From Pseudonocardia sp. (GTDB lineage: Bacteria > Actinomycetota > Actinomycetes > Mycobacteriales > Pseudonocardiaceae): a DNA stretch of 41,276 nt. The notes beneath the pieces were generated by a model that saw only the letters and a program-made list of their open reading frames with translations, was not told the origin of the DNA and ran no database searches. Shown in pieces: positions 1 to 41,276 of this stretch; within the stretch, counting starts at the first letter, position 1; each line of letters starts with the position of its first letter. The DNA is taken from assembly GCA_016794615.1 (NCBI GenBank), contig JAEUJO010000020.1:1-41276 (forward strand), read 5' to 3'. Position numbers and translations under genes: made by a program.

Positions 1-208
1 CCAGGGCCGCGGCGCCCAGGGCCGCGGCGGCAAGGGCCGGGGCGATCAGGGCGGCCGCGGGGGACAGGACCGGCGCGGCGGCAAGCCCGGACAGCAGGGC
101 CGCGGGGGCGACCGCGGTCGCGCTCCCGCACCGGCGGCGAACAACGCGATGGCGGACGCCCTGCGCCGAGCCGGGTTCGACACCGGCGGCAGCGACAAGA
201 AGCGCTGA
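1..208 (+). CDS. C-terminal end of an unidentified protein with Gly/Arg-rich tail (5' truncated)
   Basis: The gene enters from the left edge and stops at TGA 206-208; codons are read from position 2. The visible 68 residues are a Gly/Arg/Gln-rich low-complexity stretch (repeats of the type QGRG, GGRGG, RRGG), followed by a short ordered-looking end, MADALRRAGFDTGGSDKKR. RGG-like tails are typical of RNA-binding proteins such as helicases and nucleases, so an RNA-related role is plausible. The catalytic part lies outside the window and I do not recognise the family. A strong hairpin follows 63 nt downstream. Confidence 0.6.
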   Translation, partial: QGRGAQGRGGKGRGDQGGRGGQDRRGGKPGQQGRGGDRGRAPAPAANNAMADALRRAGFDTGGSDKKR

Positions 209-271
209 CGCCGCCCGCGGCCACGGGGTGATCGCCGCCTGCGCGCCCGTGGTGCACGATCGCCGTTCCCG

Positions 272-306
272 CGTGCCTGCCTGCTGTGCACACAGCAGCA
301 GGCACG
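272..306 (+). terminator. Strong hairpin, probable terminator of the truncated upstream gene
   Basis: Arms CGTGCCTG-C-CTGCTGTG and CACAGCAG-CAGGCACG form a 16-bp stem with a single bulged C and a 2-nt loop. No T-tract follows, which is common for actinobacterial terminators. It lies 63 nt after the stop of the preceding gene and about 210 nt before the next start. Confidence 0.55.
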
Positions 307-514
307 CGCCATCCGGGATCACCGGCAGCGGACGCGCGCAATGCCGATCACCCGGGAGCCGGGTCGGCGCCCGCTTCCGCCCGATCTTGCGTAGCCGGGC
401 CGTCCGGCGCAGAGTGCGGGGCGGTCTGTGACGTAACGCAGGCGGAAGCCGTCCGCGATCCCGCGGTAACCCCACCCGCGGACGATCATGCTCGTCGACG
501 AGCCTGGAGGTGGC
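307..514. other. Intergenic region upstream of the ABC importer operon
   Basis: With the preceding hairpin this makes about 305 nt without a gene. It should contain the promoter of the importer operon, but I cannot place clear -35/-10 boxes. No TPP-riboswitch core is visible: I looked for the CTGAGA and ACC-GATCTGG type motifs because thiamine-precursor importers often carry one. A GGAGG ribosome-binding site at 506-510 precedes GTG 515. Confidence 0.4.
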
Positions 515-1414
515 GTGCGCACGACCGGCCGGGGGACGCGGGCCGCCCGCTCCCGCTGGCGGCCCGCGATGACGGCCGTCGCGGCGTTCGTGCTGCTCGT
601 GGTCGTGTGGGAGCTGGTGAAGCTCGTCGTGCCGGACGACGGGGTGAGCATCGCAGGCACGCGGGTCCTGCCACGGACCTCGGACGCGGCGATGCCGCAC
701 GTCTGGACCGTCCTCGGCAGGCTGTCCGACCCCGAGGTCGCGGGGGCGGCGCAGCAGCGGTCGATCGGGGCCGCCGTCCTCTCCGGGGCGCTGTTCACGT
801 TGCGCCTGTCCCTCGGCGGACTCCTGCTGGGCGGTGTGCTGGGCGTGCTGCTGGCGGTGGTGATGCAGCGGTCGGGCCTGCTCGAGCGCGCGCTGCTGCC
901 CTACGTCGTCGCGTCGCAGACCGTGCCGCTGATCGCGATCGCCCCGCTCGTCGCCGGCTGGGGCGGCAAGATCGCGGTGTTCGGGCAGCCGTGGCAACCG
1001 TGGGCGAGCGTCATGGTGATCGCCGCCTACCTGGCGTTCTTCCCGATCGCCGTCGGCATGCTGCGTGGGCTCACCTCGCCGCGGACCGCGGACGTCGAAC
1101 TGTTCGGCGCGCTGGCCTGCGGGTGGTGGACGACGCTGGTGCGGCTGCGGCTTCCCGCGTCGGTGCCGTACCTGATCCCGTCGGCCCGGCTCGCCGCCGC
1201 CGCCGCGGTGATCGGCGCGATCGTCGCCGAGATCTCCACGGGTACCCGTGGTGGGATCGGCCGGCTGATCATCGAGTACGCCCAGGCGGCGACGGGTGAT
1301 CCGGCACGCGTGTACACCGCGATCCTCGGCGCGGCGGTGCTGGGTCTCGTCGCGGCGTGGGCGGTCGGGCTGCTCGACCTCGCGCTGCGGCGCTACCAGG
1401 GGGTCGCCCGATGA
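515..1414 (+). CDS. ABC transporter permease (SsuC/TauC/ThiX-like), first of two
   Basis: A 299-residue integral membrane subunit of a nitrate/sulfonate/thiamine-precursor type importer. Hydrophobic segments occur near residues 20-35, 100-120, 130-150, 165-185 and at the C-terminus. The permease coupling region around the EISTG segment resembles the BPD_transp_1 EAA loop. GTG 515 is preferred over an in-frame ATG at 488 because GGAGG (506-510) lies just upstream of it; 488 would add nine residues of non-hydrophobic sequence. The stop overlaps the next start (ATGA at 1411-1414), so it is the first gene of a tightly coupled operon. The substrate cannot be read from this subunit. Confidence 0.85.
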   Translation: MRTTGRGTRAARSRWRPAMTAVAAFVLLVVVWELVKLVVPDDGVSIAGTRVLPRTSDAAMPHVWTVLGRLSDPEVAGAAQQRSIGAAVLSGALFTLRLSLGGLLLGGVLGVLLAVVMQRSGLLERALLPYVVASQTVPLIAIAPLVAGWGGKIAVFGQPWQPWASVMVIAAYLAFFPIAVGMLRGLTSPRTADVELFGALACGWWTTLVRLRLPASVPYLIPSARLAAAAAVIGAIVAEISTGTRGGIGRLIIEYAQAATGDPARVYTAILGAAVLGLVAAWAVGLLDLALRRYQGVAR

Positions 1415-2289
1415 ACGCCGTCGAGCTGACCGGCGTCGGCAAGACCTTCGACACCGGGGCCCGGGGGCCGGTGCACGCCCTGTCGGGCATCGAGCTGCGG
1501 GTCGAGCCCGGCGAGTTCGTGTCGCTGATCGGCCCGTCGGGATGCGGGAAGTCGACGCTGCTGCGGGTGGTCGCGGACCTGGAGCAGCCGAGCTGCGGGT
1601 CGGTGGTGGTCGGGGGCAAGTCCGCCCGGCAGGCCCGGCTGGACCAGGACTACGGCATCGCGTTCCAGCAGGCCGGCCTGCTGGAGTGGCGGACGGTCGT
1701 GGCGAACGTCGAGCTGCCCCTGCACGTGCACGGGGTCGCGAAGGCCGAGCGCCGCGCCCGGGCGGCGGAGCTGCTCGCACTCGTCGGCCTCGCCGAGTTC
1801 GCCGCGCTGCGCCCCAGCCAGCTCTCGGGCGGCATGCAGCAACGGGTGGCGATCGCCCGATCGCTCGCCACCCGGCCGAAGCTGCTGCTCATGGACGAAC
1901 CCTTCGGCGCGCTGGACGAGATGACCCGCGAGCGGATGCAGGCCGAGCTGCTGCGCATCGCGGACGAGACGGGCGCGGCGGTGCTGTTCGTCACGCACTC
2001 GATCCCCGAGGCGGTCGTGCTGTCCGACCGGGTCGTCGTGATGTCCCCGCGGCCGGGGCGGATCACGGACGTGATCGACGGGCGGCGTCCGCGGAGCGGG
2101 TCCGGACCGGCCGGTCGGGGGGTCGACGGCGCTCTGCCCGATTCCGCTCTGCCCGATTCCGCTCTGCCCGATTCCGCTCTGCCCGATTCGGTACTCGCGG
2201 ACGAGGACGTCGACGGCGTGCGCGAGTCCGCCGAGTTCTTCGCGGCCGTCACCGAGGTCCGCGAGGCGCTGCGCAAGGGCAGCGCATGA
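1411..2289 (+). CDS. ABC transporter ATP-binding protein (SsuB/TauB/ThiZ-like)
   Basis: The 292-residue nucleotide-binding subunit of the importer. Walker A GPSGCGKS lies at residues 41-48, signature LSGGMQQR at 138-145, Walker B LLLMDEP at 158-164 and the switch His in VTHS at 196. The catalytic core is full length. The C-terminal extension contains four copies of ALPDS (residues 241-260) from a 15-bp tandem repeat, followed by an acidic segment and a helical tail. Both ends overlap neighbours by ATGA, giving translational coupling with both permeases. Confidence 0.93.
   Translation: MNAVELTGVGKTFDTGARGPVHALSGIELRVEPGEFVSLIGPSGCGKSTLLRVVADLEQPSCGSVVVGGKSARQARLDQDYGIAFQQAGLLEWRTVVANVELPLHVHGVAKAERRARAAELLALVGLAEFAALRPSQLSGGMQQRVAIARSLATRPKLLLMDEPFGALDEMTRERMQAELLRIADETGAAVLFVTHSIPEAVVLSDRVVVMSPRPGRITDVIDGRRPRSGSGPAGRGVDGALPDSALPDSALPDSALPDSVLADEDVDGVRESAEFFAAVTEVREALRKGSA
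2131..2190 (+). repeat. 15-bp coding tandem repeat, four copies (ALPDS)
   Basis: The unit GCTCTGCCCGATTCC occurs four times without gaps; the last copy ends in G instead of C. It is in frame and encodes ALPDS x4 in the linker after the ATPase core. Near-perfect identity, including synonymous positions, suggests recent expansion by slippage. Confidence 0.95.
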
Positions 2290-3095
2290 CCCGCCCGACC
2301 GTCGCGACCGCCGTCGCGGGGCCGCGCCGCCGCCCCTCGCTCGACCGGGTCTGGCCGCCCGTCGCGTTCGGGATCCTCGCGCTGGTCCTGTGGGAGCTCG
2401 TGGTGACGTTCTCCGGCGTCCCCGCCTTCCTGCTGCCCGCGCCGAGCGCGATCGCCGCGCAGGTCGTCGCCGCCTTCCCGACCATCCTCGCGACCGCCGC
2501 CGTGACCGGCGGGAACGCCCTGGTCGGCCTGGTCGTCGGCTTCGTGATGGGGGTCGGGCTCGCGCTGCTGGCGGCCCGGTCCCGGATCGTGTCGGAGTTG
2601 GCGACACCGCTGGTCAGCGCGGCTGCTGCGGTCCCGATCGTGGCGCTGGCGCCGGTGTTCACGACGATGTTCGGCTCGACCACGGAGGTGCCGCGGCGGC
2701 TGGTGGTGTCGGTCGTGGTGGTCGTGCCGGTGTTCGTCTCGACGGCCCGCGGGCTCGCGCAGGTGACCCCGGTCCACCACGACCTGATGACCGCGCTCGC
2801 GGCGACCCCGGGGCAGTTCGCGCGGTTCGTCCGCCTGCCCGGTGCGGTGCCCTACATCATGACGGGCCTGCGGCTGGCCGCCCCGGCCTCGGTGATCGCC
2901 GCGATCGTCGCGGAGTACTTCGGCGGCCTCCAGAACGGGCTGGGCAGCCGGATCACGTCCGCCGCGGCCAACACCGCCTACGCGCGGGCCTGGGCGTTCG
3001 TCGTCGCGTCGATCATCCTCGGCCTGCTGTTCTACCTCGCCGGCCTGCTCGCCGAGCGGATCGTCACCCGGACCCCGACCAGGAGAGAGCCATGA
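2286..3095 (+). CDS. ABC transporter permease (SsuC/TauC/ThiX-like), second of two
   Basis: A 269-residue membrane subunit with about six hydrophobic segments, starting with FGILALVLWELVVTFSGVPA. Its PAPSAI motif and the AIVAEYFGG...LGSRI coupling loop are typical of SsuC/TauC/ThiX permeases. It differs clearly from the first permease, so the importer probably uses a heterodimeric membrane domain. It overlaps the ATPase gene (ATGA 2286-2289) and the binding-protein gene (ATGA 3092-3095). Confidence 0.9.
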   Translation: MTRPTVATAVAGPRRRPSLDRVWPPVAFGILALVLWELVVTFSGVPAFLLPAPSAIAAQVVAAFPTILATAAVTGGNALVGLVVGFVMGVGLALLAARSRIVSELATPLVSAAAAVPIVALAPVFTTMFGSTTEVPRRLVVSVVVVVPVFVSTARGLAQVTPVHHDLMTALAATPGQFARFVRLPGAVPYIMTGLRLAAPASVIAAIVAEYFGGLQNGLGSRITSAAANTAYARAWAFVVASIILGLLFYLAGLLAERIVTRTPTRREP

Positions 3096-4264
3096 GACTG
3101 ACACGATCGAGACGGGGGATCCACGCGGGCCTCGCCGCCGCGGCGGCGGTGCTGGCCCTGGGCCTCGCGGCCTGCTCGACCACGCCCCAGGCCCCATCGG
3201 GCGGGGGTGCCGCCTCCGGCTCGGCCGCGGGCGTGTTGACGCCCGTCAAGTTGCAGCTGCAGTGGGTGACCCAGGGCCAGTTCGCCGGCTACTTCGCCGC
3301 CGTCGACCAGGGCTTCTACCGGAAGCGCGGGCTGGACGTGCAGATCCTCGAGGGCGGCGTCGACATCGTCCCGCAGACGGTGCTCGCGCAGGGCCAGTCC
3401 GATTTCGCGATCGCCTGGGTGCCCAAGGCGCTCGCCTCGCGCGAGCAGGGCGCGGGCATCACCGACGTCGCGCAGGTCTTCCAGCGTTCGGGCACCTACC
3501 AGGTGTCGTTCGCGAACAAGGGGATCACGGCGCCCGACGCCCTGCGCGGCAAGAAGGTCGGCAACTGGGGCTTCGGCAACGAGTTCGAGCTGTTCGCCGG
3601 TATGACGAAGGCGGGGATCGCGCCGTCCGACGTCACGCTCGTCCAGCAGCAGTTCGACATGCAGGCGCTGCTCAACGGCGAGATCGACGCCGCCCAGGCC
3701 ATGTCGTACAACGAGTACGCGCAGGTGCTGGAGGCGACGAACCCGGCGACCGGCCAGCTCTACCAGCCGTCCGACTTCAACGTCATCAACTGGAACGACG
3801 TGGGTACCGCGATGCTCCAGGACGCCATCTGGGCCAACACCGAGAAGCTGTCGGACCCGGCCTACCAGGACACGACGACGAGGTTCATCGCCGCGTCCCT
3901 GGAGGGCTGGGTGTACTGCCGCGACAACCCCGAGTCATGCCGCGACATCGTGGTGAAGGCCGGCTCGAAGCTGGGGGCGAGCCACCAGCTGTGGCAGGTC
4001 AACGAGATCAACAAGCTGATCTGGCCGTCGCCCGCGGCCGGGGTCGGCACGATCGACCAGGCGGCGTGGGACCGGACGGTGCAGGTCGCGCTGCAGGCCA
4101 AGAACGCCGACGGGGCGACGGTGCTGACCAGGCAGCCCGACGCCCAGGCGTTCACCAACCAGTACGTCGGTGCGGCGCTGGACGTGCTGAAGGCCGAGGG
4201 CGTCGACGTCGTGGGGGCGGGCTTCGCCCCGGAGACCGTGACGCTGAAGGCCGGCGGCGCCTGA
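3092..4264 (+). CDS. NMT1/THI5-like substrate-binding lipoprotein
   Basis: A 390-residue extracytoplasmic binding protein. The N-terminus is a lipoprotein signal peptide with lipobox LAAC (Cys28). The mature part begins with a Gly/Ala/Ser linker and then LQLQWVTQGQFAGYFAA, the NMT1/THI5 opening seen in proteins that bind hydroxymethylpyrimidine-type thiamine precursors or related small molecules. Later landmarks are YYRKRGLDV-like FYRKRGLDV, a GKKVGNWGFGNEFE hinge and two conserved Cys in VYCRDNPESCRD. AGGAGAG upstream acts as ribosome-binding site. Family assignment is firm. A pyrimidine/thiamine-precursor substrate is inferred, and no thi genes or TPP riboswitch adjoin to support it. Confidence 0.88.
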   Translation: MRLTRSRRGIHAGLAAAAAVLALGLAACSTTPQAPSGGGAASGSAAGVLTPVKLQLQWVTQGQFAGYFAAVDQGFYRKRGLDVQILEGGVDIVPQTVLAQGQSDFAIAWVPKALASREQGAGITDVAQVFQRSGTYQVSFANKGITAPDALRGKKVGNWGFGNEFELFAGMTKAGIAPSDVTLVQQQFDMQALLNGEIDAAQAMSYNEYAQVLEATNPATGQLYQPSDFNVINWNDVGTAMLQDAIWANTEKLSDPAYQDTTTRFIAASLEGWVYCRDNPESCRDIVVKAGSKLGASHQLWQVNEINKLIWPSPAAGVGTIDQAAWDRTVQVALQAKNADGATVLTRQPDAQAFTNQYVGAALDVLKAEGVDVVGAGFAPETVTLKAGGA

Positions 4265-4281
4265 CCGCTCCGCGGACCTCG

Positions 4282-4317
4282 TGCGCACCGCGGACCCGTT
4301 GCGCACCGCGGACCCGC
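4282..4317 (+). repeat. 18-bp intergenic tandem duplication
   Basis: TGCGCACCGCGGACCCG occurs twice at an 18-bp period, with a degenerate third copy just before it. It lies between the binding-protein stop and the following hairpin. No function is apparent. Confidence 0.7.
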
Positions 4318-4366
4318 AGGCAGGCCACCTTCGTGCAGCCGGACGGCATGAAGGTGGCCTTCCTGC
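4316..4366 (+). terminator. Terminator hairpin of the ABC importer operon
   Basis: A 17-nt arm ending in GGCCACCTTC pairs with GAAGGTGGCC... at 16 of 17 positions, and the stem can extend by a few wobble pairs toward the loop. No T-tract follows. It separates the importer operon from the helicase gene. Confidence 0.75.
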
Positions 4367-4475
4367 AACCGGTGCTACCCCGGCTCGCGGTCGGTAGACG
4401 CCCCATGGGATGATTTCCTGTCGGTTCGATGTTGTGGATCGAGAAAGCCCGCTGTCCGGCTGTGTGCCATCACGT

Positions 4476-4495
4476 CCGCGGGCTTGGCCCCGCGG
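4476..4495 (+). other. Small hairpin in the helicase leader
   Basis: CCGCGGG and CCCGCGG form a perfect 7-bp stem around a 6-nt loop, 43 nt before the helicase start codon. DEAD-box helicase leaders are often structured and cold- or self-regulated; whether this one is regulatory is unknown. Confidence 0.35.
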
Positions 4496-4537
4496 GTGCA
4501 CCGTCCGTGCTCCCGTTCCGTTCGACGAGAGACAGAC

Positions 4538-6388
4538 GTGACACTGAACGACGTTGTCGTTGACCCTGCCCTGCCCGAGACCGCCGAGACCGCCGAGACC
4601 GCCGAGACCGCTGTGACCGCTGTGACCGCTGAGACCGCTGAGACCGGCAGCGCGCAGGGCCCGAGCTTCGCCGACCTCCCGCTGGGCCCCGAGCTGCAGC
4701 GGACCGTCGCCGCGCTCGGCTACACCACCCCCACCCCGATCCAGGCCGAGGCGATCGGGCCGCTGGCCGAGGGCCGCGACCTGATCGGTCAGGCCGCGAC
4801 CGGCACCGGCAAGACCGCCGCCTTCGCGCTGCCGATGTTGGAGCGCCTGGGCGAGCAGCGCCCGAGCCGCACCGGCCGCACCGCCCCGTTCGGCCTCGTC
4901 CTCACCCCGACCCGCGAGCTCGCGCTCCAGGTCGCCGAGGCCATCACCGGCTACGGCCGGGGCATGCGCGCCCGCGTGCTCACCGTCTACGGCGGCGCCC
5001 CCGTCGGCCCGCAGCTGCGCGGCCTGTCCGAGGGCGTCGATGTCGTCGTCGCCACTCCCGGCCGGGCGATCGACCTGATGAACCGCGGCGCCCTGCGGCT
5101 GGACGAGCTCGAGGTCGTCGTCCTCGACGAGGCCGACGAGATGCTCGACATGGGCTTCGTCGAAGACATCGAGACCCTGCTCGACGCCACCCCGGACACC
5201 CGCCAGGGCGTGCTCTTCTCCGCGACGATGCCACGGCGCATCGAGGACCTGGCGCGCAACTACCTGCGCGAGTCGGTCACGGTCCGGATGGGCCGCGAGG
5301 TCGTGCCCGATGGCGCGGCTCCGCTGGTCCGCCAGACGGCGTTCCTCGTGCCGCGCACGCACACCACTGCGGCGCTGGGCCGGGTGCTGGAGGCCGAGCG
5401 CCCGAAGGCGGCGATCGTCTTCTGTCGCACCCGGCTCGACGTCGACGCCGTCACCGAGAACCTGACGGCCCGTGGCCTACGCGCCGAGGCGCTGCACGGC
5501 GGTATGGACCAGGAGCACCGCTCCCGGGTCGTCGACCGCCTCCGCAGCGGCCGTACCGAGCTGCTGGTGGCGACCGACGTCGCGGCCCGCGGGCTGGACA
5601 TCGACCTGCTCACGCACGTCGTCAACCACGACGTGCCGCAGTCACCCGAGACCTACGTGCACCGCATCGGCCGCGTCGGCCGGGCCGGGCGCGAGGGCGT
5701 GGCGATCACTCTGGTGCCGCCGTCGAAGACCTACATGCTGCGCCAGATCGAGCGGCTGACCCGCCAGCCCATCGAGATCGCCCCGGTCCCGACGGCCGCG
5801 GACCTGCGGGCCGCCCGGCTGGCCCGGACCCGCGACGCCTTGGCGGCCCGCCTCCTCGGCGAGGTCGACGGCGCTCTCGGCGGGGCGCAGCTCGACGCCG
5901 TCCGCGCGATGATCGTCGAGCTTGCGGCGGACTTCGACCCGGTGGACATCGCCGCGGCCGCGGTCGGGCTCGCCCAGGAGGTCGCCGGCGCGCCGGACGA
6001 CGCCGACGACATCCCGGTGGTCAGCGCCCGAGGTGGCGCCCGGGACCGCGACGCCGGCCCGCGCGGGCGTGGCGGCGCCGCGGCAGGCACCCGTCCGCCG
6101 CGGGCGGGTGCGACGCGCCTGTTCGTCAACGCCGGCCGCGCGAGCGGTGTGCGTCCGCAGGACATCGTGGGTGCGCTGGCCAACGAGTCGGGCCTGACCG
6201 GCCGGGACATCGGCGCGATCCAGATCCACGAGCGGCACTCGCTGGTGGAGGTCCCCGAGCACGCCGCGGACGACGTCCTGCGCTCGCTGCGCGGGGCGAC
6301 CACGCTCAAGGGCCGCAAGGCGAACATCCGCCGCGACCGCGGTTTCGCCCCGTCCGGCGCCCCACGCCGCGGCGGCCGTCGCGGCTGA
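4538..6388 (+). CDS. deaD: DEAD-box ATP-dependent RNA helicase with DbpA RNA-binding domain
   Basis: A 616-residue RNA helicase for RNA or ribosome remodelling. Visible motifs are the Q motif GYTTPTPIQ (61-69), motif I AATGTGKT (86-93), PTREL, VLDEAD (195-200), SAT (228-230), VFCRTR, VATDVAARGLDI and HRIGRVGRAGR. After a basic Gly/Arg linker comes a DbpA-type RNA-binding domain (about 530-605, RLFVNAGRASGVRPQDIVGA...). GTG 4538 is preferred, with GAGAG upstream; earlier in-frame starts would add non-conserved sequence. The N-terminus carries a 9-bp tandem repeat giving ETA/VTA triplets (residues 14-37). It is monocistronic and followed by a strong terminator. The match is to DeaD/CsdA; the name is by family only. 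Confidence 0.93.
   Translation: MTLNDVVVDPALPETAETAETAETAVTAVTAETAETGSAQGPSFADLPLGPELQRTVAALGYTTPTPIQAEAIGPLAEGRDLIGQAATGTGKTAAFALPMLERLGEQRPSRTGRTAPFGLVLTPTRELALQVAEAITGYGRGMRARVLTVYGGAPVGPQLRGLSEGVDVVVATPGRAIDLMNRGALRLDELEVVVLDEADEMLDMGFVEDIETLLDATPDTRQGVLFSATMPRRIEDLARNYLRESVTVRMGREVVPDGAAPLVRQTAFLVPRTHTTAALGRVLEAERPKAAIVFCRTRLDVDAVTENLTARGLRAEALHGGMDQEHRSRVVDRLRSGRTELLVATDVAARGLDIDLLTHVVNHDVPQSPETYVHRIGRVGRAGREGVAITLVPPSKTYMLRQIERLTRQPIEIAPVPTAADLRAARLARTRDALAARLLGEVDGALGGAQLDAVRAMIVELAADFDPVDIAAAAVGLAQEVAGAPDDADDIPVVSARGGARDRDAGPRGRGGAAAGTRPPRAGATRLFVNAGRASGVRPQDIVGALANESGLTGRDIGAIQIHERHSLVEVPEHAADDVLRSLRGATTLKGRKANIRRDRGFAPSGAPRRGGRRG
4577..4648 (+). repeat. 9-bp coding tandem repeat, eight units (ETA/VTA)
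   Basis: Eight consecutive 9-nt units of the type GAGACCGCC (variants GTGACCGCT and GAGACCGCT; the last ends in GGC) encode ETA/VTA triplets before the helicase core. Two subtypes in blocks suggest stepwise expansion. Confidence 0.95.
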
Positions 6389-6452
6389 CCCCCACCTCGG
6401 TCCCGGGGCGAACCGGGGGGCCGAAGGCGATGCCGAGGGGCCGAAAGGCGAT

Positions 6453-6484
6453 CGAGGGCCCGCACCGGGTGGTGCGGGCCCTCG
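6453..6484 (+). terminator. Terminator of the DEAD-box helicase gene
   Basis: CGAGGGCCCGCACC and its exact complement form a 14-bp stem around a GGGT loop, 64 nt after the helicase stop. There is no T-tract, as usual for this genome. Confidence 0.85.
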
Positions 6485-6637
6485 GCGTGTCCGCGGTTCC
6501 CGCGAGTCGCCGGTGCCCGCGCCGCCGGTGCCCGCGGGGCCTCCTCGTTCCACGGCCTCGTTCCACGGCGGCCGTCGGAGCGCACCCGCGCCCGCAACGG
6601 CAGACTGTGCGCCGACGCGCACGCCAGGAGGCCCTCG

Positions 6638-8332
6638 ATGACGCAGACCCAGCAGACCCGGTCCGACCTCAAACCCCGCTCCCGCGAGGTCACCGACGGC
6701 CTCGAGCGGGCCCCGGCACGCGGGATGCTGCGCGCCGTCGGCATGCGCGACGAAGACTTCACCAAGCCGCAGATCGGCATCGCGTCGTCGTGGAACGAGA
6801 TCACTCCCTGCAACCTGTCGCTGCAGCGGCTCGCCCAAGCGGCCAAGGAGGGCGTGCACCGGGCGGGCGGCTACCCGATGGAGTTCGGCACGATCTCGGT
6901 CTCCGACGGCATCTCGATGGGGCACGTCGGGATGCACTTCTCACTGGTCAGCCGCGAGATCATCGCGGACTCGGTGGAGACGGTCGTCCAGGCGGAACGC
7001 CTCGACGGCACCGTCCTGCTCGCCGGCTGCGACAAGAGCCTGCCCGGCATGCTCATGGCCGCCGCGCGGCTCGACCTCGCGGCCGTGTTCGTCTACGCCG
7101 GGTCGATCCTGCCGGGCTACGTGGGCGACCGGCAGGTGACCATCGGCGACGCGTTCGAAGCCGTCGGCGCCTGTGCCCGCGGGCTCATCTCCCGCGCCGA
7201 GGTCGACGCGATCGAGCGGGCCATCTGCCCCGGTGAGGGGGCCTGCGGCGGCATGTTCACCGCCAACACGATGGCGTGCGCGGCCGAGGCCCTCGGCATG
7301 GCCCTGCCCGGCTCCGCCAGCCCACCCGCGGTCGACCGCCGCCGTGACGGGATCGCCCGCGCCTCCGGCGAGGCGGTGGTGGCGATGCTGGACAAGGGCA
7401 TCACCGCCCGGCAGATCATGACCCGGGAGGCGTTCGAGAACGCGATCGCCGTCGTCATGGCCTTCGGCGGGTCGACGAACGCCGTGCTGCACCTGCTCGC
7501 GATCGCGCACGAGGCAGGTGTCCCGCTCGAGCTCGACGACTTCACCCGCGTCGGCGACCGCGTCCCGCACCTCGCGGACGTCAAGCCCTTCGGGGCGCAC
7601 GTGATGAGCACCGTGGACCGGGTCGGCGGCGTCCCGGTGGTCATGCGGGCACTGCTCGACGCCGGGCTGCTGCACGGCGACGCGCTGACCGTGACCGGCG
7701 CGACCGTCGCCGAGAACCTCGCGTCGCTCGGCCCGCCCGGCCTGGACGGGGAGATCCTGCGCCGGCTCGACGACCCCATCCACCCCACCGGCGGCATCAC
7801 GATCCTGCGGGGCTCGCTCGCACCCGATGGCGCGGTGGTGAAGAGCGCCGGGCTCGACTCCGCGCGGTTCGTCGGGCGGGCACGCGTGTTCGACGGGGAA
7901 TCGGGCGCCATGCGCGCCGTCGAGGACGGCACGCTGCAGGCCGGTGATGTCGTGGTGATCCGCTACGAGGGCCCACGCGGCGGCCCGGGGATGCGCGAGA
8001 TGCTGGCCGTCACCGGCGCGATCAAGGGCGCCGGACTGGGCAAGGACGTGCTGCTGGTGACCGACGGCCGGTTCTCCGGTGCGACGACGGGCCTCTGCAT
8101 CGGCCACGTCGCTCCCGAGGCGACGGACGGCGGCCCGATCGCCCTGGTCCGCGACGGCGACGAGATCGTGCTCGACATGGCGGCCCGCACCCTCGACCTG
8201 CGGGTCGCCTCCGACGAGCTGGACGGCCGCCGTGCGGACTGGTCGGTGCCGGCGCCCAAGCACACGCGCGGGGTGCTGGCGAAGTACGCGAAGCTGGTCG
8301 GGACGGCCGCCCGGGGCGCGGTCTGCGACTGA
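6638..8332 (+). CDS. ilvD: Dihydroxy-acid dehydratase
   Basis: Dehydrates 2,3-dihydroxyisovalerate or dihydroxymethylvalerate to the 2-oxo acid in valine, isoleucine and coenzyme A biosynthesis; cytoplasmic Fe-S enzyme. The 564-residue product is the usual family length. The three cysteines expected to bind the cluster are present: NEITPC (Cys58), AGCDKS (Cys131) and GACGGMF (Cys203), together with [17 protein letters not shown] and [10 protein letters not shown] motifs. ATG 6638 follows CAGGAGG at 6625-6631. The methyltransferase gene starts 5 nt after the stop, suggesting a short operon. No ilvBNC or leu genes are nearby. Confidence 0.96.
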
Positions 8333-8337
8333 GAACC

Positions 8338-8937
8338 GTGGAACCCCTGCCCGCCGACTGGGCCGCCTGGCGACGCCGCATCGATCTCGACGCCTACGAG
8401 CGCCGCTGGCAGCGGCTCGCGGCGGCGGGCGTCGACCCGCACGGCGAGGTCACGCTGGTGCAGACCTACGCGCCCCGTTCGGTCCTCGATGCCGGGTGCG
8501 GCACCGGACGCGTCGCCGCCGAGCTGGCCCGACGCGGTGTCGCGGCCGTCGGGGTGGACAGCGACCCCGACATGATCTCCGTAGCCCGGGGCAAGGCGCC
8601 GGACGTGCGCTGGATCGTCGCGGATCTCGCCGACCTCGCCCTGCCCGACCGGTTCGACGTCGTCGTGCTGGCCGGCAATGTCGTGCCCTACGTCGCCGCC
8701 GACCGGCGGGCCGAAGCCGTCGCCGCGGGTGCCCGGCACCTCGCGCCGACCGGAGTGCTCGTCGCGGGGTTCGCGCTGCGTCCCGGGTGGCCGCGGCTCG
8801 CCGACTACGACGGCTGGTGCACCTCCGCCGGGCTCACCCTCGCCGACCGATGGGCGACGTGGGACCGTGCGCCGTACACGGGCGGCGACTACGCCGTCTC
8901 CACGCATGTGCGCGGTGCCGGCGCCCCGTCGTCGTGA
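8338..8937 (+). CDS. Class I SAM-dependent methyltransferase, substrate unknown
   Basis: A 199-residue Rossmann-fold methyltransferase. Motif I is VLDAGCGTGRVAAEL (about 49-63), the acidic end of strand 2 is VGVDSD, and an ADLADLAL region and DVVVLAGNVVPYV follow as motifs II/III. The GTG start lies 5 nt after ilvD, so translation is probably coupled to it. Nothing in the sequence fixes the substrate. The stop overlaps the start of a possible 33-residue ORF (GTGA). Confidence 0.85.
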   Translation: MEPLPADWAAWRRRIDLDAYERRWQRLAAAGVDPHGEVTLVQTYAPRSVLDAGCGTGRVAAELARRGVAAVGVDSDPDMISVARGKAPDVRWIVADLADLALPDRFDVVVLAGNVVPYVAADRRAEAVAAGARHLAPTGVLVAGFALRPGWPRLADYDGWCTSAGLTLADRWATWDRAPYTGGDYAVSTHVRGAGAPSS

Positions 8938-9035
8938 ACCTGCTGCGGCTGGGCCGTCGTCGCGCCGCGGAGGCGTACGGGCTGCTGGGGATCACACACC
9001 TTCCTGGCCTGCCGCACCTGTCGGGCGGGGTGTGA
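8934..9035 (+). CDS. Possible 33-residue micro-ORF coupled to the methyltransferase gene
   Basis: GTG 8934 overlaps the upstream stop (GTGA) and the frame stays open to TGA 9033-9035. The product is basic at the N-terminus (NLLRLGRRRAAEAYG) and ends in a His/Pro/Gly-rich tail. No family is recognised. The coupled start is the only support, and a chance open frame in GC-rich DNA is possible. Confidence 0.25.
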   Translation: MNLLRLGRRRAAEAYGLLGITHLPGLPHLSGGV

Positions 9036-9110
9036 CAGCGCTGCGGGCCGTGCGCCGGCCGCCACGGGGTGCGACCCGCGCGGACGGCGCTCGCGGGCAG
9101 ACTGCGCGGT

Positions 9111-9852
9111 GTGAGCGGAACGATCCTGGTGCTCGGCGGGCGGAGCGAGATCGGGCTGGCGGTGGCGTGCCGGCTCGCCGGCGGTGCCCGGGTGGTGCTC
9201 GCGGCCCGTCGCGCCGACGACCTCGACGAGCCGGAGCGCCGCCTGCGCGACGCCGGCGCGGCCGCCGTGCACCGTGTGGAGTTCGACGCCGACGACGTGG
9301 GTCGGCAGCGCGCGGTGCTCGACGACGTCGTCGCCCGTTTCGGGCCGCTGGACGTCGTCGTCGTCGCGTTCGGTGTCCTCGGCGACCAGGCCCGTGCCGA
9401 GCGCGACGTCGACCACGCCCTCGCCGTGGTGCACACCGACTACGTCGCGCACGTCGCCGTGCTCACGCACCTCGCCCAGCTCCTGCGTGCCCAGGGGAGC
9501 GGGACGGTCGTGGTGTTCTCCTCGGTCGCCGGGGTCCGCGTCCGTCGGGCGAACTACGTCTACGGCTCGGCCAAGGCGGGCCTCGACGGCTTCGCGTCCG
9601 GTCTGGCCGATGCGCTGCACGGCAGCGGGGTGCGGTTGGTGCTGGTCCGGCCGGGATTCGTGATCGGGCGGATGACGGCGGGCATGAGCCCGGCGCCGTT
9701 CTCGCTCGCGCGGGCCGGACGCGGTGGCGGACGCGACGGTCCGTGCGCTGCACGGCCGGTCCGGCGAGGTGTGGGTGCCACCGGTCCTCCGTCCTGTGTT
9801 CGCGGTGATGCGGCACCTGCCACGGGCGGTGTGGCGGCGTCTCCCGCGGTGA
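9111..9852 (+). pseudogene. DprE2-like short-chain dehydrogenase, interrupted by a 1-nt frameshift
   Basis: The reading frame from GTG 9111 gives an SDR with nucleotide-binding LVLGGRSEIGLA, FSSVAG and catalytic YVYGSAKAG, closely resembling decaprenylphosphoryl-2-keto-ribose reductase (DprE2) of arabinan precursor synthesis. After FSLARA near 9716 that frame degenerates into Arg/Gly-rich sequence. The +1 frame from 9718 restores a perfect family ending (DAVADATVRALHGRSGEVW... to RAVWRRLPR, stop 9850-9852). One extra G at about 9717 explains this. A longer N-terminus from GTG 9069 is possible. It may be a genuine pseudogene or a sequencing error. No dprE1 adjoins, so a paralogue with another substrate is possible. 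Confidence 0.75.
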
Positions 9853-9869
9853 GATGCCGCGGTGAGATG
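9844..9869 (+). repeat. 13-bp tandem duplication across the DprE2-like stop codon
   Basis: CCGCGGTGAGATG is repeated twice back to back; the first copy contains the stop codon of the frameshifted reductase gene. Confidence 0.8.
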
Positions 9870-9951
9870 TCGGGGGGGCGGGCGCCCACCCGCTGTCGCA
9901 CGGCGGCCGGCCCCGACCGGTGTCCCGCTCGCCGATCCCGCTCGCGCGCGG

Positions 9952-10455
9952 TCAGGGGCGGGGGCGGCGCAGGCGGGGGTGCAGGTCGGCGCCGGTGGCG
10001 ACGGCCGGACCGTCGCGTTCAACGCGGTCGGCCAGTGCCTCGACGTGGCGGACCAGGTCGTCGAGGGCGAGGTCCGCAGGCGGTGGGCCGGTCCATCCCA
10101 CCCGCCAGTGGGCGACGTGCGCCGCTCCGCGCCGCAGCAGCGCCACCGCGCCCCGGGCGTTGCCCCGCTGCAGGTGCGTCAACCCGACCGCGAGCTGCGC
10201 CAGCCCCCGCCACAGCTCCCGCTGCGCGGGCTCGGCGGCCTTCCACGCGGCCTCCAGCACCTCGTGGGCGTGGAACGGCATTCCCTCGTCCAGCAGTCGC
10301 TGGGCCTCGTCCACGCTCTCCTTCGGGCCGAGCACCAGGTCGTCCGGCACGCGCTCGACCCCGACGGCTCCGCGCGGCAGCGGGCGTCCGGCGGCGTCCC
10401 GGGGGCGCGCGTTGCGGGCGCGGCCCGCGGCGTCCCGGTCGCGCTTGTCGGTCAT
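9952..10455 (-). CDS. DUF309 family protein
   Basis: A 167-residue cytoplasmic protein. After a basic, probably disordered N-terminus comes the DUF309 helical core: FHAHEVLEAAW (about 79-89), WRGLAQLAVGLTHLQRGN and GAVALLRRGA. The family has no settled biochemical role. ATG 10455 is chosen because the core is complete from there. An in-frame GTG nine nt upstream is possible, and longer versions would run into the tRNA gene. No clear ribosome-binding site is seen. It faces away from pdtaR and shares the intergenic space with the tRNA gene. Confidence 0.8.
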   Translation of the reverse strand: MTDKRDRDAAGRARNARPRDAAGRPLPRGAVGVERVPDDLVLGPKESVDEAQRLLDEGMPFHAHEVLEAAWKAAEPAQRELWRGLAQLAVGLTHLQRGNARGAVALLRRGAAHVAHWRVGWTGPPPADLALDDLVRHVEALADRVERDGPAVATGADLHPRLRRPRP

Positions 10456-10623
10456 GTTGTTCACAGTGCCACGCCCGTTCACCGTGCCCCAGCTGCGGCC
10501 CGGGCGCTGGATCCGGGTGTGGCCCGTGCTGCGGAGGCGGTCCAGCGCGGCGCGGCACAGGGCGAGAATGTCGAGTGACGTGTCCCATGGTCGCGCAGGC
10601 CGCCGACAAGAATCCGTCGAAAG

Positions 10624-10697
10624 TGCCCCCGGTGGGATTCGAACCCACACTGTATGGATTTTGAATCCATTGACTCTGCCGGTTGGTCTACGGGGGC
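10624..10697 (-). tRNA. tRNA-Leu (anticodon CAA), short variable arm
   Basis: On the minus strand: acceptor GCCCCCG/CGGGGGC (7 bp), a 3-bp D-stem GAC/GTC with GG in the loop, anticodon stem ATGGA/TCCAT with loop TTCAAAA (T33, anticodon CAA, reads UUG), variable region of only 5 nt (ACAGT), T-arm GTGGG-TTCGAAT-CCCAC and discriminator A. CCA is not encoded. Total length is 74 nt. Leucine tRNAs are normally class II with a long variable arm, so the short variable region is notable. The anticodon and A73 both fit leucine. Confidence 0.9.
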
Positions 10698-10801
10698 TTC
10701 ATTCGTCCGGTCCGGTGAAGGACCGGTCACACAGTGCTTCCAGCATAGCCCGGTACCCTGGGGTCTCCCGGTTCGACCCGTTCCACAGAGGAGATTGCCC
10801 G
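10698..10801. promoter_or_regulatory. Divergent promoter region for tRNA-Leu and pdtaR
   Basis: On the plus strand TACCCT (10754-10759) is a candidate -10 box about 43 nt before pdtaR, with a weak -35. On the minus strand TATGCT (10742-10747) is a candidate -10 about 45 nt before the tRNA 5' end. A small inverted repeat CCGGTCC/GGACCGG (10707-10726) lies between. GAGGAG around 10788-10793 is the pdtaR ribosome-binding site. Box assignments are by eye. Confidence 0.35.
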
Positions 10802-11437
10802 GTGGCCCAGCAGGTTCCCGACGACGACGGCGGTACGGCGACGGCGGTCGCGGCCCCCGCACTGAAGGTCCTCGTGGTGGAGGACGAGGCCCTGATCCGG
10901 CTCGACCTGGCTGAGATGCTCACCGAGGAGGGCTACGTCGTGGCCGGTGAGGCGGCGGACGGCGAGCAGGCCGTCGAGCTGGCCCGCCGGCTGCACCCCG
11001 ACCTGGTCATCATGGACATCAAGATGCCGAAGGTGGACGGCATCACCGCGGCGACCAGCATCGTTGAGGAGCGGATCGCCCCCGTGGTGATGCTCACCGC
11101 GTTCAGCCAGCGCGAGCTCATCGAGCAGGCGCGCGATGCGGGTGCCATGGCCTATCTCGTGAAGCCGTTCGCCCGCCACGAGCTGGTACCGGCGATCGAG
11201 CTGGCGGTGTCGCGGTTCGCCGAGAAGCGCGCTCTGGAGGACGAGGTCGCCACGCTGAGCGAGCGGCTGGAGACCCGCAAGGTCGTGGACCGGGCCAAGG
11301 GCCTGCTGATGACCCACCAGCAGATGACCGAGCCGGAGGCGTTCCGCTGGATCCAGCGCACGGCGATGGACCGGCGGACGACGATGAAGGCCGTGGCCGA
11401 GGCGGTCGTCGAGGGGTTGGCGACACCGCGGGCGTGA
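10802..11437 (+). CDS. pdtaR: PdtaR-like response regulator with ANTAR RNA-binding domain
   Basis: A 211-residue transcription antiterminator of the two-component type. The receiver domain (about 21-140) has acidic EDE at 27-29, phospho-acceptor Asp72 in LVIMDIKMP, Thr99 and Lys121 in LVKPFA. A coiled linker (EKRALEDEVATLSERLE) leads to the ANTAR domain (about 150-207, VVDRAKGLLM...AFRWIQRTAMDRR), which binds paired hexaloop hairpins in nascent RNA. GTG 10802 follows a GAGGAG site. In mycobacteria the orthologue is phosphorylated by the sensor kinase PdtaS, which is not in this window. Position next to tRNA-Leu and near rpsA/coaE/uvrB fits actinobacterial synteny. Confidence 0.93.
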   Translation: MAQQVPDDDGGTATAVAAPALKVLVVEDEALIRLDLAEMLTEEGYVVAGEAADGEQAVELARRLHPDLVIMDIKMPKVDGITAATSIVEERIAPVVMLTAFSQRELIEQARDAGAMAYLVKPFARHELVPAIELAVSRFAEKRALEDEVATLSERLETRKVVDRAKGLLMTHQQMTEPEAFRWIQRTAMDRRTTMKAVAEAVVEGLATPRA

Positions 11438-11571
11438 GACGTCCCAGCGGGGCCGGAAGGTCACGCTGCGCTGCCGATCGTCACTCTTGGTCCCGCCCTG
11501 CTCACTATCCGCAACAATCGGATTGCGGTCCGGTAAACAGGCTGGGGCGGTGGTGCGTGGTTTCGGGGCGT

Positions 11572-11607
11572 CGCCTAACGTCCGCCACGCTCTCGGTAGG
11601 CGAGAGC
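11572..11607 (+). promoter_or_regulatory. Mutually exclusive hairpins in the livK leader
   Basis: CGCCTA (11572-11577) can pair with TAGGCG (11597-11602), while GCTCTCG (11589-11595) can pair with CGAGAGC (11601-11607). The two stems share bases and cannot form together. They lie 60-100 nt before livK, in a 232-nt gap downstream of an RNA-binding regulator gene. Neither shows the typical ANTAR hexaloop, so this is a weak lead only. Confidence 0.3.
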
Positions 11608-11669
11608 GTCTCGGGCGGTGGTCGGGCACCGTCGATGCGGTACACACGCCACGGAAGGACGTTCGGCAC

Positions 11670-12911
11670 ATGACTCGGAGGCGGACGATCGTCACCGCCG
11701 CGATCCTCGCCGGGGCTCTCGGGCTCACGGCGTGCGGCACGAACCGGCAGGAGAGCACCAGCGGCGGCGCCGGCGGTGCCAGCTCCTGCGACACCAGCAA
11801 GGGCACGCTGGTCATCGGGATGGTGGCGCCGCTCTCCGGCGGCCTGTCGGCCCTCGGGCTGGGCATGAGCCACTCGGCGGACCTCGCGGTGGACCAGGCG
11901 AACCAGAAGTGCACGGTGCCGGGCTACGCGCTCGCGTTCCAGGCCGAGGACGACCAGGCGACCCCGCAGGTCGCGGGCCAGGCGGCGACGAAGCTCGCGT
12001 CGGACCCGAACGTCGTCGGGGTGGTCGGCACGCTGAACTCGTCGACGGCGCAGACGGTGCAGCCGATCCTGGCGGACCGCAGCATCGTCCAGGTCTCGCC
12101 TGCGAACACCAACCCGACGCTGACGCTGGGTGAGCAGGCCACGACGGCGCCGAAGCGGCCGTTCCCGAGCTACTTCCGGGTGGCCACGACGGACCTGATC
12201 CAGGGCCCGTTCGGCGCCCAGTACCTGGTGCAGAAGGCCGGCAAGAAGAACATCGCCGTGATCGACGACGGCAAGACCTACGGCGCCGGTCTGGCCGATC
12301 AGTTCGCCAAGGAGGCCCAGAAGCTCGGTGCGACGGTCGTCGCGCGGGAGAAGGTCGGCGAGAAGGACACGGACTTCTCGGGCGTGATCGCCAAGGTCCG
12401 GCCGTCGAGCCCGGACGCGGTCTACTACGGCGGGGAGTACCCCGCGGCGGGCCCGCTCTCGGCGCAGCTGGCCGGCGCCGGCCTGAACGTCCCGCTGATG
12501 GGCGGCGACGGCATCGTGGACCCGCAGTTCGTCGCGCTCGGTGGCCGCGCGGGTGACCTCGCGACCAACGTCGGCGCGCCGGCCGAGTCGCTGCCCAGCG
12601 CCAAGCAGTTCATCGCCGACTACCAGGCGGCGAACTACGCCGAGCCGTTCGGTGCGTACGGCGCGTTCAGCTACGACGCCACCAACGTGATCATCGAGGC
12701 GCTGGCCAAGGCCGTGCAGGGCGGGACGTGGAGCGAGGACACCCGCAAGGCCGTGGTGTCGAACGTCCAGTCGACGAACATGCAGGGTGCGGGTGGCCCG
12801 GTCGCTTTCGACGAGTTCGGCGACACCACGAACAAGGTGCTCACCGTCTACACGGTGAAGGGCGACAACTTCGCCCCGATCGAGGGCTCGACGGGCAGCT
12901 TCCAGGGCTGA
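11670..12911 (+). CDS. livK: Branched-chain amino-acid binding lipoprotein (LivK/LivJ-like)
   Basis: A 413-residue extracytoplasmic substrate-binding protein of a HAAT-type importer. A lipoprotein signal peptide ends at Cys22 (LTAC); then IGMVAPLSGGLSALGLGM, GVVGTLNSSTAQTVQPIL, YFRVATTD and GAYGAFSYDATNVIIEAL follow the Peripla_BP_6 pattern. ATG 11670 lies 10 nt after GGAAGGA; longer frames starting upstream lack a signal peptide at their N-terminus. It is first in livKHMGF. A strong hairpin separates it from livH, which would favour excess binding protein over membrane subunits. Confidence 0.93.
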   Translation: MTRRRTIVTAAILAGALGLTACGTNRQESTSGGAGGASSCDTSKGTLVIGMVAPLSGGLSALGLGMSHSADLAVDQANQKCTVPGYALAFQAEDDQATPQVAGQAATKLASDPNVVGVVGTLNSSTAQTVQPILADRSIVQVSPANTNPTLTLGEQATTAPKRPFPSYFRVATTDLIQGPFGAQYLVQKAGKKNIAVIDDGKTYGAGLADQFAKEAQKLGATVVAREKVGEKDTDFSGVIAKVRPSSPDAVYYGGEYPAAGPLSAQLAGAGLNVPLMGGDGIVDPQFVALGGRAGDLATNVGAPAESLPSAKQFIADYQAANYAEPFGAYGAFSYDATNVIIEALAKAVQGGTWSEDTRKAVVSNVQSTNMQGAGGPVAFDEFGDTTNKVLTVYTVKGDNFAPIEGSTGSFQG

Positions 12912-12945
12912 CCTCGCGGTTCGCGAGCACCACCGCAGGCACTCC

Positions 12946-12974
12946 GGCGGGGGCGGGCATCGCCCGCCCCCGCC
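12946..12974 (+). terminator. Intra-operon hairpin between livK and livH
   Basis: GGCGGGGGCGGGC pairs perfectly with its complement (13 bp, 3-nt loop). No T-tract follows. It probably terminates or attenuates part of the transcripts, or protects the livK 3' end from decay. Confidence 0.75.
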
Positions 12975-12999
12975 CGGTCTGTAACAAAAGGGGCCCACT

Positions 13000-13932
13000 G
13001 TGCTGGCCACGTTCCTCTCTCAGATCGTCAACGGGCTCATCCTCGGCTCGTTGATCGGGCTGATCGCGTTGGGCTACACGATGGTCTACGGGATCATCCA
13101 GCTGATCAACTTCGCGCACGGTGAGGTGTTCATGGTCGGCGCCTACGGCGGCCTGTTCATGTTCACCTACCTGCTTCCGACCTTCATCCAGCGGCAGTGG
13201 TACCTCGCGCTCCCGCTGCTGCTCGTGGGGGGAGCAGCTGTCTCCACGGTGGTCGCGGTGCTCATGGAGCGCTTCGCCTACCGCCCGTTGCGCGGCGCAC
13301 CCCGGCTCGCTCCGCTGATCACGGCGCTGGGTGTGTCGGTGGCACTGCAGGAGCTGGTCCGCAACTTCTATCCGGGCGCGACGGCCGCGCTGCCCTTCCC
13401 CCGGGTGTTCGTGCAGGGCACCTGGGAGATCCCGGTCCCCGGCGGGACGGTGCCGCTCCGCTGGACCGGGCTGCTGATCATCGTGCTGTCGCTCGTCCTG
13501 GCCGCCGTGTTGACGGCGTACGTCAACGGCACGCGGATGGGCAGGGCGATGCGTGCCGTGTCGCAGGACTCCGACACCGCCCGGCTGATGGGCGTCGACA
13601 CCGACCGCGTGATCGTACTGACCTTCGCGCTCGGCGCGGCGCTCGCCGGGGTCGGCGGGATCATGTACGGGACGGACCTCGGGTTCGTCAACATCGACAT
13701 GGGCTTCCAGAACGGCATCTTCGCGTTCACCGCGGCGGTCCTGGGGGGAATCGGCAACCTCAGGGGCGCGGTGGTCGGCGGTATCGTGATCGGGCTCGTG
13801 AAGGCCCTCGGCGGGCAGTACCTGCCCGGCGGCACCGCCTATGACTACGTCTGGATCTTCGTCGTGCTCATCGCGGTGCTGGTGTTCCGACCGCAGGGCT
13901 TCTTCGGCGAGTCGGAGAGGGTACGGGCATGA
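13000..13932 (+). CDS. livH: Branched-chain amino-acid ABC permease LivH
   Basis: A 310-residue polytopic membrane subunit. It starts with the characteristic LSQIVNGLILGSLIGLIALGYTMVYGIIQLINFAHGE. ERFAYRPLRG, RAVSQD...ARLMGVD (the coupling loop) and FTAAVLGGIGNLRGAVVGG are also typical. GTG 13000 follows AAAAGGGG. The stop overlaps livM (ATGA at 13929-13932). Confidence 0.95.
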   Translation: MLATFLSQIVNGLILGSLIGLIALGYTMVYGIIQLINFAHGEVFMVGAYGGLFMFTYLLPTFIQRQWYLALPLLLVGGAAVSTVVAVLMERFAYRPLRGAPRLAPLITALGVSVALQELVRNFYPGATAALPFPRVFVQGTWEIPVPGGTVPLRWTGLLIIVLSLVLAAVLTAYVNGTRMGRAMRAVSQDSDTARLMGVDTDRVIVLTFALGAALAGVGGIMYGTDLGFVNIDMGFQNGIFAFTAAVLGGIGNLRGAVVGGIVIGLVKALGGQYLPGGTAYDYVWIFVVLIAVLVFRPQGFFGESERVRA

Positions 13933-15710
13933 CCACCACCAGCCCGGCGGGTGCGCCTCCCGCCCCGCGCCCCGCCGGGCCGCCGCCGGGCCGAACGGCC
14001 CGCCTCATCGCGGCTCTCGGCCCGCACGCCACTGTGCTGCGGGGCGCGGGCGGCCTCCTGACCCTGATCGGTGCGCTGCTGCCGTGGGCGACGTTCGTGC
14101 TCAACAAGGGCCCCTACCCGGACAAGGCGACGTTGCAGTACTTCGTCGCTCCCTTCGGGGTCACCGGTTTCCGCTGGCAACTGCTTCTGTTCGGCATCGC
14201 CGCGCTCGTGCTGGCCCTCGCGCCGGTGCCCGCCCGCGGCCGGCTCCTGCGCGGACTCGCCTGGGGCATCATCGGGATCGCGGTGGTCAACGGTCTTTTC
14301 ATCACCGTCGAAGGCGGCGGCCTGGGTGCGATCACCGTCACGGACGGGTCGGTGGCCTGCGGAGCCGTTGTCACGCTGCTGGCCGGCGTGCTGGTCGAGC
14401 TCGGTGCGCGGGCGGGCGGGATCGAACCGCGGCCGGTCTGGACGTGGCGGTTCGGCCCGTGGGTCGAGCGGGCCGTGCTGGTCGTGGTGTACGTGCTGAT
14501 GCTGTTCGTGGTGGCCGCGACGCTCACCAGCGGCGGCACCGGAGGTGCGGCGAACCGGTACTCGGGTGCGGTCTTCCTGTCCTTCCTCGCGGCACTGGGC
14601 GGCGCCTTCGCGGCCCTGCACGCCTCCGGCCTGATGACCTGGGTGGCGACCGTCGCCGAGCGGCACCGGGTGTTCAGCGTCCTGGTCCTGCTGGCGATGG
14701 CGCTGGCGCTGCCGCTGACCGCGGCCGGCAACGAGTACTGGATGACCGTTGCGGCGAACATCGGCGTCTACGCCGCCACCGCGATCGGGCTCAACATCGT
14801 CGTCGGTCTGGCCGGCCTGCTCGACCTGGGTTACGTCGCCTTCCTCGGCATCGGCGCCTTCGTCGCGGCGAACCTGTCCGGCGCGGCTGCGGCGAAGTTC
14901 GACGTGCACCTGCCGTTCGCCCTGGTCATGGTGATCTCCGCGGTCATCGCCGGAATGTTCGGCGCCGTGGTCGGCTCACCGACGCTGCGGGTGCGCGGCG
15001 ACTACCTCGCGATCGTCACGCTCGCCTTCGGCGAGATCTTCGTGCGCACCGCGCAGAACAACATCTTCGGACTCACCGGTGGCTCCAATGCCATCCCCGG
15101 TATCCCGCAGGTCGAGCTGTTCGGTACCCGCTTCTCCGACCGGATCGCGGTCGCCGGGATCCAGCTCCCCGCGGGCGTCCTGTACTACTTGCTGATCGTG
15201 TTCCTCGTGGCGATCGTCATGCTCGTCTTCAGCCATCTCAAGGAGTCCCGGCTCGGACGGGCGTGGATCGCGATCCGCGAGGACGAGGACGCCGCGCGGG
15301 CCATGGGCATCCGCACCGGCCCGATCAAGATCATGGCGTTCCTCTGCGGTGCCACGCTCGCCGGGTTCGCGGGCGCGTTCTTCGCGCACAAGACCGGCAC
15401 GGTGTCGTACGAGAGCTTCCGGTTCACGGAGTCGGTGACGTTGATCGCGGCGGTCATCCTCGGCGGGATGGGGACGGTGCCCGGCGCGGTACTGGGTGCG
15501 TCGTTGCTGTTCGTCCTGCCCGAGAAGCTGCGCGAGTTCGCCGACTACCGGCTGCTCCTCTTCGGCCTCGCCCTCATCCTGATCATGCGGTTCCGACCGC
15601 AGGGCCTCGTGCCCGACCGGCACCGGCGGGCCGAGCTGGCCCGTGACCCCGCGGACGAGCCTCCACCCGGCGGGTCGACCGCCGGGAGCCGGGCGGAGGT
15701 GGCCGCATGA
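13929..15710 (+). CDS. livM: Branched-chain amino-acid ABC permease LivM with large N-terminal membrane extension
   Basis: A 593-residue protein. The C-terminal part (about 270-570) is a normal LivM: GLNIVVGLAGLLDLGYVAFLGIGAF, SPTLRVRGDYLAIVTLAFGEI, TGGSNAIPGIP, AWIAIREDEDAARAMGI and ILGGMGTVPGAVLGA. In front of it lie about 260 extra residues with roughly six more hydrophobic segments (near 40-58, 84-100, 107-125, 137-156, 182-200 and 213-236). Classical LivM is about 300-430 residues. There is no internal stop or ribosome-binding site suggesting two genes. ATGA overlaps join it to livH and livG. Confidence 0.93.
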   Translation: MTTTSPAGAPPAPRPAGPPPGRTARLIAALGPHATVLRGAGGLLTLIGALLPWATFVLNKGPYPDKATLQYFVAPFGVTGFRWQLLLFGIAALVLALAPVPARGRLLRGLAWGIIGIAVVNGLFITVEGGGLGAITVTDGSVACGAVVTLLAGVLVELGARAGGIEPRPVWTWRFGPWVERAVLVVVYVLMLFVVAATLTSGGTGGAANRYSGAVFLSFLAALGGAFAALHASGLMTWVATVAERHRVFSVLVLLAMALALPLTAAGNEYWMTVAANIGVYAATAIGLNIVVGLAGLLDLGYVAFLGIGAFVAANLSGAAAAKFDVHLPFALVMVISAVIAGMFGAVVGSPTLRVRGDYLAIVTLAFGEIFVRTAQNNIFGLTGGSNAIPGIPQVELFGTRFSDRIAVAGIQLPAGVLYYLLIVFLVAIVMLVFSHLKESRLGRAWIAIREDEDAARAMGIRTGPIKIMAFLCGATLAGFAGAFFAHKTGTVSYESFRFTESVTLIAAVILGGMGTVPGAVLGASLLFVLPEKLREFADYRLLLFGLALILIMRFRPQGLVPDRHRRAELARDPADEPPPGGSTAGSRAEVAA

Positions 15711-16591
15711 GTGCTCCGTCAGCAGCCCCCGAGGCGGGACGCACCGGTGGCGGTCCGATCCTCGCCGCCGCCGGCGTGACGATGCAGTTCGGTGGGCTGC
15801 GTGCGCTCGGCGACGTGTCGTTCGACCTGATGGAGGGCCAGATCATCGGCCTGATCGGGCCGAACGGGGCCGGCAAGACCACGCTGTTCAACTGCCTGAC
15901 CGGCCTGTACGCACCGACGTCCGGCTCGGTGTCGCTGCGCGGCGAGCGGCTGCCCCAGGACCCGGCGCTGGTGACCGAGAAGGGCATCGCCCGGACCTTC
16001 CAGAACATCCGGCTGTTCCCCTCGATGACCGCCGAGGAGAACGTCCTGGTCGGGCGGCACGTCCGGATGAAGCAGAGCCCGCTGTCGTCGCTGCTGCACG
16101 GGCCGAAGTTCAAGCGCAGCGAGGCCGCGGCGCGCGTGCGCAGCGGGGAGCTGCTCAACTTCGTCGGGCTCGGCCGGTTCTCCGACGAGCTGGCGCGCAA
16201 CCTGCCCTACGGCGACCAGCGGCGCCTGGAGATCGCCCGCGCCCTGGCGACGGACCCGTCGGTGCTGCTGCTCGACGAGCCGACCGCCGGGATGAACGCC
16301 CAGGAGACGGAGGCCACCCGGCAGCTGATCTTCGCCATCCGTGACCTGGGGATCTCGGTGGTCGTCATCGAGCACGACACGAAGTTCATCTTCACCCTCT
16401 GCGACCGGGTGCTCGTGCTGGTGCAGGGGGAGCTGCTGGTGGAGGGGGGCCCGGACGAGGTGCGCGGCGACCCCCGCGTGGTCGAGGCCTACCTCGGCGC
16501 CCCGCCGGAGGAGGTCGAGGCGCGGCTGTACTCGTCCGCCGCGGTCGACGAGTCGCCCGGGGGCGCGCACCGGAAGGAGGACGGCCCGTGA
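15707..16591 (+). CDS. livG: Branched-chain amino-acid ABC ATPase LivG
   Basis: The 294-residue ATP-binding subunit. Walker A is GPNGAGKT (51-58), followed by Q-loop FQNIRLF, signature region LPYGDQRRLEIARAL (with YGDQ at 168-171, a LivG-type variant of LSGGQ), Walker B LLLDEP (188-192) and EHD. A charged C-terminal extension of about 30 residues follows the family end AYLG. The stop overlaps the start of the repeat-derived mini-ORF (GTGA at 16588-16591). Confidence 0.95.
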   Translation: MSAPSAAPEAGRTGGGPILAAAGVTMQFGGLRALGDVSFDLMEGQIIGLIGPNGAGKTTLFNCLTGLYAPTSGSVSLRGERLPQDPALVTEKGIARTFQNIRLFPSMTAEENVLVGRHVRMKQSPLSSLLHGPKFKRSEAAARVRSGELLNFVGLGRFSDELARNLPYGDQRRLEIARALATDPSVLLLDEPTAGMNAQETEATRQLIFAIRDLGISVVVIEHDTKFIFTLCDRVLVLVQGELLVEGGPDEVRGDPRVVEAYLGAPPEEVEARLYSSAAVDESPGGAHRKEDGP

Positions 16592-16728
16592 GCGAGCGCA
16601 GCGAGCGAACCGGTGTCACAGCGCTTCGCGAAGCGAGCGACCGAGCGCAGCGAGGGAGTGCGGTGAGCGAGCCGGTGTCACAGCGCCTGCGCGAAGCGCC
16701 GACCGAGCGAACCGAGGGATCGCGATGA
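16588..16728 (+). repeat. Two degenerate tandem copies of a dispersed linker repeat, encoding a 46-residue mini-ORF
   Basis: Copy A (16588-16662) and a shorter copy B (16663-16724) share GTGAGCGAG, CCGGTGTCACAGCGC, CGCGAAGCG and GACCGAGCG...CGAGGGA blocks. From GTG 16588 (overlapping the livG stop) the frame is open through both copies and stops at TGA 16726-16728 (overlapping the livF ATG). The peptide begins VSERSERTGVT and ends PTERTEGSR. The element also carries the livF ribosome-binding site (GAGGGA 16714-16719). A related copy lies at 35995-36072. Confidence 0.8.
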
Positions 16729-17447
16729 GTTTCCTGCAGGTCCGCGACCTCGTCGTCGCCTACGGTGCGATCCAGGCCGTGCGCGGCGTCTCGTTCGACG
16801 TCGAGAAGGGCCAGATCGTCAGCCTGATCGGCAGCAACGGGGCGGGCAAGACCACCACGCTGCGCACGATCTCGGGGTTGTTGCGGTCGGTGTCCGGCGA
16901 GGTGCTGCTCGACGGCGAGCCGATCCACCGCCTTCCGGCTCACAAGATCGTCATGAAGGGGGTGGCCCACAGCCCGGAGGGCCGCAAGCTGTTCTCCCGG
17001 ATGACCGTGGAGGAGAACCTGCGGTTGGGCGCCTACACCCGCAGCGACGAGGCCGGGATCCGCGAGGATATGGACCACGTCTACTCGCTCTTCCCGGTGC
17101 TGGGGGAGCGGCGGACGAACAAGGCGGGCCTGTTCTCCGGCGGGGAGCAGCAGATGCTGGCGATCGGCCGGGCGCTGATGTCGCGGCCGTCGGTGCTGAT
17201 GCTGGACGAGCCGTCGATGGGCCTCTCGCCGATCATGACGCAGAAGATCTTCTCGACGATCAAGGAGCTCCGGTCCGAGGGCACCACGGTCCTGCTCGTC
17301 GAGCAGAACGCGCTCTCGGCGCTGGCGCTGTCGGACCGGGGCTACGTCATCGACCTGGGGCGCACGACGCTGTCGGGCACGGGCCATGAGCTGCTGGCGG
17401 ACTCCCGGGTGCAGGAGGCATACCTCGGCGAGGGCGTCGGCACCTGA
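16725..17447 (+). CDS. livF: Branched-chain amino-acid ABC ATPase LivF
   Basis: The 240-residue second ATP-binding subunit. Walker A is GSNGAGKT (36-43), followed by HSPEGRKLFSRMTVEENL, signature FSGGEQQM (137-144), Walker B LMLDEPSMGL (158-167) and LLVEQN. Length and order are standard. The ATG overlaps the mini-ORF stop (ATGA), and the ribosome-binding site lies inside the upstream repeat, so livF expression depends on that element. It is the last gene of the liv operon and converges with the thioesterase gene. Confidence 0.95.
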   Translation: MSFLQVRDLVVAYGAIQAVRGVSFDVEKGQIVSLIGSNGAGKTTTLRTISGLLRSVSGEVLLDGEPIHRLPAHKIVMKGVAHSPEGRKLFSRMTVEENLRLGAYTRSDEAGIREDMDHVYSLFPVLGERRTNKAGLFSGGEQQMLAIGRALMSRPSVLMLDEPSMGLSPIMTQKIFSTIKELRSEGTTVLLVEQNALSALALSDRGYVIDLGRTTLSGTGHELLADSRVQEAYLGEGVGT

Positions 17448-17468
17448 TGGTGCCCGCCGCGCCGGTCG

Positions 17469-17924
17469 TCAGGACGGGGACACCGGCGTCGGCATGTCCC
17501 GGTGCACGCACGTCAGGCGCGCCGTGCAGGTCCGCCGACCCCGGTCGTCGACGAGCACGATCTCGCTGGTCGAGGTGCTGCGGCCCAGGTGCACCAGCCG
17601 CGCCGTACCGGTCACCCAGCCGTCGACGGCGGCGCGGTGGTGGGTGCAGCTGAGCTCCAGTCCCACCGGCGACAGGTCCGGCATGACGTTCAGCGCTGCG
17701 AGCACCGAGCCCAGGGTCTCGGCGAGCACCGCGCTCGCGCCGCCGTGCAGCAGGCCGTAGGGCTGCCGGTTGCCCGCCACCGGCATGCGGCCGACGACCT
17801 CGTCGCGGGTCCAGGTGACGAACTCGATGCCCATGCGGTCCTGCAGCTGGTCCCCGCGCAGGTGCTCCGGGACGACGAAGGGGCCGTCCGCGGGACCGGC
17901 GGTGGCGGCGGGATCGATCGACAT
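17469..17924 (-). CDS. PaaI-type hotdog-fold thioesterase
   Basis: A 151-residue acyl-CoA thioesterase-like protein. The hotdog motif NRQPYGLLHGGASAVLAETLGS (about 52-73) contains the HGG turn and the acidic residue of the catalytic helix, and a beta-rich half ending in CTARLTCVHRD follows. The substrate is unknown; the family hydrolyses aryl- or fatty acyl-CoA. It starts 20 nt after the stop of the solute-binding protein gene on the same strand, so it may be the last gene of that operon, although no clear ribosome-binding site is visible. Confidence 0.88.
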   Translation of the reverse strand: MSIDPAATAGPADGPFVVPEHLRGDQLQDRMGIEFVTWTRDEVVGRMPVAGNRQPYGLLHGGASAVLAETLGSVLAALNVMPDLSPVGLELSCTHHRAAVDGWVTGTARLVHLGRSTSTSEIVLVDDRGRRTCTARLTCVHRDMPTPVSPS

Positions 17925-17944
17925 CCAGGCAGCCTAGAGCGCTC

Positions 17945-19339
17945 TCAACCCGACTGCGGCGGTTCGCGGCCCTGCACCGCGGCCTTCAGCCGGGCGCGGA
18001 TGTCCTCATCGCCCAGACCTTGGTTTCTGCGCACGTACGCGTCGACCTCGGCCCGGAACGCGCGGCTGAACGACGTGTAGTGCGGGACGACCGGGCGGGT
18101 GCGCGCGCCGTCGAGGGCGGCGACCAGCGTGGTGGTGAAGTCCGACTGGACCGCGGGGTCCGTGTAGACGATCTTGCGGGTCGCGGGCAGTCCGCCCCGC
18201 TGGAACAGCTGCTGCTGGCTGCGCGCGTCGGTGAGGAACTCGACGAGGGCGCGGGACGCCTTCGGCATGTCCGTGGTCGCGGACACCGCGAGGTTCTGGC
18301 CACCGAGCGCCGCCGACCCGCCGGGCAGCGTCGCGACGCCGAACGGGATCACCGGTCCCAGCTCGGCGTCGCGCAGCGTCCGGTCCGCGACGGGCCAGTT
18401 GCGCATGTACAGCGCCCGCCCGTTGCGGAACTCCTCGATGCTCGTCGCCTCGTTCGTCAGGGGCACCCTGTCGGTGACGGTCTTGAGGCGGCCGAACGCG
18501 GTCCGGACGGCGGCCACGTCCCGCGGGTCGGGCAGCACGGTGCCCTCGTCGTCGACCACGACCCCCTCCGCGCCCCAGACCATCTCCAGCGCCGTGACCG
18601 TCAGCCCCTCGTAGTCGGCGAACTGGCCGACGAAACCCGCGGTCGTGTGGTTGGAGATGCCCGCGATCACCACGGCGTCGTCGACGAGCCGGCCCCAGTC
18701 GGCGGGCGGCTCGGTGCGCTTCACCTCGGCGAGCAGCTCGGTGTTGTAGTAGAGCAGGCCGACGTCGGTGTTGAACGGCAGCGCCCACAGCCGGTCGTCG
18801 TAGCGGCACGTGGACAGCGGGCGCGGGAGGAAGTCGCCGGTGCGCACGCGCGACTCGTCCAGGCTCTGCAGGTAGCCCGCGGCGGCGAACTCGGCGGTCC
18901 AGGTCACGTCGAGGTTGTAGACGTCCACCCCGCCGCCACCCGCCTGCGCGCGGGCCAGCATCTCGCTGTGCTGCGCGTCGGCGATCGCGGGCAGCTCGAC
19001 GATCTGCGCCGTGGTGTCCGGGTGCAGCGCGTTCCACTGCTCGATCAGCTTCCCGCGCTGCCCGTCGATGCTGTCGTCGTGCCCGCTCAGGACGACGACG
19101 GTGCCCTTCTCCAGGTCGTCCGGGTCGTCGAGCGCGGCCGGGAGGGTGATGGCCAGGAGCGCGACCACCAGCCCGATCGCGACGCCCTCGAGGAGCCGCT
19201 GCGCGGCCGTGAGGCGCCCCATCCTGGCGTCGCCCACCGGCCGGTTCCACAGCCCGCGCAGCCACTCGACGATGCGGCGGCGGGTCGGCTGCGGCGCGGC
19301 CGCCTCCCCGGCCGGCCCGGCCTCGTCCGGCTCATTCAC
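17945..19339 (-). CDS. Membrane-anchored extracellular solute-binding protein (SBP_bac_1-like)
   Basis: A 464-residue protein with a 50-residue basic cytoplasmic N-terminus, one transmembrane helix (about 51-69, EGVAIGLVVALLAITLPAA) and an extracellular family 1 solute-binding domain: VVVLSGHDDS, IEQWNALHPD, VDVYNLDVTWTAEFAAAGYL, LWALPFNTDVGLLYYN and ASRALVEFLTDA. GTG 19339 follows GGGGAGG at 6 nt spacing and overlaps the end of the VWA gene. It has a membrane anchor instead of a lipobox, and no permease or ATPase gene is nearby. It probably works with the VWA protein rather than as an importer subunit; this is inference from context. Confidence 0.85.
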   Translation of the reverse strand: MNEPDEAGPAGEAAAPQPTRRRIVEWLRGLWNRPVGDARMGRLTAAQRLLEGVAIGLVVALLAITLPAALDDPDDLEKGTVVVLSGHDDSIDGQRGKLIEQWNALHPDTTAQIVELPAIADAQHSEMLARAQAGGGGVDVYNLDVTWTAEFAAAGYLQSLDESRVRTGDFLPRPLSTCRYDDRLWALPFNTDVGLLYYNTELLAEVKRTEPPADWGRLVDDAVVIAGISNHTTAGFVGQFADYEGLTVTALEMVWGAEGVVVDDEGTVLPDPRDVAAVRTAFGRLKTVTDRVPLTNEATSIEEFRNGRALYMRNWPVADRTLRDAELGPVIPFGVATLPGGSAALGGQNLAVSATTDMPKASRALVEFLTDARSQQQLFQRGGLPATRKIVYTDPAVQSDFTTTLVAALDGARTRPVVPHYTSFSRAFRAEVDAYVRRNQGLGDEDIRARLKAAVQGREPPQSG

Positions 19340-21431
19340 GATGACCTCCCCGCAGTTGGGTGACGAACTCCTGCACCCGCCCGGGCACATCGGAGGGATC
19401 GGACTCGACGCACTCCCCGCCCGTCTCGTCGGCCAAGGTGGCGAGGCCGGCCTCGGCGCAGCGGACCCCACCGAGGGCCACCGCGACGATGCGGACCCCG
19501 AGGCCCTTGACCCGGTCCCGGACATCGTTGAGGGCGGTACCGCTCGCGCTGTCCCGGCTGTCGGTCAGCACGAGGAGAGCACGGGTGCCGATGCGCTCGC
19601 CGGACGCAGCCCGGTCGCTCGCGGACAGGGCGGTCACCCCGTCGGTCACTGCGCGGAACAGTGGCGTGCCGCCGCCCGGCTGTACGCGGGTGAGCGCGTC
19701 CCGCGCGGTGGCGAGCCCCTTGTCGCGGAGCCCCACCGGCACGGCCTCGACGTACGCGTCCGGCGTGCCACCCGGGAAGAGCCAGAGCCCGAACTCGTCG
19801 CCCCGCTGCAGGCCCGCCAGTCCGGCGCCCACGGCGTCGGCCACCAGGGCGGCCCGGGTGCGGTCCGGTGGCGCCCCGGTGCCGGCCGGCACCACCCTGC
19901 CCATCGAGCTGGACGTGTCGACGAGGACGAGCAGCCGGCTGGGCAGCTGGGCCGCCTCGTGCGCGGCGTAGGCGTCCGTCCACTGCTCGGCCGAGACCGG
20001 TTCCGGGGACGTGGCCAGTGCGGTGTCGACGCCGTAGTCGCCGGTCAGCGGTGCCGCGGGCGTCGGAAGTGCCCCGGTGGGGCGCAGCCCGGTGGCCACG
20101 AGGGCGCTGCGGCCGGTGTCGCTGCGCAGCCAGCGCTCGAACGCCTCGGCCGCCCGTTCCTGCACCGGTACCGGATCGGTCCAGCGGAGCCGGACGAGCT
20201 GCAGGTCCTGGTCGGCGGTATCGACCGGGTAGACGGCCTCGAGCCGCTGGTCCGCTCCCGGTTGGCCCGGGATCGGACCGCACGCCGCGCCGAGCGCCGC
20301 GCCCTGGTTGTAGCGTGCGACGTCCTGCTCGGTGGCGATGACGGCGGTCGGGTCGGTGCCGGTCGTGGTGCCGGCTCTCCTGGCCCGCAGGCGGCAGAGC
20401 AGGTCGGCAGCGCCGCCGATCGGGCGCGTGCCCCGGGCGGCGTCCAGGCGCCGCTCGATCGCGACCGATCCCGCCGCGTCGGGGTGGACGGTGCCGCGGC
20501 CGTAGAGCAGCACCGTGGCGAGCCGCCCGACCTGGGTGCTGCGCGGGTCGGGGCGCAGCACCGCAACGTGCTCCTGCTCGAGCTGCCGGAACACCTGCGG
20601 CCAGGTGCCCCGCGGCTGCGCACCCGTCGGCATCGCGAGCACCAGGGGCGAGTGCGCGACCGGCAGCGACTCCGTGACGGCGCCCCCCGCGGTGGTCGCC
20701 GCGCCGACCTCGAGGCGGCTGGACGCCAGCCACAGGTCGGGCCGCGGGCCGACCAACCGCAGCGAGTCCTCGGCGTCCGACCATCCGTCCGTCGTCGCGA
20801 CCTTGTCGGCGATCGTGGCGGGCTCGGCGGCGAAGACGTATGCCTGCGCGGTGGGGCAGCCGTGGTCGCCGTCGGCGGTCCAGCGCTCGTAGGCGTCGGC
20901 GAGCTCCCGCGCGGTAGCGACCGTCTCCGGCTCGGCGAGCACCCGCAGCTGGACGGCGGGCGGGCAGCCGAGGACGCGGTAGGACAGCCCGCGAGCGCCG
21001 TCGACCAGCCAGGGCACGGTGACCGCGACGACGACCGCGACCGGCACCGTCGCGAGCACCCACGCCCACAGTCGCCAGTCGCGGAGCCGGCCGGCCTGCC
21101 TGCCGAGCGCCCGGCTCGCGGAGCGCCGCACCCAGTCCCGGACGGCCGCGGTGGTCATCGCGGCCGTCAGCGCGGCGCCGGCGAGGATCTGGAACCAGTC
21201 CCGGAACGTGACCGGCGGGTTCGGGGTGATCCCGACGAGCAGCACACCGAGCAGCGCAACGAGGAACTGGACGACGTCACCCCACGTCGTGCCCGCCGTT
21301 CGCGCCGGAGCCGGCCCCCCGTTGTGCGCCTCCTGCGTGCCGGTCTCGCCGTCGCGCCCGGTGCCCGGCGCCTCCGGGGGCGCGGTCGGGCCCGGACGTG
21401 AGTCCCCGGGCGGCGACGGCGGCGTGGTCAC
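19332..21431 (-). CDS. Membrane protein with substrate-binding-like and C-terminal VWA domain
   Basis: A 699-residue protein. A Pro/Gly-rich cytoplasmic start is followed by three hydrophobic segments (about 53-69, 79-96 and 121-142). An extracellular region (155-490) resembles a bacterial solute-binding domain (VQLRVLAEPETVATARELADAYERW; PDLWLASSRLEVG). The C-terminal von Willebrand A domain (about 496-695) has an intact MIDAS: DTSSS (Asp505, Ser507, Ser509), GGGTP (Thr589) and LTDS (Asp624). GTG 21431 overlaps the methyltransferase stop (GTGA). Function is unknown. The domain order suggests a surface complex with metal-dependent protein binding. Confidence 0.85.
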   Translation of the reverse strand: MTTPPSPPGDSRPGPTAPPEAPGTGRDGETGTQEAHNGGPAPARTAGTTWGDVVQFLVALLGVLLVGITPNPPVTFRDWFQILAGAALTAAMTTAAVRDWVRRSASRALGRQAGRLRDWRLWAWVLATVPVAVVVAVTVPWLVDGARGLSYRVLGCPPAVQLRVLAEPETVATARELADAYERWTADGDHGCPTAQAYVFAAEPATIADKVATTDGWSDAEDSLRLVGPRPDLWLASSRLEVGAATTAGGAVTESLPVAHSPLVLAMPTGAQPRGTWPQVFRQLEQEHVAVLRPDPRSTQVGRLATVLLYGRGTVHPDAAGSVAIERRLDAARGTRPIGGAADLLCRLRARRAGTTTGTDPTAVIATEQDVARYNQGAALGAACGPIPGQPGADQRLEAVYPVDTADQDLQLVRLRWTDPVPVQERAAEAFERWLRSDTGRSALVATGLRPTGALPTPAAPLTGDYGVDTALATSPEPVSAEQWTDAYAAHEAAQLPSRLLVLVDTSSSMGRVVPAGTGAPPDRTRAALVADAVGAGLAGLQRGDEFGLWLFPGGTPDAYVEAVPVGLRDKGLATARDALTRVQPGGGTPLFRAVTDGVTALSASDRAASGERIGTRALLVLTDSRDSASGTALNDVRDRVKGLGVRIVAVALGGVRCAEAGLATLADETGGECVESDPSDVPGRVQEFVTQLRGGHRE

Positions 21432-22258
21432 GGGCGGTGGCAGACGAAGACTGCCGTGCCGGGGAACAGCGCGCCGCGCAGTGGTGACCACTGCCCCCAC
21501 ACGGTCTCGCGGCCCTCCGGCCACTCGGGCTCCACGAGGTCGTCGAGCACCAGCCCGGCGGCGACGACATCGCGGATCCGGTCTCCCAGCGTGCGATGGT
21601 GCTCGACGTAGGTCGGCTCGCCTGCGGCGTCCACCTCGACGTAGGGCGTCCGGTCGAAGTAGGACTGGTCGACGGTCAGGCCACCCTCGCCCGGGTCGTC
21701 GGAGAACATCCAGCGCATCGGGTGGTTCACGGCGAACACCCACCGGCCGCCCGGCCGCAGGACGCGGGCGACCTCGCGCATCACCCGCTCCGGTTCCGCC
21801 ACGAAGGGCACCGCGCCGAACGCCGAGCAGGCCAGGTCGAAGGTGCGGTCGGCGAAGGGCAGCCGCTCAGCCCCGGCCTGCACGAGGGGAACGGTGACAC
21901 CCGTCGTGGTGTTGAACGAGGCGGCGTGTCGCAGCATCCCACCCGAGAGATCGACCCCGACCGGCCAGGCGCCCCGGGTCGCGAGCCAGCGTGCGCACGG
22001 AGCCGAGCCGCAGCCGACCTCCAGCACCCGGCGTCCGGCGAGGTCGCCGAGCAGGCGCGCGTCGGCTTCGCGCAGGCCCTCGGGACACCAGACGAAGTCG
22101 ACGTCGCCGATGTCCGCGCCGTACTCGGCGAGGTAGTCGTCGGCGTCGGCGTCCCACCAGGCCCGGTTCGCCCGCTGCGACTCGGCGGAGCCGACGGCAC
22201 GACGCGCGACCGCCGCCGTACCGAGCCGCTGCTCGGCGCTCGTGCTGCCCGCGTTCAC
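21428..22258 (-). CDS. Class I SAM-dependent methyltransferase, substrate unknown
   Basis: A 276-residue Methyltransf_11-type protein: WWDADADDYLAEYG, motif I RVLEVGCGSAPCARWL (about 77-92), VGVDLSGGML, ERLPFADRTFDLACSAFGAVPFV and EVARVLRPGGRWVFAVNHPMRW. This resembles small-molecule C/O-methyltransferases that often lie next to rpsA in actinobacteria. GTG 22258 is chosen as the first in-frame start. The gene is first of the minus-strand operon, coupled by GTGA to the VWA gene and divergent from rpsA. Confidence 0.85.
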   Translation of the reverse strand: MNAGSTSAEQRLGTAAVARRAVGSAESQRANRAWWDADADDYLAEYGADIGDVDFVWCPEGLREADARLLGDLAGRRVLEVGCGSAPCARWLATRGAWPVGVDLSGGMLRHAASFNTTTGVTVPLVQAGAERLPFADRTFDLACSAFGAVPFVAEPERVMREVARVLRPGGRWVFAVNHPMRWMFSDDPGEGGLTVDQSYFDRTPYVEVDAAGEPTYVEHHRTLGDRIRDVVAAGLVLDDLVEPEWPEGRETVWGQWSPLRGALFPGTAVFVCHRP

Positions 22259-22570
22259 CGGGCTATCGTGCCCGCATCACCTCGGGCCGACACCGGGGAC
22301 CGGGGTGCGGAGGCGACATTCGCCCGTCCGGCCTGCTCGGAGGCGGGGCGCGTTGCCTCGGCCACACCAGGCCGCGTAGCATCGTCCATGCACTGTGGTC
22401 AACGTGACGCCTGCTCGCAGACGGTCGTCCTGCCGTGCGCCACGACCCATCGGAAGATCACGCGTGCTTTCGCATGTTTCTCGAGAACCAAGGGTGACAG
22501 CACCACGTCACAGCCAGTCCTACACCAGAACCGCACCAGCCGAACATCCACTACCGGAGCACCCCACTAC
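22259..22570 (+). promoter_or_regulatory. Intergenic region: rpsA promoter and long C/A-rich leader
   Basis: A 312-nt gap between divergent genes. A good vegetative promoter is TTGCCT (22353-22358), an 18-nt spacer and TAGCAT (22377-22382). This predicts a leader of roughly 180 nt. Its last 70 nt (22501-22570) hold only 10 G and 6 T but 33 C, leaving it largely unstructured. GGAG (22556-22559) lies 11 nt before the ATG. S1 protein genes are often autoregulated through the leader; that is not shown here. Confidence 0.6.
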
Positions 22571-24046
22571 ATGTCCACCGACACCACCTTCTCCTCCACC
22601 GCCTCGACCACACCCCAGGTCGCCATCAACGACATCGGGTCGGAGGAGGACTTCCTCGCCGCCATCGACAAGACGATCAAGTACTTCAACGATGGCGACA
22701 TCGTCGAGGGCACGATCGTCAAGGTCGACCGCGACGAGGTCCTGCTCGACATCGGCTACAAGACGGAGGGGGTCATCCCCTCCCGCGAACTCTCCATCAA
22801 GCACGATGTCGACCCCGCAGAGGTCGTGTCGGTCGGTGAGTACGTCGAGGCTCTCGTCCTCCAGAAGGAGGACAAGGAGGGCCGGCTGATCCTCTCCAAG
22901 AAGCGCGCGCAGTACGAGCGCGCGTGGGGCACGATCGAGGCGCTCAAAGAGGCGGACGAGCCCGTCGAGGGCACCGTCATCGAGGTCGTCAAGGGCGGCC
23001 TCATCCTCGACATCGGCCTGCGCGGCTTCCTGCCCGCGTCGCTGGTCGAGATGCGCCGGGTGCGCGACCTGCAGCCCTACGTCGGCCGCAAGATCGAAGC
23101 CAAGATCATCGAGCTGGACAAGAACCGCAACAACGTGGTCCTGTCCCGCCGTGCCTGGCTGGAGCAGACCCAGTCCGAGGTCCGCAGCGAGTTCCTCAAC
23201 CAGCTCGCCCGCGGCCAGGTCCGCAAGGGTGTCGTCTCCTCGGTCGTCAACTTCGGTGCGTTCGTCGACCTCGGCGGCGTGGACGGGCTGGTGCACGTCT
23301 CCGAGCTGTCCTGGAAGCACATCGACCACCCGAGCGAGGTCGTCGAGGTGGGCCAGGAGGTCACCGTCGAGGTTCTCGACGTCGACCTGGACCGCGAGCG
23401 TGTCTCCCTGTCGCTGAAGGCGACGCAGGAGGACCCGTGGCGGCTCTACGCCCGCACGCACGCGATCGGCCAGATCGTGCCGGGCAAGGTCACCAAGCTG
23501 GTGCCGTTCGGTGCGTTCGTCCGCGTCGAGGAGGGCATCGAGGGCCTGGTCCACATCTCCGAGCTGGCCGAGCGCCACGTGGAGATCCCGGAGCAGGTCG
23601 TGCAGGTCGGCGACGACGCGATGGTCAAGGTCATCGACATCGATCTCGACCGGCGCCGCATCTCGCTGTCGCTCAAGCAGGCCAACGAGGGCATGACGGT
23701 CGACACCGAGTTCGACCCCACCCGCTACGGCATGGCGGCGGAGTACGACGACCAGGGGAACTACATCTACCCCGAGGGCTTCGACGTCGACTCCGGCGAG
23801 TGGAAGGAAGGCTTCGAGTCTCAGCGCGAGGCGTGGGAGAAGGAGTACGCCGAGGCCCACCAGCGCTACGAGCAGCACATCGCGCAGATCCGCAAGGCCG
23901 CCGAGGCAGACGCGGATGGGGGCGACGGCACCGCCGCCACCAACTACTCCACGCAGGGCGGAGCCGCACCTGCCGAGAGCGGTGGCTCGCTGGCCAGCGA
24001 CGAGCAGCTCGCCGCGCTGCGCGAGAAGCTGTCGGGCGGCGCCTGA
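22571..24046 (+). CDS. rpsA: 30S ribosomal protein S1
   Basis: A 491-residue protein with four S1 (OB-fold) repeats at about 43-112, 128-194, 215-284 and 302-371: GDIVEGTIVKVDRDEVLLDIGYK, VEGTVIEVVKGGLILDIG, RKGVVSSVVNFGAFVDLGG and VPGKVTKLVPFGAFVRVEEG. This is the actinobacterial four-domain form (E. coli S1 has six). An acidic, low-complexity tail ends in a conserved-looking short helix (SDEQLAALREKLSGGA). It binds mRNA on the 30S subunit to help initiation. It is monocistronic, with its own promoter and a terminator downstream. Confidence 0.97.
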   Translation: MSTDTTFSSTASTTPQVAINDIGSEEDFLAAIDKTIKYFNDGDIVEGTIVKVDRDEVLLDIGYKTEGVIPSRELSIKHDVDPAEVVSVGEYVEALVLQKEDKEGRLILSKKRAQYERAWGTIEALKEADEPVEGTVIEVVKGGLILDIGLRGFLPASLVEMRRVRDLQPYVGRKIEAKIIELDKNRNNVVLSRRAWLEQTQSEVRSEFLNQLARGQVRKGVVSSVVNFGAFVDLGGVDGLVHVSELSWKHIDHPSEVVEVGQEVTVEVLDVDLDRERVSLSLKATQEDPWRLYARTHAIGQIVPGKVTKLVPFGAFVRVEEGIEGLVHISELAERHVEIPEQVVQVGDDAMVKVIDIDLDRRRISLSLKQANEGMTVDTEFDPTRYGMAAEYDDQGNYIYPEGFDVDSGEWKEGFESQREAWEKEYAEAHQRYEQHIAQIRKAAEADADGGDGTAATNYSTQGGAAPAESGGSLASDEQLAALREKLSGGA

Positions 24047-24053
24047 TCCGCTG

Positions 24054-24084
24054 GTGCCCCGTCCAGTGACGTTGGTCGGGGCAC
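24054..24084 (+). terminator. First hairpin after rpsA
   Basis: GTGCCCCG (24054-24061) pairs with CGGGGCAC (24077-24084), starting 7 nt after the rpsA stop. An alternative pairing of GTCCAGTG with CACTGGAC overlaps it. It probably acts together with the larger hairpin downstream. Confidence 0.5.
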
Positions 24085-24101
24085 TGGACGACTCCCGGGG
24101 C

Positions 24102-24143
24102 GGCCCCGACGACCCCTCGCACACGTGTGGGGTCGCCGGGGCC
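24102..24143 (+). terminator. Main terminator of rpsA
   Basis: GGCCCCGACGACCCC and GGGGTCGCCGGGGCC pair at 14 of 15 positions around a 12-nt loop that contains the palindrome ACACGTGT. There is no T-tract. Confidence 0.8.
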
Positions 24144-24383
24144 GTTCCGCGTCCGGAGTGCCCCCCGTGGAGCGGGTGTCCGGGCGGTCACGGTTGGGCT
24201 GCGGTCGGTCACGGAATCGGCACGTCGGCAGAATCGATCATGCGACCGACCTACCTTCGGTGGCGTGCAGGGCTGGGTGTCGTGCCCGGGCGGGCAGGGT
24301 GGTGCAGCGCCCGGGGCAGGACGATCGACAAGGGTGGGGCAGGCGACACCGTGATCGGCGGCAGTGAGATCCTGGCAGGCGCT
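24144..24383 (+). other. Intergenic sequence before the lipoprotein gene
   Basis: With the two hairpins this completes a 337-nt gap after rpsA. I see no convincing promoter boxes and no coding frame with a ribosome-binding site other than a possible upstream start (GTG 24351) for the lipoprotein. A 9-bp direct repeat (CGGTCACGG) occurs twice near 24187-24222. Confidence 0.3.
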
Positions 24384-25028
24384 ATGCGTGGGGGGATCTG
24401 GAGTCGGCTGGGGGCCGCCGCGGCCGTGCTCGCGCTGACCTCGTGCGGGAGCGCGTCGGGAGACCCGGGTGCCTTGCCCGTGCCGACCTTCCCCGCCACC
24501 CCGACGGCCGCGGCGTCCGTCGGCCCGGCCGGCGCGGTGAACGGGGGCCGGCTGCCCGGCGACTGCACGCGGCTGCTCGGCGGCAACGACCTGGGCGCCC
24601 TGTTCGGGCTGCCACTCGATTCGGTGGCCGTGCGCACCACGATCGGCACCCCGGCTCCCGCCGTGGGGCGCACCGAGCGACTGACCTGCTCGTACGCGCG
24701 CACCGGCGGGGCGAAGGACGACCTGCTCGACGTCAACGTCAGCGCCTACACCGACGCGGACTCCGCCACCAAGCAGTGGCGGACCAACGCGGCCGTCGAG
24801 GACGGTCCGCACCGCGAGGTCGCACTCGGCAACGCCCACGGTGTGCTCGTCGAGCGCCCGACGGACGCGGTGCTGCTGGTCGCGAACGGTGCAGAGACGC
24901 TGACCTTCGTGCTGCCCCAGCCGGTGCGGATCCGTGACCTCTCGGCCGCCGACACGCTGGTCGACCTCGCTCTGCGCGTGCTGCCGGCGGTGGCGGGCGG
25001 CGCCGCGGCCCCCCCGGCCGCGCGCTGA
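24384..25028 (+). CDS. Secreted lipoprotein of unknown function (DUF3558-like size and position)
   Basis: A 214-residue protein with a lipoprotein signal peptide (MRGGIW...) ending in lipobox LTSC (Cys21). After a Pro/Thr/Ala linker comes a domain with two further cysteines (GDCTRLLGGNDLGALFGLP and LTCSYAR) that could form a disulfide. Actinobacterial DUF3558-type lipoproteins have a similar plan, but I cannot confirm membership. ATG 24384 gives the best signal peptide; GTG 24351 would add eleven residues and has a GGGGCAGG-like sequence upstream. The gene is co-oriented with coaE, 39 nt upstream of it. Confidence 0.75.
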   Translation: MRGGIWSRLGAAAAVLALTSCGSASGDPGALPVPTFPATPTAAASVGPAGAVNGGRLPGDCTRLLGGNDLGALFGLPLDSVAVRTTIGTPAPAVGRTERLTCSYARTGGAKDDLLDVNVSAYTDADSATKQWRTNAAVEDGPHREVALGNAHGVLVERPTDAVLLVANGAETLTFVLPQPVRIRDLSAADTLVDLALRVLPAVAGGAAAPPAAR

Positions 25029-25055
25029 GTGCCGGCCCCCCGGGGACGGCCCCGA

Positions 25056-25067
25056 TAGGGTTGTCGG
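25056..25067 (+). promoter_or_regulatory. Candidate -10 box for a leaderless coaE transcript
   Basis: TAGGGT (25056-25061) fits TANNNT and ends 6 nt before ATG 25068, so transcription would begin at or next to the start codon. No Shine-Dalgarno sequence precedes the ATG. The same spacing is seen at uvrB. Confidence 0.5.
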
Positions 25068-26204
25068 ATGCTGCGGGTCGGGCTCACCGGGGGGATCGGG
25101 TCCGGCAAGTCGACCGCGGCGCGCCGGTTGGCGGAGCTCGGGGCCGTGCTCGTCGACTCCGACGTGCTGGCCCGCGAGGTCGTCGCCCCGGGTACCGAGG
25201 GCCTCGCCGAGATCGTCGCGGCGTTCGGCGCAGGCGTGCTCGGCCGCGACGGTGGACTCGATCGGCCCGCACTGGCGGCGTTCGTGTTCGGTGATCCGCA
25301 GGCGCGCGCCCGCCTCAACGCGATCGTGCACCCGCGCGTGCGCGACCGCACCGCGGAGCTGATCGCCCGCGCGCCCGGTGACGCCGTCGTGGTGCAGGAC
25401 GTCCCGCTGCTCGTCGAGACCGCCTCTCCGGCGGCGTTCGCACTGGTCGTGGTGGTGCACGCCGACGCGGAGGAGCGGGTGCGGCGGCTTGTGCGGTTGC
25501 GGGGCATGGCGGAGGCGGACGCCTGGGCGCGGATCGGCGCGCAGGCCTCCGACGAGGCGCGCCGCGCCGCGGCGGACGTCGTGCTCGACAACGGGGGCTC
25601 GCCCGACGACCTGCGGACGGCTGTCGACGCGCTGTGGCACCACCGCCTCGTGCCTTTCGAGGACAACCTGCGGCACCGGCGACCGGTGCCACCCGCGCCG
25701 GACCCGGTCGAGCCGGAGCCGCGGTGGGCGGCCGACGGCGCCCGGCTCGCGGCCCGGGCCGCGCGGGCGGCCGGTCCGGGTGTTCGGGACGTCGCGCACG
25801 TCGGGCCGACCGCCGTGCCCGGGTTGTCCGCGGTCGACGTCGTGGACCTCCAGGTCGCCCTCGCCTCCGGCGCCGTCGACGACCCCGGCGCGGTCGAGGC
25901 GGTCCGGGCCGGTCTCGACGCCGCGGGCTTTCCCCGGATCGCGGTCGCCCCCGCGGGGGAGTGGCGGCACGCGGGTGCCGACCCGGGCCGGCCGGTGCGG
26001 CTGGTGCTGCGTCCGGCCGGGTCGCCGGGATGGCGGGCGGACCTGCTGTGGCGTGACTGGCTGCGGGCGGACGGCGCGGCCCGGTCGGGGTACCGGGGCC
26101 CGTCGGCCGAGCCGCGTGCGGACGAGTGTGCCATCACCCGAGCGGAGCAGTGGGCCGCATCGTCGGGGTGGACGCCGTCGTTGGCGGAGCTGCCGGGATC
26201 GTGA
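25068..26204 (+). CDS. coaE: Dephospho-CoA kinase fused to a GrpB (UPF0157) domain
   Basis: A 378-residue protein. Residues 1-200 form dephospho-CoA kinase (last step of coenzyme A synthesis): P-loop GGIGSGKS (8-15), DSDVLAREVV, HPRVRD and DVPLLVE. Residues 210-375 are a GrpB-like domain of the nucleotidyltransferase fold (WAADGARLAAR, VAHVGPTAVPGLSAVDVVDLQV). The same fusion is known in mycobacterial CoaE. The role of the GrpB half is unsettled, though it has been linked to folding or stability of the kinase. Expression is probably leaderless. Confidence 0.94.
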   Translation: MLRVGLTGGIGSGKSTAARRLAELGAVLVDSDVLAREVVAPGTEGLAEIVAAFGAGVLGRDGGLDRPALAAFVFGDPQARARLNAIVHPRVRDRTAELIARAPGDAVVVQDVPLLVETASPAAFALVVVVHADAEERVRRLVRLRGMAEADAWARIGAQASDEARRAAADVVLDNGGSPDDLRTAVDALWHHRLVPFEDNLRHRRPVPPAPDPVEPEPRWAADGARLAARAARAAGPGVRDVAHVGPTAVPGLSAVDVVDLQVALASGAVDDPGAVEAVRAGLDAAGFPRIAVAPAGEWRHAGADPGRPVRLVLRPAGSPGWRADLLWRDWLRADGAARSGYRGPSAEPRADECAITRAEQWAASSGWTPSLAELPGS

Positions 26205-26317
26205 GCGGCCACGACGGTCCCCGCCTCACGGAGCGGACTCCCGTCAGGTAACACGAGGGTCTCGTCACTCGATGGAGTGGGCGACGCGGCCCGCTGCTCC
26301 CTTCGATCCCGGTCGAC

Positions 26318-26353
26318 GGTCACCGGGCCTCGATTTCCTGGGCCTCGGTGACC
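26318..26353 (+). terminator. Hairpin between coaE and the sigma-factor gene
   Basis: GGTCACCG and CGGTGACC form an 8-bp stem that can be extended by GGCC/GGCC with a one-base bulge. It lies 114 nt after the coaE stop and 36 nt before the candidate -10 of the next gene. It is probably the coaE terminator, though a leader structure cannot be excluded. Confidence 0.45.
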
Positions 26354-26388
26354 CTGTGTGATCGGCCGTGGGTGCGATGGTGCAGGAG

Positions 26389-26420
26389 TAGGGTCGAACG
26401 ACGATCGGGAGGACGAAGAG
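26389..26420 (+). promoter_or_regulatory. Candidate -10 and ribosome-binding site of the sigma-factor gene
   Basis: TAGGGT (26389-26394) is a candidate -10. GGGAGGACGAAGAG follows directly before GTG 26421. No good -35 box is visible. Confidence 0.4.
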
Positions 26421-27128
26421 GTGAGCGTGCTGGCCGACCACCGGGCCGACCCCGGCGACGATGCCCCCGCCGCACCGTCCGTCCGAGCCGACGACGACGT
26501 GGCGGCCACCGCGATCGACCCCGTTCTCGACGGGGCGACGCGGATCGCCCCGGCTTCCGATGTCGATCCCGGCCCGGCCGGGCTCCCCGGCGGTGCGCTC
26601 CGGCCCGATCAGCTGCGTGCCGACTTCGGTGCCCACTTCGAAGCCCACTACCAGCGGCTCGTCGCCCAGCTCTACGCGATCACGCTCAACCCGGCGGAGG
26701 CGCACGACGTCGTCCGGGAGGCGTACTCGCGCGCCTGGCGGCGCTGGGCCGAGGTCGGGGCGTCGGCCGACCCCACCGGATGGGTGCGACGGGTCGCTGT
26801 CCGCTCCACGATGCGCAGCTGGCGCCGCACGATCGCCCGCCTCGCGCCCGGTCGCCGCCGCGGTGCCCTCGTCGACGGCGGTGAGCCGCGGACCCGGGCC
26901 GCGCTCGCCGCGCTCGGGCGGCTCCCCGACGCCGAGCGCCGCGCCGTCGTGCTCGTCGACATGGCGGGCGTGCCCGTCGTCGAGGTCGCGGCGCTGGAGC
27001 AGGTGCCGCCGGGGACCGTCGCCGCACGGCTGTCCCGGGCCCGTCGGGTCGTGGGCGACGCCCTGACCGACGTCGTCCCCGCCACGCCGGTCTCGATCAG
27101 CCCCTACGGACACGGTGGTCACTGGTGA
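26421..27128 (+). CDS. ECF-like (SigE-family) RNA polymerase sigma factor
   Basis: A 235-residue protein. About 65 residues of Asp/Ala/Pro-rich N-terminal extension precede region 2 (FGAHFEAHYQRLVAQLYAITLN...AHDVVREAYSRAWRRW, about 74-115). Region 4 (ALGRLPDAERRAVVLVDMAGVPVVEVAALEQVPPGTVAARLSRAR, about 166-210) has the helix-turn-helix. Region 2.4 is somewhat degenerate (DVVREAY for the usual DVVQEAF), so an atypical promoter or weak activity is possible. GTG 26421 follows GGGAGG. It overlaps the membrane-protein gene by GTGA, the usual arrangement for sigma/anti-sigma pairs. Confidence 0.82.
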   Translation: MSVLADHRADPGDDAPAAPSVRADDDVAATAIDPVLDGATRIAPASDVDPGPAGLPGGALRPDQLRADFGAHFEAHYQRLVAQLYAITLNPAEAHDVVREAYSRAWRRWAEVGASADPTGWVRRVAVRSTMRSWRRTIARLAPGRRRGALVDGGEPRTRAALAALGRLPDAERRAVVLVDMAGVPVVEVAALEQVPPGTVAARLSRARRVVGDALTDVVPATPVSISPYGHGGHW

Positions 27129-27691
27129 GTGTCGATGTGCGCTGGGTGAGCCGTGAGCTGCGCGCCCTGGACGACGAGCTGGCCGAGGCCGTGGAGCTGC
27201 CACCGGTCGACTCGGTGATCCGCCAGGCGGGCCGGACGGCCCGCGCGAGCACCGCGGCCGCTGCCGCCGTCCTCACCGTCGGTACCCTGGGCGGCGTCAC
27301 GGCGGTCATGCACGTCGGTGAGCCCGCACCGGTCGCGGACGTGGCCCCCGTCGCGGTCCCCGCCGCCGTGCTTCCGACGACGACCACCACCCCGACCGAG
27401 ACGACCCCGACCGAGACGACCACCGCCGCGTCCACCCCGGAGCCGAGCACGTCCGCATCGGCCCGCCGGACCCGCGCCCGGGCCGTCGCACCGGCGACGA
27501 CGGCCCCGCCGCGCAAGCGGGTCGCCCCGCCTGCGGCCGTGACGACCAGTCCCACGCCGCCGACGTCGAGCACCAAGAAGTCCCCGGACGACGAGGCGGG
27601 CAACGCTCAGGCCGGTCAGGCGGCACTCGTCCCGGGGTCCGACTCGTCGACGAAGTCCACCAACAAGAAGTCGGCGAGCAAGGACGACTGA
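27125..27691 (+). CDS. Single-pass membrane protein paired with the ECF-like sigma factor
   Basis: A 188-residue protein. Residues 1-40 form a short cytoplasmic, acidic helical region (SRELRALDDELAEAVEL), 41-62 a transmembrane helix, and the rest a Thr/Pro/Ala-rich extracellular stretch with TPTETTPTETT repeats, a basic patch and a Lys/Ser tail. GTGA coupling with the sigma gene suggests a regulatory partner, possibly an anti-sigma factor, but no ZAS zinc motif (HXXXCXXC) is present. Function is inferred from position only. Confidence 0.7.
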   Translation: MSVDVRWVSRELRALDDELAEAVELPPVDSVIRQAGRTARASTAAAAAVLTVGTLGGVTAVMHVGEPAPVADVAPVAVPAAVLPTTTTTPTETTPTETTTAASTPEPSTSASARRTRARAVAPATTAPPRKRVAPPAAVTTSPTPPTSSTKKSPDDEAGNAQAGQAALVPGSDSSTKSTNKKSASKDD

Positions 27692-27736
27692 CCGGAGGCC
27701 GGTGCCCGGCCGGCCGGATCTGGCGCGGGGCGGCCG

Positions 27737-27755
27737 CCCCGCACGGAGTGCGGGG
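27737..27755. terminator. Bidirectional terminator between convergent genes
   Basis: CCCCGCAC-GGA-GTGCGGGG is a perfect 8-bp stem between the membrane protein gene (stop 27691, plus) and the DUF402 gene (stop 27785, minus). Confidence 0.7.
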
Positions 27756-27784
27756 TGGACGCGTCGTGGCCGGATCGGTCACCG

Positions 27785-28309
27785 TCAGCCCGGTCCGGCC
27801 TCCCAGGTCAGGGCGATGCCGAGGTGCGCCAGCCAGGCGTCGAGATCGTGCCCGTGGGCGGCGAGCCCGTCGACGGCGGCGTACGAGCTGTGCAGCGCGT
27901 GCTCGGCCTGGCGCGCGTCGACCAGGCCCGCGCCGACGGCCGCCACGAACTCGTCGACGTCGACCACCGCGGCCCCGCGCCCGGTGCGCAGCACGATGTC
28001 GAGGTAGAGATCGGTGAGCCGCCACCGGCCCCCGTCCGGCCCGTCGTCGCACTCGATCTCGCAGATATCGAGGTAGAAGTCCTGGTCGCGCTCGTACCCC
28101 GGGTTCCACGAGAAGTCCGTGACGGCCAGGCCCAGCGCGGGCAACAGCCAGGAGCGCATCCAGTGGGCGCTGGTGCGTCCCACCATCGGCCGGCTCATGT
28201 AGAGCCCGAACGGGGTGGTCCGGTAGTGCGTCACGGTCCGGGTGAAGCCCTTGTTGTCGACGCTGACGCCGGCGGGGACGTCGAAGGTCACGATCTTCGG
28301 CGGATGCAT
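27785..28309 (-). CDS. DUF402 family protein
   Basis: A 174-residue protein with the DUF402 beta-barrel core: [57 protein letters not shown] and [18 protein letters not shown]402 members include nucleoside di/triphosphate hydrolases and RNase-like proteins; the acidic DxDxxE-like cluster ([10 protein letters not shown]) would bind metal. Its place between coaE and uvrB matches the mycobacterial order. It is divergent from uvrB across a 68-nt region that contains a perfect palindrome. Confidence 0.85.
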
Positions 28310-28312
28310 CGG

Positions 28313-28341
28313 GACCGATCCTGGCAGAGCCCGGATCGGTC
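28313..28341. promoter_or_regulatory. Perfect inverted repeat between DUF402 and uvrB
   Basis: GACCGATCC and GGATCGGTC (9 bp each) flank an 11-nt spacer, 3 nt upstream of the DUF402 start and just upstream of the uvrB promoter. It is a candidate operator or hairpin. The right arm with its flanks (CCGGATCGGTCAC) recurs at 27770-27782, next to the DUF402 stop. Confidence 0.5.
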
Positions 28342-28348
28342 ACAGAAA

Positions 28349-28371
28349 CTGTCGGTGGGCGCTCGTACCCT
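28349..28371 (+). promoter_or_regulatory. PafBC-type (RecA-independent) DNA-damage promoter of uvrB
   Basis: CTGTCGGTG (28349-28357), exactly 8 nt, then TACCCT (28366-28371). This matches the RecA-NDp/PafBC consensus TTGTCRGTG-N8-TANNNT in all but the first base. The -10 ends 6 nt before GTG 28378, predicting a leaderless mRNA. No LexA box is seen here. Confidence 0.75.
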
Positions 28372-28377
28372 GGACGG

Positions 28378-30642
28378 GTGGCATTCGCGACCGAGATCCC
28401 GGGCAGTGCGGCCGACGTGCATGGGCAGGCCGACGTGCATGGGCAGGCCGACGTGCATGGGCAGGCCGACGTGCACCACGACGCCGGGCACGCCGACGTC
28501 GACCGCGTGTTCCCGCTGGCCCATTCCGAGCACCGGCCCGTGGGCGAGATCCCGCGCACCGGCGGGCGGTTCGAGGTGATCAGCCCGCACCGGCCCGCGG
28601 GTGACCAGCCGGCGGCGATCGCCGAGCTGGAACGGCGGCTACGGGGGGGCGAGCAGGACGTGGTGCTACTGGGCGCCACCGGCACCGGGAAGTCGGCCAC
28701 GACGGCCTGGCTCATCGAGCAGCTCCAGCGGCCGACGCTGGTGATGGCGCCGAACAAGACGCTCGCGGCGCAGCTGGCGAACGAGCTCCGCGAGATGCTG
28801 CCGCACAACGCCGTCGAGTACTTCGTCTCGTACTACGACTACTACCAGCCCGAGGCGTACATCGCGCAGACCGACACCTACATCGAGAAGGACTCCTCGA
28901 TCAACGAGGACGTCGAGCGGCTGCGCCACTCCGCCACGCACAACCTGCTGTCGCGGCGCGACGTCGTCGTGGTCGCGTCCGTGTCGTGCATCTACGGCCT
29001 GGGCACACCGCAGAGCTACCTCGACCGGTCGGTGGAGCTCGGCGTCGGCGACGAGGTGGAGCGGGACGCGCTGCTGCGCGCGCTGGTCGACGTCCAGTAC
29101 GTCCGCAACGACCTCGCGTTCAACCGCGGCACGTTCCGGGTGCGCGGCGACACCGTGGAGATCATCCCGGCGTACGAGGAGCTGGCGATCCGCATCGAGT
29201 TCTTCGGAGACGAGGTCGAGGCGCTCTACTACCTCCACCCGCTGACCGGCGACGTCGTCCGCCAGGTCGACTCCCTGCGGATCTTCCCCGCGACGCACTA
29301 CGTCGCGGGCCCGGAGCGGATGGAGCGCGCGGTCCGCGACATCGAGAAGGAGCTGGAGGAGCGGCTGGCCGAGCTGGAACGTCAGGGCAAGCTGCTGGAG
29401 GCCCAGCGGCTGCGCATGCGTACCCAGTACGACATGGAGATGATCCGGCAGGTCGGGTTCTGCTCGGGCATCGAGAACTACTCGCGCCACATCGACGGCC
29501 GCGGCCCCGGCACCGCTCCCGCGACGCTGCTCGACTACTTCCCGGACGACTTCCTGCTGGTCATCGACGAGTCCCACGTCACGGTGCCGCAGATCGGCGG
29601 GATGTACGAGGGCGACATGTCACGCAAGCGCAACCTGGTCGAGTTCGGGTTCCGGCTGCCGTCCGCGGTCGACAACCGGCCGCTGACGTGGGAGGAGTTC
29701 GCGGACCGGATCGGTCAGACGGTGTACCTGTCGGCGACCCCCGGGCCCTACGAGCTGAACCGCACGGGCGGGGAGTTCGTCGAGCAGGTCATCCGGCCGA
29801 CGGGCCTGGTGGACCCGCACGTCGTCGTCAAGCCCACCAAGGGCCAGATCGACGACCTCGTGCACGAGATCCGCGTCCGCACCGAGCGCGCCGAGCGGGT
29901 GCTGGTCACGACGCTGACGAAGAAGATGGCCGAAGACCTCACGGACTACCTGCTGGAGCTGGGCGTCCGGGTGCGCTACCTGCACTCCGAGGTCGACACG
30001 CTGCGCCGGGTCGAGCTGCTCCGCCAGCTCCGGCTCGGCGAGTTCGACGTGCTGGTGGGTATCAACCTGCTCCGCGAGGGGCTGGACCTGCCCGAGGTGT
30101 CGCTGGTGGCGATCCTGGACGCCGACAAGGAGGGGTTCCTGCGCTCGGGCACCTCGCTGATCCAGACGATCGGCCGCGCGGCCCGCAACGTGTCCGGCGA
30201 GGTGCACATGTACGCGGACCGGGTGACGGACTCGATGCGGTTCGCGATCGAGGAGACCGAGCGCCGGCGCGCGAAGCAGGTCGCCTACAACGAGGCGAAC
30301 GGGATCGATCCCCAGCCGCTCCGGAAGAAGATCGCGGACATCCTGGATCAGGTGTACCGCGAGGCCGACGACGTGCCCGTCGGCGGGTCGGGACGCAACG
30401 CGTCGCGGGGCAAGCGGGCTGCGGGCGAGCCGGGGCGGGCGGCCGCCGGCTCCGGGATCGTCGCCGGTCGGGACACCGCGAACATGCCCCGGGCCGAGCT
30501 GGCGGACCTGGTGCAGCAGCTGTCGGAGCAGATGCTGGCCGCCGCGCGGGACCTGCAGTTCGAGCTCGCGGCCCGGCTGCGTGACGAGATCGCAGACCTG
30601 AAGAAGGAGCTGCGCGGGATGGACGCCGCAGGGATCCGCTGA
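28378..30642 (+). CDS. uvrB: Excinuclease ABC subunit B
   Basis: The 754-residue damage-verification helicase of nucleotide excision repair. Walker A is GATGTGKS (99-106), followed by the beta-hairpin region [10 protein letters not shown] (152-161), [36 protein letters not shown], the motif V/VI region [26 protein letters not shown]...QTIGRAARN and a C-terminal UVR motif (about 710-745) that contacts UvrC. GTG 28378 keeps the conserved start MAFATE, as in mycobacterial UvrB. Residues 12-35 are an inserted His-containing tandem repeat. No Shine-Dalgarno is present; the transcript is probably leaderless. Confidence 0.97.
28411..28482 (+). repeat. 18-bp coding tandem repeat in uvrB (ADVHGQ)
   Basis: Three identical 18-nt copies (GCCGACGTGCATGGGCAG) and a diverged fourth (GCCGACGTGCACCACGAC) encode ADVHGQ x3 and ADVHHD near the N-terminus of UvrB. 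Confidence 0.95.
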
Positions 30643-30659
30643 CGACGGGGGCGGGGCGA

Positions 30660-30676
30660 GCCGGTGTGACACCGGC
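30660..30676 (+). terminator. Hairpin after uvrB
   Basis: GCCGGTG-TGA-CACCGGC is a perfect 7-bp stem 17 nt after the uvrB stop, in a 157-nt gap that otherwise shows only a weak candidate -10 (TACCGT, 30720-30725) for the next gene. Confidence 0.5.
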
Positions 30677-30799
30677 CGCCGGCGGGCCGGGCGGTGCGCA
30701 CGCGGACCCGCAGCGCAGCTACCGTGTGTGGCGGCCCTGTGCGGCACGGCGCAGGGCACGTGAGGGACGCATGCTCGAGGACACGGCCGGAGGACCCGC

Positions 30800-32014
30800 T
30801 TGACCCCCAGCACGCCACCGGCTCCACCGCGGCGCCGCGCCGCGCTGCCCGGACGGCGGACGATCGCCGCCGTGGCGCTGCCGCTGCTGGCGGTCTCCGT
30901 GGCGATCCTGGTCTGGCACACCCACGGCTACCACATCGACCTCGAGGTCTACCGGATCGGCGTCCGGACCTGGCTCGCGGGCGGCGACATGTACGGCCCG
31001 CTGCCACCCACCATCAGCGGGATGGCGCTACCGTTCATCTACCCGCCCTTCGCGGCGATGCTGCTCGTGCCCTTCACGTTCCTGCCGTGGACGGCCGCCT
31101 GGGTGCTGCTGTTCGCGCTCTCGCTGGGCTCCCTCGCGGCGACGCTGTACGTGGCGGCCCGGCAGGCATGGCCGGACGGTGGGCCCGGGGGAGCGCTGTC
31201 GGTCGCCGCGCTGGCGCTGCCGCTGCTGCTGTGGATCGAGCCGGTCCTGGAAACCTTCGAGTTCGGGCAGGTCAACCTCATCCTCATGGGGCTGGTCGCG
31301 GTGGACTGCCTGGCGCCGCGCACCCGCTGGCCGCGCGGCCTGCTGGTCGGCGTCGCCGCGGCGATCAAGCTGACGCCCGCGGCGTTCGTCCTGTTCTTCC
31401 TGCTCCGCCGGGACGTCCGAGCGGCCGTCGTCACGGTCGTCACGGCCGCCGTGGCCACCGGGATCGGGTTCGTCGTCGACGCGGCCTCGTCCGCCCGCTA
31501 CTGGTTCGGCGGCCCGGCATCCGGTGTCAGCGGCTCGGTGTTCTACACGAACCAGACGATCCAGGCCGTGCTCGCGCGCGCCGAGGTGCCGGCCCTGGCC
31601 GCGAAGGCGGTGTGGCTCGTGGCGACAGTCGCGCTGCTCGCGCTGATCGTGCCGGTGGTGCGCCGCGCCGAGCCGGCCCTGGCGTTGGTGACCGTCGCCG
31701 GGTTCGCGCTGCTGGTGAGCCCGACGTCGTGGTCGCACCACTGGGTGTGGATCGCACCGGCGCTGCTCGTGGTCGTCGTGGAGGCGGTCCGGCGGCGCTC
31801 GCGTGGTTGGGCGGCCGCCGCCGCGGTGCTGGTCGTGACCTTCTACCTCGCCCCGTTCCGCTTCCTGCCGCACGAGCAGGACCAGGAGCTGAGCTGGACC
31901 GCCACGCAGCAGGTGGTGGGGGCGACCTACGTGATCGTCGGGATCCTCGCGCTCGTAGCGGTGCGGCTCACCATGACGCGCCGGGACCGCGCGCCGGTCG
32001 CCGTCACGGGGTGA
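30800..32014 (+). CDS. GT87-type polyprenyl-phosphate-mannose mannosyltransferase-like membrane protein
   Basis: A 404-residue polytopic GT-C glycosyltransferase of the PimE/DUF2029 kind, which adds mannose to lipoglycans or glycolipids on the outer face of the membrane. After the first helix comes the acidic loop HIDLEVYRIGVRTWLAGGDMYG, whose Asp47 matches the catalytic Asp position of the family. FIYPPFAAMLLVPF, FEFGQVNLILMGL and AAIKLTPAAFVLFFLLRRD are also typical, and about ten hydrophobic segments are visible. The TTG start at 30800 is chosen because GGAGGACC lies 6-10 nt upstream. The exact acceptor is unknown. Confidence 0.85.
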   Translation: MTPSTPPAPPRRRAALPGRRTIAAVALPLLAVSVAILVWHTHGYHIDLEVYRIGVRTWLAGGDMYGPLPPTISGMALPFIYPPFAAMLLVPFTFLPWTAAWVLLFALSLGSLAATLYVAARQAWPDGGPGGALSVAALALPLLLWIEPVLETFEFGQVNLILMGLVAVDCLAPRTRWPRGLLVGVAAAIKLTPAAFVLFFLLRRDVRAAVVTVVTAAVATGIGFVVDAASSARYWFGGPASGVSGSVFYTNQTIQAVLARAEVPALAAKAVWLVATVALLALIVPVVRRAEPALALVTVAGFALLVSPTSWSHHWVWIAPALLVVVVEAVRRRSRGWAAAAAVLVVTFYLAPFRFLPHEQDQELSWTATQQVVGATYVIVGILALVAVRLTMTRRDRAPVAVTG

Positions 32015-32126
32015 TCAGGCCCGCGCCCGGATGACGGAGCGGGCCTCGGCGCGCAGCGTGCCCAGGACCGCGGCCACCGCGGGACGCTGTGCCGTGCTGC
32101 TCGCGCAGCAGGGGCGCCACGGTGAA
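32015..32126 (-). pseudogene. C-terminal remnant of a LysR-type regulator gene (tentative)
   Basis: Reading leftward, the last approximately 25 codons (QRPAVAAVLGTLRAEARSV..., stop complementary to 32015-32017) resemble the end of LysR regulators. Upstream of this the frame breaks and no DNA-binding domain is present. LysR genes commonly adjoin EamA exporter genes, and an EamA remnant follows directly. The similarity is short, so the family call is tentative. Confidence 0.35.
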
Positions 32127-32139
32127 CCGGGACTCCGGG

Positions 32140-32471
32140 GGCTGCGGCCGTCCGCTCGTCGCGATGGGCGACGTCGCGATGAGCGTCCCGGGGCTGCTCG
32201 CGGTCGCCTACATCGCCGTGCCGGCGACGGTGCTGGGCGGCGGGATCTGGACGGCGCTGATGCGCCGGCACCCGGCCGGGGTCGTGGCGCCCTGGTCGCT
32301 GCTCGTCCCGGTGGTCGGCATGGGGCTCGCGGCGCTCGTCCTCGGGGAGCGCCCGAGCGCCGTCGAGCTGGTGGCGGCGGTCGTGATCGTCGGCGGGTGC
32401 TGCTCGGAACGCCACGGACGGTACGCACAGCGTTCACCCGCACGGACGAAGCACTTCGCGCAACTGCCTGA
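32140..32471 (+). pseudogene. C-terminal remnant of an EamA/DMT-family exporter gene
   Basis: The segment encodes the last membrane helices of an EamA transporter: GLLAVAYIAVPATVLGGGIWTALMRRHP, VVAPWSLLVPVVGMGLAALVLGE and VELVAAVVIVGG. The first seven or so helices are missing. Near 32397 a missing G shifts the frame; correcting it gives GGVLLGTPRTVRTAF and an end at TGA 32469-32471. It is truncated and frameshifted, hence non-functional. Confidence 0.7.
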
Positions 32472-32525
32472 AAGGCTGGTGTTGTGGTGGCCTTGGTGTG
32501 TCACCCTCGCCACGGAGGTGTGTCC

Positions 32526-33776
32526 GTGGACGAAGGTGTCTGCGCGATCCGACCCGGAACCGATGTGGGCCGGTACGCCCGGCTGCTCGCCCGCACGCAC
32601 GACGCCCTGCTCTCCGGCGGCCGCCCGCCGGTCGACCCGCGGCGGCTCGTGGCGCGCTCGTGGCTCCGGGTGCAGGCGCAGGGCGTCGACCCCGACCGGC
32701 GTGACCCGCCCGGGCCGCTCGACGCGTCGCAGGTCGAGCAGCGCCGCGCCCGCTCGCCGCTGCTCCATGTGCTCCCCGCGCTGCGGGCCGCGCTGACCGC
32801 CGTCGCCGAGGACGCGCGGCACGTCATGGTCGTCACCGACGCCGGCGGCGTGCTGCTGTGGCGGGAGGGATCGACCCGCGTGCGGCACCGGGCCGACGCG
32901 CTGGGCTTCACCGAGGGTGCCCGCTGGACCGAGGGCGCCGTCGGCACCAACGCGATCGGCACCGCGCTGGCCGAGGACGCACCGGTGCAGATCTTCTCCG
33001 CCGAGCACTTCGTCCGCTCCCACCACGGCTGGACCTGCACGGCCTGCCCCGTGCACGACCCGCGCAGCGGCGAGCTGCTGGGCGTCGTCGATGTCAGCGG
33101 GCCCGCGGAGACCGTGCACCCGACGACGGTCGCGCTCGTCGGCACGGCCGTGAAGCTCGCCGAGGCGGGCCTGTGGCACTACCACGAGCACCGGCTCGAC
33201 GCGCTGCGCTCCGTCGCCGTGCCGGTGCTGGCGTCCGGCACCGGTCCCGGCCTCGTCGTCGACGACCACGGGTGGGTCGCGGCCGTGCACGGCATGCCGC
33301 ACGTGGACCGGGTCGCAGCGCCCAGCGCGGACGGTCCGGTGGCCGTGCACGGGCTGGGGCTGTGCGTTCCCGAGCCGGTTCCGGGTGGCTGGCTGCTGCG
33401 CCCGGGCGGGGCCGACCGCGCGTTGCGGCTGACCCTCGAGCTCGACCACCGCCCACCGCGCGCCATCGTCGCCGGTACGAACGTCTGGATCCACCCGCTG
33501 TCGACCCGGCACGCCGAGGTACTCCTGCTGCTTGCCCGCGCCGGGCGCACCGGCATGGACGCCGCCGCACTGAGCGCGGCGCTCTACGGTCAGGTGGGCA
33601 GCCTCGTGACGATCCGCGCCGAGGTCTCCCGCTTGCGGAAGGTGATCGGCGGGATCGTCCTGGCCCGGCCGTACCGGCTGGCGCCGGAGGTCGAGGTCGT
33701 GCTGCCGGACCTCGCGACGAACTCGTTCGTGGCCGGGTCGTCGGCCCCGGCGGTGCGGGCGCTCGCCGGGCGCTGA
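32526..33776 (+). CDS. GAF-domain transcriptional regulator of the acetoin cluster (AcoR-like, without AAA+ domain)
   Basis: A 416-residue regulator. The N-terminal part (RLVARSWLRVQAQGVDPDR) and GAF domain (about 85-215, WTEGAVGTNAIGTALAEDAPVQIFSAEHF...CTACPVHDP...GVVDVSG) match the sensory half of AcoR-type activators. The sigma-54-interacting AAA+ domain is absent. The C-terminus (about 335-405) looks like a winged helix (MDAAALSAALYGQ...TIRAEVSRLRKVIGGIVLARPYRLAPEV). GTG 32526 is preferred because GGAGG (32514-32518) lies 7 nt upstream; an in-frame GTG at 32484 is possible. Its position directly upstream of acoX supports control of the cluster. Confidence 0.82.
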   Translation: MDEGVCAIRPGTDVGRYARLLARTHDALLSGGRPPVDPRRLVARSWLRVQAQGVDPDRRDPPGPLDASQVEQRRARSPLLHVLPALRAALTAVAEDARHVMVVTDAGGVLLWREGSTRVRHRADALGFTEGARWTEGAVGTNAIGTALAEDAPVQIFSAEHFVRSHHGWTCTACPVHDPRSGELLGVVDVSGPAETVHPTTVALVGTAVKLAEAGLWHYHEHRLDALRSVAVPVLASGTGPGLVVDDHGWVAAVHGMPHVDRVAAPSADGPVAVHGLGLCVPEPVPGGWLLRPGGADRALRLTLELDHRPPRAIVAGTNVWIHPLSTRHAEVLLLLARAGRTGMDAAALSAALYGQVGSLVTIRAEVSRLRKVIGGIVLARPYRLAPEVEVVLPDLATNSFVAGSSAPAVRALAGR

Positions 33777-33783
33777 CCCGCCA

Positions 33784-33801
33784 CTGCAACACCGCTGCAA
33801 C
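33784..33801 (+). promoter_or_regulatory. Direct-repeat candidate operator upstream of acoX
   Basis: CTGCAAC occurs twice at an 11-bp spacing (33784 and 33795), one helical turn apart, in the 62-nt gap between the regulator stop and acoX. It is a candidate site for the adjacent regulator. No typical sigma-54 box (GG-N10-GC) is apparent. Confidence 0.35.
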
Positions 33802-33838
33802 CCTCGCCGCGGGCACCGCCGCGCGATGGACTGCGCCT

Positions 33839-34918
33839 GTGAGCGCGGTCACGAGCGGAGAGCTCGCCGTGGTACCGGGCTCGACGGTCGGGATCGTCGC
33901 CAACCCGATGTCGGGCCGGGACATCCGGCGCCTCGTCGCGCAGGCATCGGTGTTCCCGAACGCCGAGAAGACCAACATGGTGGTGCGGCTGCTCGCCGCC
34001 GCCGGGGCCGCCGGGGTCGAGCGGGCCCTGGTCTCGACCGACGGCATGGGTGTCGCGGGCGGCGTCGTGCGGGCACTGGCGAAGCGCCGGGCGAGCGCGG
34101 GCCGCCTGCCGCACCTCGAGTTCGTCGAGCTGGACGCGCTCACCGGCACCGCCGACGACACCCGGGCGCTCGTCGTGGCGATGCGCGCCCGCGGCGCCGG
34201 CGTGATCGTCACGCTCGGCGGTGACGGCACCGTCCGCGCGGCCGCGGCGACCTGCGGGGACGTCGCGCTGCTTCCCCTGTCCACAGGCACCAACAACGCC
34301 TTCCCCGAGATGTGGGAGGCCACCGTGGCCGGCACGGCGGCCGGCCTGCTCGCCACGGACCGCGTCGCCGCCGACGCCGTGACGCACCGCTCGAAGGTGC
34401 TGCACGTCGTGTGCGGACCGACGCGCGAGGTCGCGCTGGTGGACGTGTGCGTCTCCACGGTCACCCACGTCGGCTCCAAGGCACTGTGGCAGCCCGCGAC
34501 CCTGCGGGAGCTCTACTGCGCGTTCGCCGAGCCGCACGCGATCGGCCTGTCCAGCATCGCCGGCCTGCTGCACCCCGCCGCGCGGACCGATCCCCACGGT
34601 GTCGTCGTCACCCTCGCCGATCCCGCCACCGCGGACCGGACGGTCTTCGCCCCGATCGCGCCGGGCGTGGTCGCCCCGATCGGCATCCGGGACGCCCGGG
34701 ACCTGCCCGCCGGTGTCCCGCGCCGGGCCGCCGTGGAGCGCGGCACCGTCGCGGTCGACGGCGAGCGCGAGCTCGAGTTCGGCCCCGGCACCCCCGTCAC
34801 CGTCACCCTCGCGCGAGCCGGACCACGCGTGCTCGACGTGCGCGCCACCCTCGCCGCCGCCGCCGCGCGCCGGCTCCTCGTCCACCAGCGCGTCCCCACC
34901 CTCCAGTCGGCCCCGTAG
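33839..34918 (+). CDS. acoX: AcoX, ATP-NAD kinase-like protein of acetoin catabolism
   Basis: A 359-residue protein of the ATP-NAD/AcoX kinase superfamily. The nucleotide motif GGDGT (127-131, in VIVTLGGDGTVRAAA) is intact, preceded by GIVANPMSGRDIRRL and followed by PLSTGTNNAFPEMWEATVAG. AcoX accompanies acetoin dehydrogenase genes in many bacteria; its precise reaction is not settled. GTG 33839 gives the family start. No strong ribosome-binding site is visible. It is first of seven co-oriented catabolic reading frames, with the next start 12 nt after its stop. Confidence 0.9.
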   Translation: MSAVTSGELAVVPGSTVGIVANPMSGRDIRRLVAQASVFPNAEKTNMVVRLLAAAGAAGVERALVSTDGMGVAGGVVRALAKRRASAGRLPHLEFVELDALTGTADDTRALVVAMRARGAGVIVTLGGDGTVRAAAATCGDVALLPLSTGTNNAFPEMWEATVAGTAAGLLATDRVAADAVTHRSKVLHVVCGPTREVALVDVCVSTVTHVGSKALWQPATLRELYCAFAEPHAIGLSSIAGLLHPAARTDPHGVVVTLADPATADRTVFAPIAPGVVAPIGIRDARDLPAGVPRRAAVERGTVAVDGERELEFGPGTPVTVTLARAGPRVLDVRATLAAAAARRLLVHQRVPTLQSAP

Positions 34919-34930
34919 CAAGGAGAACAG

Positions 34931-35998
34931 ATGAAGGCAGCACGGTTTCACGGCCCCGGCGACATCCGCATCGACGACATACCCGAGCCGAAGGTCGGCC
35001 CCGGGCAGGTGAAGGTCGACGTCGAGTGGTGCGGCATCTGCGGGACCGACCTGCACGAGTACCTCGACGGGCCGATCTTCATCCCGCCGAGGGGCTCCCC
35101 GCACCCGCTGACCGGCCAGGAGATGCCGGTGGTGATGGGCCACGAGTTCGCCGGCGTCGTCTCCGAGGTCGGGGCGGGCGTCACCAACGTCACGGAGGGC
35201 GACCGGGTCGCCGTCGAGCCCTACGACGTCTGTGGCGAGTGCTCGGCCTGCGCGATCGGCCGCTACAACATCTGCCGCAAGCTGGGGTTCGTCGGCCTCG
35301 ACGGCCAGCAGGGCGGGTTCGCCGAGAGGTGCGTCGTCGACTCCCGGTGGGCGCACCCGCTCGGTGGCATCCCGACCGACCTCGGCGCGCTCGTCGAGCC
35401 GCTCGCCGTCGCCTACCACGCCGTACGCCTCTCGGGCCTCAAGCCGGGCGGCACCGCAGCGGTCTTCGGGTCGGGTCCGATCGGGCTGGTGACCGCGGCT
35501 GCGCTGAAGGCGGCGGGGGCGGAGAAGGTGGTCGTCGTCGAGCCGGCCGCCGTTCGCAAGGCCAAGGCACCCGGCGCGGGTGCGGACGTGGTACTCGACC
35601 CGACCGAGGTGAACGTTCCCGACGCGATCCGCGACCTGACCGGCGGCGCCGGCGCGGACGTGGCCTTCGAGTGCGCGGGCGTGGACGCCGTGCTCGCGAG
35701 TGCTGTCGGCTCGGTGCGCCCCGGCGGCACGGTCGTCAACGTGGCGATCTGGGGCCACTCGGCCAACGTCGCGGTGAACGAGCTCGTGTTCTCCGAGATC
35801 AACCTCATCGGCACGCTCGCGTACTGCGAGGACCACCCGGCGACCATCGGCCTGCTCCGCGACAAGAAGGTCGACGCCACGCAGTTCATCACCGGCCGGA
35901 TCGGGCTCGACGACCTCGTCGCCAGGGGGTTCCGCGAGCTGATCGACAACAAGGAGGAGAACGTGAAGATCCTCGTGACCCCGAAGGACCTCCTATGA
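34931..35998 (+). CDS. Zinc-dependent 2,3-butanediol dehydrogenase
   Basis: A 355-residue medium-chain dehydrogenase that oxidises (R,R)-2,3-butanediol to acetoin (or reduces acetoin or diacetyl) with NAD. Catalytic zinc ligands are Cys37 (CGICGTD), His71 and Glu72 (MGHEFAG); structural zinc ligands are Cys101, Cys104, Cys107 and Cys115. The Rossmann motif is GSGPIG (180-185). The [13 protein letters not shown] segment is characteristic of butanediol dehydrogenases. ATG 34931 follows AAGGAGAA. The stop overlaps the ATG of the repeat-derived mini-ORF (ATGA at 35995-35998). Confidence 0.92.
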
Positions 35999-36072
35999 GC
36001 GGGCGTGCGAGCGAGTCACCGTCACAGGGAGTGGCGACGAACCCGACCGAGCGAAGCGAGGGAGCGCGATGA
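35995..36072 (+). repeat. Dispersed linker repeat encoding a 25-residue mini-ORF
   Basis: ATG 35995 overlaps the dehydrogenase stop and the frame runs [11 protein letters not shown]... to PTERSEGAR, stopping at TGA 36070-36072, which overlaps the next ATG (36069). It shares GACCGAGCGAAGCGAGGGA-type sequence and the peptide end TER(S/T)EG(A/S)R with the element at 16588-16728. GAGGGA just before the SDR start serves as its ribosome-binding site. Confidence 0.75.
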
Positions 36073-36836
36073 GCAATGTGATCGTCACGGGAGCCGGGCG
36101 GGGTATCGGCCGCGGCATCGCACTCCGGCTGGCGAGTGACGGGCACGCCGTCGCCGTCAGCGACGTGAACAAGGCGGGCGCCGAGGCGGTCGCCGGCGAG
36201 ATCACCACGGCGGGCGGCCGGGCGATTGCCGTATCGACCGACGTCACCGACCGCGACGCCGTGTTCGCGCTCGTCGACCAGGTCGCCGACGAACTGGGCA
36301 GCGTCGACGTCATGGTCGCCAACGCGGGTATCGCCCAGGTCAGGGCGCTCCTGGACGTGACGCCCGACGACCTGCGCAAGATCTTCGACGTCAACGTCTT
36401 CGGCGTCGTCTACTCCATCCAGGCCGCGGCCGGGAAGATGATCGCCCAGGGGCACGGCGGCAAGATCATCAGTGCCGCCTCGATCGCCGCCCACGGTGGG
36501 TTCGACCTGCTCGGCCCCTACTGCGCCACCAAGTTCGGGGTCCGGGCGCTCACCCAGGCCGCCGCGAAGGAGCTGGCGAAGCACAAGATCACGGTCAACG
36601 CCTACTGTCCCGGCGTCGTCGACACCGACATGTGGGAGCTGATCGACGAGCAGATGGGCCCCTACCTCGGCACCGGCAAGGGCGAGGCGAAGGCCCAGTT
36701 CGGCGCCGGTATCGCGCTCGGCCGCCTGCAGACACCCGCCGACGTCGCCGGGCTCGTCTCCTACCTCGCGGGCCCCGACTCGGACTACATGACCGGACAG
36801 TCGATCATCATCGACGGAGGGATGGTGTACTCATGA
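36069..36836 (+). CDS. Short-chain dehydrogenase, probable acetoin/diacetyl reductase
   Basis: A 255-residue classical [11 protein letters not shown] (7-14), NAG (85-87), Ser138 with Tyr151-X3-Lys155 (GPYCATKFG), PGVVDTDMW and the C-terminal [14 protein letters not shown]. The PGVV-TDMW-LIDEQM region resembles meso-2,3-butanediol dehydrogenase/acetoin reductase (BudC-type) enzymes, which fits the operon. ATG 36069 is supplied with a ribosome-binding site by the upstream repeat. The stop overlaps acoA (ATGA 36833-36836). Confidence 0.9.
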
Positions 36837-37831
36837 CCGGCACCCTGACCCAGGCACCGGCCGCCGAGCTGACGCCGGACGCCCTGCTCGACGCCTACCG
36901 CACGATGCGGACGATCCGCGATTTCGAGGAGCGGGTCCACGAGGAGTTCGCCACCGGCGACATCCCCGGCTTCGTCCACCTCTACGCAGGCGAGGAGGCC
37001 TCGGCCACCGGCGTGTGCAGCCACCTCGACCTGCGCGACGCGATCGCCTCGACCCACCGCGGGCACGGGCACTGCATCGCCAAGGGCGTCGATGTGATGG
37101 GGATGATGGCGGAGATCTTCGGCAAGCTGACCGGCTCGTGCCGGGGCAAGGGCGGCTCGATGCACATCGCCGACCTGTCGAAGGGCATGCTCGGCGCGAA
37201 CGGGATCGTCGGCGGCGGTCCGCCGCTGATCTGCGGGCGCGCGCTCGCGTCCAAGCTCAAGGGCGACGGCGGCGTCGCGGTCGCGTTCTTCGGCGACGGC
37301 GCGTCGAACCAGGGCACCACGTTGGAGTCGCTCAACCTGGCCTCGATCTGGAACCTGCCCGCGATCTTCGTCGCGGAGAACAACGGCTACGCCGAGGCCA
37401 CGTCGTCGACCTGGTCGGTGGCCACCGACGACATCGCCGACCGGGCCGCGGCGTTCGGGATGCCCGGGGTGATCGTCGACGGGTTCGACTTCTTCGCGGT
37501 GCACGAGGCTGCCGGCGAGGCCGTGGCCCGGGCCCGCGAAGGCGGAGGTCCCACGCTGATCGAGGTCAAGTTCACCCGGTACTTCGGCCATTTCGAGGGC
37601 GACCAGCAGCTCTACCGGGCCGACGAGGTGCGCAACGCCCGCGAGAACCTCGACTGCCTCAAGGTCTTCCGCGCCCGGGTCACCGGGTCGGGCCAGCTCA
37701 CCGACGACCAGCTCGACCAGGTCGACCAGGAGGTGGCGACGGCGATCGCCGCGTCGGTGGTCGCCGCCAAGGCCGCCCCGAAGCCGGGCGCCGACGACCT
37801 GCTGACCGACGTCTACGTCTCCTACCAGTAG
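36833..37831 (+). CDS. acoA: Acetoin dehydrogenase E1 component, alpha subunit
   Basis: A 332-residue TPP-dependent subunit. Landmarks are [52 protein letters not shown], the TPP/Mg motif GDG (154-156, [10 protein letters not shown]) to NN (183-184, [10 protein letters not shown]) and [11 protein letters not shown]. With AcoB it cleaves acetoin, releasing acetaldehyde and passing the acetyl group to lipoyl-AcoC. HFEGD-type sequence and the aco context distinguish it from pyruvate or branched-chain E1. It is coupled to the SDR gene by ATGA, and acoB follows after 16 nt. Confidence 0.93.
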
Positions 37832-37847
37832 AGGGAGGGATTGCGAC

Positions 37848-38873
37848 ATGGCACGCTCCATCACCTACCGCGAGGCGATCAACGAGGCGATCGCCCAAGA
37901 GATGGCCCGCGACGAGCGCGTGATCGTCATGGGCGAGGACAACGCCGGCGGTGCCGGCTCGCCGGGCGAGGACGACGCCTGGGGCGGCGTCCTCGGGGTC
38001 ACGAAGGGCCTGTACGGGAAGTTCCCGGGTCGGGTGCTCGACACCCCGATCTCGGAGTCGGCGTTCGTCGGTGCGGCCGTGGGTGCGGCGACCGGTGGCC
38101 TGCGGCCGGTCGTCGAGCTCATGTTCATCGACTTCCTGGGTGTCTGCTTCGACCAGATCTTCAACCAGGCCGCGAAGTTCCGGTACATGTTCGGCGGCAA
38201 GGCCGTCACCCCGGTTGTCGTGCGGACGATGTGGGGCGCGGGCCTGCGCGCCGCGGCCCAGCACAGCCAGAGCCTGCTGTCGGTGGTCACCCACATCCCC
38301 GGGCTCAAGGTCGTGGCGCCGTCCAACCCGTACGACGCGAAGGGTCTGCTCATCCAGGCCATCCGCGACGACGACCCGGTGATCTTCGCCGAGCACAAGA
38401 TGCTCTACGACGTCTCCGGCGATGTCCCGGAGGAGAGCTACGCGATCCCGTTCGGCGAGGCGAACATCGTCCGTGAGGGCTCCAACGGGCACGCAGACGT
38501 CACGATCGTCGCGATCGGGCGCATGGTGAACACCGCGCTGGAGGCGGCGGACGAGCTGGCCTCGTCGGGGATCCAGGTCGAGATCATCGACCCGCGCACC
38601 ACCAGCCCGCTCGACACCGACACGATCCTCGAGTCGGTGGAGAACACCGGGCGGCTCGTCGTGGTCGACGAGTCGAACCCGCGCTGCTCGCTGGCCACCG
38701 ACATCGCCGCGCTCGCCGCGCAGGAGGTGTTCGGGTCGCTGCGGGCGCCGATCCAGCAGGTCACCGGCCCGCACACGCCGGTGCCGTTCGCCGACTCGCT
38801 GGAGGACCTGTTCATCCCGGACACCACGCGCGTCGCCGCGGCCGTGAAGACGGTGGTGGACCATGTCGGGTGA
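37848..38873 (+). CDS. acoB: Acetoin dehydrogenase E1 component, beta subunit
   Basis: A 341-residue partner of AcoA. Landmarks are YREAINEAIAQEMARDERVIVMGEDN, TPISESAFVGAAVGAA, FMFIDF-like LMFIDFLGVCFDQIFNQAAKFRYMFGG, QHSQSLLSVVTHIPGLKVVAPSNPYDAKGLL and EIIDPRTTSPLDTDTI with VVVDES. ATG 37848 follows GGGAGGG. Its end overlaps acoC by 11 nt. Confidence 0.94.
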   Translation: MARSITYREAINEAIAQEMARDERVIVMGEDNAGGAGSPGEDDAWGGVLGVTKGLYGKFPGRVLDTPISESAFVGAAVGAATGGLRPVVELMFIDFLGVCFDQIFNQAAKFRYMFGGKAVTPVVVRTMWGAGLRAAAQHSQSLLSVVTHIPGLKVVAPSNPYDAKGLLIQAIRDDDPVIFAEHKMLYDVSGDVPEESYAIPFGEANIVREGSNGHADVTIVAIGRMVNTALEAADELASSGIQVEIIDPRTTSPLDTDTILESVENTGRLVVVDESNPRCSLATDIAALAAQEVFGSLRAPIQQVTGPHTPVPFADSLEDLFIPDTTRVAAAVKTVVDHVG

Positions 38874-39969
38874 CCACGACGAGCGCATCCTGACGGTGAC
38901 GATGCCCAAGTGGGGCCTCTCGATGACCACCGGCAGGATCGTCGAGATCCACGTCGCCGAGGGCGACACGATCGCCAAGGGTGACGACGTCCTCGACATC
39001 GACACCGACAAGATCGCCGGGACGCTGGAGTCGCCGGTCGCCGGACCGGTCCGCAGGCTGGTCGCCGAGGTCGGCGACGAGCTGCCGGTCGGCGCGGTGC
39101 TGGCGGTCGTCGCGCCCGCGGAGGTCCCGGACGGCGAGATCGACGCGGTCGTCGCCGAGGCGAAGGAGGCGGCGGCGTCCGGGGCGCTGGAGGTGCCGGA
39201 CGAGCCGCAGCCGCAGCTCGTCGAGATCGGCGGCCGGACGATCTCCTACTTCACGCTGACCGCGGAGGAGCCGGGCGGTGACCCGGTCGTGCTCGTGCAC
39301 GGCTTCGGCGGCGACAAGAACTCGTGGCTGTTCGTGCAGCAGCCGCTCGCCGAGCACCACGTGGTGCACGCGCTCGACCTGCCCGGGCACGGTGCGTCGG
39401 ACAAGGAGGTGGGCGACGGGTCGTTGACCTCCCTGGCCGACACCGTCGTCGGGTTCCTCGACGCGCTCGGGATCTCCCGTGCGCACCTCGTGGGGCACTC
39501 GCTCGGCGGTGCCGTCGTGGCGGCGGTGGCCCGCTCCACGCCGGGCAGGGTGGCCTCGCTGACGCTGCTCGCCCCGGCCGGCTACTCGGCCGACGCCGAC
39601 GCGGAGTACCTGCGGGGCTTCGCGGCGGCCGCCACCCGGCGGGAGCTCAAGCCGCTGGTCGGGCGGCTGTTCGCGGACCCCGCGCTGGTCACCCGCCAGC
39701 TGGTCGACGACCTGCTGCGCTACAAGCGGCTCGACGGGGTCGACAAGGCCCTGTCCGTGCTGCTCGGCACGCTGCTCGACGGCGACCGCCAGGCGATCGA
39801 CACCCGCGGGCTGCTGGCGGGCGTCGACGTGCCGGTGACCGTGGTCTGGGGCACGGCGGACCGGATCCTGCCCCCGCCCGACGACATCGGGGAACGGGTG
39901 GACGCCGGGCACATGGTGCACATGGAGGCGGCGAACGACGTCGTCCGCGTGCTGCGGGCGCACCTGTAG
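38863..39969 (+). CDS. acoC: Acetoin dehydrogenase E2 component: lipoyl domain plus alpha/beta-hydrolase fold
   Basis: A 368-residue protein. An N-terminal biotinyl/lipoyl domain (about 9-86) carries the lipoylation site in DIDTDKIAG (Lys50). After a short linker comes an alpha/beta-hydrolase domain (about 123-365) with VLVHGFGGDKNSW, nucleophile elbow GHSLGGA (Ser213) and C-terminal GHMVHME. The classical E2 catalytic motif HXXXDG and the E3-binding domain are absent, as known for AcoC proteins. It overlaps acoB. No dihydrolipoamide dehydrogenase gene follows, so E3 must be shared. Confidence 0.92.
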   Translation: MSGDHDERILTVTMPKWGLSMTTGRIVEIHVAEGDTIAKGDDVLDIDTDKIAGTLESPVAGPVRRLVAEVGDELPVGAVLAVVAPAEVPDGEIDAVVAEAKEAAASGALEVPDEPQPQLVEIGGRTISYFTLTAEEPGGDPVVLVHGFGGDKNSWLFVQQPLAEHHVVHALDLPGHGASDKEVGDGSLTSLADTVVGFLDALGISRAHLVGHSLGGAVVAAVARSTPGRVASLTLLAPAGYSADADAEYLRGFAAAATRRELKPLVGRLFADPALVTRQLVDDLLRYKRLDGVDKALSVLLGTLLDGDRQAIDTRGLLAGVDVPVTVVWGTADRILPPPDDIGERVDAGHMVHMEAANDVVRVLRAHL

Positions 39970-39984
39970 ACGTCCGTCCCTGAC

Positions 39985-40027
39985 GAGCGGCACTTCCGTG
40001 GGACGAATCCCCACGGGAGTGCCGCTC
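39985..40027. terminator. Terminator of the aco operon (bidirectional)
   Basis: GAGCGGCACTTCCGTGGG and CCCACGGGAGTGCCGCTC form an 18-bp stem with one G-U pair and a 7-nt loop, 15 nt after the acoC stop and 6 nt before the stop of the convergent minus-strand gene. Confidence 0.88.
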
Positions 40028-40033
40028 GCCGGG

Positions 40034-40552
40034 TCAGGGCTCCCGGGCGGTGGCGAGGTCGGCCTCGACGTCGGCCAGCGGACGGCGGGTGAGGGTCACG
40101 GCGTGCCCGGCAAGGCGGTGATCGAGGGCCTGCGGCGCGGCCTCGACGACGTCGGCGATCACGGCGGTACCGCTCGGCGGGATCGCCCGAGCCAGCTGGA
40201 GCAGCACGCGCTCGTCGGGCGACGGCTCGGCCAGGGCTCCGGTGAGCGCCACGAGGGAGTTGCCCAGCAGGAGCGTGTCGACGGGTGCGAGCAGCGCCGT
40301 GAGCAGCCCGGCCAGGCGCGGATGGCGCTCGGCGAGCGTGCCGGTGGTGCCGAGGTCACCGGCGTGCTCGCCGATCGTCACGGCGCCGTCGGCGGCGCGG
40401 CGCACGATCGCCGCGGAGCGCAGCGTGAACCCGTCGCCGGGTTCGGTGACGGCGTCGAGCACCGGGTCGATCGCCTCGTGCGGGTCGTCGAGGGTGACGA
40501 CCAGTACGTTCTCCTGCGGTGCGCCGGCACCCGCGTGTTCCGCTGGGGTCAT
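40034..40552 (-). CDS. DUF1269-like protein of unknown function
   Basis: A 172-residue protein. The first half (VLVVTLDDPHEAIDPVLDAVTEPGDGFTLRSAAIVRRAADGAVTIGEHAGD) resembles DUF1269-type alternating alpha/beta sequence. The middle has a hydrophobic stretch (LAGLLTALLAPVDTLLLGNSLVALTGAL) in place of the usual Gly-rich membrane hairpin, and the end predicts a second alpha/beta unit (GTAVIADVVEAAPQALD). The family assignment is tentative and no function is known. ATG 40552 is chosen; upstream sequence is not conserved-looking. Confidence 0.6.
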   Translation of the reverse strand: MTPAEHAGAGAPQENVLVVTLDDPHEAIDPVLDAVTEPGDGFTLRSAAIVRRAADGAVTIGEHAGDLGTTGTLAERHPRLAGLLTALLAPVDTLLLGNSLVALTGALAEPSPDERVLLQLARAIPPSGTAVIADVVEAAPQALDHRLAGHAVTLTRRPLADVEADLATAREP

Positions 40553-40683
40553 CGAGCCATCGTTGCGCACCCGGGCCCGGCGCGCCGACCCGGACCGCGG
40601 CCCGGACGTCACTTGCCACGTCGCACCCGACGCGACACGCTGCGTGGCAGAGCGCATACGGCGTGCGCCGACGGGGGGCAACG
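40553..40683. promoter_or_regulatory. Divergent intergenic region with a nested inverted repeat
   Basis: TGCCACG (40614-40620) and CGTGGCA (40643-40649) flank a smaller TCGC/GCGA stem. It lies between the minus-strand DUF1269-like gene and the plus-strand lipoprotein gene and could be an operator or a leader hairpin. No clear promoter boxes are identified. Confidence 0.3.
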
Positions 40684-41276
40684 ATGAGGAACGGTCCGGT
40701 GGGGCCCGTTCGGGTGCTGTTCGTGCTCGTCGCGGCCGCCCTGCTCGCGGGCTGCGGCGCCGAGCCTCCGCCGGGGCCCGCGAGCAGGGTGGCCGCCCCG
40801 GTGGAGGCGGCGACGCCGCAGGCGTGGACGGGCACGGTGTGCGGGGCGCTCGTCCCCGTCGTCGCGCGGCTCACCGCCGCCCCCGGGTTGGACCTCGGAG
40901 CGCCGGACGCCACCCGGCAGGCGTACCTGACCTACCTCGACGAGGGCCTCGCCGCGACCGACCGGGCCCGCACCGAGATCGCAGCGGCCGGGCCCGCTCC
41001 CGTCCCCGGCGGCGACGTGATCGCCGAGCAGGTCCGCGGACACGTCGCCGACCTGCGTGCGGACCTCGCCGAGGCCCGCGACCAGGTGCAGCGGACCGAC
41101 ACGGGCAGTGCCGTCGCGTTCGGCCGTGCGCTCGTCGGCGTGACCCAGGTGGTGAGCGCGCTGCTCAACGGTGCCGAGGTCGCCGGGACGGTCAACCGCG
41201 ACCCGACGCTCAAGGCGGCCTACGCGGCGTCGCCGTCGTGCGCGCAGCTGCAGCGCTCCGGCAGGCCCGGCACGGC
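40684..41276 (+). CDS. Lipoprotein of unknown function (3' truncated by the window end)
   Basis: ATG 40684 opens a frame of 197 codons with no stop before the window end. The signal peptide VRVLFVLVAAALLAGC has a lipobox with Cys24. The mature part is largely helical (TRQAYLTYLDEGLAATDRARTEI, ADLRADLAEARDQVQRTD, AFGRALVGVTQVVSALLNGAEVAG), with Cys53 and a late Cys near residue 187 that could form a disulfide. The family is not recognised. GGGGGGCA upstream may act as ribosome-binding site. Confidence 0.75.
   Translation, partial: MRNGPVGPVRVLFVLVAAALLAGCGAEPPPGPASRVAAPVEAATPQAWTGTVCGALVPVVARLTAAPGLDLGAPDATRQAYLTYLDEGLAATDRARTEIAAAGPAPVPGGDVIAEQVRGHVADLRADLAEARDQVQRTDTGSAVAFGRALVGVTQVVSALLNGAEVAGTVNRDPTLKAAYAASPSCAQLQRSGRPGT

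Follow-up and report, generated by a model that had tools for sequence, protein, structure and literature searches.

Organization of the locus

The window, meaning the whole stretch of 41,276 nucleotides that was analyzed, carries on its reverse strand a tRNA gene whose divergent neighbor is a pdtaR-like response regulator, the name pdtaR having come from an earlier reading of the letters alone (hereafter the sequence-only reading) and not from a database match. The locus comprises the following features.

10624..10697, reverse strand: tRNA-Leu(CAA), class I, with a 5-nt variable region and CCA not encoded (Rfam, 59.8 bits; ARAGORN; identity table)
10624..10624, reverse strand: discriminator base A73 (anatomy and flanking bases)
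10649..10653, reverse strand: variable region ACAGU, its final base U48 being the partner of A15 (A15-U48 pair according to the accessible part of PMC9976931)
10661..10663, reverse strand: anticodon CAA, reading UUG, with A37 and A38 next to it on the 3′ side (ARAGORN and anatomy)
10672..10688, reverse strand: leucine-type D arm with A14, A15, G18G19, C20-A20a, unpaired 13/22 and a 3-bp D stem (determinants according to the accessible part of PMC9976931)
10742..10747, reverse strand: TATGCT, a −10-like hexamer 50 nt upstream of the tRNA (our own look at the upstream sequence)
10802..11437, forward strand: pdtaR-like response regulator, divergent neighbor of the tRNA, inside the ORF 9920..11437

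The tRNA gene matched the Rfam family RF00005 over model positions 1-71 of 71 (10697-10624, reverse strand), and belongs to the family by its full length and its score, which at 59.8 bits (E 1.3e-10) exceeded the gathering score of 29. ARAGORN called a tRNA-Leu with anticodon CAA at 10623-10697, one base longer at the 3′ end than the Rfam call. The acceptor, D, anticodon, and T stems comprised 7, 3, 5, and 5 bp, respectively, the D stem being formed by the pairs 10-25, 11-24, and 12-23, with 13 and 22 unpaired. The anticodon loop was UUCAAAA, the 31-39 pair was formed, and A73 was followed by CUUUCG, hence CCA is not encoded. At 5 nt, the variable region was shorter than the 10 nt or more that mark a class II tRNA in the accessible part of PMC7609411. 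Alongside the leucine anticodon, the gene had all of A73, A14, A15, U48, G18G19, and A20a, with a presumed contact between 15 and 48.

The sequence-only reading had described a complete cloverleaf with a CAA anticodon, a discriminator A, and a 5-nt variable region, all of which Rfam, ARAGORN, and the anatomy bore out. Its assignment as a tRNA-Leu(CAA) with class I architecture likewise held, given the full-length Rfam match and the retained leucine determinants. It had also treated the 3-bp D stem as an oddity; the stem is present, but is normal for a tRNA-Leu, because the long leucine tRNAs of the same genome leave 13 and 22 unpaired as well.

Upstream, the TATGCT hexamer is at most a tentative promoter candidate. 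All 19 loci considered, this one included, had a TANNNT hexamer in the 75 nt upstream, at varying distances. A scan of 10500-10900 for sigma-70 consensus promoters and terminators found none.

The leucine tRNA set of the genome

The assembly, a 4.36-Mb draft, comprises 367 contigs and is 96% complete; it yielded 27 tRNA genes, and 26 distinct ones were tabulated. Its leucine tRNAs fell into two shapes, CAA, UAA, and UAG being short, and CAG and GAG long; the short UAA and UAG genes are located at G000:C68:5630-5703 and G000:C78:3517-3590. All five had A14, A15, U48, A20a, and A73 together with unpaired 13/22. Among the other 21 tRNAs, the five bases occurred together only in tRNA-Lys and tRNA-Ala(UGC), both of which pair 13 with 22. 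A tally of CAA readers, as the sequence-only reading had proposed, returned the window tRNA alone among the 27 genes of this 96% complete draft. A second, long CAA tRNA could still lie elsewhere in the genome, because the draft is in 367 contigs and only 27 tRNA genes were found. Within the reading frame of the genome's leucyl-tRNA synthetase (LeuRS), leucine codons were CTG (64), TTG (9), and CTC (1), with no TTA, CTA, or CTT.

Conservation at the same chromosomal place

We compared the surroundings of pdtaR homologs at 80 named loci, the best of 587 encoding a relative, with flanks of up to 2.5 kb. The encoded regulators were 67-88% identical to that of the window, the closest named ones coming from Pseudonocardia. 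By ARAGORN, 73 of the 80 loci held a tRNA, which was always a tRNA-Leu(CAA), short in 64 and long in 9. Conservation beside pdtaR, the comparison that the sequence-only reading had called for, was thus found in 64 of the 73 tRNA-bearing loci, and the same count tells against the case named there as its undoing, a base error hiding a long arm. Six of the nine long forms belonged to Nocardia, one to Pseudonocardia nigra, and two to metagenome bins; P. nigra has a long-armed tRNA-Leu(CAA) at pdtaR where other Pseudonocardia have a short one. In the flanks around pdtaR, ARAGORN found no tRNA in 7 of the 80 loci (two Saccharothrix, three Lentzea, Herbihabitans, and one Actinophytocola bin).

Stem pairs were compared across 44 unique cellular short CAA tRNAs, and every pair of the acceptor, D, and T stems was formed in all 44. 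Two-sided changes were present in the D stem, where 10-25 was GC in 33, UA in 9, and AU in 2, and 11-24 was CG in 37, UA in 5, AU in 1, and GC in 1; 13/22 was paired in none. In the anticodon stem, 30-40 was paired in 43 of 44. The pair adjoining the anticodon loop, 31-39, was formed in 21 and unpaired in 23, with A.C in 19.

Distribution in Actinomycetes

A pattern for UUR-reading tRNA-Leu was applied to 88 genomes of the class. It asks for a leucine-like D loop and misses some genes, among them some long forms. Matches occurred in 82 genomes, and among the matches listed 72 genomes were parsed, of which 66, from 26 of 29 families, had at least one short UUR-reading tRNA-Leu. Short tRNA-Leu are therefore common in the class and not an oddity of this locus. 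The six genomes that had no match (G094, G173, G224, G234, G253, and G262) are large and all belong to one genus (g25) of one family (f18), in which the D loop or T loop may differ. Among the matches listed, CAA genes were short in 49 cases and long in 22, and UAA genes short in 43 and long in 11 (one 8-nt region being counted as long). In the 52 genomes with both anticodons among these matches, the CAA/UAA shapes were short/short in 25, long/short in 17, short/long in 9, and long/long in 1, with the last gene being used where a genome had two of one anticodon; the CAA and UAA isoacceptors thus vary in shape independently. Across 119 genomes of the phylum, short and long forms both occurred outside the class among the matches listed.

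In 13 chosen genomes, UAA was short in all 13, while CAA was short in 9 (own included), long in 2, and unmatched in 2. Specifically, of the 12 named relatives, eight had a single short CAA tRNA without a long counterpart, two had a long one, and two had no CAA match; both of the latter have a known long CAA tRNA, which is why we consider the pattern to miss some long forms.

The other isoacceptors were read by eye in 25 genomes (own included). CAG was long in 25 of 25, and GAG, found in 24, was long in all 24. UAG, found in 13 of the 25, was short in 12 and long in one. One further genome feature was a short tRNA-like match with a CAG anticodon (G041:C51:185179-185222), located beside the usual long CAG tRNA. 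Taken with the codon use of the genome's LeuRS gene, the isoacceptor shapes indicate that the short type serves the rarer codons in this sample, rarity having been counted in that one gene.

Phages, viral contigs, and plasmids

With the window tRNA as query, blastn matched 27 phage records, of which 20 were listed and seven of these examined. Six of these seven encoded short tRNA-Leu, so that the type is also found in phages of several bacterial phyla: Pseudomonas phages 254 and ZC03 (one of the two having two such tRNAs), Myxococcus phage Mx1, Gordonia phage Phendrix, Lactobacillus phage ATCC 8014-B2, and Prochlorococcus phage P-SSM7. The genes are annotated and 73-77 nt long. Of the seven phage tRNA-Leu read, six had CCAA or similar before G18G19 and four had the NCAGU-GUGGG string; they differ from the window tRNA in being phage-carried and in their anticodons, UAG in three, UAA in two, and CAA in two. 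Pseudomonas phage vB_PseuGesM_254 has, next to its short UAG gene, another short tRNA-Leu, with anticodon CAA (68-141), whose D arm differs. In Gordonia phage Rabbitrun, positions 4120-4168 match the 3′ part of the window tRNA; the match is unannotated and lies about 200 nt from the integrase gene. It is probably an attachment site that copies a short tRNA-Leu(CAA), and such tRNAs are hence probably integration targets.

IMG/VR was scanned for exact occurrences of a short-type string running from the end of the variable region through the T arm, which leaves the anticodon and D arm free. There were at least 120 matches, of which 80 loci were kept. A tRNA containing the string was present in 78 of them, and all 78 had leucine anticodons (UAA 57, CAA 10, UAG 8, GAG 2, AAG 1). 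The variable region was 5 nt in 77 and 6 nt in one, and long forms made up 18 of the 115 tRNA-Leu in the same 80 loci. One viral locus contained pdtaR. Seven plasmid records, all from actinobacterial genera and one of them an 11.9-Mb record, also had matches. A search of E. coli genomes with the UAA tRNA of the window's genome found nothing related at E 1e-5.

Leucine determinants and a shared core

From 569 tRNAs, 429 remained after duplicates and unparsable sequences had been dropped: 143 short tRNA-Leu, 27 long tRNA-Leu, and 259 others. G18G19 was required for parsing, hence the determinant counts do not test it. The combination of A14, A15, A20a, U48, and A73 was present in 136 of the 143 short tRNA-Leu, 26 of the 27 long, and 15 of the 259 others; with unpaired 13/22 added, these became 135, 25, and none. 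A fuller leucine set that adds positions 21 and 22 occurred in 124 short, 20 long, and no other tRNAs. In addition, A9, C12-G23, C13, and C45, all present in the window tRNA, characterized 117 of the 143 short tRNA-Leu and none of the 27 long or 259 other tRNAs. This core set and the fuller leucine set were picked on the same data, so their counts describe rather than test. Among 27 unique short tRNAs from the pdtaR loci, the core set occurred in 24 and the fuller leucine set in 25.

Relative to the canonical class II tRNA-Leu, the short type has the same commonest states at A14, A15, U48, A20a, G21, A22, and A73 and in the unpaired 13/22, and lacks the long variable arm. It also mostly has A9, C12-G23, C13, and C45 where the canonical form has G9, G12-C23, G13, and G45 and, unlike the latter, mostly has a U50-A64 pair. 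Positions 9, 12-23, 13, and 45 are part of the tertiary core of class I tRNAs, which suggests that the short tRNA-Leu have had theirs rebuilt to dispense with the long arm.

Affinities were pursued with a crude isotype scorer that used position frequencies, was trained without short tRNA-Leu, and left out the anticodon and arm length. The window tRNA scored −84.9 as Lys, −90.8 as Arg, and −92.0 as long Leu, and the best isotypes of the 143 short tRNA-Leu were Lys (65), Met (27), long Leu (23), and others (28); as controls, 13 of 19 tRNA-Lys and 26 of 27 long tRNA-Leu were recovered. The D arm and determinants match long tRNA-Leu, and the remainder scores closer to tRNA-Lys. A tree was built from 147 tRNAs, comprising 35 of the 64 cellular short tRNA-Leu (window included), 35 of the 79 viral ones, all 27 long ones, and 50 of the 259 others. 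The short tRNA-Leu did not form one clade on it, at least six changes being needed, but with 67 columns, too few to decide, 13 of the 140 inner branches were starred. Two lines of descent were considered, from a long tRNA-Leu that lost its arm or from a class I tRNA recruited to leucine; neither was established by the scorer or the tree.

LeuRS and the reading of UUG

One LeuRS gene of the genome exceeded the cut-off (joined 901 bits), other listed hits reaching at most 56 bits. We placed leucine codons of LeuRS genes on alignment columns from 26 genomes, less two of unknown CAA state and one with a broken gene. On well-filled columns, TTG fell at leucine-majority positions in 71 of 92 cases in 13 short-CAA genomes and in 23 of 28 in 10 long-CAA genomes. 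For pdtaR, TTG was on leucine columns in 86 of 94 cases in 65 short-CAA genomes (own included) and in 14 of 17 in nine long-CAA genomes, while CTG in the same test gave 524 of 603 and 82 of 95, respectively; the ATG rows are invalid as a control, since methionine has one codon. Within the reach of this test, UUG is thus read as leucine whether the CAA tRNA is short or long. The TTA codons of LeuRS, three in short-CAA genomes with none on a leucine-majority column and seven in long-CAA genomes with four on leucine columns, are too few to weigh but run contrary to a leucine reading.

In its accessible part, PMC9976931 states determinants for the E. coli and A. aeolicus LeuRS. In E. coli tRNA-Leu, A73 is crucial, and A15-U48, G18G19, and A20a are likewise essential. 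The E. coli enzyme has no crucial need of the variable arm, whose sequence and folding are uncorrelated with charging, and minimal tRNAs without the arm stay active. The same source describes human mt-tRNA-Leu(UUR) as recognized without a variable arm.

Probable function and charging of the short tRNA-Leu

The window tRNA is very probably a functional, UUG-reading tRNA-Leu that the ordinary LeuRS would charge with no need of a long arm, a reading that presumes expression, charging, and the enzyme's mode of recognition. The sequence-only reading had left two alternatives, recognition by LeuRS in the absence of the arm or some other charging, and our sequence comparisons favor the former, because the determinants are kept, one LeuRS gene exceeds the cut-off, UUG lies mostly on leucine columns, and both UUR-reading tRNAs found in the genome are short. 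LeuRS would then recognize A73 and the corner of the D and T arms (A14, A15-U48, G18G19, and A20a), and one enzyme would have to serve both long and short tRNA-Leu. The window tRNA would be one of a class I type of tRNA-Leu that, across many Actinomycetes, is used for UUA, UUG, and CUA codons, while the CUG and CUC/CUU tRNAs stay long in the relatives sampled.

Charging with another amino acid, such as lysine or methionine, would recode UUG. The nearer score to tRNA-Lys than to long tRNA-Leu outside the anticodon points that way, as do the five bases shared by the genome's own tRNA-Lys and tRNA-Ala(UGC) and the 21 of 92 LeuRS TTG codons of short-CAA genomes on columns that have no leucine majority. 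However, the TTG share is similar in long-CAA genomes, pdtaR places TTG on leucine columns as often as CTG, the unpaired 13/22 resembles long tRNA-Leu and not the own Lys and Ala tRNAs, and none of the 259 other tRNAs combines the full determinants with that unpaired position. We consider such recoding very unlikely. Equally unlikely is a pseudogene or attachment-site remnant no longer working in translation, a view to which the lack of a consensus promoter or terminator at 10500-10900 and the probable role of such tRNAs as integration targets, seen in Rabbitrun, lend something. Against it stand the acceptor, D, and T stems, whose pairing persists, with compensatory changes, across 44 relatives, and the gene's standing as the sole CAA tRNA of the 27 detected. 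That the sequence comes from a single draft assembly leaves room for a sequencing or assembly error that hides a long arm, yet the short length recurs at this place in other assemblies (64 of 73) and the UAA and UAG tRNAs of this genome are short too, making such an error scarcely credible.

Beyond the functional tRNA-Leu itself, we tentatively raise a broader and rather doubtful scenario, in which the class I tRNA-Leu would be a distinct type, its core rebuilt, that travels between phages and Actinomycetes and has more than once supplanted long-armed tRNAs for the rare codons UUA, UUG, and CUA (in the case of CAA, at the same chromosomal place), possibly since a short arm hides it from toxins or defense nucleases that read the long arm. 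The long-arm rule for bacterial tRNA-Leu is built into tRNA classing and bears on toxins that choose tRNAs by their arm. If an actinobacterial class that includes the mycobacteria, together with many phages, breaks this rule for rarer codons, one LeuRS must charge both shapes. This would offer a natural test of how little of a tRNA-Leu the enzyme reads, and would have implications for the exchange of phage tRNAs and for LeuRS as a drug target.

Relation to known short tRNA-Leu

Single short tRNA-Leu genes are already mentioned or hinted at in print, as far as the sources were accessible. A literature search, with subscription journals mostly outside it, gave no paper recognizable, from the parts available, as treating the short tRNA-Leu of Actinobacteria or phages as one family. 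The accessible parts of PMC7609411 and PMC4033280 had no case of a short tRNA-Leu, and those of PMC11415595 and PMC4524478 nothing on tRNA-Leu arm length. Within the literature thus covered, we encountered no class-wide, isoacceptor-specific type with a shared core. One close precedent is mycobacterial: within a tRNA gene cluster, a tRNA-Leu(TAG) is noted for its "short variable loop" (PMC6582537), likewise a short-loop tRNA-Leu of Actinomycetes; in its accessible part, the remark concerns a single gene, with no family, isoacceptor rule, or determinants. Mitochondrial tRNA-Leu(UUR) also has no long arm and takes its identity from A73 and A14 (PMC9976931, accessible part), but is organellar and has its own LeuRS. 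Finally, what was accessible of PMC2265525 places several short-armed Leu, Ser, Tyr, or Sec tRNAs as derived in its tree and mentions takeovers, and that of PMC8450103 describes a human Met-like tRNA-Leu-CAA without the arm.
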